DNA of 64,000 nt from Amphirosellinia nigrospora (taxonomy: Eukaryota; Ascomycota; Sordariomycetes; Xylariales; Xylariaceae): NCBI GenBank assembly GCA_004123355.1, contig SCHM01000003.1, positions 6,777,058-6,841,057 on the forward strand, given 5' to 3'. A program made the position numbers and the translations under genes. Below, in pieces: positions 1 to 64,000 of this stretch. The notes below the pieces were generated by a model. The model saw only the letters and a list, made by a program, of their open reading frames with translations, searched no databases and had not been told where the DNA came from. Positions within the stretch are counted from its first letter, which is position 1, and each line of letters begins with the position of its first letter.

Positions 1-826
1 CCGGCTTCTCTGAAGTTCAAGCTATGCTCTCGACGGGGAAAGCGGACCGGTCCATCACCTGAGGTCAGCACTACACCTGAACTAGAATCTGTAACGCGGT
101 CATCGATATGTCCGCTGGGATGTTGGGCAAGGGGATTCGTAGGCACATCATCCAACTGCCGAACGGTCATTATCCTTTTAGACATGGGTTCAAGGTCGCC
201 GGATTCGTTGTTGTGTTGTCAAACAAATCGCCGTAGCCAATTCTTACAGCCCAGCCTAGCGCCACTATTCAGCCCTCTCAAGAACGTACAATCAGCGTGG
301 GTTCGTTCGATCACAACGGTGGCGGTCAGTGTTAGGTCAGATCGGATATGGTGAAGTGCAAGAATCGAGGTGCGCTCAGGATTGATCGATCACTAGTTGC
401 AGAAATGTATCAAATCGGATTAAAGGCTTCGCTTAGATGTAGAGTCGGATAAGTCGAAGAGAGTGTGAATATGTATGGCGGAGGTAAGTGTCGATATTAG
501 TGGAAGTTAAGGACCATCCATACTCCTGATTCAAGTTGACTCGGGTGATCCAGCTTGTGAGAGGAGGATGGTGGACAATAGACGAACAAGTGGTTGTACG
601 CAATAGGAAAATGGAGTGGACGCAGGAGATTAGACCGGGACAGACGTATGTACAAAATGGATGCGTGTCTCAGCCAGGACTCGATCTTGCAGTAGGCGGC
701 TTGAGACAAGGAATGACTGGAGTAATGAACTGTTGAATAGGTCGGGGTTACGAGACACCGGGGAAAGGTGAGGCTTTGGATGGTGGTCGATATAGACTAA
801 GGTACCTAAGACGAGTAAACGAACAA

Positions 827-860
827 GTGAATGAATAAATGAATGAATGATGAATGAACG
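827..860. repeat. TGAA-type microsatellite
   Basis: Imperfect tandem tgaa/aatg units run through 827-860 with one ataaat and one tgatga interruption. There is no gene context. Confidence 0.7.
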
Positions 861-3800
861 GATGACGGCTGGGTGAATAAGCCACTGAACGAGTAATGCT
901 TGTAAACGGAGGTACAGAAGGGACAGAAGAGATGTGAGAGTGGTTGATGCAGGATCCCGTCGCTGGCTACCACTACCGAGTCCACGATCGAAGCTGTGTG
1001 GCTTTGGCCCGTTGACCAGAAAAGTGAAATGAGTGGAAAGAAGTGAAGCCACCAGAGAGGTGCACACCTGATATCTAGACGAGCCGTCCTAAGTGGTTGC
1101 AGGCTAAGAAAACGGGTATCGATCTAACCCAAGGCAGTGCACCTGGTTGGTTAAGGTAGGGAGGCAGGCAGGTACAAGTACTACCAATATGTGTAGTGCA
1201 GATCGACGGTCGTACGGCATCAGGATATAGCATACAGTATACAGCTGCCTCCTCTGTCCAATCTCTATCGCCGGCCGGACATGCCGTCTCAGATTGGCCA
1301 AAAATGTGTCAATAAGCTTGTGCTGCTCAGGTTTTTTTTTTCTTACTCATTCTTTATTTTCCGGCTCGAGCACTGTCTGGCCGAAATAAGCCAAATAAGG
1401 TACTTGGTTATGGGACCTGGTCCAGGGTCAGTCAGCGCAACGGTAAAAGCTAGGAGGGCGCCTTGACCCCGCCAAGACCCCGAGTTCTACAGTATGTATA
1501 CCTCTTGAACTCATGCATCCTGCAACACCTCAATCACAGCTTATTTTTCTACAGGTGCGGGTAATGTTTCTTCAAGGTCATTGTTTATTGTCTATCTATC
1601 GATCTCTTAAGGCTACACATAGACTCCTAAGTATTTTATGTGTAAGTAATTTCTGCCAGTCTGCTTCTAGTATGCCGCTTACATAGTAGGTGGGTACCTA
1701 AGGTAAAGGTACCCGCCGAGACCCGCAGTTTCACATGGCGAGGTTTAGGCCCTTTCTAACATTATCACTGGGTACTGCTCCTTGGAATGGGATGCCTTGC
1801 CTTACTGGTACTTCTATCGCGTACTCTTCCTTTCATTTTCCTTTGCATCATCCAAGTTCGCTATGTATATATCTACCTTACTTGCTACTTACCACTGAGT
1901 ATGCTAAATTTCAGGGGCGAACCTGTCCTACCTGCAGGCAACGTTGGCGGCTGCAGGTGATCTCTGAATGGCACGTAGCTGAGTAAGAGAAAAAACGGAA
2001 CAGCTGCACCAAAATTGTTATAACCAACAATTTAAAGTCACATACGTAAGAACACGCACAGATCCAACGCCTACTAAAATTAATATTGGCTGAAGAGGAT
2101 TATAAGACATGCTGCAGCCTACCTAATGTGCTATGTTATCATTGTTTACCACCACTAGACCACACTACACACCTTTGGAGTCTTTACATAGTTAGACCAC
2201 TAATCATACCACACTACACAATTCCAGCTCGCGAGGTAGGATTCCGGTCCGCTGCTTGGCAGGACGTTCTTATGGGCTTAGACTATCTTGATTGGCCAAT
2301 TACCTTCGAAATGTACCGATGAGGAAAAGAACTCGAAGGGATGAATAAGCCGACAGGCCTTGTCCAATTTGGTTGTGCAAATGAAGGAGTCGGGCTCTCC
2401 ATCTTGATTCCCGGCCATTTATTACCGATGACGCCCTATTAGTGATCGGCATCCCGTGAGACATGGAAGAGTTTCTCTCCCTTATATACGCTACCTATTA
2501 TTGTACACCACTTGATGTCATCGTGCAAGCTACCTACCTGACCCTAGGAACCTGCCTAGAAAGTTTCCAAAGCTCTCCCGGCCCTCCGGACTGCTATAAT
2601 ATGGTTTTTTATGCCGCAGGACGCGCTCTCGCTGGGGCCTTAGGTCTTCAGGGAGCATTGAGTTGGATTGATATGTCCTCTTAGATCATAGAGAGCCAAC
2701 AAGCTTCCCTAAAGAAGGACGACCAAGCTACAATTCTAAGTATTTAAACAACCCTCAAACACAGATTCTTCTAGTGTAGGGCTGGTTGGTGTCTTGTTGG
2801 TTTACTCGACCCCTGCGTGGGCATGACGCCCTCTCTGTTGTTAATTACACCCACGTGAAATGAAGATGGATGCTAGCTTCCACTAACAGTTCCGGAGCGT
2901 CGGGAACATATTCCCATTCCAAATCTGTCGGGAAGCGGAAAATCGTCTCACCAATCTATTTCCACGTCAACAATGGCAATTTTCTCCTTCCCAATAGACA
3001 CGAGCGAGCGAGACGCTTTGCCAGTCCCACGTCGAAATATCCGAACCTGAACCATTCTTCGCGTTACCTAACACTAGGTATCTTAAGTACAGAACGTGGT
3101 TGTAACCAAACAGAGAACCAAGGTCAGATATTGTTGCACCCTCCGCTCCCAGGTGAAATGCAAAATATTAGGGTCATGACAATGGTTGGCTCCCAATTCA
3201 CACAAGCCTCAAAAAAAAAAAGGTAGCGCGCAGTAACAACATGTTGCAGATGGGCTGATAGCAGCAGTTGATGGGCCGCGACAAGGACCGGCCGATGTTA
3301 CTAGCCGCCAACAGCTCTAAGGTACCAGCCGAAGACACGATTTCACTTTGCTAGCCCCGCTACTAAATAAGTCTTTGCACTCACAACCGCACCTTCGACT
3401 CATTCCACAAGACACAAAGAGTAGTGGATTGCAATGATTACATGACAGTCTCTACCAACCCAAAACAATGAGAATCGTACAACCTGCCGCAGCATACACC
3501 TAGATAACATGCGTGTCGACCTATCTGGGTAGTCTACAAAGATGCTTATCGACGATATCGGGCGTGCAGCACTTGGATTAAATTCCTCGGGAATTTATGT
3601 CAGCCAGAGCTGAGCCTCGTGGATTAAGAGCTGAGCAAAGTCGATTGCTCCACGTCAAGACGGATTCACACAAGTCTTCGGCTTGGTTCTGTTAATTTTT
3701 GCCGAAGCCATGTTTCACGACCAGCCTTCACACAATTTGATTGGCTCAAGGTGCCTAAGACAATCAGCGTATGAACTATCATTGGCATAGTCGTTGGATA

Positions 3801-4430
3801 AACTCTGTGTGCGCATGCTAGATAACTCATTCGACCAGTTTATTTCGTTATTTCCGACGCCCTTCAAGACGGATATCTAATACGGTGAAGTGCGCGACTT
3901 AAGGAGAAGGATGCGCCCAATATCCGAACCGTCTTGGACGGAATTAGGAGTCAAGACTGGTTTGTCTGTCTCGTCTGCCTGGTGCGCGTTTGACCAGGGG
4001 CAAACCTGGAAAGGCAAACCTGGAAACCCCCAAGGTCCTTCCACACTATCACACCCCAAGAGGCCCGAGCTCCCTCCTCGAGCGCCAGCACGCTACAGAC
4101 TCAATGTAGACAGGGGTGCTGTCGATGTACAGCTGGGGTTGGGGTTAGAGAGGTAGCTCGGTACACCGTGTCAAAGAATGACCTATACAGTATGCCTAAC
4201 CACCACCTACCTAGCCTACCCCTCGGCTTCTCGTTCTCTTGGCCCGTCTCTTTTCTAAGACTGGAGCTTGTTGGCGCACTTGGAGCTTCCCCTCAGGAGG
4301 CCAAGCAACCAGCTCCGATGGCAGTTCTGACAGCTCCTACTATGTAGGTAGTGTAGTATACCTGCCAGGGGCTGGTCTGTCCACCCTAATGCACACATGC
4401 ATGCACACATATATACCTACATGATCGAGG

Positions 4431-4650
4431 GTAGGCAGGTAGCAGGTAGCAGGTAGCAGGATGGTAGGTAAGTAGGTAGGTAATGCGAGGTACCAACCCA
4501 TGGCTTGCCGCGTTCAGAGTGACATCAAGTACAACACGGCTTCGGCCATTTCCAGATGTCTGAGACTCTGCCACTGCAACAGCAGTCAAAACTTAGCTAC
4601 ACATTTGCGGGTCGAATGACGCCTACCTGCTACCTGCTACCTGCTACCTG
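4431..4650. repeat. inverted pair of GGTAGCA-repeat arrays
   Basis: About four copies of a 7 bp unit (ggtagca and variants) lie at 4431-4460. The same array appears in reverse complement (tacctgc units) at 4621-4650, separated by about 160 bp. The two arms could pair as a long hairpin. I see no clear target-site duplication, so whether this is a mobile element or a chance pair of microsatellites is open. Confidence 0.65.
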
Positions 4651-5237
4651 GTGGCTCGCGCGCGCTCACTTACACGGATCTCACCTCCCACCCGCACACA
4701 CTCCTCTTTCTCCATCTCCTCCTCATCTTTGCTCTACGACGTTCACCCCGGGGCTGCTCCAGCCTTCCCACTCTGGCCCACGGGCAGTCGGATGAACGCT
4801 ACTGGACGGTAAGCAACCAGACAGGTAGAGCTAAAGCCAAAAAGCAAACCGACCGTAGAGCTCTCTCTAAGCCTGATCCCTCGCCCACTCGCATTCTCCC
4901 CCCGCTCCTTTTCCTTTCCTCCATCCCACCTCACACCCTCTACCTACACTCTCTATGCGCCTAATACCCCCCCAGCTTAACCTACACAGCTTACCTGCCG
5001 AGACCCCTTCCATCCCCTACTCCCTCTGGCCCAGCAGTAGCCTTCCTCAGGCACGACAGCTTAACACCCCTACCTCCTACCTCCCACCTCCCATCTCCCA
5101 CCCGTTCCTCTTCCCTCTGTTCTTTCCTTTCTTTATCCTATCCTCTCCCATCCCAATTGTTCCCGTCTATTTCCCGTCACACCAAGTAGCCCAGTCTCCA
5201 CCAAACCAAGGTGATATATCTCGAAAACCACGCCAGA

Positions 5238-6028
5238 ATGAGTGCCCGTAAGAGAAAACAGGAGGAAGAGGAGGAAGAGCTTGTTGCGCTACCTAGTGAT
5301 GAGAGCGAGGAGGAAGAGGAGTAGTAAGTTTTGCCATCTTCATGTTCTTCGTTAAATCATCAATACGTCTTGGATTTGCAAGACCGAACAGCATATCTGA
5401 GATGCAAGAGATGCGTGCGCGTGCGCCGATGTTGGTCGAGGAATACTTGGCGTTTTGCTGTCATGCTTTGGCGATTTCATTGTAGAAGCGGCGCTAGGCA
5501 GTTGGCTAACCAGATGACTGTTAGCATCTCTGATGAAGATGACGAAGATGATGACGATGAAGATGCAGAAGATGATGAGGAAGAATATGAAGTTGCAGTC
5601 GAGCCAGAGGCAAAGAAGAATGGTGTAAAGCGTAAGTTGGTTTAGTCTATCGCCTCTCCTTCTTTAATTGGCGCATCAACATAGCCTCCCGTCCAATCTT
5701 ATCATGCCTCGTTGAGTTTTGCTGATATCCTGGTTTGTTCTAGCCGAAGCTCCCCCCAAAAAGAAGCAGAAAACAACAATGCTCCAGACGATTCCATCCC
5801 CGTCGCCAACGATGGTGAAGAGGAAGAGTATGATTTTGACGAGGAGGCTGAAGCATCACTTCTTGGGAAGAATATGACGACGAAGAAGGTGTCGAGGAGG
5901 AGGAAGAATGGGACGACGATGCCGACGAGCCAATTTCCAAGGCCAATGTCGGTGTTGGTGTTCCTGCTGGTGGTAAGAACAGTACCGCGACATTTGCCGC
6001 TGGTGGCGATGATGATGACGAAGATTGA
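5238..6028 (+). CDS. acidic Asp/Glu-rich, probably nuclear protein of unknown function
   Basis: Three exons are visible: 5238-5323, 5525-5631 and 5744-6028. The donors are GTAAGT at 5324 and 5632, the acceptors are TTAG|C and CTAG|C, and a CTAAC branch point lies in intron 1. The protein opens with MSARKRKQ, a short basic patch, followed by long runs of Glu and Asp. A second basic patch (PPKKKQK) begins exon 3 and looks like a nuclear localisation signal. The tail alternates acidic blocks with a Gly/Ala-rich stretch ending in DDDDED. Inside exon 3 the acidic reading moves between frames twice (near 5780 and 5860), so at least two single-base indels are present. No catalytic domain or CHZ histone-chaperone motif is seen. 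The acidic composition fits a chromatin or nucleolar chaperone-like role, but that is only inference. Confidence 0.65.
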
Positions 6029-6744
6029 TATGATAATCAATCGCGTAACATCTGCCCAGCCTCGCGCGCACTCCGCCTGCCTTCCTCCCTATCCCTTCTT
6101 GTTGCACTACCTGTCGTTGAATCTCTTTGCCATCTCCATAGCTCTGTTATTATACAATTCTTCCATGTCAAGTTGGATAAAGGGAATAGACTATTCCTTG
6201 GCAAGAGTTTCGGAAGCAGGGTCCGACAGCCTCTCAAAATGGGGTTGATTTGTAGTAGAGCAGGAATATTACTGCCTTCGCCGTATATTCAAGAGCCAGT
6301 CGACTCTGGATAAGTTGATGGTAGTGATTTGTAAATATGCTTCTAGAACTGGTCGAGTCGTGATCTAGAGAGTTGCGGATTATTGATCCAAAAAAGACGA
6401 CGAGCATTGGCACCAAGAGGAAAATCAAAAAAAAGGTAAGACAAGAGGGAGATTCTACTTGAAGGCCCGTGTTACTCGTTAACGAGGGTTTGAACTTCAC
6501 TAATAACCCCACAACCCCACGCCTTTTTGCAACCTCGCTCTCCCTTGACAAGTGTCAGAGCACTTCCGGTTGGCTGTTCGCTGCGACTACGGCCCATGAT
6601 TGCGGCCCAACTCTGTTCTAATACGTTGTCGGGCCTTTTCGAGGTCAATTCATCGTAGATATAGAGATGACTGAACATATAAGGGATTCATACATAAATC
6701 AAGTCGATGAACTATCTAGGTCTCGAATATACCTATGTTCTCTA

Positions 6745-6898
6745 CGAACCTAGCTTCAGCCCCTTGCCTCCACCTCCGCTTTTCCCTCGGCGCTGCTGAG
6801 CTGATTCACACGAAACCTTGTTGATGGAAGCTTTGGTCATATTGAGGTCGCAGGTCTCATTCTTAGTGCGAATGGTTCGCTGGAAGTTCCCGAACACC
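6745..6898 (-). other. possible terminal exon of an unidentified small gene
   Basis: On the minus strand an acceptor-like TTTCAG is followed by about 51 open codons. The translation contains FGNFQRTIRTKNETC and ends in a Gly/Lys-rich tail (GKSGGGGKGLKLGS) before TAG. I could not find a convincing upstream exon: a short frame with a Met around 6990 is the only candidate. The composition looks coding-like, but a run of 51 open codons can occur by chance. The rest of 6029-7186 shows nothing I can support. Confidence 0.2.
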
Positions 6899-7186
6899 TG
6901 AAACATTTAACGAACTATCTTTTGTTTCTTCCGTCGTAATAACTGTCCATGGTTACTCCCACCAGGGTTGACCCAAATATTATCTCTCATTTAATCACTG
7001 CCATGTCTCACATGTTTCTCTTAGTACCTACGTAGATCAAGATACGAAATTCCTCGTCCTCTCACGAGAACAGAAATATACTGCTGGTGAAGATTTATTT
7101 CGCTCTTTACTCTACTTTCCAATTCTCGTGGCATGCGCGCGCCTCGCTCCACCCTTCTCCGATAGTCTGTCTATCTATACCATATA

Positions 7187-8803
7187 CTACGAAGACGGGA
7201 CCAGCGAGTTCACGTACACCTCGATATTGGCATACCCAGAGCTACTGATCTTCATGGCGTCGCTGGCGTCCTGCGGGTTCAGCCCGTTGGCCTGCTCCCA
7301 CGCGTCCGGGATGCCGTCGCCGTCCGTGTCGGTCGGCTTGGCGCCGCTCGCGACGTACCCCGGCCCGTACATCGGGCTCGCCGTCTCGTCGCTGACCAGC
7401 TGCCCCGACTTGCCCCAGCTGCGCACCTCGGCCACGAGGCGCGCGTCCACGGCGTCGCGCGACGGGTACGTGGTGCCCACGTGGTCAAGCACGTACGTCA
7501 CGGCGTCCTGCGGCTGCGCAGCGTCGTCGGCCCGGGTAGTCGTATTTCGTGGTCACGATGTCCATGTCGCTGTAGCAGGTCGTCTTGACGCAGAGCGCCG
7601 TGCCGTCGAGCACGCCGTTCTTGTCCGAGTCGTAGAAGTTGTTGGATACGTCTGTTTGGGAATGGGATTAGTTAGTTTAGAGAGGGATCATGGGGGGAGG
7701 GGTGGCGGGGGTTGATACTTACATCCGTGGAAGTTGGCGTTGCCTCGCGTAAAGGCCGTCACGCTTGTCGTGGGCCGGAGATGAAGTAGTTGTTGATGAT
7801 GTTCGCGTAGCTCTGTCCGTCGCTGTCGCCGGCGATGTAACCGCCGCACCACCCCAGTTGTAAACCACCTGTAGTGAAAAACTGTTAGGTAACCATCCGT
7901 CCTCAGACGTGAACTCGGGGTCGATCTTACGTTATTCTGAAAGTCATTTACCCCCTTGACCTTGGGGTTGCGCGTCTTGTTATCGATGTACAGGTTGCGG
8001 AAGAGGCTGACTCCGCCGTCGGTCTGGATCAGCCCTCCGCAGGAGTGCGTGTCCAGCCCCTGCCCGATGATGGAGTCCTGGATCGACACGTTGGTCACGT
8101 CGCCGTTGATCGAGAAGGTCTCGTCGCGGCCCCACGTGACGGAGACGTGGTCGAAGATCATGTTCTCGCCATCGGCGATCGTGATGCCGTCCTTGCCCGA
8201 GTCCCCCGACTTCCCCATGCGGAGCCGGATGTAGCGCACGATGGCGTCGTTCGCGTTAGACCACGACAAGCCGTTTCCGTACACCGTGATGCCGCCTCCC
8301 GGGGCCGTCTGCCCGGCGATGTAAATATTCTCTACAGAGCTTCCGTTAACAAGTTACCTTTGGACGAAGACTCCCTCGACTATTGCTCGGACCTCGCCGA
8401 GTATGCGGGAGAACTTGAAATCAAAAGCTACACCCGAGGAAAAAAAAAGTGAAGGATCGGGTGAACATACTAGACACGACGACCCGATCTGTAATATTCA
8501 TCGTTCCGCCGACGTCAAACACCACAATGCGATTCGCCTGGGAGACCGCATCACGGAAGGAACCCGTGCCCTGGTCACTTCGCGCTCAAGCATCGTCAGC
8601 TTCGTATCCTCGCTTTCCAACCACATATAGGGAAATAGATGCCGCTTTTGCTCAACCTACTTCAGATTGGTAACGTGATAGACGCTCCCGTCCGACCACC
8701 GACGGCATTGCGACCAAAGCCTTCGGCGCCGGGAAACGCGAGCAGGCCAGACGCCCGAGGACGAGCGCTAGCAGAGACGCCGTAGCGAGATATGCCAACC
8801 CAT
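7187..8803 (-). CDS. plyC: secreted pectate lyase, polysaccharide lyase family 1, PlyC type
   Basis: This is an extracellular calcium-dependent lyase expected to cut polygalacturonate by beta-elimination. I place five exons at 8803-8661, 8577-8471, 8331-7931, 7868-7723 and 7651-7187, with canonical introns of 62-139 bp. In order the protein shows a hydrophobic signal-peptide-like start, the motifs FPGAEGFGRNAVGG and AGQTAPGGGITVYGNG, and the parallel beta-helix core. The core includes DHVSVTWGRDETFS and IDNKTRNPKVKG, which carry the Ca-binding Asp and the basic residues of the family. The protein ends in an EF-hand-like loop (DTDGDGIPDAWE), the hallmark of fungal PlyC proteins. At least five single-base frame breaks interrupt the locus: in the signal region, near 8690, 7848, 7773 and 7533. 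Two sit where one C or G is missing from a short run. The first ATG at 8803 is the only one next to the signal peptide, but it is one base out of frame with it. Confidence 0.92.
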
Positions 8804-9747
8804 TATAATAACTTATGAAGAGTGGCCGAAAATGTAGAGTGGGAGTGAGGCGTCCTCACGAGAATGATCGGACGCCATCGCGAAAAAATACCTGTATATA
8901 AAGTCAGGTTCGGTGTGGATTTATCCTTGGGTTTCCCCCATTTGGGGTCCTCGATGCCAATCGCTGTTTGATGGAAAAACCGACGACAGGTACCCCGTCG
9001 GGGCGCCAAGGGTCGTTTGGGGCAGATGGAGTGTGGTATTCCGAAGACACTTGTGTCAGTTACAAGTTACGCTGAGAATCCTTGCGACCTCGATATGGAA
9101 GTTATAGGTATTGAACGATCAAATAATCCTATCTTAACATTTGCTCAGGCTATAAATATGAAATTATTTATATCCCATCTAAAGCACTCTCAATGGCAGT
9201 AGCCTTTTTAGATTATGTCTTTGCTACTGAAGTAACAGCTATGAGACACATGGAAGCATGCCAATTTAAACAACCTTGCTGCTAATATCGTGGTAGCGAA
9301 TATGCCGACAACTCCTAACAACCAACACCTCTATTATCGGGAAAATAACACAAGTGACTAAGATGCACTTCTGTGGCAGAACCCCTACTTCTGTCCCACT
9401 AATTTAAATAATGCTCGGTTGTGCGTCGATTTCCTGAGCACGTATTTTGTGCTCAGTTCTAGAACGCCCGAGCCATTGGATATCAACGGTGCGTGAGCAA
9501 GCAGGATTCATTACATCTGCGGTGAATGGCGCATTCGAGGACCTGGTTCTGCATGGCCATGTCTCCCTGGGGTAGATGCTTATCGGTTATGTAAAGGTGG
9601 GCCTAGAGACAAATGCACCCTTGAGATGAGTATGCTTAGATGAAGTCTCAAGAATTATCCGTACTGAGGTTGAACGCTGTAGCAGGCAAAATTGACATCG
9701 CAATACCAAAGGATAGAGACGGAGAGAAGGTAGTTACAGAGGGTAAC
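8804..9747. other. intergenic region upstream of the pectate lyase
   Basis: No gene is supported here. Upstream of the lyase start, on the minus strand, lie a TATA-like ctttatatacag (about 8887-8898) and two C4/G4 palindromes: ccccatttgggg at 8936-8947 and ccccgtcgggg at 8993-9003. They resemble carbon-repressor-type G-box sites, but neither fits the CreA hexamer SYGGRG at its first base. The remainder, toward the 3' end of rrp3, is AT-rich. Confidence 0.5.
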
Positions 9748-12222
9748 TTATCCCTCTTCAGCATCCATGTTATCACGTCGCCTCTTCGTAGCACTTTGGC
9801 CTGCCTTGCGGCCACTGAGTACAGAGCCTTTGTTTCCTCGGTCGTCCATCAAACTTCATTCATTTCGGAATGTCGCTGTGCCTCTTCCACACGCTCCCGG
9901 AAAGTCATTACTTCATCCCGCTCACTTGGAAACTCCGGTAATCGAGACCCTAAGGCACTCTCAATTCTTTTAAAGACCTCGAGATCATACTGAGTGACCA
10001 TCGTGATAGCCTGCCCAGACTTCCCTGCTCGAGCGGTTCGACCAACCCTGCACACATCAGCAAATTGTCATGTACAAACCTCGAATGCGATGCCCTACCT
10101 GTGGATGTAAGTTTTGCTATCGCCAGGAACTGTGACGCATAGTGTTAGCTATATATCTCACGCTTAAATAATGAAAAAAGCTTTGCGACAGTGGGGGGTT
10201 CTCTTTATAACACAACAGATACTTACGATCGTAATTTAAGACCAAGTCAACACCTGCAGCACTCGGAGTCAGTTATCGATACTCGAAGCGTCATTTGTGA
10301 AGATTCGGAAGCTTCTAGACATTGTCTTCGCCAAAGGGAAATCTCGCGCTCCGAGAGTCGTTAAAAAAAACTCCTTACTGGGAATATCAAGGCCTCTGGC
10401 TATACACAGCTTATTAGAATTGTTAAATACGTTAAGCTATATTGCGTTCCATACCTGCAACATCGTACAACACATGATGTCCCTCGCGTTACTCTTGAAT
10501 TTGTTCAAAGCTCCTAATCGAGCAGCTTGTGATAATTGCCCTATGACTGGGTCAGTAATGGGAATGGAATAAATATTTGCAACGCGAAGTAGCTAAGGAG
10601 GGTCAAGGGACGTACCATGAAGAGGAATGCCCTTAAAGCCTAGGTGTCTAATAATAGAGAGTCTCTGACTCTCGAAGACTGTTCTTGTAAACACTATGAT
10701 GCTTCTTCCGATAAACTCATTCAGGAGATATACTATGAACGGGTTCGATGTTAGTGGCGAGTGAACTGTATAGCATGATTGATCAGTTTGAAGGCTATAA
10801 ACTTACTGAGATAGAAATCCTTGAAAGCATGCGGTATGAAGCACTAGACAACAGGCTTAGTAATTATTCACTGGTTACAGAGGGGCCAAACCGAATGAGA
10901 TTGAATTGAATCCAAACATACGTAGAACTACATTCAATAAAGAGTTAGCGAACGAAATAGAGGGCGATCAAAAGGCTACTAAACCTGTTTAAAGTTGAGA
11001 CGGTCTGATATTTGCTGGATGACACGGAAACGCGAACTGGATCGCGCAAAGATGCTCGTTGCATGATTCCACCTAAGCCATACTGGTCAATTCAATGCCA
11101 TACACAACTTAACAACGGGAACTACACACCTTTGAGCTCATTGTCGCAGAAAACAGAAAAGTCCGTCCTAGAAGAGCCCAGAATTAGTGACCGGACTACG
11201 TGTCGAAAAGTCTACCAACGGGAAAATTCAAAATTTCGATTTACTTACTCTCTCTCGGTAAGAATTTTAGGATTTTGTCTAGAATTGCGGCGAAGTCCAT
11301 GTCTAGTAATCGGTCTGCCTCATCAATAACGAGATATTTCAGAGAATTTAACTTGAAACCTTTCGTCTTCTCGAATGGTCAAGTCTGCAACACTATGAGT
11401 CAATTGGAACCATCTTGAGCCTTATAGAATTCTGAATTCACTTACAAGCGGCCAGGGGTGGCGACAACAATATGAGGCCGTTTACCCAGAGCGATTGATT
11501 GTGATACCATATCAAGACTTTTAAATTAAGAATTAGTAAAATCGTTCCATGCAATCCATGGGTTATGGTATCATCTGGCTACAGTGGTATGGGACGCGCC
11601 TCAACTACTCACCCTCCGACAATAGTGCAGCTTCGAACAGAGATGGTGGCTCCGAGAGCATCGACTTGCTGGCCGATCTGTTGTGCCAGCTCACGAGTAG
11701 GCGCAAGGATCAAGGCATACAGGGGCGAAGGGCTCTCGAGAAGAGACTGTAAGATAGGTAGTACGAAGGCGGCGGCTGTCAATGACGAGTTAGCTAACGA
11801 GAAAGTAAGATACTGAGCGGGATGTCGCACTCTTTCCAGAGCCGGTCTCAGCCAGACCAATGACATCCCTGCCAGAAAGGGCCTCGGGAATGGCCTTCGT
11901 TTGAATAGGTGTAGCGTGTGTAAATTTGAGCGAGGCGCAGGCATCGCAGAGGCTATCAACAATGCCCTGGCACAACCGGACGAGTTAGCTTGCGAACAGC
12001 GCATCTTGGAAGACGCAACATGACCTCACCAGTTCCTTGAATGTCTTTGGGGCGCTTCGGTTTCGGCAGTGGGAGAGTCCTCGCCTTCGCCCGAACCGTC
12101 TAATGTGGCCGACTCGGGAGGCGACGACGCCTGGTTTTGCGCCGAGGGAGAGTCATCGTCGTTATGGCCCTTCTTGTTGTCTCGGACTTCGATGTCTTTC
12201 GTTTCTTAAGTGAGGGCGCCAT
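9748..12222 (-). CDS. rrp3: ATP-dependent rRNA helicase Rrp3 (DEAD-box, DDX47 family)
   Basis: Rrp3 is a nucleolar DEAD-box RNA helicase needed for early cleavages that yield 18S rRNA in the small-subunit processome. About ten exons can be followed on the minus strand. The N-terminus is [11 protein letters not shown] plus an acidic/Ser-rich stretch. The motifs follow in order: the Q motif ([13 protein letters not shown]), motif I (AETGSGK), motif Ia ([10 protein letters not shown]), TPGRL, motif II ([13 protein letters not shown]), motif III (FSATMSSK), motif IV (SIIVFTRT), ARGLDIPS, and motif VI ([13 protein letters not shown]). The tail after [13 protein letters not shown] matches Rrp3 rather than other DEAD-box proteins and ends in a Lys/Arg-rich segment. 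There are at least five frame breaks, for example in the N-terminal acidic tract, before FEKTKGF, at the TLKQ-FIPH exon joint, before AARGLD and near the C-terminus. Each looks like one base lost or gained. It is divergent from ssf1. Confidence 0.95.
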
Positions 12223-12702
12223 GTCGTTTGCGCTTCGTGGCTCGTTTCTTCGCAACACTGCGGATAGTTGGCGGATCGGCTTGGAATGGTGTATATGGGA
12301 TGCTGGGAAGGGATTGGCTGCTGTTTGCGTGAAGCTCTATAAGTCGAAGCTGGATAAAACTTGAAGAACCCAAGACCTCGAAAGTTAAAAGTTCGATAAG
12401 ATAAGAAACTTAATTATGGGGATTGACTGCCCCGCTATATAGACTGCATCATATTTAAGCAGCTAGCTGAACTAGGTTAGGTGCTGCATATCTACTAACC
12501 TTAGTCTACTTTAGGTACCTACCTAGGTTGGCAGTTTATCTTATCAGCATCTACTACATATTATTTTTTCCCGAGACATCGCATTGCTGTTGGTATCAGC
12601 GAGGTATCGCAGCAACCCGCGTGGAAAATACTTATTATTTTTTTTTTTGCATACACTTCTTTGTACGGACTTCGGCAATAATATTGATCACAATTGACAA
12701 TA
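12223..12702. promoter_or_regulatory. shared divergent promoter of rrp3 and ssf1
   Basis: 480 bp separate the rrp3 and ssf1 start codons. Two perfect inverted copies of a double GATA motif are present: gataagataa at 12395-12404 and ttatcttatc at 12536-12545. A tgcgatg core, resembling the PAC element found upstream of ribosome-biogenesis genes in yeasts, lies on the minus strand near 12580. A poly-T tract lies just upstream of ssf1. Function is inferred from position and motif likeness only. Confidence 0.5.
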
Positions 12703-14162
12703 ATGGCGAAACCGCGCACCAAGAAGCGCACCCATGTGGGCGCCGCCCACCCAAAACATCGGCCACCCCCGACCGGCCGTTCAGCCGCCCTAGATCCCAA
12801 GAGCATGGTCATTCGTATCGGCGCCGGCGAGGTTGGCTCAAGTATTAGTCAATTAGCAAAAGATGTCCGTCTTGTCATGGAGCCCGGCACTGCTAGCCGC
12901 TTGAAAGAGCGTCGCGCGAACCGCCTGCGAGATTATGTCACCATGACCGGGCCATTGGGTGTTACTCATCTGCTGCTCTTTTCACGATCCGAGTCTGGCA
13001 ACACAAACCTCCGGGGCCACGACGCCACGGGGCCCAACACTCAATTTCCGAGTCGAGAAGTATTCGCTGTGCAAGGACATACGCCGCGCCCAACGGCATC
13101 CGCGGGGCGGTGGTAAGGAGTACGCCACACCTCCATTGGTATGAACACACAAGGCCGAGTTGCTCCCGTGACACGACAGCCGCTAATGCTTTTAGTTGTA
13201 GCTGATAATGAACAATATATCTACGCCTGGGGCGGATTCCAACACTGCTGTTCCCAAACACCTCGAGACCCTTACGACTACCATTTTCCAATCCATGTTT
13301 CCCCGTATAAACCCGCAGACAACTCCCCTTAAATCAATACGACGGGTGCTCTTAATAAACAGAGAACCCCGGCGACAAAGATGATGGTTCATTCGTCTTG
13401 AATTTCCGACACTATGCCATAACTACCAAAGCTGCTGGCATATCCAAGCCGCTTCGGCGACTCAACGCCGCCGAGAAGATCCTAAATGGGAAAAGCGGCC
13501 GGAAAGGAGGTGTGCCAAATCTAGGAAAGCTAGAAGATATCGCTGATTTCATGATTGGTGGTGAGAACGGAGAGGGATACATGACAGATGCTACTAGTGG
13601 AAGCGAAATTGACACTGATGCGGAGGTTGAGGTGCTGGAAGATGCGCCTCGGAAAATTTCTGCCAAGGCTCGTGCCGCGCGTGAAAATGGGGATGATCTC
13701 GATGAAGATGATGAAAGGGTAGAGCGGCGTAAAGTCAAACTAGTCGAGCTCGGACCCCGCATGAAGTTGCGCATGACCAAAGTGGAAGAGGGCCTCTGCT
13801 CTGGCAAAGTCATGTGGCACGAGCACATCCACAAATCTAAAAAGGAGGTGCAAGAACTCAATAAGCGATGGGAGACGAGGGCAAAGGAGAAAGAAGCTAG
13901 GAGAAAGGAGCAGAAGGCCAATGTCGAGAAGAAACAAAAAGAACGGGCAGCCAACGGAGCTAAACGCGGTGCGAAGGGTGATGATGACGACGAAGAGGAT
14001 GACGAGTTTAATGGCAATAACAGTGATCTCTTTGATGACATGATGGAAGAGGACGAGATAGACAGCGAAGGGCTGGCTGGAGATGGCGAGGAAGCCCTCA
14101 ACCAGGAGATGGTTGACGATGACGAATGGGAAGATGAGCGAGCAGAAATCGCTGGTTCGTAA
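12703..14162 (+). CDS. ssf1: ribosome biogenesis protein Ssf1/Ssf2 (Peter Pan family, Brix domain)
   Basis: Ssf1 acts in the nucleolus in assembly of the 60S precursor, binding pre-rRNA and limiting early cleavage within ITS2. Exon 1 is 12703-13138, and a 63 bp intron (13139-13201) precedes exon 2 (13202-14162). The family start MAKPRTKKRTHV is present. The Brix domain follows, with MVIRIGAGEVG, SQLAKDVRLVMEP, LKERRANRLRDYV, GPLGVTHLLLFS and, after the intron, IFQSMFPRINPQTTPL and RRVLLINRE. RHYAI then leads into the typical PNLGKLEDIADFM region. The C-terminal third is Lys/Glu/Asp-rich and predicted coiled-coil, as in the family. Two frame breaks occur, one near 13012 in a G run and one near 13367 in a C run; the homologous reading resumes one frame over in both cases. 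The stop is TAA at 14160. Confidence 0.95.
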
Positions 14163-14650
14163 AAAAATAAGATATACCCCTGTGTTGATGACACAATGCT
14201 TGTTGTATTATATGACGTTCATGACACTATTCGTTACGAATGCCGCCTATATCGACCTATATTGATGACTCTAAGATGTTTCCTTCTGCTAGCAATACTA
14301 GCGGAGAAACTAAAACACCATTGAGGGTAATATCTAGCCTCCCTGACGGGGATGATTCGCACCTGATTATCCACTATCTTAGGCCATCCCTTGACTTAAG
14401 TCTTAATATAGTGCTACGAATTATTGAGCCCCAAGGGACGTTTCCGAGCAGAAGGGTATGGACTATATTACTACTGATTTATAAAATGAAGCCGGCACCC
14501 CTCGAATGCCAGAGAGGAATGCTGAGTCTGGCCTATGTGTCTCGAAATGAACGACCCAAAATGACGTGCCCGGCAACACTACTTGCGTCGATTTCGACAC
14601 CGCACTCCTCTATTCTTGTTCTTGCTTCGAAAAATTGACGGCGGACGAAC

Positions 14651-16595
14651 ATGGGCCTCGATATTTACTGGATCGGACTGCTAGTCCTCACACCTCTCGT
14701 CGCGATCGTGGCAGGGTACAAGACTATCATATCATGGGCTCAAAGAACGCCCACGGAGAAGCGGGAGCTTAATCCCCTCGAAGATGATGCTAAGGAGTTT
14801 CAACGGACCTTCTTGCGGGTTGTGAGTAATCTCGGAGTTATTTTCTTGTTGTTGTGGTGGCCTGGGTTTCCCTCATCGGTCCAGGGCAACGCTTACAACA
14901 TTTCGAAACCCACGTTTGAAATGGCGACAACTGACCCAGAGCACTCTACAGTACCTCTTAGTGATAGGGTCCGAATGGCTGCAGAACCCGTTCATGTACT
15001 CGCTCTTCCGGAACGAGAAGACGCTCGACGAGGGACGGTGTCGACGCTGTACATCAGCACATACACAGCAGCGGCCGTGTCGGCCCTCTTCACGGGGTAC
15101 CTGACCGACAGATTCGGGCGACGGCGCGCGTGTCTGGTCTTCTGCGGCATCCACTCGCTCGCCGCCGTGTCTGTGTGCTTCGACGCGCTTCCTATCCTGA
15201 TCATAGGGAGGGTCCTGGGCGGCGTCGCGCTTACCCTGCTCTGGACTGCCTTCGAGAGCTGGATGATCGCCGAGTACAATGAGCGCGGGTTCGCGCACGG
15301 CTCGGGGCTCTCGCTCACTTCTATGTTCGGCGTCATGACCACGTCCAAGTGCATCACGGCTATCGTCGCCGGCGTGTTGGGGCATTGTGTTGTTTTGGCG
15401 CTGGGGTCGAAGATTCACCCTTTTATACTGAGTGGGGTAAGGGCTTTCCCGAGACGGGCATGAGAAGAGGGGAAATAATCATTACTCGTCGGTGTTATGA
15501 TACTAATACATGCTATCCAGGCTCTAGACTTGTGCGCTGCTATCCTGATGATTCACACATGGAAAGAGAACTTCGGGCTCAACTCGACGGTCGATATAGA
15601 TAGGAACGACGACAAGGCAGCCGAGGCACAGGCATCGCCATCGCCAGACCAGGCGAGGACGTCGCTGTGGGATCCGCGACTATGGGCCATGAGCTTCGTG
15701 ACGTGTTGTTTCGAGGGCACCATCTTCCTCTTCATGTTCTTCTGGCCCGAGACACTCCAGGACGCTCATGATAGGGCACACCCAGGGGTGTCGGAACGAT
15801 CCCACACGGCGTCATCTTCGCCTCGTTCATGGCGATAATGGTCATCGGCGCGCTGTCCTTTAATATGATGGCCGCGGACCCTAGTAGCGGTCACCATGGG
15901 CCGTCAATAAGGCATACCTTAACTCCAACGCTGCTCCTCAAGGGAGCCTTATTCGCCAGCTCCATCTGCTTTTTTGCTGCAGCGTTCTTCAGAGAAGAGA
16001 TAGCGCTGTTCATCTCATTCCTGCTGTTGGAGATCTGCAATGGCGTCTACGTGCCCAGTGTCGCGTGTCACCGTGGCACGATCGTCACCGATGAGGCGAG
16101 GGCTCGCGTGTACAGCCTCATGAACATCCCCCTATTCGTGTTCGTCGTCGTCGCGCTCCGGACAGCGAATGGTAGTGGTGGTGAGTCTATATTCTCTAAT
16201 GACTTATGGAATAGTGCATATGGATGCTAATTGGGTATATAGATACAGGAGGGCGCTGGCAATTTGTTTTCCTGTTTGTGAGTAGCTTTCTTGTCTACCC
16301 GTCCTAAACTTTTGGAGCACCAAATTCCTACTCAGGATTAAGATCTTGCCTAGAAGCTTTGGAACCTCCTTACCAGAAGCCACCAATAACTAACTTCTAA
16401 CTATCTCAGTGCGCGGTATTGCTCCTTGTTGCAGTGTTGGTGGCAGCCATGTATCTTTCTGTCGATAACAAGAGCCCGGAAGGATTCTTGGAGATACCCA
16501 GCCAAGACTTGGCGAGCATTGATGTAACCACACACTTCCCGTCCGAAGGGGAGGCAGGGGCGGAATTAGATCCGGGCATAGGAGAATATGTTTGA
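14651..16595 (+). CDS. MFS transporter of the molybdate-anion transporter family (MFSD5/MOT2-like)
   Basis: A multi-pass membrane protein of the MFS_MOT1 type, expected to carry molybdate or a related oxyanion. I place exons at 14651-14821, 14952-15436, 15521-16180, 16243-16277 and 16410-16595, all with GT-AG borders. The N-terminal helix starts MGLDIYWIGLLVL. The family signature NPFMYSLFRNEKTLDEG follows, then the loop GYLTDRFGRRRA, the segment GGVALTLLWTAFESWM and the cytosolic loop before SLWDPRLWAMSF. The second half has EGTIFLFMFFWPE, FASFMAIMVIGALSF and LLEICNGVYVPS. Frame breaks lie near 15045 (GAGGG, a G apparently missing) and near 15800. A fungal MFSD5-like function in molybdate uptake is established for algal relatives, so the substrate here is inference. 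Confidence 0.9.
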
Positions 16596-19500
16596 GCGGG
16601 GTATAGTAGAACGGCTGATGCCGGGTTGCATCATATATTGAGGCTTATGTAGTCTACCCCTAATTTTGTGGCAAAGTACTTACGTCTATTTAATGATAAT
16701 TTTTGCAGAATTGATAGCTTACTAGACCGTGTCTAATCAGCATGATTTCTGTGTTGTCGTACGTAACTCAGTAGACTATAGCATTATCTTCCTTGGTTGA
16801 TGTGATCTTGTTTGCTTCTCTTTGAAGAACCTTTAGCTCTTTCGGCTTGGCAAAATCAATATAGCTCCAATTGCTCATCTGCCGCCAATAAGTCAAAACG
16901 AACTACTTAACCTTAACCAGGTATGAAGAGAAATAAACATCTAACTTAGTATCACCTTCACGACGGGCAACTCACTTTATATGTCCCGGCAGATGCGCAA
17001 TTCCACCTCACACGTGGTATCGGACCCATTAGGCAGGCGCCTTGGTTTAACCCGGATCTCGCCTACTCGCGATATGGCTAATGCAATGCTACCCCAGGTT
17101 GCAGTGATCTTCGCAAGCAGTATAACACTGCTGTGAATATTGTTTGGAAAAGAGACTTGAGTTAGAACATACAGTAGTTGTGTGTGAACAATCTATCGTG
17201 GCATGACAGAAACAATAAACCTCGTAATCGTGTAAGGGACTAATCTGCTTACTTAATTAGCTAAGGTTGTGCCGCGATGGCTTCAAGTCGTCCGGCATCA
17301 ACTGGCGCCGGGCCTACTATGTAGGGCATTCCGTAGGTAGCTAGTATTCAAGGCTAGGGCTGACCGAGCGACCTTACTTCCTTAATGGAACAGTCTTAAG
17401 ATCGTTTTGTTATATAGCGCCTACGCTAAGCTCTGTGAAAAGAGACTCTTCACAACCTTATTAGAGTGAGAAGAGCCGGTTGTCAGTTGTCGGTTTATAG
17501 TTCTCGAACCTGCTAGGTTGGTTGCTAAGCGACTACTAGCGGCTTATGTCCATAAATGGCCCAGAGTAGTTATGAATACGGGATAGCCGGCTGATAAGGT
17601 CCCGTCGGAGCATCCACCTAACACTACAAGTAGGATACTGAAAATTCTCATTTTGGTGCATCAAATACCCCTAGTTTGCGAGAGGAATCAAGACCTGCTG
17701 TTGAACGAGATCTTATGAATGGTATTCAGGCTGGCTAAAGTCTAGACACCCTTGTCGTTCGTGACTATCCGTCTACTATCAAAAGATATAGTCTAGCAAC
17801 GAGTTTACAGGGGCAGGATATATATGCTGCTGATAAGGATTCGATACCCAGGTCTGTATGTTTGCAGTACGAGATAAGTAAAATTTGCCAAGCGCCAACG
17901 AGCCCAGGGGTTTTTCAAGTACTGTTAAAAATATTACAGACTTAAGCAACCAATTAAAAAAACGAGGCTAGCGTTGTGCCGCAAGTATTGTACGGCAACA
18001 GTCAACGGCTCAGGAGCATTGAACGCCTCAACATGATCACGAAAGAAAGTTACAAGTCGCATGGAGCATCTGCGGAATGGGGCATCGTCCGGGTTTGCAC
18101 AAACCAGCCGATGCCAAGGGAATAGCTGAGGCAGTTCTAGCGTTGACCCCAGCTTTACATAATTGGAGACGCGGGGAACGAAGGTTTCTATTACGAACAA
18201 ATAACGGTGAGAATGACAGGGGCCCAAGGAGTTCTTAAAGAGAGAGAAACGAGAAACACTAAGACCGTGTGGCGCGATAGGTGATGAGGCAGGCTCTCTC
18301 AAGCGCAGTGGAAAGATTTTGCTTCCTCTGCTGTTTGCTGCTTAGGTACAAACATAGGTCTACTACGTATCATGAATGCTGATATGAACCAGCCCCATCC
18401 GAGCAAGATCCTTGCGGTCTTGGCGATTTGTTATCTTGGACGTCGTCGAATGAGAAACGAGAAAGACGCAGCCGGACTCGACGGCTTGGCACACATGATC
18501 CGTGCCTTTGGGAACGGCGTCGCTCTCTGGACGTGAGAGAGACTCGAGACCGACCGGGATGGCTGGGCTGACCGAGAGGCCAATGTTGTCAGCGTAACCC
18601 GCCCAATTGCCACCGATGATGTCGTGGTCGCATGTTGTCCCAGCAGGTCGAGGATATGGTTCGGCTTGATGCAGTACTTGTACATGTGTGTGTAATGTAA
18701 GTGTATATGTATGTCACTGCGGGCGCTGCCGCGGACACTGGCAGGGTGGTTTGAACTCTGTCGGGTCCCGGTCGGGTGTCTTGTTGCGCTGGGCTACCAA
18801 CCCTACTTACCGCCATCGACGTTGCTGAAGGCTTGCAGCTTGCAGCAGCTTGCAGCAGCTGACGATGCTGCTGCTTCCTCATAGCCGATGCATTCACTTA
18901 CATTTACAGGAGAAATCTCGATAGATGTTAGACAGAGGTCCACAACTTCCCGCACCGTACAACCTATTGTACCTAGTAGGTATGAGAGGCGTGCTGTACT
19001 GCTAGATCGAGACAGGTTGCTGGCCAGGTGACTCGTCAATGGCTGGACGGGGCGCATTTTGACCATTCACATTAAGGAATTGACTGTCCACCGGTCAAGA
19101 ATGAGCGATCTATGATAGTGAGGCGTGTTCCATCTTAGACATTTTTTTTAGATGCTTAATAAATTCTCGGTCAACAGAAAATGCATATCTATCTGCCCAC
19201 CAGTTCGAGATGGATGCTGGAACTACGCCAATGGATATTACCTCTTATCTGACATCCATGATGTCCCTGAGGTAGGCCGTGTAGAACCGAGGTACAGTAC
19301 AGTGGGAAATAAATGTTTGATTAACTATGACATCTGTGGCCCTAGCCCGTACCAGTAGATAGACTCCCGCGCAACCCCGACCTCGACGCTAAATTAGTGC
19401 TTTCTACCAACCGGACACTTGAATAAGATAGCTAGCGAATAGGTGGTTATCGCCAAAGAAAAACCGCCGAACAAGTTACTTAAGTAATTTCGCAGTCCAC

Positions 19501-20141
19501 AGTCCACAGACCCTTAGTGCAAGCAGGTACCGCAGGATACCTATACAGGACCTATACGTGCTGGGTTCGCAGGGCAATAGCCCGGTACTATGCAGCGCCA
19601 TAGCCCTCTCACCCTCTCAAGTCTTGCGCCCATCAGCTCGACGGCCGATCCACACAACGTCAGAAGGTCCTTCCGTTTCCAGAAGTATACCCATGCCCTG
19701 CCCCATGCCTGGTACCCTTGTCCGGTACCATGCCCCAGCCAGACCCTAGCGCCGCCCTGGGATTTTTTTCTTCTCATCTAGACCAACCGGACCACACGAT
19801 CACCATCAGCCAGCGGCGAAATCAGTGAAATGGGGAATGAGATGGACGCTGGCGGCCCAATCAAGAAGCTCGATTAGATAGCTACGAGGTGGGCTTTCTT
19901 GGCACCCGTGCAAACCACTTTCGCATTCTGGTACTGGCTGGCTGGTAGGACGAGTACATATAATACTGCTTGCGTCTCCTCCCCCGAATGCGTGTTGGGA
20001 GAGATCTTCAGCCCTTCGGCCGCCAACCTTTTTTCCCCTCCTTCTCCTTGTCTCCTCCCCGACGACTCTCGGCCGGGCAAGCTGCTCTCATCCCAGCTAG
20101 TTGAGTAGGCGTCTGTGTATACAGACATCTTTCGCTACGAC
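16596..20141. other. 3.5 kb intergenic region without a supportable gene
   Basis: Only short, unrelated open frames occur. The longest is a minus-strand frame at 17934-18302 (122 codons) with no family likeness and no clear splice partners. A tandem 10-mer (tgcagcagct) lies at 18831-18860. GT-rich imperfect microsatellite sequence lies near 18680-18715. The last 250 bp before 20142 are C/T-rich and probably the promoter and leader of the nucleoside transporter. Confidence 0.5.
18831..18860. repeat. tandem tgcagcagct repeat
   Basis: Three near-perfect 10 bp units (gcttgcagct, tgcagcagct, tgcagcagct) sit in non-coding DNA, followed by a related gctgctgc run. Confidence 0.75.
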
Positions 20142-22295
20142 ATGAGTTCTTCGGAAGAGAAGGATCAGGGCGCTGGCGCCACCCCACGCGAGGGTGCGAC
20201 GCCCACCCCGAAGTCTGCCCTGGAATCTCACGAGGAACATCGCCATGAGCATATCCATCACGGCGGCGCCGCTGCTGACCACGCCAACCATCCTCATCCT
20301 CACGAGGTCATGTATGTCGACACGACGCAGCCGAGCCGGCCCCACAGCTATGAAGAAGACCGGCGACAACTTCACGAGCGCCGAGAAGACGTCGCTCGGC
20401 ACCGACGAGGAAATCGGCAACATTGACGGGGCGCGTGATTCCAACGACCCGTCGTCGTCGACCGGCTTTCTGAAGAAGTGGTATCGGAGGCTGAGGGCTC
20501 CCATCCACCTCTTCATCTGGCTTGTCTTTACCGCGTGAGTGTCGACTTGTCATTCGTCGGTTTTTCTTGCGACGAGGTGTTTCCTATCCCCTTATGACAG
20601 TAGCTAAATGTGGCCCTGCGTTGCGCGCAAACAGCTGGTGGATTTTTGGCCTCGTCAAATTTCGTAAATCGAAGAATTGGTTGATCCCCTTTCTGGTTTA
20701 CCTCGCCATTACGCTGCGCATCATCTTCCTATGGATTCCTGTCGGATACGTCATGAAACCAGTCAAGATCGTATGGCGCCACACCGTCTTCAGGGGTTAC
20801 GAGATGATTCCTAAGTCCTCCACCGGCCGCTCGCCGCCATCGGAGCTGTCGCCGTCTTCCTTGTTGGCACTCTAGTACCCGCAGAGTCCGGCGATAACAC
20901 AAGACTCGGTCGTCTTCAAGCTCTATTTGGACTGGTTGTGATGATTTTCGTCATGTCGGTAACGTCGAAGAAATTTTCAGCTATTCCCTGGCATACTGTC
21001 ATTGGTAGGTGACAATGAAGATTCTAAGCGCCAAGCGCCATCATCTAGTAGGATGCAAGCTAATACCTAGCGTTAGGCGGCATGCTTACTCAATTCATCA
21101 TCGCCCTCTTCGTGCTGCGGACACATGCCGGTTACGATATCTTCAGCTTCATTTCTGAACTGGCTCGTACCCTGCTGGGTTTTGCCAACCAGGGTGTTGT
21201 ATTCTTGACTGATGCCAGCGTCCCTAAACTACCGTGGTTCTTCATTGGTGTCATTCCACCCATCATCTTCTTCGTCGCCCTGGTAGCTCTCCTCTTTCAC
21301 GTTGGCCTTATCCAGTGGTTCATCGGTAAATTTGCCGTTTTCTTTTTCTGGACTCTCCGGGTGTCCGGAGGTGAGGCCGTCGTCGCATCAGCTACCCCGT
21401 TCATCGGCCAGGGTGAATCCGCCATGTTGATCCGCCCCTTTGTTCCGTATCTCACCTGGCGGAGCTTCACCAGGTTATGACATGTGGTTTCGCCACAATT
21501 GCCGGTTCCGTACTGGTCGCCTACATCGGACTAGGATTGAACGCCCAAGCTCTTGTCTCATCTTGCATTATGTCCATCCCGGCGTCGCTCGCCATCTCAA
21601 AGATGCGATATCCTGAGACGGAAGAATCCCTAACTGCCGGGAAAATTGTTGTACCAGAGGACGAAGAGAATAAGGCCGCCAACCCGCTTCACGCATTTGC
21701 CAACGGCGCCTGGCTTGGTCTTAAAATTGCCGGTACGATTGTTTGCCACGCTACTGTGTATTATCGCTTTTGTCGGCCTCATCAACGGCTTACTCACTTG
21801 GTGGGTGGTTACTGGGTATCAACAACCCGTCCTTGACCCTCCAGTTCCTTCTGGGTTACATCTTTTACCCGGTCGCCTGGCTCTTGGGTGTACCAAAGGA
21901 TGAACTTCTTCAGGTTGGCGAGCTTATCGGCCAGAAAATCATCATCAACGAATTCGCTGCCTTCATCGCCCTGACCACTGATCCCCGTTATACGGCCTTG
22001 AGTCCACGAGCGACTATTATTGCTACATACGCTTGCTGTGTAAGTTTATGTCAACGCTTAATCGCAAAACTAGGAACTAACATGAGCATGTTTAGGGATT
22101 TGGAAACATCGGGTCCCTCGGAACACAGATTGGTGTCCTTTCTCAGATTGCCCGGGTCGCAGTGGTGATGTCTCCAAGGTCGCCTTTTCGGCTTTGGCCG
22201 CTGGTATTGTCTCTACTTTGACTTCTGCAGCGGTTGCTGGGATGGTATATACTGATGGAATCGGAGCTGCCAAGGCGGTTTTGAACCATTCATAG
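20142..22295 (+). CDS. concentrative nucleoside transporter (CNT family, SLC28-like)
   Basis: A plasma-membrane cation-coupled importer of purine/pyrimidine nucleosides. The first exon (to 20534) gives a His-rich cytosolic tail (HEEHRHEHIHHGG) after MSSSEEKDQG. Further exons begin at 20635, 21077 and after an intron near 22041-22095. CNT landmarks follow: WHTVIGGMLTQFIIAL, LPWFFIGVIPPIIFF, the gate motif FIGQGESAMLIRPFVPY, SIPASLAISKMRYPE, LLGYIFYPVAWLLGVP and the substrate-site motif KIIINEFAAF. The C-terminus has GFGNIGSLGTQIGVLSQ and ends NHS. Six frame breaks (about 20345, 20822, 21462, 21745, 21805 and 22160) cut the gene, yet each family block is intact in one of the three frames. The ATG at 20142 is chosen because the acidic/Gly tail starts there. 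Confidence 0.94.
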
Positions 22296-22825
22296 TCGGT
22301 ATAAATTGCCGAGCGAAATACTCGGTGAAAGATTAATTTCAAAAGAAATATGAATGAAAATAATATGAATCATCAAGTGTATAGACATGTGAACTTAATG
22401 GCCAACCAGCAAAGTTATCAAGTTTTAATGTACGGCTAGACTACCCTTTAAATATCCTACCGGCGCCGCGCTCGTGCCGCCGGGACCTGCGGCATTAGTG
22501 ACTCACACCGGGTTAAGTACCTAGTTGACTAATAATTTCCGCCAAGAAGCGCGTGCATGTTGAAGGATCTTAGCGGTTGCGAACAATAGTTTGCTCTAAA
22601 TAACATGTTTTACGAGTGTATATTTGCTTATAAATGGCAATTCTTTGCTTTTTTGGTTAAGGTGAACTAGTAAATGGAATCATAAAAAGTTGTTGGGCAT
22701 ATCTAAGTTTTGATTTAAAACGTAGGTTATTGTATTATTTCATTACCTAAGAACTTTGAGTTATTCTTACATTTGGCTGCCACTCGCCGTGGAAGTAGAC
22801 TTACATGAGCTATATATATCACTTC
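22296..22825. other. convergent 3' intergenic region
   Basis: AT-rich DNA between two convergent genes. It contains no supported feature. Confidence 0.6.
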
Positions 22826-23637
22826 CTAATATCTCAAAGTGCTCTCTCCTAACGCCCTCAAAAGCGGTTGCAGTTCGTCTAGCGTGTTAGTCGCACGCTG
22901 GGTATAATAAAGCGCGCCGTCGATGGCAGAGCTGTAGAGCCTCATCGCCTCGGACATCTTCTTCGAGTCCGACAGGTCGCGCTCGGCAAGAAACTCGAGA
23001 CCTACCCGCGCGTCGCTCATGCCCTCCCGGGCCTTCCTGCACTTGCGGAGGATGCCCTCGAGGAGCGACGCAGCCTCCGCGTGGCTCCCGTAGTCGTGCG
23101 TCCGCGCCGCCACGTGCTCTAGGGTGTACTGCATGCCCCAGGTCCGGGCCTCCATGTGCTTTATGTACGCGAGCTCGACCTCGAGACAGTCTAGGTATCC
23201 CTCGATTATGCTTTCGGCAGAGGCAACGCCGGCGGCTTTCGACGAACTCGTCGTCGGTCGCCGCTTGGGCTTCTCGGACTTACTTTTGCTCTTGCTCTTG
23301 GCTCTGTCTTTGGTCGCGCTACGCGATGGGTATTTCTTGTCGCTGCTGGTGGCGGAAGGACCCTTTGTACCTGTACCTAGCTCTCTGTCATAGGCCTTGC
23401 GCTTCCTGGCGTCGATAAGGGTGTCCCGGGCTTCGGTGATTTTCACGTACAGTTCGTGGTTGCGCCTCTCGCGCGCCTCGCGCTCCTGCGGCGTTTCGAC
23501 GCCGTTCTTGGGCCGCGTGGCTGCGTTTGCCCTGTCGGGGTGTCTGGATAACGAAATAGCTCGGAAAGCCTTTTCGATCGCGGACACTTCGGCATCGGGG
23601 ATACGCCGAGTAGATCGTAGAAGTTCATGGAGGACAT
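22826..23637 (-). CDS. J-domain (DnaJ-like) protein
   Basis: An Hsp70 co-chaperone-type protein. The J domain starts MSSMNFYDLLGVSP and continues in the next frame with AEVSAIEKAFRAISLSRHPDRAN, including the essential HPD tripeptide, then ends near LIDARKRKAYDREL. One C is missing from the C run near 23600 (CCCC where the family frame needs one more), giving the only frame break. After the J domain is a Lys/Ser-rich linker (SKSKSKSEKPKRRP), likely a nuclear signal. A helical C-terminal domain of about 130 residues follows, with no zinc fingers. It is therefore a class C (type III) J protein whose C-terminal domain I do not recognise. Confidence 0.88.
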
Positions 23638-23679
23638 GGTTACTATATATATAGACAGGTTTGAATGTGAGTCTTTGGA

Positions 23680-23730
23680 AGATGTTTCTGGAATGTGTTT
23701 CTGGAATATGTTTCTGGTGTTAGTTTCTGG
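23680..23730 (-). repeat. tandem TTTCTGGAAT-type repeat in the J-protein leader
   Basis: Four imperfect copies of a 12-13 bp unit (tgtttctggaat, gtgtttctggaat, atgtttctgg, agtttctgg) lie just upstream of the J-domain start on the minus strand. In reverse complement the units read ATTCCAGAAAC. This contains TTCCAGAA, which matches the inverted nTTCn/nGAAn pattern of a heat-shock element. That is notable for a chaperone gene, but the match is by eye. Confidence 0.6.
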
Positions 23731-25963
23731 GTTTAGTTGCTGTGACGAGTTCATCTATTTGTATAAATCTGATTCACGTGCGACATAATGGGATTGTTCT
23801 TCTTTAACAACTTATAGGGGAAACAAACAAAGAACAGGCCCTGAAACAAAACCGTTAAGCTAGAACAAACTCCTCGAAGGAGGAGTAAGCACAAGGCGTG
23901 TCTAGCTGGGTCTACTAGAGCAGTGCGGTCAACGTTGTTGAGCCACCGGGTAGCGTAGGCGACACTGACTAAAGTCAAGTTGCCAGGATGGTCATTGGAA
24001 AAGCGTATCATCTCATCTTCAAATTTATCGGGTTGTTCCTTTGCTTCTTTCACATTAAGCTTAGATTTGAACTTAACACCAAGAAGGTCTCGCGTTGGGG
24101 GATCATTCTCGATGAGCCTATGAAGAGCCTTAGAAACCCTTGTGCGACAAGTTTCTACGGCCTACCCGAGTACAAGGCCCCTGACACTATGCCTTGCTTC
24201 AGCTTCGTAGACTCCATGGCTTGAATTGAAAGTTATGGGGAAATAGAGGATCATGTGTCCGCTGTTAGGCACACCGCTTTGACAATACTATCGCCACATT
24301 TGTGGATCGCTAGTACTACCTCGCTAAAACTGATAAAGGGGTTGGGATCTATGTATATGAGTGGTATCAAGACCCTCGCGCAATGATATATATCATACTA
24401 TACCCTATGGATGACGCACACGAAGGTCCTGACATCCGGTGGCATATTGCATTAATTGTCATGAACCTAGTGTATGGCAGGCAAAAGACACTTGTTGTTG
24501 CACAAGGTTCTAGAAGTATCCTCGTGGTCGCGATCTGACTGATTATAGGAGGCTCTTTGTCCGTATGCTTATGCCTCATGACATTAATATACTAAATATG
24601 TAACATGTGTCTATCAGCGAGACTAGCTACTCAGCTCTTGAGTAGATGAGAATTATACGTAATCCCATGCATTCGGACGAGAGAGGAACTTATATAATCA
24701 CCGTAGATGTCACATTCAAAAGAGGTAGCACTGCATACTAGAGGTAGACGACAAGTTGAGTCTCGCAAGACGTCGGTACCTTGCATATGAAACATGCCTC
24801 AACCGTATCCGGTTGTTAACACGGTGTAACACACGCTTTGCGGCCCTGTTCTGAATAATGTGTGCATTTTAACTAGGGGTTACGCCATTTTCATATGCAG
24901 ATCTATGGAGAATATCGCTGTCCGTAGCTAAAACTACTCGAAAGACATCATTAATAATATCGACTTAGGAAAATAATCAAATAGCAAGCGTACTGATCTT
25001 CGTAGTGTCGGTTTGATTGGATAACAAGGCAACCGGTTTCAGAGGTGTCTCTTCAGCGGTATATCTTATTTATTTGCAATCTACGGAAAATGAAACTCGT
25101 AGGTCAAATATGCACAAAAGTATCATCTAGTTCAAGGAATATTTTGGGGAGTTGTGAATTTGTCCTCTTGCCCTTTGACACGTTCTACAAACATCGGGCG
25201 CTTAGCCGGTGCCTTGTGACCTCCGCATCCTGCCACGTGAGGTTCTATGATACGCCGCCACAACGCACAAGAGTTACAATTTGTCAAGGTATAATATGTC
25301 TCTGGTACTTGGTCGCCCGAATCTAAATTTTACAGGCTTTTTTTCCCTCCACGTATATGCGAATTTGTTGTTTGTACTTTAGAAACATTATGTTAGAATC
25401 CCCTAAATTATGTTTTAAACTCATTTAAACACCTGACTATAGCCTCACCCTCTTCACTCCCTTTCAATAATTTGACGAAGGACGACTTGTTCCGTGGAAA
25501 TATGGTGCGATTATTTTTGCAATTAGGATTCAAGAGTAACAGAAGTATACGTGACATAAAAAAAAAGCAACTCCGACTCTAGTTTTGTTTCAAGTATGCG
25601 CTACAAAGAGGCACAGGAAACTTTAACAAAGTGTGGTGTGGTGAAGTCAATGGAAGGGAGAGGCAGGGGACTCAAATGGCTCAGCGGAGACCTAGAGAAA
25701 TGGGCCTGTAACACCTATTCATTGGTGATAGGTATTTTTAAGATTTATGCTGGATGTCTTCTCTGCAAGAAACTCAAAATCGACTGCTGGTATGTCTTTT
25801 TCGTACCGGGCAAAATAATGAGTACTTATATACCCTCCGCCCCCTTAAGAAGTGGAGAGAGTAGTGGGATATTTCTTGGTCCGCATTTACTACTTACATC
25901 GAGATATTTTACGTTGGACAGCCGTAAAAAATCTTTGTTAGTCGTTGTTGATAACGAAACAGA
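23731..25963. other. AT-rich intergenic region with unassigned open fragments
   Basis: No complete gene is supported. Minus-strand open codons at 23751-24053 (EAKEQPDKFEDEMIRFSN) and plus-strand codons ending at 24538 (DDAHEGPDIRWHIALIVMN) look protein-like, but they are short and flanked by stops. They could be remnants of a degraded gene or mobile element; I recognise neither. The stretch 24600-25600 is AT-rich and featureless to me. Confidence 0.4.
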
Positions 25964-28384
25964 ATGACGTCTGCTACTTCTGACTGGGCGAGTACTCGAT
26001 GAAGAGCGAGGCGGCGAAGATTTTGAACACAATTCGTCAATACTTCATTGAGGCCAAGAAGTCATGTCCAGGTGGCGACTCGTGCTCAAAGAAGACTTCA
26101 TGTACGGAAGACTCGTGTGTGAGACACTCGCTCGCGGATGACGTAGTATCTGAGCATCGCGGCGAAGTATTCACACGGTATCAAGAGATCATCCCTATTT
26201 CCCAATCCCATTCAAGGAGACGGAACTGTTGCGGCACTCAAATGATTGAAGGCAACTGTGAGTGAACTCGAAGAATACTTGGAACACATAGTTTGTGAGA
26301 GTGTTGGATCGCTGACCATCTCAACATAAGTGGCGAAGGCTATCCTGTCTCAGCGGATTAAGGATGGGATCTCTATCCAAGACTCGGGGTCACGGTTGAC
26401 CTCGAACAGAACAACAGCTCTCTGTTCCAGACCTACTTGACCACTCTGAACAACCGCGGAAAGCTTGCTGAAGGCACCAAAGAGCTCATGAGCCAAAAAC
26501 CATTCAGTAAGACAGGCTTACATCAGGCTGTGCTGGTTCTCTTGATGCTAACTCTCATCGCAGATACTGACATCCATGACGCACAGTTATCCATTTAACC
26601 GCATGTCTTCGAATATATATAAGACGGCCGACAATGAATTCTATCACTTCCACGGTTCGCTGAATCCGGAAAAGACGCTGACAATGCTGACCTTCATCGG
26701 ATAGAGGATTGGCTGCGCGCCGACAGAACACGAAGAGATCGTAAATATATTGAACAGAAAACAGTACAACGCACCTCAGTGATTGGGACGCGGCCAATGT
26801 GTCTATTGACCAAGCGGGTGTGAGGGTGCTAACTCACCAAGATTTCATGGACACTGATCATGTACAACTCCCCTTTTACTTCCCTTTCGATATATGAACT
26901 CAAGAATGCGGGGCTGACATAGAAACTCAGGGGAAAGCACTAGCGAATACTTTACCATGGACCGTAGAACAGGTCAAGAATACCAACACAGTGAAGACCG
27001 AGCCACTGGCTGTGTCAGGGAAGAACCCGCGACCTCTGGAAGGAGTGAAAGTCATTGAATTCTGTCGCATTATCGCAGGTCCCATTATGGGAAGAATCCT
27101 TGCTGAATACGGAGCTGAGGTGATTAAGATTACCAGCCCATATATGCCAGATGTCCCTTATTTCCAAGTGGATGTTAACATGGGCAAGCGGTGTGTCTCT
27201 CTGGACCTCAAGAATAATGAGGAAGACAAAGCAGTGTTCCGATCAATGATAAAGTCAGCCGATATCATACTTGATGGCTATCGGCCAGGTGCTATAGCTA
27301 AACTCCTTGCGGTCTCTATCCTGGGCCTCGAGCCGCAGTCAGAACAACAAGATTGGTTGCAACCGGTACTCCAGAAACTGACTCACGACAATGGAAGAGG
27401 ATACGTGTATGTGGCCGAGAACTGCTTTGGCCATGTTGGGCCCTGGAAAGACCGCAAAGGGTGGCAACAGACAGCGGACTGCGTGAGTGGCTTGGCTTGG
27501 GAGCAAGGAAAATTCATGGGGAGCGCTGTACCCGGGGTGCCTCCTTTCCCGATCTCGGATTATGGCACCGGTTGCATGGGTGCAATAGCCGCGATGGTAG
27601 GGTTGCTCAATCGCGCCAAGTTCGGAGGTTCCTGGATCGGAAAGACTTCCTTGTTGCAGTACGACATGCTGCTGTTTAAGCAAGGACAATACGACAATGT
27701 CTTGCAGGAAGCGCTTCGCAACGAGATGAGGGTCTCCGCGAATGATACTAAACCTAACGAGGACATTCTCACGGATCTGGCTATACAATATTTCGGGACC
27801 TACCTCGATGAAATGTTGGAAAGCAAGCCATTTTTGGACCTTACGTATCACAACAGCGTAGACCAAGGTCAGTCACTAGAGTCTCTTAACCCTCTTCCCC
27901 TTTCATAGCATACCTGAGAGATATGAATTACCTTAGCAGGCATGTTCTGATCTTACAACCCCCACAAACTCCCGAAACCCTAGGCAATTCCGACTATAAG
28001 TGAATATTGACTCTAATGTTTATAATAGTCTGCGGGGCTGCCCTCCGAAGCATGTTAATCCGCCACCACCATTTATTTGACGAGACGAACAATGAGATCT
28101 ACGAATTCTGGCGAGCGAATAAGTACAAGATCGAGACTTGGACAGACGATACCCCGGTGTCGCTCGTACTGCGCGCGGTCAGGCCGGTAGTGTCTCTCGA
28201 GGCAGGCCGTGTCCAACACCGGCGGCCGTCGAGGCCGAATGCTGCTGATAACAGGGAATTGAACAGAGACAACCCGTGGGAGGACTCAACGAATGAAGAA
28301 GGGCCAATTTCACTCGACAAGGTTCACACCGTGCCCGTGACATTTTTCAGTTGGAACAGAGAAATCTTTTCATCATCCCCTTGA
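25964..28384 (+). CDS. CaiB/BaiF family (class III) CoA-transferase, heavily disrupted
   Basis: Class III CoA-transferases move CoA between carboxylic acids through an Asp-linked anhydride. The fungal two-part form is recognisable throughout. The N-terminal half-domain runs from MTSATSDWASTR via SEAAKILNTIRQYF, VTVDLEQNNSSLFQTYL and NEFYHFHGSLNPEKTL. The complete domain follows: PLEGVKVIEFCRIIAGPIMGR, LAEYGAEVIKI, RCVSLDLKNNE, ADIILDGYRPGA and the FGHVGPW block. The tail carries HHLFDE and RPSRPN. The locus has at least five frame changes and an in-frame TGA near 26248 (in AALK-stop-LKA). A roughly 20-residue insert between AIAKL and QKLTHDNG may be a 63 bp intron with a weak donor. It is more damaged than its neighbours, so a true pseudogene is a real alternative to assembly error. 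Confidence 0.85.
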
Positions 28385-29839
28385 CTACTGATCTGATATT
28401 TCTTGCTGAACTACTTTTCACCTACTGCCGTCCACCGTTGTCATTTGTTGTCGTTTACGGGGAATTGTATCCACGATGTTTTAGCTTAAAGTCAAGTTAT
28501 TTGTGTCTAGATTGAAAAGATGCAAGAACAATATGTGTCGCTGTCCCTTGAAAATTGAATGGGACTCATATCTGATTCATGCTCTATAAATCCAGCTGCC
28601 GGCAGACATATCGCAGAGATCGCGCGCAGAGATCGTGCGTAGAGAGTTAGCGTAAGCGTTATTTGCTATAAATATCATTTCGCAACTATCAAATTCTTTT
28701 TGCTAAAACAGTAGGTAGCTGAGCCATATATGGAATTGGCCCAGGGTGACCGGGACCACTGGAAAGGAGGTAATCTGAGGATTACTCATCCAATTCGAGT
28801 CTCAGTCAGGTAGAAATAAGGGGAATCATTTGATCAAAGGGAACGCAATATATTAATGAAAATCCTTTTTTTTTTTTTTTCTTTTGGAACAGCTCCGCGG
28901 TGTGTGTTATGTACAAAAGTGAGATACAGAGGGATTTCTGGTGTTTTCCTGTGACCCATTCCCTTAGTCATTTTGCCTTCTTACCCTCCCCCTGGGCCTA
29001 ATCTGCCCATATATCTCACACGCCCTAACTCAATATAATACGGACCTTTATTAAGGAGGGCAGAACTAGAGCGAAGGCGTTAAATTTGTTGGTGAATAAG
29101 GGTATAGCAAGGTTACACTAGAGAGGGAAATAGGTAGTAAACCACGCGTCAGGAACCTCGCAGGAGTAAAGTGTAGACATCTGTTGTTGCACGGAGAACC
29201 AGTGAAGCCATCTCCGTAGGCTCTATGTGACTATGTGACTATATACAGAGTCTCTTTGTCTGGTCTGATTCTCATGCCTATATCCCTGTTCCTGGCACCA
29301 CAGATCCTACAAGTGCCTAAGTCCTGTCGTGGATGAGTAATTGCCAGATTCCCTCCAATCCCAGGGCCCTAGCTGCCCTGGTCCAATTCCATAGCGAGTG
29401 TAACTTCCGACCTCCGAAACAGAGAGAAATAGGAAACAAGAGAGGACTGCCTTTGATTATATAAACTATATTTCTCTCATGGTCGAGGGCTCGATCTTTC
29501 ATCCAGCATTCCGTCTCGATATAATGGAATAAACCGACAGACAAGCGAGGTCGTAAATCTCGCTGTTTAATATATCACAAACCCTGACCATTCAATTTAC
29601 CGAATGAATCAAACAAGCCTCGATGCTCAATCAAAGAGTGGGAATTCGCTGTAGAGAAACTTGATTATCTTGCTTACAACAGTCAGTCCATACGTAATTA
29701 TTTCGGCTTTTGATACAGCTTCGGAAGTAACAGTAAACTCTCCAATATGAACCGATCCAGACGAGCCACCGCGCACCTCTCTCTCCCACTCTTCCTATCA
29801 CTTGATGTACTACCCTATTCCCTCCACCCCCTTGCTCAA
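28385..29839. other. intergenic region, no gene seen
   Basis: AT-rich sequence between the convergent ends of the CoA-transferase and the acidic repeat protein. It has a run of about 18-20 T near 28867 and no coding frame I can support. Confidence 0.6.
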
Positions 29840-31561
29840 TCAGATGGAAACCCCCAACTGCTCCAACTCGTCGCGGAGGGTGGCCGCGCGCTCAGATAGA
29901 ATGCATATATCCCAGATAGATAGCTCAAGGAGGTTCTTGACGACGACATCGGCAGCATACTCAGGCGTTTCGACCAGATCAGCCCACGCCTCGCGTGGCA
30001 CGGCAGCCAGGGCCTCGAAGTCCCCGACGTCGATGCCGCTCGCGCGGGCGCGCACCATGAAGTTGAGCACCTTCGCGATCGCCCTCAAGTGCCCGCTGAG
30101 CAGGCTATCTATTGTCTTGTCGCGCCGATAGACGAGGTAGGATTTGTTGAGGTCTCTGAAATTGTCAGCCTTGTCATCGTCGTTGTCATAATTGGGATCA
30201 TCGTCCTCACCGTCGTTGGCATCAACCCCGTCAGACATCTCTATTTCAGTAGTCTCCGGATCATCCACTTTCCCCCTTCTAGCTTGATGGATGATGTCTC
30301 CGCCCCTTCGGAACCTGAAGACGACGAGGACGAACTGGAAAGCCGGCGGTCGACGGACACCTGTCTGGAGCCGAACAGATCTGAAGTCGAGTGTCCCCGC
30401 TTCTTCATGAACTCGATGTACCGGGCTGCGGCGCCGGTGGTGAAGTCGAAATCCTCGAGTTGCACGGGTTTCTTGGCCCCTCGCTTTCGGCAATCGCGCT
30501 GGGCGCTGGCGATATATCCTCTTCGGCGCTTTCGCCTTCGCCTTCCACTTCAGCGCTTGGTATCGGTTCCTCCACGTCAGTTTCGCCCTCGGCATCCGCG
30601 TTTGAATCCGATCCCGCCTCTTCCACCTCTTCTGGGGAATCCTGCTGACTTCCCTCATAGTCGTCCGGTAGCGGCGGTAGCGGCGGGTACTCAGGCTCAT
30701 CATCTTCAAGGTCGCCAATGAGATCCAAGCTCGCGGATTCCTCCAGAGGGCTCTGGAGTCTCCTATTGATGTTCGCAGCCCCGTCTGCGGGATAAGTCTT
30801 CGGAACTGATGGTGCCGTCTTAGGAGCGTCTTGATTGTCTGCTTCGTCATCGTCGTCAAGGAGATTCAAGCTCGCGCGTTCCTCCGACGGGCTCCGGCGT
30901 CTCCTATTGATGTTCGCAGCCCCGTCTGCGGGATATGTCTTCGGAAGCGATTGTGCCGACTCAGAAGTGTATCGACTGTCAGCTTCGTCATCGGTGAGGT
31001 CCTTCCGACGAGCCTGCTCGGCACGCCGCCTATTCGCGCGCCTCTCCCGCGGCGACCAACCATCGGAATACGTAGACTCAAGTGGGCTAACAACCACCGC
31101 CTTAGCTTTCGCAGCCTCCTTCTCCTCCGCCTCATCATCCGTGAGATCTACCGCATGAGCTCTCTCCGCCAGACGTCTAGCAGCGCGTTTTTGTCGCGGC
31201 GTCTTGGAAGCGGTGGGCGCGGAGTTGAGTGGCTCGACATAATCCATGTCATCATCGTCATCTTCATCTCCATCATCGCCATCCTTCTCCTCCTCATAAT
31301 CATCCGCCGAGTCGTCGAGCAGTGGCAAACGCACGTTCTTGGGAGGTCCCCCTCGTCCTCGCCGGGGTCGCTGAACTCGCTGCTGCTGATGTTGGGGGAA
31401 AAGATGTCAAAGCTAGCTGGCCCACTACTCCTCGTCCTGACCCCGCCTGAGGAGGTCCTCAGTGATGCTTCTACGCTTTTTGAGGCATCGGCGATGAGGC
31501 GTGGCCGCTTTGTGCCGTCCTTGGTCTTTTGATTGCTGGCGGGTCTTTTTATTGGCGCCAT
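29840..31561 (-). CDS. acidic nuclear-type protein with internal 47-residue repeats, unknown function
   Basis: The reading starts MAPIKRPASNQKTKDGTKRPR, a bipartite basic stretch like a nuclear signal, with the ATG at 31561. A long acidic region follows (DDDDDMDYVEPLNS), then repeated modules alternating basic RRxxxR blocks with DLTDDEA or LLDDDDEA blocks. The segment PKTYPADGAANINRR occurs twice, 47 codons apart. The C-terminal ~110 residues (from DLNKSYLVYRRDKTIDSLL to ELEQLGVSI) are helical and may be a folded domain. Three frame breaks occur, near 31345, 30470 and 30283. I do not recognise the family; the composition suggests a chromatin-associated or nucleolar scaffold, which is inference. 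Confidence 0.72.
30727..30950 (-). repeat. 141 bp in-frame tandem duplication within the acidic protein
   Basis: A block of about 83 bp beginning at 30727 recurs at 30868 with about ten mismatches. A 37 bp core is identical at 30758-30794 and 30899-30935. The 141 bp period is 47 codons, so the frame is kept. More diverged copies extend toward 31190. Confidence 0.85.
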
Positions 31562-32102
31562 GACTACTGGCTTCGCAAGATTCATGAAATGAAGGACTAA
31601 CTCAATCAACAGAAATTTGATCTGACTGGATGAGTTCCCATCTTACAGCACGTTGTAAGCTGAAGGATGATACCCAAAGAGAAGTCTCTTTCATGGTGGG
31701 AGCCGTGCTAGCTGATATAGTCTTTGATGTGAGCACCTGCTGGTTCCGGCCTCAGGCGTTGTCTTATGGTTTCAGACCCTTTTTGGTTTGAGACAATGCC
31801 CATTGTAAGTGCCTGCTTTCAAAGTTTCATGGAATGGCAGTAATCGCTTTGTCTCCATGCAAAATCATTCCAGTGATGTCTCACAGACCGCAACTAGGCG
31901 ACACATTAGCCAGCGCTAGGCCGCCGCTCTCACCTTGAATATACTGGACTAACGTCTCGTTCGCCTGCTGAACCAATTCATCCGGATATACAGTTGGATT
32001 GAATCAAAGTGTAGTCATTTCAGAATTCTTTGGTAGATTGTCTATCGTGAAACTAAGACGAAAGCATCGTATCTAGGAAGTCTGAGCTGGGTGGTTGCAA
32101 CC
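31562..32102. other. intergenic region
   Basis: Promoter side of the acidic repeat protein and 3' side of ola1. No further feature is supported. Confidence 0.6.
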
Positions 32103-33557
32103 TTAACCCTTGGCGGCGCCGGCCTTAATCAGGAGTATGTCGCCATCATCGACCACATAATCTTTGCCTTTTGTCATAACCTTACCCTTGGCTTTTACTT
32201 CGGCCTCATCGCCAAGCTCCTTTAGCGCACTGTAATTATACACAACGGCCTGGATAAATGTCTTCTCAAAGTCCGTGTGAATAACACCAGCAGCCTGAGG
32301 TGCTTTTGTGCCGTCTCTAATGGTCCATTGTCGGACCTCGTCGGTACCAACGGTGAAGAAACTGCGCAAGTGTAGCGCTTTCCTCATAGTTGTAACAATT
32401 TTAGGCAGCGCGGACTCAATTCCACAGTTTTTGCATTCTTCTTCCACTTCTGCGTCCGTCTCGAAGCGTGTCAGGCGCTCTTCGAAACAGACGGATATGG
32501 GAAGAATAGGGTCGCCAGCAGCATGTTCCTTCATCCACTCTGCGATCTTGGCGAGATGCTTATTCTTCTTTCTTGTATAATCCTTCTCTGAAAGATTAAC
32601 CAGGTACACCACCGGCTTTGCGGAGAGCAAAAACAAGGTGTTGATAACCTCAACCTATTCACATGGGTCAGCACATATCCTCGATGCCATGTTGTGCCAT
32701 ATGAAAGAGAATGTAAAAAAAGTAAATCAGAGCATGTTTTTTATCTCAGTGCGCACTCTGCGTTGTATAATTGAGGCACTCGAAGAGCTGGGATTAGATC
32801 AGGCGCTATGGCCCTTTGTCATCATAAAATGTGGGTAGAGAGAAAAGCAGAGAATGTTGTTAGTCTTACCTCCTTGGGGGACCAGTTGCCCTTCCGGACA
32901 TCCTTGCCGTCTTTCAGCCAGTTAAGGACCTTTTCCATGGTGGCCTCTTCTTCTTTGGCTTTCTTCACCTCCAGACTTTGACCACCGACGCGTGTCTTTT
33001 TCTTTTGGTTTTCTATCGCCTTCTCGGTAAACTCAATATCTTTTGTCCGCAGCTCATCTGCGATAATGTCCAGATCTCTGACAGGGTTGACGTCACCTTC
33101 GACGTGAATGATTTCAGCATCATCAAAGCACCGAACGACCTGGAAGATGGCATCGACAGCGCGAATATGTGACAAGAAAGCGTTACCGAGACCAGCACCA
33201 GTAGAAGCGCCTCTCGTAAGACCTGCAATATCGTAGACGGTCAAGTGAGCTGGCACCCGAGACTTGGGGTTGTACTTTGAGCACAGCCAGTCATATCGGT
33301 CATCTGGCACGATGACACGAGACTCCTCGGGGTCAATAGTGGCGTAAGGGAAGTTCTACTCATACCTAGGTCAGAGACGAAGTAGGCGCGTACAGCAGCA
33401 GAAGGCTTACAGCGGGGTTGCCAAGGCTGCACTTGGTGATGGCCTGGAACAAGGTGGATTTGCCAACGTTGGCAAGACCGACGATACCAGCCTTCAAGTT
33501 GTTGCCAGGACGGCCCAAAAGGACCTTCTCCTCGACCGCAGCCTTCTTGGGAGGCAT
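32103..33557 (-). CDS. ola1: Obg-like ATPase Ola1 (YchF-type translation-factor GTPase)
   Basis: A cytosolic P-loop ATPase of the TRAFAC/Obg class that associates with ribosomes and the proteasome and is linked to stress responses. Three exons (33557-33411, 33355-32870, 32654-32103) give 394 residues without any frame break, the usual family length. It shows [11 protein letters not shown] at the start, G1 as GLANVGKS, switch II as [10 protein letters not shown], and a helical insertion with coiled coil. G4 appears as NLSE instead of NKxD, the change that shifts YchF proteins from GTP to ATP. A C-terminal TGS domain carries [16 protein letters not shown]. The introns are 55 and 215 bp. It serves as an internal standard showing that the assembly is clean in this stretch. 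Confidence 0.97.
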
Positions 33558-34735
33558 TTTGGGGGCGTAGGTACCCCCACCCGATGTCGCTTACCGTAGG
33601 TACGAGTAGTGATGTATATGGAAGTGCAACTAGGCACTCGAGTAGAGATGAGGAGGGTAGGAAACGCAGAGCTAGCTGCGACGGGTCGAAAAATGTGGGA
33701 GAGAGAAGTGAAGGGGAGGGGGGAGAAGGTAGAGGGAGACGTGGTGAAGGATTTCGGCTGTGGACCAGCCTCAAAGGTGCGTTTGTTCGAGTCAATGATC
33801 AGGTTTTTATTTTTTTGGCCTCGGAATGTGGTCGAAGGCAGACCTTGTGGGTGGGGGAATAGGAGTTTGGAGGTGAAGACGAAGGTGGTTGTTGAATTGG
33901 GCTGGGTTTGATCTGTTCCAACAGAGCCCTTTTGCGTGAGGGGCAGAAGAAGAAAAAAAAAGCTTGAGGCGCAAAGTGGGTTCCTAGAAATTGGACTTCC
34001 CACTTTGTCCACGCTGCCCCGCCAGGTTGGGCCCCAGGCCATGGTCGGGGGTAGAGTTTCGCCGCGATGCCGGATTAATGCATTAATTACCTAAGGTTAG
34101 GTATATAAACATATATCTAAATAAAACACTCTATTAAAATGTTGTTCGGCCCGCTTTCAGCCTCTAGCCAAGACTCCCCGACTCCCCAGGTTGGGTCTTG
34201 CGCCAGGGTTCACCAATAGTGCCCGCCAGAAAGAACCCCCCCCACTGTCCCAGAACCAATAATGGGTGCTTTAGCGGCTCAGGTGCTGAAGCGTCTGAAA
34301 CATCGAGGCCTTGCCCAGCCAGGCAGCCCCATGTTTTCATCGGTGCCTGTCGTCTGTGCCAGCGACTCGCAACATGATTTGTTGTTTCGTAAGGTTAGAA
34401 GCCCACGAGTGGATGAAGCGAGTTGAGGGTTGAGTTGAACACAAGCCATCAACAAGTTCCTCTCGGTATCGGTATCTGTCTTCTGCCATCTGACTGTTTG
34501 TCTTCCGCGCTCGTCTCCGTATCAGCCAGCTGCTTTGAACACGGACAATCCTTACACATGCCTGGCCTGTCAACCCAAGAATAGGTAGCACCAGGGTCCT
34601 TTGACTAGGCACTCTTGTCGCCACTCCCTCAGAACAACCAGCTCAGCCCCTCGCTTCGCTGAACTTCGTCCCAACGCGTTTGAAATCTAGGCACCTGAGT
34701 CTTTACTCTACAACATCTCATCGCTACCTGTCGTC
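33558..34735. promoter_or_regulatory. divergent intergenic region between ola1 and the PPPDE gene
   Basis: 1.18 kb between two divergent start codons. A G-rich stretch at 33700-33760 (plus strand) is the pyrimidine-rich promoter side of ola1. A short C run (ccccccc) lies near 34239. No gene is supported. Confidence 0.5.
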
Positions 34736-35563
34736 ATGTCGTCCAAGAAATCCTCATCCAGTAGAACCTCAAGGCAGTCACATAGATCAACTCTATCTTT
34801 AACAAGGACCGAAATTGTCATCAATGTTTACGATCTTCTTCCCGTGTGTCACTCTTCCAGATCACATGGTTATTGACCATATTCTAACAAGCCGTGCATC
34901 TTTTAGCCAGGCCGCCTATCCTCTGTTCTATGGACTGTCGGCACCTCTCTCCTCCACTCCGGCGTCGTCATCAACGGCAAGGAATACGCATATGGAGGAC
35001 ATGAAAGGCAGGGCGTAACGGGCGTGTATTGGACCCAGCCCAAGACCGAACCACCTGGTGGCACGTTTCGAACCGAGATACTACAAGGCGTCACATTCGC
35101 GACTCAGGCCGAGATCGATTCCATCATCCAGCGGGCCTCGGCTGAATACGACGGGTCCGCCTACAACATCCTCACCCAGAACTGCAATCACTTCACTGGC
35201 TATCTGTGCCAAAAGCTAACGGGGCGGCCTGGCCCGGGCTGGCTGAACCGCGCCGCGAGCATCGGCGTCGCATTTCCTTGCGTCGTCCCCCGCGATTGGA
35301 TCGAACCGCCGGATTACGAAACAGCCGAGGGCGAGCTGCTGGGGGATGATAGCGACACTGATGCCCATGAGGGCTCGAGCATGCTAAGGTCCGAACACCG
35401 GAGAACCTTAGCGACGTCGTCACTTAACCATGACGACGACTCTGACTCTGATCAGGAGTATCGGCGCAGCAACAGGTCTAAGGGGAAGCAGAGGAACACG
35501 TTCCGGGACTCCAGTGGCCGGCGCTTGCCTGCTGCCGAGAGAGCCCCTACCTCTGGCCGGTGA
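34736..35563 (+). CDS. PPPDE (DeSI-type) deubiquitinase/desumoylase-like cysteine isopeptidase
   Basis: A papain-like thiol isopeptidase expected to remove SUMO or ubiquitin from proteins. Exon 1 is 34736-34843 and exon 2 is 34907-35563, with a 63 bp intron (donor GTGTGT, acceptor TTTTAG), giving 254 residues with no frame break. The PPPDE fold begins INVYDLLPPGRLSSVLWTVG. The catalytic His lies in SLLHSGVVINGKEYAYGG and the catalytic Cys in TQNCNHFTGYLC. The substrate-binding GVTFATQAEIDSII segment lies between them. The domain ends near PRDWIEPP. A C-terminal tail rich in Asp, Ser and Arg (NHDDDSDSDQEYRRSNRSKGK) follows and is probably disordered. The Ser-rich leader before the domain is also disordered. 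Confidence 0.95.
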
Positions 35564-35928
35564 TCCAACATGTTTAGGTCTGATATTGACCGCTTTCTGT
35601 TTACATTTCGTGGCGTTTTCAGCGGTAGGGGCGCGGTTTGTTGCATAGGCGTTGTGGAATGGCCGCTCGTCTGATTGATACCAGATCTCATTTTCATTTT
35701 GGAGGGGCCCGCATGGTAGCATTGAGTTCCCTCCTTTCGCTTTGTTCATCGGAATGCATGTCACAACTGGATTGTACAGGGAATTATACATATTTTGGTG
35801 ACTATAACATATGATACACATCTTTCTGATGTCGTGTTGAGTATCTAGGTAGGCAGAATGGTATAAATTTTGTCCAGTCGCCTTCACCATGCTTGGTGAT
35901 TTTTTTTTCTTTCTATGATAGCCACGTT
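35564..35928. other. convergent 3' intergenic region
   Basis: Short spacer between the PPPDE gene and the uS11m gene. Nothing further is seen. Confidence 0.6.
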
Positions 35929-36627
35929 CTAGCCCAATCTCCTGGGCCTGGGACTCCTTGTGCCACCAAATTTCAACCTCGTGGCGTCTGATACCTTCTT
36001 GATATAAGGTCGCAGCAGACGTCCCTCGTTACCCAGCAGCACCTTGGTAGCAGCCTCACGGCCAGGGCCGAAGCCGCGGAGCACAACCTCGAGGGATTTG
36101 ATCTTGCGGTGCCAGCCGCCCTGGTTTAGCTTGTCTAGGACGTGGGCGCAGAGCTGGTAGGCAGCATCGTAGGTGCCGCGCTTCGTCTTCTTGAAGCCAA
36201 TATTGCCGGCGGATAGGGAGACGATGGCGTTCCGGTTTGGTTTTGTAACGGTAATGTGGGTGTTGTGCTTGTGCGCGTAGATGTGGAAGTGGAACGGTTC
36301 GTGATCGGGGCCCCAGTCCTCCTTGGGATCTTCTGACTCGTCGAGGATAGAGTCGCCGCTCGGCTCGCCCATCGCCCGTGAAATGGTGTTGGTCGCTAAC
36401 ACCTGTTGGATATCTGCCATGCCACTTCGACGGGGCGGCTGGCTCTGCGGCGATACACTGGCTGATAATCTGCTGAGAAGCGAGGGCCTCGAGGTCGGCG
36501 GCTGTTCATCTTGCTGCCGTAAACATGTCTGCGAGAAAGCCCGTATGGATTGTTGACTGGGGCGAATAGAGAGGGAGGAAAGCTTGGAGGTCGTCTTCGC
36601 CAGTAGGCGACTTGTCGATGGGGTCAT
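35929..36627 (-). CDS. mrps18: mitochondrial small-subunit ribosomal protein uS11m
   Basis: A component of the mitochondrial 37S ribosomal subunit, located at the platform next to the mRNA exit. A single intact exon encodes 232 residues. The N-terminus (MTPSTSRLLAKTTSKLSSLS) is Ser/Thr/Lys/Arg-rich without acids, a typical matrix-targeting presequence. A linker follows, then the S11 domain from HFHIYAHKHNTHITVTKP through VSLSAGNIGFKKTKRGTYD and EVVLRGFGPGREAATKVLL. The end is the basic tail TRSPRPRRLG. The length is usual for fungal orthologues and there is no frame break. Confidence 0.96.
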   Translation of the reverse strand: MTPSTSRLLAKTTSKLSSLSIRPSQQSIRAFSQTCLRQQDEQPPTSRPSLLSRLSASVSPQSQPPRRSGMADIQQVLATNTISRAMGEPSGDSILDESEDPKEDWGPDHEPFHFHIYAHKHNTHITVTKPNRNAIVSLSAGNIGFKKTKRGTYDAAYQLCAHVLDKLNQGGWHRKIKSLEVVLRGFGPGREAATKVLLGNEGRLLRPYIKKVSDATRLKFGGTRSPRPRRLG

Positions 36628-37003
36628 CTTCGAAGCATCGACGTCAGGGCACGAATAAATGGTCGTTCGTCTCGTAAAGAAGATAACCAGTTTGCCAGGA
36701 CACTAAAAAATTTGGTAGCGATCCAACTCCGCCCAAATTTACTGCAGTAGGTATCTGAACGCAGTCGTCACGACGAAGCAGCACGACCCTGCCTGTCAAT
36801 CAATTGATGTTCATGAGCTGGAAATTTTGGCCAAGCCAGAATTGGCTAACTGCATGCGGTTCCATTAGACTTGATTGCCAATTGCATACCTAGGTAGTTG
36901 CATATATAGGGATATACCTTTTATTCTCAATGCCAAGAAATCTTGAGAGGTCGTCGGCATTCTAGCGGTATCCAATCCATACGGACAAAGAGGACAAAAG
37001 TCG

Positions 37004-37356
37004 GAGTAGCACCTGATAAATTCCTTGCCAAGGGATTTTAGGTGGAATTCACAGTGCCTTATATATTATTAGGTATAATTTTTTTTTTATAGTCCCTTAT
37101 TGAGTACGCCGACGATCGCGTTTTTCACATTAGATACCTACAAACACACACCTACAAACATACACGCATACAAACCTACGAGCACACGCGCAAACTTAAT
37201 AAACCTGCGTATATAAAGCTCTGTTGACCTAGCCCGCGCAAACCTCTACGTACTAGGGAAAAAACTAATATACAGTATACCTAATACTTAATAATACTTT
37301 AAGCACTGTGAATTCCACCTAAAATCCCTTGGTAAAGAATCTGCCAGGTGCCACTC
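37004..37356. mobile_element. MITE-like element with ~45-70 bp terminal inverted repeats
   Basis: The arms at about 37004-37090 and 37270-37356 are reverse complements. A perfect 30 bp core (37028-37057 against 37303-37332) is flanked outward by imperfect pairing to a gagt(a/g)gcacctg end and inward by an AT-rich imperfect arm. The interior is AT-rich with a cacacacctacaaac-type array (37139-37195) and has no coding capacity. The ~350 bp length, long inverted repeats and lack of an open frame fit a non-autonomous DNA transposon. No target-site duplication is obvious. The right end lies about 150 bp upstream of the tim44 start codon. Confidence 0.8.
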
Positions 37357-37506
37357 TTTTCTATTTGCCGGTCTCGCCGCACGCTATAAGTTGCACCACC
37401 AAGCAGGTCGCATGCGACGAGCACTTTGCCTCTTCTCCGGATTCCCTAACGTACATTATCCGCGGCTGTCATTCTGCTGCTCGATTCGCTAAACATTGGG
37501 GTGAAT

Positions 37507-39134
37507 ATGAGCTCTCTACGACATGTCTCTCGGAGCACAACTCCGCTTCGATCGCAAGGACGCCTTCGCTGGCTGTCCATTTATACGAAGAGCGCCGGCT
37601 TATAGGAGGCTAATATCTAGCACACCCGCCTCCGTTCGTCGCCATACTCCTCTCTCCGCCAATCCCATCCCTCTCCTCCGACCCCTTCCTCCAGAAACTG
37701 TAGCCGCGATACAATCACGCAGCTTCTACGGGTCACCATCATGGCTCCAAGAACAGCCTACCCGATCCGAGAAGGCATCCAAACTTCAAGAAAACTCAGA
37801 GAAGAGTGCTTCTAGTCCCGATTCAGAGGCAGAGGCCAAGACGGAATCTGAAGAGCAGAAAAAGCAACAAGAGGATGCGGATTCTAGCGAGGGCAAGAAG
37901 GAAGAGAAAAGGAGGATGCCGCACCACCTCCACCCCACGGCGACAAGACCCCGTGGCAGGTGTTCATGGAAACGATGCAATCTGAATTCAAGGCTTCGAA
38001 AGACTGGAACGAGTCGACAAAGCAGCTGTCTGACTCGGCCCACCAGTTCACCGAGAGCGAATCTGTTCGACGGGCCAGGCAGGCCTACGAGTCCACGACC
38101 GTGCCGTCTCATCGACAGCTGGGAAGGTACTCAAGACTCCGCTGATGCTGTTGGAAAGGGTGCAGCCTGGACCTGGATACCCACGTTATGAAAGGTGTGC
38201 GAAAGGGTGCCAACACGGAGAAGCCCTTGACAAGGCACTAAGCCGATCCGTGACACCGAGGCCTACAAGAGCGTGAAAGATGTCATAGATGATGGCAGCA
38301 GCTCACGGTATGTGGCTGGTTGAGAAGGAAGAGCGGAGGAAAGCGCGTGAGCTTCGCCAAAAGAAAGCTGCCGCATCACGGGAAGATAGAAGATATCGTC
38401 GAGGATCCAAGTACGTATATGACTATGATTCGGTTCCCCTTGTTGCCTCTAATAACACCCTTCAGCGCTGGAACCAACATTACTGTACACAAGGACGCCG
38501 CTTGGAAAGAAGCTGGCGGGACTTCCGGATAAAAACAAAGTGGTTCAGGGTGTATTCAACATGAAGAACGTTTACAGAATCAGAAAACCCCCTAATCTCC
38601 ACGGCACGAAGCATCTGACCGATTAGCCGGGTTCTTCGCTGAGAACGAGACGCTATGGTGATCAAAAAGATCAGAGAAATGAACCCCAACTTCCAAATCG
38701 AACCCTTTCAACAGGAACTACGCGATTATATCTTGCCCGAAGTTCTTGATGCTTATGTCAAGGGTGATACCGAAACTCTCAAGTTATGGCTCTCAGCCGC
38801 CCAATATTCCGTCTATGAAGCTCTAACTAAACAATACCTACAAGCCGGTATGAAGTCAGACGGACGCATTCTAGATATCAGACATGTGGATATTTGGAAG
38901 GCTCGTATGCTTGATCCCGGCGAGATCCCCGTGTTCATTATTACCTGCCGTACTCAAGAAGTGCACGTATACCGCAATGCGAAGACGAGCGAGCTCGCTG
39001 CCGGCATGGAAGACCGCGTTCAACTCGTTACCTACGTCATCGGCATCACTCGCATTCCCGAAGACGTCAACAACCCTGAGACCAGGGGGTGGAGGTTGCT
39101 TGACATGCAGAAGAGCGGCAGGGATTACATATAA
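37507..39134 (+). CDS. tim44: mitochondrial import inner-membrane translocase subunit Tim44
   Basis: Tim44 is a matrix-side scaffold that tethers mtHsp70 to the TIM23 channel. The presequence starts MSSLRHVSRSTTPLRSQ (Arg/Ser-rich, no acids). Next come SFYGSPSWLQEQ, a charged coiled-coil stretch (SEKASKLQENSEK), and TPWQVFMETMQSEFKASKDWNES. After an intron near 38412-38465 come AGTNITVHKDAAWKEA and the lipid-binding C-terminal domain, which is intact from MVIKKIREMNPNFQIEPFQQ to QKSGRDYI. The C-terminal domain contains DGRILDIRHVDIWKARMLDPG. Between the presequence and 38650 the reading changes frame at least eight times. The C-terminal 160 residues are clean. Confidence 0.94.
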
Positions 39135-39646
39135 GAAAATAGGGAGCGAAAGAGTTCTCAATTCTCCTGGGACATGTGGTTATACGATACATGACTATTT
39201 TAATAAGTGTACAGTATTTATCAACAGAGCGCGGGAAGGAGTCAGATGAGGTTTCCCAGCGGAGCGGGACCTCCAAACACCACTCTTGGGCATTGGGATT
39301 ACAGGCGTTTTGATGATAACGGCTTGCATCATATCCTCACTGGATTTGTATGATTAGACAAAAAGGAGGCGCCGTGATCGGTCACGTTATGAGACATTAT
39401 GTAGTATATACCTCGGGATCGGTGGCGTTTACTCACTCTCAGCACCAATCGACTTTATTAATATGGTTAGGCTGAGTACCAATATGTGATCGATCCTTAA
39501 TCCTATTCCCAGAGAAAGTTACAAGTCCCCAAACGCATCACGGCCTCGATACCCAACAGGTCGACCTAATCAATTTGCCACACAAAAAGTCATCGTGCCA
39601 CAATTCCCGCCAACAGAATTCATCATCATAAGTACGTCGCCCATCA
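39135..39646. other. convergent 3' intergenic region
   Basis: No feature is supported between the tim44 and NADAR gene ends. Confidence 0.6.
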
Positions 39647-40467
39647 TTACGCTCCCTCACCACTCTCAACCCTCGCCGCCTCAGCCTCCTTCCGAAACTC
39701 CTCGCGCACCTCCATGAGACATTTGCCGAGGAGATTCATACCCCACTTATCACGTCTACCCTCGGCGCCCTTGGCTGCGAAGCCGACGCCCCAGATACGA
39801 TCGAACGGACTCGCCTCGACAAGCTCACGGGATCCCGTGGCGAGGAGGACGTCGCGGAAGCTGGCGGCGCGCATCACCTTTGCGTCTTCGTGGTCTCCGA
39901 GGGCCCAGTCCCTTTCTACCTCTCCGTCTTTCTCCCCTTCTTTATCTTCAGCCGCCTCTCCCGCGTTATTTTCCTCCTTGCCCTTACCCTCAACCTTCTT
40001 CTCTTTCGCGGCGTCGTCGGCATCATCCTCGAAGAGGACGACGGGCAAGCTAAACTTGCACCAGCTCCCCTCGGTCACGATCCTCGCGCGCTCGCGCTCC
40101 CAGACGGCCTGGTCGAACCCGCGGACCTGGCGCCCGAGGTCCTTGACCTGCTTCGCGGCCGTCCCGGGCGCCTCGAGGATGGCGGCCGCGATCTCGGCGT
40201 CGCCGAAGAGGAGCGCCTTGTGGTGCATCATGTAGTGCTCCGCCGTCGCGTATACTTTTTCTGAGCCCCCCGGCGCCCGGTCCCGGAAGGGGTGGGACGC
40301 GTACCACTGGGACAGGAACCCGTCTCTGGCTCCTTGGGTCGCCAGAAGAAGACGGGTTTGTTGTTGTTTGCGGGGTTGGGGAGGAGGGCTGCGGAGGAGG
40401 AGGATGGCGGTGAGGCTTTGCTCTTGTTGCTCACTCTTTTGCTGACGCGGTTGCGGTTGGATGGCAT
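39647..40467 (-). CDS. NADAR-domain N-glycosidase (YbiA/DUF1768 family)
   Basis: NADAR proteins hydrolyse N-glycosidic bonds. Bacterial YbiA-type members remove reactive riboflavin-pathway intermediates, and others act on ADP-ribosyl adducts. After a basic Ser-rich leader (MPSNRNRVSKRVSNKSK) the domain reads VFFWRPKEPETG, then, one frame over, LSQWYASHPF. TAEHYMMHHKALLFGD, RELVEASPFDRIWGVGF and WGMNLLGKCLMEVREEF follow, covering the conserved active-site blocks. A Lys/Glu-rich insertion (KEKKVEGKGKEENNAGE) splits the middle of the domain, longer than in bacterial proteins. One T appears to be missing near 40317, the single frame break. The start at 40467 is the first Met in the frame of the leader. 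Confidence 0.9.
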
Positions 40468-41576
40468 TGTGTTGATGTGCTCGTATTGATTACTTTCCTT
40501 GCCAGGCAGATGGTTAGGAAGCACGATTGAGATATCCAAAGTTGTATTCAAAATGTTCTTTCTTTTCCGACGTTAGTTTTTAGGGACTATTTACTCTATT
40601 TATCAGTTTCTTGTTGTGTTGAAATAGCCATGTCCAGTCATGTCAGGCTGAAGCTGAATGCCGGTTGACTCATAGCGGTTAGCGGGTGATGCGGTCTCAG
40701 CACAGCTCAGCCCCGAATGTAGGCAGACTGCGATGTGTAGCTTGCTCGATCGCATGAACTCAGATTTATTGATACAAAATTCGGTAATGTTTTCATCATA
40801 GGTAGTCTTTGTGTACCGCATACGCGACATGCTGTGATTCGGTGGGTATAGAGTTGTACTCCGTTGTTCGGTACGACCACACGGGGAGGGCGGGGCAATC
40901 CCCAGATCGCACAGGAGCATTCGAAGAGAGAGTTTCGTTTAAAGTAAAATGATAGTCACACGTTAAATCGTTGTGCAATGTGCGGTGCTCATTGTTCATC
41001 TTACGTTTTGTGTATTCCCATCCTTTTAATACGAAACCTACCTACAATAGCATATCCCATCAACACGGCGAACAGTCGGACCAACCTCCCGGGCCAGGAC
41101 GGACCCGCCCCGTATCTTGACAACGGCCGTTAGTCTATAACTGCCGATCGTCATGACATGATCGTTATCGACGCGAGACAAAAAATTTTTTTGTTGTCTC
41201 CTACTCGACATATAAAAATGTGGGGAGTGGGTTAGATATGGGTGAGAATGGCAGCAAGGGATGGATTTCGTGATACCCAGTACCAGACACACAGTCTGGG
41301 GTAGACTAGGGTGTAACAAGTCAGGTTCGATGCTTAACCGCGCTACGTTACCATCTATTCGCGGAGCTCATTACGAGATGTGATAGATTAACTATTGCCG
41401 AGATGAAATCTCCCCATCCGGTCTTCGAGCAGGCTCATAGCCGAGACTCGTGTCACCGACGCCAATCATTTATAAGTCATGGTTCAAGACATAAATATCA
41501 CTCTATATGAACCTTAGCACCTAGTAGTCGCTCGAAAAGCCCAACATCCTTCTTTGTATTCCCACTACTGGTAGAC
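40468..41576. other. divergent intergenic region
   Basis: About 1.1 kb between the divergent NADAR and Cys/His-module genes. Small open frames on both strands have no family likeness. No gene is supported. Confidence 0.5.
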
Positions 41577-42608
41577 ATGGGCCATGGTAACAGTGTGTCC
41601 ATTGACCATCCGCAATCCTACAAGTTCTACCAGATCCTATCATCATGTTGGAGATGGCCTTGGAAAAGGGAGCATTCATCCGTTTTAACTCGACCTGCTG
41701 CTAGCGGTAGCAGCTATTCCGCGCCTATCAACAAACGTCTGAGACATAAGCGGTCCACGATATTTCACCCCCAATACTCCGAAAAACAGCCCATGTACGG
41801 ACGAGATGTCCGCGCTCGCGTCAATGACCCCAGAGATCGAAAGGCGCGCATCGAAACTCCCCAGTGCGAAGTAGGATACTGCTATCGCAGACGACTCCCG
41901 GGCACCACGTACTGCAAATCACATATCTGCCGCACAACCCAGTGTGCCGAAGTGCGAGCCATAGGCTCCCTGCACTGCGCCGCCCACAAGTGCCGCTCCT
42001 GCAACATCAAGGCGAAGACGAGGAACAGCTACTGCGAGGCGCACCAATGCCGCATCCCGTCCTGCCTCCGCGGGAAGAAGTCGGGCCAGGACTGGTGCAG
42101 GCGGCACGTGTGCCGCTGGGACGACGACTGCGGCGGGGCGCCCGTCAAGGGGGCCCGGTACTGCGACTACCACGCCTGCGCGGCCGAGGGCTGCGTGTTC
42201 AAGGTCCTCCTCGCCGGCGACTGGGTCGGCGATTACTGCTGCTGCCACACCTGTTCGGCGGAAGGGTGCCTGCGCGGCGCGGCGTCGACGGGGTCCTTTT
42301 GCGCAGACCACAAGTGTCTGATCCACGGGTGTCCGAACCCGAGACTCTGGGACGGCCACGAAGAGGAGGAGGAGGAGGAAGGGGGGTGTTGTAGGTTCCA
42401 CACCTGTGTGCAGAGGGGCTGTTTTGCTCCGACGGCGAGGGTCGGTGCGTTGTGCGAGCTACACGCGCGGTTATGTTACGGGCGGCAGAGCCCCAGGGTT
42501 TGTTACGCGACGGGCCAGGAACTGCGAAGGTGTGCCGGCGATCATCATCGTCGTCGTCATCGTCGTCGCCAGAACTTGAGAGCAGGGAATAGAGGGAGGA
42601 CCTCGTAA
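41577..42608 (+). CDS. tandem nine-module Cys/His protein with N-myristoylation signal, unknown function
   Basis: A single clean exon encodes 343 residues. The start MGHGNSVS fits the N-myristoylation signal (Gly2, Ser6), suggesting membrane attachment. Residues 1-95 are basic and probably disordered. Residues 97-300 form nine consecutive modules of the pattern C-x(2-4)-C-x(~9-23)-C-x2-H-x(1-3)-C, with the last Cys of one module usually opening the next. Examples are CKSHIC, CAAHKC, CEAHQC, CRRHVC, CDYHAC, CCCHTC, CADHKC and CRFHTC. A Glu-rich run (residues 262-268) lengthens the loop of module 8. The tail is Arg/His-rich. Each module supplies three Cys and one His, enough for a zinc site, so a string of small zinc knuckles is likely. 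I do not recognise a named family. The coding part is GC-rich and intact, unlike most neighbours. Confidence 0.85.
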   Translation: MGHGNSVSIDHPQSYKFYQILSSCWRWPWKREHSSVLTRPAASGSSYSAPINKRLRHKRSTIFHPQYSEKQPMYGRDVRARVNDPRDRKARIETPQCEVGYCYRRRLPGTTYCKSHICRTTQCAEVRAIGSLHCAAHKCRSCNIKAKTRNSYCEAHQCRIPSCLRGKKSGQDWCRRHVCRWDDDCGGAPVKGARYCDYHACAAEGCVFKVLLAGDWVGDYCCCHTCSAEGCLRGAASTGSFCADHKCLIHGCPNPRLWDGHEEEEEEEGGCCRFHTCVQRGCFAPTARVGALCELHARLCYGRQSPRVCYATGQELRRCAGDHHRRRHRRRQNLRAGNRGRTS

Positions 42609-43300
42609 GAGGTGACGTTGAGAGATGGGATTCCTTGGATCACGAAACTTTGCCGGTTGGTGCGCTCTGTAGCGTGATGTGATTTCATATATTACCTAAT
42701 TAATTCGATGGGAAGCCCTCATCCTCTGAGACGAGCTCTCTACCCGGAAGTTATTACCGCTTACGCGGCATGATGAAGATTATGTCTGCGACGGGGGGTG
42801 GTGTGCTAAGTTAGAAGGCTCGAGCGTGAGCATTATCACAAAGGAGGAGCAAGGATCGTCTTCGCATAGTGCTTGGTTTCCATCATCTAACAGTTGTCTT
42901 TCTTCGCTATGATAATCACTGGAAGTCTACCAAGTGGCTGCAACCGTAATAGTACACTTGCAAGGTTTATGTTTACAATTTGATCCAAGGCCCCTTATCC
43001 TCCTCATCAAACCAGAACACCGTGATGGTGGGCCTTACTACCGGTTATAAAATAAACTTCAAGGTCGAGCCTGAAATTCTAGGGTCAAACCTACCAATTG
43101 GTGTGAACATCTGCAGCCCGCGTGGCTATTAAGTAAACAGTAATCCTCAACATAAAGCCAACCACGCCAAATTACATACTAGGGGCCTACCCCCGTATTA
43201 CATCCATTTCCCATCGACATATTCTTCATCCTCTTCAGTCTCGGACAAATAGGGAGACCAAATAGATTATAGCAACAGTCACAAACTTATCACTACCAAA
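42609..43300. other. intergenic region upstream of the secreted protein
   Basis: No gene is supported. The last 50 bases before 43301 form an A/C-rich leader ending in the context ccaaaATG. Confidence 0.55.
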
Positions 43301-43784
43301 ATGAAATTCACCATATCAGTCATCGCCGTCATGGCGAGCATGCTGGCTGGCATCAACGCCTCTCCAGTCGCCACCAAAATCGTAAGCTTCACCATCTCCA
43401 CTCCTCCTCCCACACGCAAAACAAACAACATCCTCCTCACCATGACCTGACAATTCCACTAACGCAAACATCTAGTCCACCACCGTCATCATGGAACGCG
43501 CGGCGGCCGCCAGCGATACCCCTCACAGTCCACTCATGTTCCCGGCCATCACGAGCGACGTGATAGTCGTCGAAGACCCAGAAACCGCCCTCGGCGATCA
43601 CAAGCACAAGGACAAGGACGGCAAGAACAACGAATGCCAGTTCAAGGATTGCAAGGCCTGCGTCCACCGCTGCGGTGAGGTGAAGGGCTTCTCGTGCATC
43701 TACTGGGAGTGCATGTCGACCGTGTGCAAGAATTGTAATCTTGCCATCGTCCCCGGTCCGTCCACGAACCCTCATGACCCCTAA
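43301..43784 (+). CDS. small cysteine-rich secreted protein, effector-like
   Basis: Exon 1 (43301-43381) encodes a classic signal peptide, MKFTISVIAVMASMLAGINA, with cleavage expected before SPV. A GTAAGC-TCTAG intron (43382-43475) with a CTAAC branch point follows, then exon 2 (43476-43784). The product has 129 residues, about 109 after cleavage. The mature part has a disordered first half, a Lys/Asp/His-rich patch (GDHKHKDKDGKNN) and eight cysteines packed within about 36 residues near the C-terminus (ECQFKDCKACVHRCG, then four more), enough for four disulfides. Small size, signal peptide and clustered Cys are the usual marks of fungal effectors or antimicrobial proteins. No family was recognised and no function is shown. 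Confidence 0.78.
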
Positions 43785-44272
43785 ACGGCCCCGGCTCGGA
43801 GACATCGCATATCCGGGAAAGCAAGAGAGTTACGGAGGGATCGCAACTTGGGCTCACGTATAAATCGACTGGGCAGGCTAGCATACGTGGTGTCTACCAG
43901 TACTTGGGCGTAGCGGGGAGTGCACAACTGGAATGAAGATGGAAGAGAATAGTGCCCAGCTAGGTAGTTCGTGCTTGCAACTAGTTCGGACAAGTTAACG
44001 TTGGTGTTTCGTTGAGAAAGGCCTACAAAATACATTTGGTGACACTATCCACGAACATCACGAAGTGTCTTACGAGTATTCAGTTGAGCTTAATGGGGTA
44101 ACTTTTGATGATATTGTTATGTGATTAGATGTGTTTGGGGCTGTAATACAAGCTTCGAGTACAATAATCGTCCAGCTACAACTGTCATCAATTCCTTGCG
44201 AATGTTAAATCCTCCTTGTGTATTCCTTGAACATAACCAAGTAACGTAATACGATTATCTCTTTAGAGATAA
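43785..44272. other. intergenic region
   Basis: 3' side of the secreted protein. No gene is supported. Confidence 0.5.
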
Positions 44273-44606
44273 ATGCGGTGGTGCGTGAAAGGATGTGGAA
44301 GATGTCTTGCAGGTGTTGAATTGGTTGTCGTGTCGATTGTCTTATCGGTCGTTGTGTTTGGTATAATCGATGGTGAGTACGGAGGGGAGATACGTTGAAT
44401 TGTGTGTTGCCAGTATAGCATATATGTTGTCGGTCGCCTTAGACTATTTCACTAATATAGTCTGGCGGGTTTTGGTTGTAATTGGTTACATTCGAGAACC
44501 TTTCCTCGTCCGTTGCTACTTCCGCTACATGCTGTTTGAAATGTTCGTACATCTTGTCATGGGCGTCATGGCACGGATAGTACGAGTTTGGCGGTTGAGA
44601 AAGTAG
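44273..44606 (+). CDS. possible very small two-helix membrane protein
   Basis: A spliced reading, exon 1 44273-44372 and exon 2 44443-44606 with a GTGAGT donor and CCTTAG acceptor, gives 87 residues. The start MRWCVKGCGRCLAG is followed by a hydrophobic helix (VELVVVSIVLSVVVFGII). After the intron there is a second, more amphipathic hydrophobic segment and a basic end (RIVRVWRLRK). The 70 bp intron lacks a convincing branch point, and Val/Ile-rich frames can arise from T-rich DNA, so this is a weak prediction. Confidence 0.25.
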
Positions 44607-47600
44607 CATGTTGTGCCCAAGTGTACTGTTCTTTGTCGTGAAAGTACAACCATCCAGCCACATCGGCCGCCAACCCGAGAGGTGTGAGTTTAAAGGCGTT
44701 AAAGTCGAGCCGGGTGGCTGAGATGGCGGCAGTGGCTGGAACAGCAGGAGCAGTGAGATGAAGAGCTCCCTTTGCACAATGTTAATACTATAAGGAGGAA
44801 AGAATATTTCTAGACACATAACTTACATTGAGCAAGGCGAAGCTTGTGGCACAGTTTGTTAAGTCCACCTAGTCGAATCAGATGGAATGGTTAGTAACTT
44901 GTGCATTTATCTTTTCCCCTAAAGATGCTACTTACTTCTGGACCCTCTAAAGCATCGGATCATGGACATGAGTTCAGGCTGCATTTGAGCGGTGATCGGT
45001 TGGGCTGTTAACGGTGAGGGCCGGGCCGGCGTTCAGACAGCGCAACACTAAGAACCTAGGGTTAGTATATGAAGCTGAACCAGACCGAAATTGCTCCACT
45101 GCCGGGGAGATGAAGGCTGGGAATAGGTTAACAGATGGGGTGTCGGAGGTACCTACTGCCGGGCATACCTGGTCTGGATCCGAGACCGGGCATACCTGGT
45201 CTCTATCCGGGACCGGGCATACCTGGTCTGTATCCGGGACCACGCATACCTCGTCTGGATCCGAGACCAGGCAGGTTCGTTTGCAGCAGCAGGCTTGACC
45301 AAGCAGGTCTTTTAGTCTCCTGCTTCTTCGAAGCACGACCTGATTACCGAGCCCAAGACACCGTAATTCGAGCGTGCCGTACGGCTTATCCGAGGTTGGT
45401 AAAAAGTCACCAAACACCAGTAACCAACGTTATGCTGGATACCAGTGGCACTGTCCAAGCAGGACGGTGCTGGCAACTATTACCAACCTCAGATTGTTGT
45501 GAGTTGGGGTATAAGAGAGGGAGCAGGTCGGGAACTGGGGGAATCACCTGTATTTATAGACAACGGGAGGGCGGTGAGCCCGAATATTGCCAGACAAACA
45601 TTTGGTATTCACTGGCTACCTACCTAGGTAGGAAGATACCTAGTACCTAGTAGGTCGCTTGAAGAAGCTATGTACTTAACTAGGTGTCGACCTGTTCTTT
45701 CCTTGTTTTATTGTGCACGCTCCAGGTATGTCGACGTCCGCAACGTAGGTTAAACGATGATTGGTCGAGGTAGCGACCATACCTAGTTCAAACACCTACC
45801 TACATTCTCAGTTGATACCTACCTGGGTAGGTACTTTCTAATGGGTTATGACTTTGTTTGCTCTGATTGCGAGGATAAATCCACGGACAGTCATAACGTG
45901 AAGAGAATCTGGGGGCATTAGCTCCGTGAAAAGCAGTGCAGTTTCATTGAGGTCCGGAGAGTTCTCCCTGTTATTCCCTCAGCGTTTGTGTGAAGACAGC
46001 TCCGTGTTTGCGAAGGTGCGGCAAACATATGTTCGTCATCTCGTCACCTTAACAATATTTCCGCTCCTGCCGTGCAAGCCTAACTCTTGTACCCCAAGAA
46101 GGCGCTTATTATTCCCATGGATCTGGTATATCCTCAGTATCCTGACGTCAGGGGTGATATATGGCAAACAACAATATGTAGCTCTAATGTTTTGAAGCTA
46201 GGATCTTTCTCGAGTCAACGGCCCCAAGACTGTAGCATCGCACTATGTAGCTCGCCGGTCTCACATTGTTTATCAGATGACTCTCGCTTGTCCAATTGCT
46301 AATCTGCAGATATGCCTGTAACTATATAACACCTTGTGGCCGGGTAGGATTGAGGTCTGTGCCTGACGTAATACACTTTCATCCCGCGTTGAGGCGGCCC
46401 GGCACGTGCTGCATTGTTTCACAGACTTCATGCAGTGCTTCGCATGAACCTAATAGCGGCGATAAACTGACTGCATGAACGTAACATAGTAGGGCAACAT
46501 TGCCATCAATGCAGAATTGCAAAAGCACGATGATTTTATTGTTCTAGATTTTTGTCTCGCTAGCCAATAATGTCGAGATCTAGAATCCGGAGAGGTGTAC
46601 AGTAGGAATTAGTTGTTAACTTAGATTTGGGATCAATTAACTTCCCAACAAAGGAGACTGTGTATCAATTTTATTCAGTTAGTTTTATATCCAGTCGGCT
46701 TTGGAGATGGAGGAATGGTACTACTCAAGGTGTGTTTTGCAAACGTAGAATTTCCTCGGAAAGTTTACTGCTAGTTTAATCCAAACAATATTTTTTTTAC
46801 TTACCAAAAATAGTAGCTGGCAATATTGATGGCTGGAGACCGAGCTCACAAAAATTTTAGGGGCTGATGAAAAAGGCCATTGCTGAGAATTAGACTTAAT
46901 TCTCTGGTTCTTTGTGAAACTGCTTCTGTGTATAAAAGAGAAGCGAAGAACAGCAGCGTTAAGATTAACACTGTGGCCATAATACTACAGCTTCTAGCTT
47001 ATCAGTCCACATTTTAGAGGGAACGTTAAGTCATAAGAATCCGTCCTTGTAGGAGTTGCCTCGCTAACAAAGGAAATGATCTAGTTTTTCACGTCCGAAA
47101 GAATGCACTCAACTCCACACCACGTCAATAACTACAGAAGTTAAAATGTTCGGCTAAAAATAGCATTTATGTCTATGAATAAATAATAGCGGGTGCTGGT
47201 CAATTATTTCTCCAGCAATAACTCAGTCATTTGACGATTAGCCGTGATAATGTAAGACTCAATGCTTAATAATCAGGGGGATAGCTCATGATATGGCGAC
47301 AACTGCCAGCTGTCCTAGTCCAGATTGGCATAAGACAGTGGCTGACGTGTTGAGAGTGGAGTTGGGAGTTATACTGATAAATGTATCTTGGTATCTTGAT
47401 ACCTCAAGAAATTCCAGCTCGTGAGCAGGCTTACGTGTTATAGCTAGAGACAACTAAGCTACGTTGATCAGCACTTTAATCTGAACGTGCTAGTCCGTGC
47501 AACGTGGAAACATGTCCCACCTGGAGGTCGGTATCCAGCAAGTATCCGGAATGTTGGTGTAGATTTTGTCGTTAATGCGTAAGCTTTGATCATTGTTTTT

Positions 47601-50600
47601 CTAATGACGTATGTAGGTGCCTAACATGTTAGAAAATAATAATTTGTGTACCCTGGTATGCAAAGACTCAAGCGAGTCGTAGAAGTATAGAATTTGGGCG
47701 ACCCCTATTAAGGTGAACGAATAACGAACATGCAGCAAGCGTAAATACTTGTGCGTCTGACAATTCCATATGTCTTCAACCATGTTTATCCGATTTACAT
47801 GTTGCAGCTCGCCACAAATGAGTCACGCGAGCGCGTTTGCGGCTCTATCTTGGTCCAATGAATAGGGCGTGAAACGATACAATAAGGGCGGCACTAGGTG
47901 GCAAAGAGGAAGTAGGTCGCCTTTCTGTAGACTCGTTGACCGAGTCCTACGTCATGGAAATGCACACGCTGTTGCGCGCGTTTCCAAATACACAGTTGAT
48001 GAATATGATAAGCCCGCCTATTACACGCTGATCTTGCAAATCATGACCTCGGAGACCGGAAGACACGCGCTTCAAGTACGGCGGAAGCGGTGTCGGGATT
48101 TATTCTCGGTGACCAATTGACAACTGGTGAATGATCCGAGATGAGGACTTGTGGACCGACAGCTTGGCAGCACCGATCATGATAGGTAAAACCCCAAGGT
48201 GACTACCATGGAAACTGGACAATAGCTGAAATGATAGCTTACTGAAACTATCATGAGCCTGACCAGCATGGCTGCGGGAAGCAATCGGACATGTCCCCGA
48301 ATCCACATAAAATCACGGCCCCGGAACTAGAGCCATACCTGCAGGGACTCGGTTCACCCGACCTCTACCCAAAATCCTCTTAGAAAAGCTATATTAGGAA
48401 GATCTGATTGTCAAGGACCACTTGCATGCAGCGGCAGTTCCTTTTCACGGTCAAATAGGCATATCTATGGTCTATTTTACACGATACACCGGTTTCGGGA
48501 TCTCGCGTCTGTGGGGTACATGCTTAGAACAGGTAAGTTACAAAGAACCTTGTCTAACCCACGTTTGAACGACGTGTTCGGAGCATTGATCGTTTTGATC
48601 CGAGACTCTCTGTGGCAGAGTTGTTCAATCTTGAAGCGCAATTATGGGTTATACTTGTAAGTAAGCTGCCTCGTTGGTACGTGCTTCATGTTTTGTACAA
48701 CGGACACCAGGGCTTGTCGTTTGGATCCTTGATTGGCCGTTCATCCAAGTTTCCGGCACAGACACCGAAATGGTCCCGTTTTCGGAGGAGAATGATAAGC
48801 GCCTTACCATTGGGCTTGGTAAGCCTAAGGCGTGATAAAAGCCACGAAGTCCGGGCTGGCGCGGTGGAAGATGCTAGCTGCGCCGAGGGGACATAGTGAC
48901 CTAACCGGGCAAACTACCTTTCTGAGAAGTTCATGATAAAGAAGCATAACACCTGGCGACCAACCATTGCGCAGTTCTAGGATAGCCTCAGCATGAAATG
49001 CACACTTTATGGGGCGTCTGAAACACGTGCCTGAGCGTTCCCGGGACGCCTAGTAGAACAATAGTATTTGACGTGGAGGTCGGGCCCCAACCAACCAGCG
49101 AATGAACGACTGCCACACCGCTACCCCGAAAGGGCAACATGCAGGAGTGCAGAAAGGGACGAGGTCGCGTTGACTAGTCAATTCGACTAGAAAGAAAGTG
49201 TAAAATGCATGTCCATAAGCGTCAGCAATATCAGCGAGATATGATGCTACCATCACCTCGTTGCGGGAGTTGATCGTGAAGCGCCGTGGCACATTAGTTC
49301 CAGAGGCGCGAGCTGGCAGTGCATTACCTAATTTGTAGATAGGTAGTATCCAGTATCTAAAAGCTCAATTGCCTTGAATAACACATGTAACACGTGTAAC
49401 TGTTCATAGTAGTAGATATAGATTTAATGGCCTAGCATATAACGTACGTGGCTGGAAACCCCGTCCATCGTGTTCGATGCGACGGTCGCTAAAGCGATGC
49501 ATCAGGGTGGTTGTGCGTGCGCCGTACTGATTGCGAAGGGGAACCTGAAAGGAAACAGGAGAACCAGTCATTGGACCCATGGCAATTGATGGCGGTGCCG
49601 AGGTGGGATTTTTACTGAAAATATGCGAGCTATTATTGATACAGAGGTTGCATCACATGCGATAACAAAACACGGCTAATACCATCTACCAATTTGCACT
49701 GCGCTGGTGAAAGGCGATAAGCGACAGGGAGAGGGAGATATCGTATACTCGACTCGTAGTATTCACAAATAACGGTTATATGTCGGTTTGTCGGATTCTC
49801 TCCCGTGGCATCGCAACGTATGGTTCAATTGGCGGGTCGCGACAGTCCTGGCTATCAAATTGAGTGAATTGCGAAGCTCGGCACTGTTTGCCGCGAGGGT
49901 GATCGCAACCCATAGGCAGCGTCTATCGCGACGAAGCAGTGAAGCCGAGCTAGTTGAAAATAGCTACCTACTTTTGTTTTGACACGACATACACACACAC
50001 ACTCTTGTCGTCTATACGTGACTTGGCTCTGCAGTTGGCCAATTGGTCTCGACGACGTTACAGCGTTAAAGAGAGAAAATTTTTCATTCGGCTGAAGTTC
50101 TTGAAATCTTGGAAATGTTGAGTGGTTATGTCCCCTCGTATCGGCGAACTCCATTGGAACAAGCAGCCAGATGAAATCTGTTGGAGGAAAAAAAAAAAAA
50201 AAAAAGGTACTTCGGCGTCGATCTGGATTGATAGAGGAGACAAGTCGAGATCCTGGGTGGCCAAAGCCACTAGCCACGGCTATAGGTGGTTAGGTGGCAC
50301 ACAACCTGATTGCTGGGTGCCCGTCTTGCGCTAGAGATAAACCTGAACTGAACTAAACCTGAAGCCTCTTGGCTGCCGTCGTAGCATCCCCTTTTGGCGC
50401 TCTAGCCTCAGGCTTGGACTAAGGCGCTATCCACTGTACAGCTGTACAGTAGCAGGTACTGTAGATCTAGTACGTGTAAGGGCACTAACTAACCTTGACC
50501 CAGGGCATACCCAACAGCACCATCATCGTGCTCCGTCTTAACTTGCTCTCTTTCAGACCAACTACCTACCTATTATTAGGAGTACACTAGAAGTGGTTTC

Positions 50601-51994
50601 TGCTTGTCAGTGTTGTTTCACGGCATCTCGTGCCAACGTCTACAAACACAACGCTCACCAGAGCTATTTACCACTTTGGAAAACTATAGAATGCACCTCG
50701 CCAAATGCCGCAATTGAACCACGTGTGGACAGGATGGTTGGTTGGTTGGCTGGCTGTTTTCGGTGGTTCGATGTCAGACTACTCCCACCCACCGCCCTAG
50801 AGCCACCACCATAGTCTGCCATCGACATCGATGGACTACCACCGCATGCGAATGGCGAGCGTCGCCTGCAATACCACGGTGGATTATACCCAAGGTCCTA
50901 AGGTACGGTACGTACGTATTGGCTGCTGGTGAATACTGGCGGTTCTTGACCAATGTAGCCGCTGTCGCCGCCCTCCCTGTCGCCCGTCTACACTTGGACT
51001 GGACGCTGCGAGTGACTAACAAGGTAATATGTCATATGCGTGCGTGCTGTCGTCGCCCCAGGCTGCAGATACTGTACCGTGCGGCCCAGCATTGGCAGAT
51101 CCTGCAGTTGGCCGCCCCCACACCTCTATCTCGCTCCTGGGCCTGGGATGCATCTGGCATCCCCATTGTTCGCCAGCTTCGCGAGTGACCGGGGTCTGCA
51201 CCCAACCCAACGACGTCGCCTGAGGCCGAGTCCCGCAAAGACCATGACACACCACGTTTGCTCATCATCAGGTACCGAGGCGCTTCCCTCGATGAATGAT
51301 GCACAGTCTCCGGTTCTGCCCGCGGCCTTCTCTCCGGATGGGCTCGCCTTGGCCGTCATCCACGACGTGCTGTGTTGTTGTGCTGTGCTTTGGTGGTACA
51401 TGCCTCTCGCTGTCTAGTGTTCATGTACATAGTAGGTGAGTAGATGTCGTAGGTATTCAGTCTTGTAAGTGAGCCTGCCGTCAGCTCACACCCCAGTTCA
51501 TTCACCCGGCTTCCAAGTCCACGTCTCTCGTCATGCCATGTTGCTCCAGTCGTTCTATCTAGTTAATAACTGACATGACCCGTCAATTGAAACGCGACCC
51601 TTCCCCCCTATGTATAGAAAATAAGTTTTTTTCTCGACATACACCACCTCACTGATTCCCGGGTCCTCATTGGAGCGCCGCCTCGCAACTTCGACAACCC
51701 CTGGCTCTCCCTTCTACGGCCCAAACTCAGCACCGCTACCCCAGAATTATACCCTTGCACAGAGAAGATCGAGGGGACCTCATCGTTAGGCCGCAGCGGA
51801 GGCTGCTTGTATATCGAATCATATCCGTGTGGATCTACCGGCCCACTTGATTATAGTCATCCAAGACCCTGAAAGTGTTACACCCCTACCTTCTGACGGG
51901 ATATAAGGCATAGTCGTCCTCTCTCAGTCTCAAAGTTCAGAGCAAACCAATTTGTGCAACCGGCGTATTGCTTTTATCTAATACACCAGTCATC
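44607..51994. other. 7.4 kb gene-poor, partly AT-rich region
   Basis: No complete gene can be supported. It contains the 27 bp minisatellite at 45159-45266, clusters of TACCTAGGTA-type sequence (45616-45653 and 45790-45832), and AT-rich DNA at 46500-47600. A (CA)n tract lies near 49989, and an A run of about 18-19 lies near 50190. Plus-strand codons at 48738-48835 (PFIQVSGTDTEMVPFSEEN) and 47869-48120 look coding-like, but they are isolated by stops. They may be remnants of a decayed gene; I could not assign them. Confidence 0.45.
45159..45266. repeat. 27 bp minisatellite, four units
   Basis: Units begin at 45159, 45186, 45213 and 45240. Each starts like ccgggcatacctggtct and ends tatccggga or gatccgaga. 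A partial fifth unit follows. Because 27 is a multiple of three, frames on both strands stay open across it. One plus frame reads a collagen-like nine-residue repeat (PGIPGLYPG). Confidence 0.9.
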
Positions 51995-53512
51995 ATGTCT
52001 CGAAGGAGGAATACCAACCACTCAAATCACACCACCAGTACCCGGCATACAAGACAGAGCTCTGACTCTTACGAATCAAGGAGCACCGACCCGTCGTCTC
52101 TGTATGATAGCCCACCACCATCAACCAAGGGCTCGAGCTCACGAACCCCGAGAACACAATCATCATGTTACCGCGATCCGGATCTTTCACCATCAACGAG
52201 CGTGTTTGAGCGTACCTCCGTTGAGACATACTCATCTCGGGCATCATATGATGAAGATGAGGACTTGGGACTTGACAGTAGCCTTGAATATCCGGAGATC
52301 CCCCATTGCCCATATATCGCCATGAGATTGAGGATATCAACGTCCGGCCTTCCACGCCGGAGGATTTTGCTGCTCTCTTCCCATCAATGAACAAGCTCAT
52401 AATCCGCCATGATGACTTGACACCGGATGGCAACATGAATCTGCGCGTGGATACGATCATATCCGGCAGGCGGAAAAACAATCCAACTCTTTCATCTACG
52501 CATGCGCGATTTAAGTAAGCGGGAATTCTCCCTCCGACGGTATTGTCGTGACTCCGGCCGTGAAGTCTGCAACTCTAAGCGCAAATATGTGGACTCGGTC
52601 GTAGCGCGGCATCCTAAACTACAGAGATCTGTTTCAACGGCCGTGAAGACTCTCACTTGTCGGCCAACACTGCGACGCTCGCCCACTTCTGGATCACTCT
52701 TCTCTACAAAAAGTCGGCCTGGGACAAGCCATTCAACGGCGGTAGCCGAAGACGAAGTCCCCAGCGGCTTCGAGCACCCCTTTACACATGATCATAAGCG
52801 GGGGCGCGTCCTATTCCTACGAATACTATCAAGCTAGAGTTTTCAAATTATGCGCGGGTAGATATTCAGCGCCGCGGACACAAAGCGAAGAAATACGAGT
52901 TTGAGTGGTGGCAGCATAAATACGCTTGGCGGCGGATTGTAGACAAGTTGACCGGAACGATATCGTTCCATCTTTTTCGTGACAGCGATAATACGCCTGT
53001 CGCTCACATCGTCCCTGAGACTCGGTCGCCTAATCAAATAGCGATTGATGAACATGCGGTGGATGGATTCCTCCATACCATATGTGGATCAGTGACCAGA
53101 GCCTGATTGACGTGCAGACAGATGTTGCAGAGTGAGTACATCTACTTCGACCCTCTGAAAGACGCCAGCTATAGAATGGATGATTTGTATCATATACATT
53201 TTAAAACCCCCATTTATCCCTTTGATTTATTCGTCACTCACTAGAATTATTATCTAACTTCTTAACAGTGTTGTTGTTGCAACTGGTCTCATGGCCCTTG
53301 TTGACGACTGTATTAAATCACGGTGGCAACCGGAAAAGAATCGCGTTCGTCGCTTCAGCCTGCCGGATGTCGAGTTCGTCAGACCCCGGTCCTTTGTACA
53401 ACACCTGCTTCATCGCCGTTTTTCGGAGCATCATCAGCACCGCCCCGCAGAGCCCGCTTCGCTCCCAGAAGGCTGTGGCTGCCTATTAGGCAATGCCGTC
53501 AGCCTAAACTAA
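51995..53512 (+). CDS. conserved fungal protein of unknown function
   Basis: The leader MSRRRNTNHSNHTTSTRHT is Ser/Arg-rich and disordered. It is followed by YPEIPPLPIYRHEIEDINVR and PSTPEDFAALFPSMNKL. The next blocks are RMRDLSKREFSLRRYCRDSGREVC, RHPKLQRSVSTAVKTL, PIPTNTIKLEFSNYARVDI, YEFEWWQHKYAWRRIV, FRDSDNTPVAHIVPETRSPN and GGWIPPYHMWISD. After an intron (about 53130-53267) comes VVVATGLMALVDDCIKSRW. The chain of blocks reads as one evolutionarily kept protein, and I believe similar proteins occur across Sordariomycetes and related fungi, though I cannot check that here. The reading changes frame near 52300, 52495, 52805 and 53045. No catalytic motif, signal peptide or membrane helix is seen. 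The tail after the last block is Pro/His/Arg-rich. Confidence 0.78.
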
Positions 53513-54504
53513 TACTACTACGACAGAAGGCTCTGACCCAGAAGATTCATCATCAGGGCCGATCACAACTTGCATTGCATCGTTACTCGCAGTCGCGGAA
53601 ACGGAGTTGGAGAAAAGGAGAAAAAGATAGTTACATCGTTATTGCATCCGCCTTTCCGTCACACCCGGCAGCTCCGCAGCAACTCGTAAGCACGTCTCGG
53701 TCAGCTTAGGCTATCGCCTAAGTGGTCGCTTACGATGAGGCTTTGGGTTCAGATTTGCTGCATAGCTTCTTCCCTTTCTTCGCTTCTCATGCTACGTGTT
53801 TTACTAATAATCTCTTTTTAATGTTTCAGATGGCTCACAGTCCACATAACTATATTTCATCTATTAACCTGAAGTTGGCTCTTCTCGTTAGCACTCATGC
53901 ATATTCATCATTTTTCTGTTTTCTTAATTATAGAACAAAACTCGTCTGGTCTCACATTTCTGCATTTTGTTCGGTAACGACAAAATCTTTCTTTGCCACA
54001 CGAATCATGGATGGCGTTTAGCATTATTTCAGGGTATTGACCGAACTTGAGGCTTAGGTCGGTTACGTGTAAATGAATATTTTTGCTTTGCCCAGTAGGG
54101 CAAAAAGAGCATTTTGGGCGCGGTGCCCATCACAATACCAACATTGCCACGGCTACTTGTATCGCGATGATTTGATTAGTTATCATAGGTAGCGACAAAA
54201 TCTACTTCATTGGCGTTCTAGGTTTAACCTCGTCGATGCTACATTATAGACTACTTTCATGTCTTGATTGATTACACAGATGACAAACGCCCTCTTGATG
54301 TGCCAACATGGATCTACCAAGATATCAAACGCATCTCAAATAGCGATTCCGATGCGTTGTTTTCCCGATCCTCAAGCTACATGAAAAGCTAGCTACGTCA
54401 TAATCATGGAAATAACTCATTCTCGTTCTCGGTCGGTGTGAGCGACATGGACAAAAACTCCGGAGACCGATCAAGCCTTGGAAGATCTATCTAGTGTACG
54501 GCGA
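53513..54504. other. convergent 3' intergenic region
   Basis: T-rich sequence with no supported gene. The open run at 53722-54021 is low in complexity and has no family likeness. Confidence 0.5.
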
Positions 54505-56816
54505 TTACTCATCCACCGCCACCGGCCCAAACCAGCTCCCGAAATCAAGCTTCATCAGCAGGCGATCGATACCACCCACGCGGCGCGGTCTGTACTTGCC
54601 CGCCCCGTCATCCCCGTCCACCTCATGCGCCACCTCCTCCGCCTCTTCCTGTTCCTCCTCGCCCTCCATCTCGGCCGCGAAGTCGGAGGAGAGGCTGAGC
54701 GTGCGCAGCGCGGCGATGACGTCCTCGATGCCGAACTTGACGCGCCGCTCGACGCCGCGCAGCTGCGCGCGCACGTCGCGCTCCTCGGCGTCGAGGTTCG
54801 AGAAGGCGTCGACGACGCCCTCGTCGGCCTCGAGGTCGACGGACACCCAGACGCCGTGCAGCCGGTGCACGAGCGCGACGAGCTGGTCGATCTGCATCAG
54901 GAGGTCGTGGAGCGGTGCCGAGAAGGTCGGCTGCGTCAGGAGGAGGCGGCGCGTGAGTGCGCTGAGGTACTGCCGGTGGGCTGTGCTTAAGGTCTGCGGT
55001 CGTGGTTTGGATGGGGGGAATCTGCTTCGTGCGTGGCGGCGGGTGATCCTGGTCCTTCCGTGGTTACTGGTACTATGGTTTCTGCTGGGGAATGCTCCCC
55101 CTGCGATGTTTGGGGACGGCTGTGTTCCCCTCGCGCCGGCTCGCTGGTGCCGGTCACCCAGTCGTGGAAGTGAGACCACAGACCCTCCACGACCTCTACT
55201 TGCAGATATGCCTCTGTTTCCCCGAAGAAGAATATGGCCGCGCTGCTCGTGCTCCAGGTACTGCGCATGATGGAGGAGCGGAGCGACCAGCGCTCGCGAA
55301 GCAGCTTGGTCTTGGCGATGCCGCCCTTGGTGTTGCCGTAGGGAGCCCTGGGCGGCGGCGGGTGGTGGCGACGGAGGGAGGTGATCTTCCAGAGGTCTGT
55401 GAGGCGGAGGTGGGCGCGTCGGATGGAGAGGAGGTAGGAATTGATGGCCGTGTAGATCTGGAGGTCGGAATATGTGAGGAAGAGGTCGAGAGGGGATTGT
55501 ATCTGCATCGTCAGCGTGACGGGCACGGAGAAGAGGAGGTTGCGAAAGGGTGTTGGCACGATGGCGTCGAGGATCTTATCGCCGGCGCGGTCGGAACCTT
55601 TAGCGGGCGTCGCGGCTTCCGTAGATTTGGACACATGCAACAGCAGTAGATCCCTGGCGAGCTCGAGAGATTCGTCCTCGTCGGCGTGCTCGCTCTGCAT
55701 GGAGGCTAGGAAGGCCCAGGTTCGGGCCAGGGCGGCGGCTACCTCGCCTTCCTTCACGACAATCGTGCCTAGAGTGTCTCTTTTCTCGTAGGCGAGATTG
55801 TCTGCCCGTCGCCAGCGGCCGCGGATCTTCTCGTCCGCTTGCTGCGTGAGAGCTATAGCGAACTCGCCACGGCCAATCAAGAAAAACTCTCTGAGAACCT
55901 TGAGTATCTCTAGCACCCTCGCCAAGGGCAGCAGCTTCTGTAGAGTGGTTCTAGATAATGTGTATCGAATGCTTGTGATAGTCCGTGAGAAAATGACGCT
56001 GTTAAGAGGTGATGACAACCGCGCCAGTTCCTGGTGTTGCGAAGCGAGTTGATTGAGTCCGCTGGCACCTATATCTGCACCGGTCCTTGAGCGAGCTCTA
56101 TTTATCGAGACGCCAATAAACAGCATGGATTCCGCTGTCGAGGGTGTGACGAATGATGGTAGTAAGTCATAGTCGATCCTATACCCGTGCTCCTCTTCCT
56201 TGTCCTCACATATAAAGAAATCGTAACCGCCTACCTTTGGTCTGCGTCCGTATAGAACCCAGGCAGCGACCTGCTTTAACCAAGATGTTTCGGCGACCCG
56301 AAGCAGCTTTGGGCGGTCTCGGCAACATCGGCATAGCCAGTCTGCAACTCATCATCCGCAGTTTATCGATGAGCTTCGCTGCCGGCAAGGTGACTTGCCC
56401 TCCTTGAGTTCGTCGGCGGTCATGAACTTGACCAGCTCCAGAGCCATTCCAGACGCCGAGTCCAACCGGAGAACTGGCCGACGACGGCAGTCAGGGGCAC
56501 GATGTTATAAGCGCCGACCAAGGCCGCGTCTTTGCGGAGGATGCTGTCCTCCACCTCGAGGATTTTGCGCTGGAATGCGCCTAGGTGGATGGCCACGACG
56601 GCGGAGGAGACGGCGCGGCATATGGCCGAAGGATGGCGCCACTGATGAGAGTAGTCTGCTCTTTCAGCAGGCAGTGAAGCTCGCTGAGATGTGCGGCCGT
56701 GTCTAGGAGCTGCCTCTCTGGCGGCGATATGAGGGACGATGCGGCGGATCGGAATAGTCATTCCGGAGTAGAGGTGACGGGTGTCCCGAGAGCGAGAGTA
56801 AGATTTCATGGAGCAT
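54505..56816 (-). CDS. gamma-tubulin complex component 4 (GCP4, Spc97/Spc98 family)
   Basis: GCP4 is a subunit of the gamma-tubulin ring complex that nucleates microtubules at spindle pole bodies. The start MLHEILLSLSGHPSPL at 56816 is the family's hallmark N-terminus. Then come LLDTAAHLSELHCLLKEQT, LGAFQRKILEVEDSIL, VPLTAVVGQF, AETSWLKQVAAWVLYGRRP and GGYDFFICEDKEEEHGY, the GRIP1 part. The GRIP2 part follows: LEILKVLREFFLIGRGEFAIAL, IRGRWRRADNLAYEKRD, LFSVPVTLTMQIQSPLDLFL and DLQIYTAINSYLLSIRRAH. The last conserved block is QYLSALTRRLLLTQPTFSAPL. The gene ends GSWFGPVAVDE before the stop at 54505. Frame breaks lie in the N-terminal 150 codons, near 56340, and at about 55010. The region from 56126 to about 55000 is continuously open. 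Confidence 0.92.
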
Positions 56817-57681
56817 GGCTGCGGGTGCGATACAGCGGAGGAAGCTCTAATTAATGCGTATTCATGTTAGAGACCAGGCACGCTCATTCAGGCCAGCGGA
56901 TGGGTGTGGTGATGAGTGATGGGTGATGGGTGGCAGACCCTTGTAAGACCTCGTGCTGTCTCTTAGACCGGATCTTATCGCTGATATCCTGAAATATCAA
57001 AATGACGGAGCCCAGACATTCGTATCGACACATCGAAGCCTGGTGATAATTTAGGCTTCTGGACCGAGACTCGCCGATGCTCTCTAGAGTTTGGTCGCGG
57101 TGAGCCTCAGTTTCTTCGTCACTCACATGAGTTGATGATTGTGGACTTTTAGCAGGTACATACATACATGCAGGGATGACGGCGTAGGAACAGGTACTAG
57201 GGCAGCGGGCATGTAGTTCTAGTACAGTATCTCGAGTTTATTCATTCTAGGCAAAGGGATCTTGAAGGGGTGAGATTGGCTCGAATTACTGACGGCACAT
57301 TTTCCTTGGCATATCCCATTTACATTGGATATCTATTAATCAATTGGGTTCAGGTGTTACGCGTTGGTTGGGCCAAGCGCGTTGCGATTGAGACTGTCCC
57401 TATCACGTGACACACCTCAATTTCTGGGATGCTTTTTGAGGTCTATCAAAGGAGCTTTTCAATCAAGTGATCTTCTACGCGATATTCAGTCATAAATAGT
57501 TCAAGTCTGGATGATGTTTTAGCTGCCTGCCACCAAAGATGATTCTCGAGATCAGTATACTCGAGGTCAGCCACGTCTAGTTATTCAAGCGATTGCTCTG
57601 CATAGGTATTACTCTAGATAACTATTTAACATTTCCTGGCTAGCTTCTTCCACGCTCGCGAATATTGGCTTCGAGCACAAG
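56817..57681. other. intergenic region upstream of GCP4
   Basis: No gene is supported. A short tacatacatacatg microsatellite lies near 57160. Confidence 0.5.
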
Positions 57682-59374
57682 TTATTTCTTGGTCGTCTTT
57701 GTGGACGCACCACTAATGCTAGCTGAGTCCTTGATTAGTTGTGTCGTCGAGTCATCGCCAACTATGACATCGGCAGTCTGATTGTTCCCTATCTTAACTT
57801 TCCCGACTACCATTCCCTTGCCAACAGCTTTGACGATTGCTTTGCGAGAGACACCAGTGACGTCGATGTAGACGAGACCTACGTTCTTGACACTGCCGCC
57901 GAGGTGCTTGGTAAGCTCTCCTGCTTCGTCGCCCCATCGATGAGTTACCATCGTCGTCGCCGATGTGGAAGCCGAACTCAGGAGACTTCTGCTCGCGTGT
58001 TCTATTCCGTCTGCTACCGTTGTGAAGGCCATCAGACTCTTATTTTAAAGTGCTCCAGGGGTTCACCATCGGACCATATCCTCTCTTTCCATTTTTGTCC
58101 TTGTGGCCTCGTCCAGCGAGATGGGCTCCGAGGTTCTGGGCTACCTTGGTGACCTGTCCAACAGTTTTGGACGACATTTCGGCTACTCCCCAGAAAGCTT
58201 TCCAATCCGGCGCACTCGCTCATGCGTGGCCTGGTCGAAGGTCAAGGGTTTACTCGCAGCCTTAGTACTTTTAGTAAAGCTATCCGATCCGGTCTGCATC
58301 GCGTTAGAAACAAAATCAGATGTCGTGATAATGAGCCGTGACGCATATGCGGCCTTTGACACAATGAAGGACTTTTGGTACGCCGGGTGTAATTCCATTT
58401 CGAGAGTTTCCGCCGACGCCGGCACCACTGCCAACTTATTTCCTTCCGTAGGAAGCGTTAATTCGACAGGGTCTAGAGATTATCATAGTTAATTAACTGT
58501 CGAGATTTCTTCAACCTAACTCGGCTCTACGCGCTTACCCTTAGACCCTGGCTTGACGCCGGACTCCACCACTTGGAATCCATCTGATAACTCGCCAATG
58601 ACACTCCATCTTCTTCGTCAATGAGTACGATCTGGCCGCCTTGTACGGAGCTGTGGCTTCCTTTCGCATATCCCTCGCCAGGTTTATAGGAAGAGGGATT
58701 GTAAGCGGGAAGCTGATCCGCGCCTGAGGCTTTTGGCTTTGATTTAGACACAGAAGTGGAAGATCTCGCTGCAGATGCTGAGACGCGGGATGATGACTTT
58801 TCTTTGTGTATCTTAGCAGTCGTGGGCGGAGGAGCCCTTTCGAGGAAAGCAGTACATTGCGCCAAGATTGTCTCAAATGTGTCTACATCTTCTTGGAGAC
58901 CGGACGAGTTCCAACTGAGGGGAACTCGAGGCGGGTAAAGGCGCCACTGTCGGGGCCTAGATCCCATCGGGGGATCAGGTAGCTTCTAGGGGGTTGATGA
59001 TAGATCTGGGTGGTCGCGGGAAGAGGGATGTCGAGCTCAGGCGGTAAGTGAAGGTGTAGATAGAAGTCTTCGGCTGGGGCATCGCCTTGCGCATCAAAGG
59101 TCGAGGGGTCTGCGAACGAGGAGGAGGTAGGGACCATCAATAACGAGAGTGTCTGAGGGCCGCCAGGCGTCAGGGATTCCTCTCTACCGTAGGCGAGATG
59201 GTAGGCAGACACGCCCTGGATCGCGTAGAGTAGCTTCGGGTCCTGTTGAGGAAGGAGAACGCTTGTTAGCACTCGGCAACTCTGGGGCCACATTGGTCCA
59301 GGATCATGATGCGAATTGTGATGTTATATGCGGCGTCATGCGGGGCGCAAGCTTACATTATGGCTGGATGCCAT
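57682..59374 (-). CDS. spartin-like protein with senescence domain
   Basis: The start MASSHN (ATG at 59374) is spliced across a ~94 bp intron to DPKLLYAIQGVSAYHLAYG. An N-terminal region with LSLLMVPTSSSF, LPPELDIPLPATTQIYHQPP and SYLIPRWDLGPDSGAFTRLEFP follows. DTFETILAQCTAFLERA ends that region, and a disordered Ser/Lys linker continues. The C-terminal senescence domain carries HPAYQKSFIVSKAAYASRLI, FDQATHERVRRIGKLSG, SSKTVGQVTKVAQNLGAHLAG, MAFTTVADGIEHASRSLL and KNVGLVYIDVTGVSRKA. Spartin relatives bind lipid droplets and move lipids or promote droplet turnover, so a peripheral lipid role is inferred here. At least four frame breaks are present (about 58900, 58560, 58180 and 58035). The last is one A missing before NKSLMAF. 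Confidence 0.87.
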
Positions 59375-62203
59375 GTTTAAAGACGCCAGTTAGTTGACTT
59401 CACAGCTTACGGGCGCGGGGCCTTCCGCACATGTGCAGCGCAGGCGAGGATGGGCAATTAGAGGGGTGTATGTATCCGGAGACGTATGTTAACACCAAAC
59501 TTGGGAGAGTAGGAGTAGGCAATTAAGTGTTTAGGTATATATGTACAGTATGTACGTATGTCTGTGTGTATGTATGTATTCCGAAGAGGGGTATTTCCGA
59601 AGGGGTTCGTAACATAGAATCATATGCTGTACACAGGCGGCGCTTAGACGGTTGCAGGGAATCGAAATGCGAACGGGGGAGGAGGTATGTCTGCGGACCA
59701 AGTAGCATCGAAGTAGGTAGGTCACTCGAAGTTGAAAGTTGGAGGGCGCTTATCTGGAGTCTGGAGGAGGGAGCTTGCGACAGGTAGGGCCCGCGGTAGG
59801 TGGCGCTTTGCGCAAGTGATGCGTCGCGGTGGGAGAGGTGCTGTGGTTTGTAGACGTCATTGGTGTACCAGCGCCTGATCGACACACGCAGCCCCCTGTC
59901 GAAACTAATGGAATGAACTAAGGTTAGGTCCATGCTTATATGTACAGTACGTATAATCAGGACAGAATAAGCCACATAGCACTGCTATATTCAATATCTT
60001 TTAATTTATCTCCCGAAACCCCCCCCTGGTTTTCAAATCCCACTACATCTCCTTCTCTTTTTAGGTGGTTAAGGTAACGTGTTAAGTGAGGGGTAGTTCG
60101 GACGATAGAGCTCTACGTGTACTGTATGAGTCCTCTCCTTCCCGTCAAGTACCTATTTATAGCCCGCCCACGGTACGGTAGCCACGGCGTGCTCCAAGAT
60201 TGCAGCGGCGCCTCCCCGTAAACTCCCCGAGTCGCGCCCCACTCTGCCCCCAAAGAAGCAACCAAACTCTTTTTGTCTCGCCACACCGTCTGCCTGTCTC
60301 GAGAATTCTTCATCAAGACTGTCCACTCGATGACCGATCTGAAGAAAGTCGGTTGGTTTAATTGGCCTCGGAGTCAAAACGCCCGAGTCAACAATGTTTC
60401 AGTCCATGGAATGTCTGTCTCTCGGGTCGGCTGCCAAGTCTAGGATCTTGCCATCGGTTAACTACCAACTCAACTCACTCCACGGAGCTGACTGAACCAA
60501 CACGAACAAGAAGCGACCACTCGTCAGCCAAACTACCTTCGAACTACCCTCGAGCTATTCTAGTCGATAGGTCTTTGAGATGTCCGCTCAAACACAACTC
60601 CCACCCAGGCGACAGCTTCCGGACTAACAACAATAGGATCCGAATGCAGGGCCTTTTCTACTAACTGCCTAATACGAAGGCCTACCTAATGGACAGACCC
60701 ATATTCGCTACCCCTTGTATAAACAGAGGAGAAATCCCACATCGGTGATACTGCATGCGGATCTGTGTCTCTGCCGATGTCTCGGCCCTTGGGCATGGGA
60801 TGCTTGCGTTGCTACCTCATGGTGCGGTGTGGTGTACGGTAGCGGCGTGTGAGATCCGTTCTGCTGATGCCTGTCACCGGTGAAGCCATCTAGGACTCCT
60901 TTCATACTCCTTTCATGCTGCTGCAGCACAGAGCGACCCGATGGTATGGATAGCCATTCACCTCGAACCAACATTATGCCTATATCACACCTCGCCGTGA
61001 CTCCAATTCGCTACCGCAAAGTGCCTAAGGGCACAGAGCCGGTTCGCCCGTTGGTGCCACAGTACGTGATAGAGCTGCAATGAGACATTGTTGGTGCTTC
61101 CCCTCAAGCTACGCTGGTGCACGCGCCCGAGATTGATGGTCCTAGACGTTTCATTGGTTACCGATCTTCTACCTATCATTTATTCAATTCCGCTACTTTG
61201 GCTTGTTGGCTTGCTTTCGTCTTTTACTGAATTATACTGTACTGCTGTAGAGGATGATGTATCCGATCCGCCCGCGTCTGCCGCCTATCTCGACCAGGCC
61301 GTTCTCATTATCCCGGCAGACTCTGCTGCCCACCCACCGCTACTCAATAACGGGCAGCTCCTGTGCATACTTTTTGCTATTTCTCCTTCCATGAAGTATA
61401 TTGTGTTATGTTTTATCTCGGATTGAATGCCGTGGTGCCTAAGGAGTAACGATTTCCAACGTGCCTTATTAATCTCAACGAAGCCACCAGCCTAATCATT
61501 TAAAAGTTTTTTTCTCCGTACAGTCAAAATTCCCGTCCCTAGCTCCAAGACACTCCGTGAAACAATAGTCTGGAAGCTTGCGACTCGCTCCCGCTATCTG
61601 TCTTTCACGACTTTGTTGATGCTTGAATATCCGTACGCTTTATAGTAACCATCACTTCTTCATGTTGTACGTGTAACACTACGTCGGGAGGTGGACACAT
61701 CCGGTGACAGCCAATCACGCCCCAGCTTTCTAAAACCTCAATTTCGCCAAGTTCGGATGTTACTTGAACGAACAGTCCAGGATTCTCATGGGCTAGGCAC
61801 ATAACTACTTTATACACACCATTATCAAATATTCAGCTAGAATACACAGTCTTGCGCCTCGAAGATCATTGACTGTCCCATGGTTTTTTTTTAGGCCATA
61901 CCCAAACAACTGTCATCTTCTGGGTCTTTCCGAGACCCAATCGTCAAGATTTCGACTCCAATCCGTATTCACTCTATTCTTTCGCCTCCAGACCCCCAAG
62001 GATTTGTTGAAAACTCAAGTATCACATCAAGCCGCGTATCACCGAAGCCGAGAGCAGTAGGATCGTTTTCCCCGTCCGATACCCCCTCCAGAACATCTTC
62101 TCCCGCTGCACGAGCATACTCTGAAGCCAAACCACCCGATACGGAGCTACGTGGGGCGAAGGGGGTTGGTGGAGGGAGCACTGACGAGTATGAGAACAAG
62201 GAA
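59375..62203. other. 2.8 kb region between divergent genes, probable promoter of the Zn2Cys6 factor at the right
   Basis: A GTAT-type microsatellite lies at about 59536-59580. The open run at 61088-61426 is hydrophobic and unrecognised. From about 61896 to 62203 the plus frame of the downstream regulator stays open for about 100 codons of Ser/Pro-rich sequence (ILSPPDPQGFVENSS), preceded by TTTTTTTTAG. This may be a coding exon joined to an unseen first exon further left. The rest holds no supported feature. Confidence 0.45.
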
Positions 62204-64000
62204 ATGCAGCCTACGGTAGCCGACAATGTAGAGAGCAAAAAGCATCCCAAGATGCGACCTCCGATGCGCTCGAGTATTGCCTGCACGAGATGTCGTAAAT
62301 CTAAAATCAAGTGTGAGAACACAAACGGCACAAGCCCCTGTGATGGCTGCCGCAAGTCAGGAAATTTGTGCGTTTTCAAGGTTCCCGACCCGTTACCCCT
62401 AAACGGTCGGAGCCGGCGGCATTGGTCAAGCAAGAGCAAGAGGGAGGTCCAGACAGGAAACGTCTTAAGAAGATTGACGACATCCCAAGGGGTGACAGCA
62501 AGAGAGTGTCGGTAACTGCTGAAGATGCCTTGTCCGCTCCTTTTTTAACTGAAGAGCTATGGGAGCAAGTTCTCGACTTGTACAAACTACATTTCGCCCC
62601 TGAACTTCCCTTCCTACACATGCCCACAATGAAAGAGAAACTTGGTCGGAGACAAGCATCAAACACTGAACGAAATTCAGACAGTAATCTAGTTTTGCTC
62701 GGCGTCCTAACTTTGACCGCGCGTTTTCATCCCGACCTAGTCAGATATACGGCGCACATAGGCAGTATTCAATCCGGCAATGCGAAAGCACGCCTTGACC
62801 AAAACCAGGCTGATCCAGCTTCCGCGTCAGAATATTACGCTAGCATCCTAGCAGTGGCTCTCGGTCCCGTTCAAACAACCATGAGCACTGCATCGGTGGA
62901 CCGAGTGGCGGTATTGCTCATGCTTGGTCTCTACGAATGGAGCCAGACACAACCCAAATCCGGGGTATGACAGCTTGGATGTATGTCGGGACTGCTATCA
63001 GGATGGCACAGTTCTTGGGACTCGGCTTTGAAGATGCAAAAGAGCCGGGGGACGCGAAGTTTAGAGCAGTCGATTTACGGCTCAAAAGTGTGAGTTGCGG
63101 TCCCAACTTGCCCTTCAAAGGGAGATTAGGCGGCGGATCATGTTTAGCTGCTTCATTCTTGATAGAATGCTTGCTTGCGGCAAACATCGGGCATCTATTA
63201 TACGAGGCGAAGAACTTGATATCCAGCTTCCTTGCTCAGAGACTACATTTGATCTGGCTCTGGAGGTCCAGACCGGTCGCCTAACCGAGGTGGAACGCAG
63301 TGCGGGCCATGATAGCGTATTAAGCCGGTTCATACAGCTAGTGAACTTATGGGGCGAAATATCCAAGTACAGCTCTCGAGGCGGTCGCGTCGAAGATAAA
63401 CGCCCCCATGGCACCAGAGTCGGATTTCTATAAACTCAATAAGGCCCTAGAAATGTTTGATTCGTCCCTTCACGCACCTTCACCTTTTCAAACTCGAATT
63501 ATTTAAAACACGAAAATCATCAAGACTCGAGTGCATTCGTATTGCTCCACATGCTCCGGTTCGTTTGTCTCATCATGCTACATCGAGAGTATGTTCCATT
63601 TGTGCCAGTTCGGTGTCGAGAGCCTGAAGGGCCTCTGGATCAGCCGACTTTTACGAAAGAAGAGACTCCGGCTGGCTTTTGGCGAACGAGCGCCGAACAG
63701 CTCTTCAAAGCTGCCAAGGGCATTGTAGACTTGATCGAAATCTGTCAAAAAAAGGACAAATTGCCGCAGTCTACTATTGTTCTCTTTGCTATATGGACCG
63801 CAGCGTTCGTAGGGTTGTACGGCGCTCATTTCCCACAGATGGATACGGAACGACATATGCTCAATTTTGATTATGAGGACACGCAAGAAGACGGACTTAA
63901 AGATGTTTTTGAACGGGGGCCGACCGCCCTAACCTTTCAAACGCTACTCGAAATGGCGACATGGCAAAAGATGGCGTCCACCTACGTAGACATCCTCTAT
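62204..64000 (+). CDS. Zn2Cys6 fungal-specific transcription factor, cut by the window edge
   Basis: A nuclear sequence-specific regulator. The binuclear zinc cluster is complete near residues 26-55 from the Met at 62204: CTRCRKSKIKCENTNGTSPC then DGCRKSGNLC, with spacing C-x2-C-x6-C-x8-C-x2-C-x6-C. After a basic linker (KQEQEGGPDRKRLKKIDD) comes the middle homology domain: LWEQVLDLYKLHFAPELPFLHMP, LGVLTLTARFHPDL, GMTAWMYVGTAIRMAQFLGLG and RRRIMFSCFILDRMLACGKHR. It continues with IQLVNLWGEISKY and DLIEICQKKDKLPQSTIVLF to the edge. The frame changes near 62385, 62960, 63090 and 63500, so introns or indels are present. Met 62204 is the first in frame, but an upstream open stretch suggests a longer N-terminus. 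The target genes are not shown by the sequence. Confidence 0.87.

Follow-up and report, generated by a model that had tools for sequence, protein, structure and literature searches.

The nine-module gene and its surroundings

The window, a stretch of 64,000 nucleotides of Amphirosellinia nigrospora, contained an open reading frame (ORF) at 41577-42608 on the forward strand, encoding a hypothetical nine-finger protein of 343 amino acids that begins with MGHGNS (P0001). A scripted pattern scan identified nine successive, non-overlapping C-x(2-6)-C-x(6-30)-C-x2-H units at residues 97-296, which read C-x(2-5)-C-x(10-19)-C-x2-H and are joined by one-residue linkers throughout. We counted C-x4-C-x10-C-x2-H in five of the nine modules and one changed spacer in each of the others, the last spacer always being 2:

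41865..41924 (+), module 1, C-x4-C-x10-C-x2-H; zf-C3Hc3H (E 7.3e-4) and WRC (E 0.015), both sub-cut-off
41928..41987 (+), module 2, C-x4-C-x10-C-x2-H
41991..42044 (+), module 3, C-x2-C-x10-C-x2-H; TRM13-type finger (E 0.015), sub-cut-off
42048..42107 (+), module 4, C-x4-C-x10-C-x2-H
42111..42173 (+), module 5, C-x5-C-x10-C-x2-H
42177..42248 (+), module 6, C-x4-C-x14-C-x2-H
42252..42311 (+), module 7, C-x4-C-x10-C-x2-H; Zf_WRKY19 (E 0.0038), sub-cut-off
42315..42401 (+), module 8, C-x4-C-x19-C-x2-H; second spacer variable among relatives
42405..42464 (+), module 9, C-x4-C-x10-C-x2-H; lacks a Cys two residues past its His

In 5000 shuffles of the whole protein, the number of modules reached at most four (mean 0.87) versus the nine observed, which, together with the ligands kept in homologues, indicates that the nine tandem Cys3His modules of the original prediction are real. 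That prediction also had most modules sharing a boundary cysteine. Module 9, however, closes without a Cys two residues past its His. A closed unit therefore needs just its own four ligands, and whether a boundary cysteine is shared depends on the parsing; judged from the sequence, the 36 ligand positions, which fall within 200 residues of a protein with 34 cysteines, are nine complete C-C-C-H sets for which no sharing is needed. The CCHC zinc knuckle has the spacing C-x2-C-x4-H-x4-C and the classical CCCH finger C-x7-8-C-x5-C-x3-H; the modules of P0001 fit neither class, and the earlier label of zinc knuckles was therefore dropped. Third-position GC was 0.83 in the array slice versus 0.54 in the first 288 bases, which fits coding sequence.

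The following genes and domains were also identified in the window:

14651-15463, MFS transporter piece (MFS_5, E 7.8e-27)
34907-35563, frame with a PPPDE (Peptidase_C97) domain (E 8.6e-35)
35929-36702 (-), open frame with a ribosomal protein S11 domain, probably mitochondrial
37523-39131, TIM44 gene, with the Tim44 domain at 38643-39131
39647-40489 (-), protein with a NADAR domain (E 2.3e-46)
43301-43784, at least two pieces of a small cysteine-rich protein whose hydrophobic start looks signal-like
54987-56126 (-), frame with a Gamma-tubulin complex component C-terminal domain

The longer translated piece of the gene at 43301-43784 had no Pfam match, and no link was found between the nine-finger gene and this secreted-type neighbour, viewed as two translated pieces.

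The nine-finger gene had been regarded as intact in a region of frame breaks. The C-terminal tails of the relatives P0002, P0003, and P0004 matched positions 42596/42599-42679, at the 3' end, outside the frame of the ORF:

42599..42682 (+), counterpart of the relatives' C-terminal tail, out of frame with the ORF and closed by a stop; 57%, 48%, and 44% identity to P0002, P0003, and P0004, respectively

Because this common tail sits in another frame, the natural end of the gene probably differs from the ORF end at 42608, and the gene cannot be called clearly intact. The TIM44 gene consists of stretches in three frames with internal stops, and we take the stretches outside the Tim44 domain to read like TIM44. 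A genome search with a TIM44 model matched nowhere else, and the match here came as two pieces, one of which reads through three TGA codons; these breaks were seen in an intron-free translation, and introns may explain some of them. Yeast cannot do without TIM44, so the local frame breaks would be explained most simply by sequencing indels in the assembly. Both neighbours, the S11-type and the NADAR frame, are open.

Homologues and the N-terminal region

Protein searches yielded 20 homologues (P0002-P0021), comprising 16 with Xylariomycetidae names, two without a name (P0004 and P0010), and two weak matches in Diaporthales (Diaporthe, E 1.3e-9; Cytospora, E 3.9e-5), with taxa taken from the given names and taxonomy looked up for three species. 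The best homologue was that of Xylaria acuta, with 65% identity. These searches were word-based and require shared 5-residue words and similar length, and a wider distribution is possible. In the genome itself (48 Mb, 11 contigs), queries with P0001, P0014, and P0020 found one locus only (P0020 at E 0.076).

P0001 shares the order and nearly the same spacing of its nine modules with P0002-P0007 and P0009-P0013, except that some spacers differ by one or two residues and module 8 varies. The plan is less well kept in P0015, which has an insert ahead of module 5. Module numbers other than nine occur in P0014 and P0016-P0021, and P0008 is a partial sequence; the scripted counts ranged from about 6 to 18. 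Twelve homologues parsed into nine modules; nine of these, like P0001, have one-residue linkers throughout, and in the other three the parse gave one linker of 0 in each of P0012 and P0013 and one of 36 in P0015. P0001 is a member of a Xylariales protein family whose proteins have about 6 to 18 modules of this kind and for which we found no description. In the gene model of P0016 (Xylariomycetidae sp. FL0641), a 16-module array is joined to a methyltransferase domain, either by fusion or by annotation error.

In an alignment of P0001 and 15 homologues, with gap cells excluded, ligand cells were kept in 525 of 526 cases at the 36 positions, versus 1121 of 2362 (47%) for other array cells and 276 of 1304 for N-terminal cells; the first figure is flattered, because the cysteines anchor the alignment and P0014 and P0016 have extra modules from which a match can be drawn. 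Each module's His was retained in all letters. The almost invariant C-C-C-H ligands are consistent with the predicted zinc sites. In the 101 modules of the 4/10 type in P0001-P0021, the residue before the third Cys was mainly Y (37), F (20), L (15), W (11), or H (11).

The N-terminus of P0001 had been read as an N-myristoylation signal that would place the chain on a membrane. However, PROSITE pattern PS00008 excludes His at position 3, the residue found in P0001, and G2 is not kept in close homologues: P0003-P0007 begin with ME at the column of the P0001 ATG, and the database model of P0002 starts 21 residues upstream, where MG is internal. Deeper relatives have longer N-termini. The His at position 3, the ME starts, and the internal Met column thus leave a conserved lipid signal without support. 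Membrane placement by a hydrophobic segment is not supported either in P0001 and the 20 homologues (highest 19-residue mean hydropathy, 1.42); in P0001, the highest mean (1.17) lies within the array and no hydrophobic segment is present at the N-terminus.

All of P0001-P0007 have Met at the start column, which makes a translation start at 41577 possible. The longer N-termini of P0011-P0016 carry TPPPAY, followed by one residue and then E or D, and those of P0017-P0019 carry SPPPPY, so that T/S-P-P-P-A/P-Y occurs inside the first 33 residues in nine of the 20 homologues. PPxY was thus found in every homologue outside P0002-P0010 and the two Diaporthales sequences; P0009 and P0010 have a longer N-terminus without it. 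The same columns read APPPAN in P0010, TQPLAR in P0009, and TPSLAD in P0002. In-frame codons upstream of the P0001 ATG read VFPLLVD-M, with the counterpart ITPSLAD-M in P0002, and a tblastn search with the first 50 residues of P0002 ran through the ATG from 41556 (E 4.9e-14), with most of the aligned length downstream of it:

41511..41576 (+), in-frame upstream sequence; last seven codons align with the P0002 coding sequence and the TPPPAY position

Taken alone, the upstream codons are weak, as 3.9% of all 18-mers in the window are equally close to TPPPAY. These results suggest that 41511..41576 is likely a remnant or continuation of the ancestral N-terminus, and the P0001 ATG looks to occupy a formerly internal position. 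A tempting lipid motif at the N-terminus of a single sequence can thus be an accident of the current frame start.

Profile searches and structural models

The whole P0001 protein matched no Pfam or NCBIfam family, and scans of whole family members brought no Pfam finger family above its cut-off, while the methyltransferase domains of P0016 did pass. The original prediction, which could match the modules to no named zinc-finger class, was borne out on this point by these scans (Pfam for P0001 and the scanned members, NCBIfam for P0001). Ten array fragments searched against Pfam gave sub-cut-off matches to zf-C3Hc3H (E 7.3e-4), Zf_WRKY19 (0.0038), WRC (0.015), and TRM13 (0.015), and weaker ones to CxC6, CPL1-like, and Diedel (E 0.018 to 1.9); three of the ten had no match. 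Five ligand-preserving shuffles were made for each of two of the ten fragments, those giving zf-C3Hc3H, Zf_WRKY19, and WRC; none of the 10 shuffles matched these families or TRM13, although the TRM13-matching fragments lay outside this control. One shuffle matched CMC4 (E 0.0039) and CPL1-like (0.029).

A genome scan with zf-C3Hc3H gave this gene as the sole match at E<=10 (profile positions 6-61 of 62, E 0.4). Scans with the Zf_WRKY19, TRM13, and WRC profiles did not report it, and WRC had no hit in the genome. By score, the modules fell short of PF13891 zf-C3Hc3H (20.2 bits in the best fragment and 16.8 in the genome scan; cut-off 27), PF24906 Zf_WRKY19 (17.5 bits at best; cut-off 27), PF11722 zf-TRM13_CCCH (15.3 bits in P0001 and 18.6 in P0008; cut-off 20.9), and PF08879 WRC (15.4 bits; cut-off 28.6), and the first spacer of 2-5 differs from the CX9CX10CX2H motif of the last. 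Sequence features therefore place them with short C3H fingers in a loose sense, outside the membership of any one family.

AlphaFold prediction was poor for the full P0001 (11 rows; mean pLDDT 37.2). For residues 92-300 (17 rows; mean 69.2, other four models 43.6-65.9), block means were 83-94 in modules 1-4, 68-83 in module 5, and low in most of modules 6-9. A search of PDB structures gave no match of weight. Among viral models (BFVD), Foldseek found three matches at E <=0.001, namely two uncharacterised giant-virus (Barrevirus) proteins (best E 3.8e-5; query TM-scores 0.32 and 0.12) and a Gordonia phage Phistory protein named endonuclease VII (E 2.2e-4; query TM-score 0.22). For the best three of these giant-virus and phage HNH/endonuclease VII proteins, query TM-scores were 0.12-0.32. 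A tblastn search with P0014 in phages had no match, and a viral-contig scan with P0014 confirmed none. Chains of like modules may exist in viruses, sometimes beside nuclease domains.

A candidate zinc-finger scaffold and its known relatives

The C3H chain itself is well supported by conservation. Its low hydropathy, conserved ligands, and loose C3H kinship argue for an intracellular zinc-finger scaffold, and we tentatively favour a soluble protein of nine independent C3H fingers, a multivalent scaffold whose most likely partner would be nucleic acid or chromatin. Each finger would hold one zinc via C, C, C, and H, and a chain of nine with one-residue linkers would provide the multivalent binding surface, presumably inside the cell. 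Nucleic acid or chromatin is proposed as the partner because the nearest named profile families include DNA-binding or possibly DNA-binding C3H fingers; this suggestion draws on WRC, the Pfam description of zf-C3Hc3H, and the viral nuclease names. The mild charge of P0001 (27 K+R versus 22 D+E) does not help the nucleic-acid reading.

The main rival to this scaffold is a protein-protein adaptor, because PPxY is present in nine homologues. Here, the zinc array would recognise a protein and the PPxY of the family would recruit a WW-domain protein, such as an Rsp5-type ubiquitin ligase, with the PPxY arm lost or modified in Xylaria-type members. The near-N-terminal motifs of P0011-P0019 and their altered counterparts in P0010, P0009, and P0002 agree with this idea, as does the binding of PPxY motifs of fungal ART adaptors to WW domains of Rsp5, described in a passage of PMC8050425. 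However, short motifs arise by chance and PPxY is absent from P0001, P0002-P0010, and the two Diaporthales homologues, and we consider such an adaptor possible but doubtful. Its fuller form is rather unlikely: an undescribed fungal adaptor family with rods of about 6 to 18 C3H fingers and an N-terminal PPxY arm recruiting a WW-domain ubiquitin ligase, of which Xylaria-type members would have kept the rod, lost the arm, and moved the start codon to a formerly internal Met.

A metal buffer or detoxification protein resembling metallothionein would account for the density of ligands (36 positions in 200 residues), but the mostly fixed spacing, the conserved module order, and the predominance of aromatic residues directly ahead of the third Cys (Y in 37, F in 20, and W in 11 of 101 modules) fit folded fingers and make it improbable. 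We give very little weight to a secreted or wall-associated protein with disulfides rather than zinc, as the 34 cysteines and the signal-like start of the neighbour at 43301 are set against a P0001 without a hydrophobic N-terminal segment and a module His kept in all alignment letters, which fits metal ligands and not disulfides. Equally remote is a myristoylated, membrane-tethered zinc chain, whose literal MG start and S at position 6 are outweighed by the His at position 3, the ME starts of P0003-P0007, and a Met column that is internal in the P0002 model and in deeper relatives with longer N-termini.

With near-invariant ligands, module numbers from about 6 to 18, and finger families below cut-off, these proteins provide a natural set for the growth and binding targets of tandem zinc arrays. 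With regard to known systems, the favoured scaffold resembles zf-C3Hc3H, whose members include KANSL2/INO80D, in having multiple C3H finger units: profile positions 6-25 align with module 1 and 7-61 with the fragment of modules 1-3, although the Pfam model has 62 positions, whereas P0001 has nine tandem units. Pfam describes zf-C3Hc3H as a potential DNA-binding domain. Zf_WRKY19 is likewise a short finger, and module 7 covers positions 4-22 of its 24, but its H-GGG linker is absent from P0001. Half of the zf-TRM13_CCCH profile (14-28) fits a stretch that closes with C-x2-H, with the partial homologue P0008 scoring highest, but this profile describes the single finger of a tRNA methyltransferase. 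The possible tRNA binder named for yeast Trm13 in a passage of PMC10608323 is a CHHC finger, not the CCCH finger matched here, and we therefore excluded it as support for nucleic-acid binding of the array. Finally, P0001 shares the second spacer of 10 and the C-x2-H end with WRC of plant GRF proteins, described in a passage of PMC7380329 as a DNA-binding C3H domain with the motif CX9CX10CX2H, but has a first spacer of 4 instead of 9.
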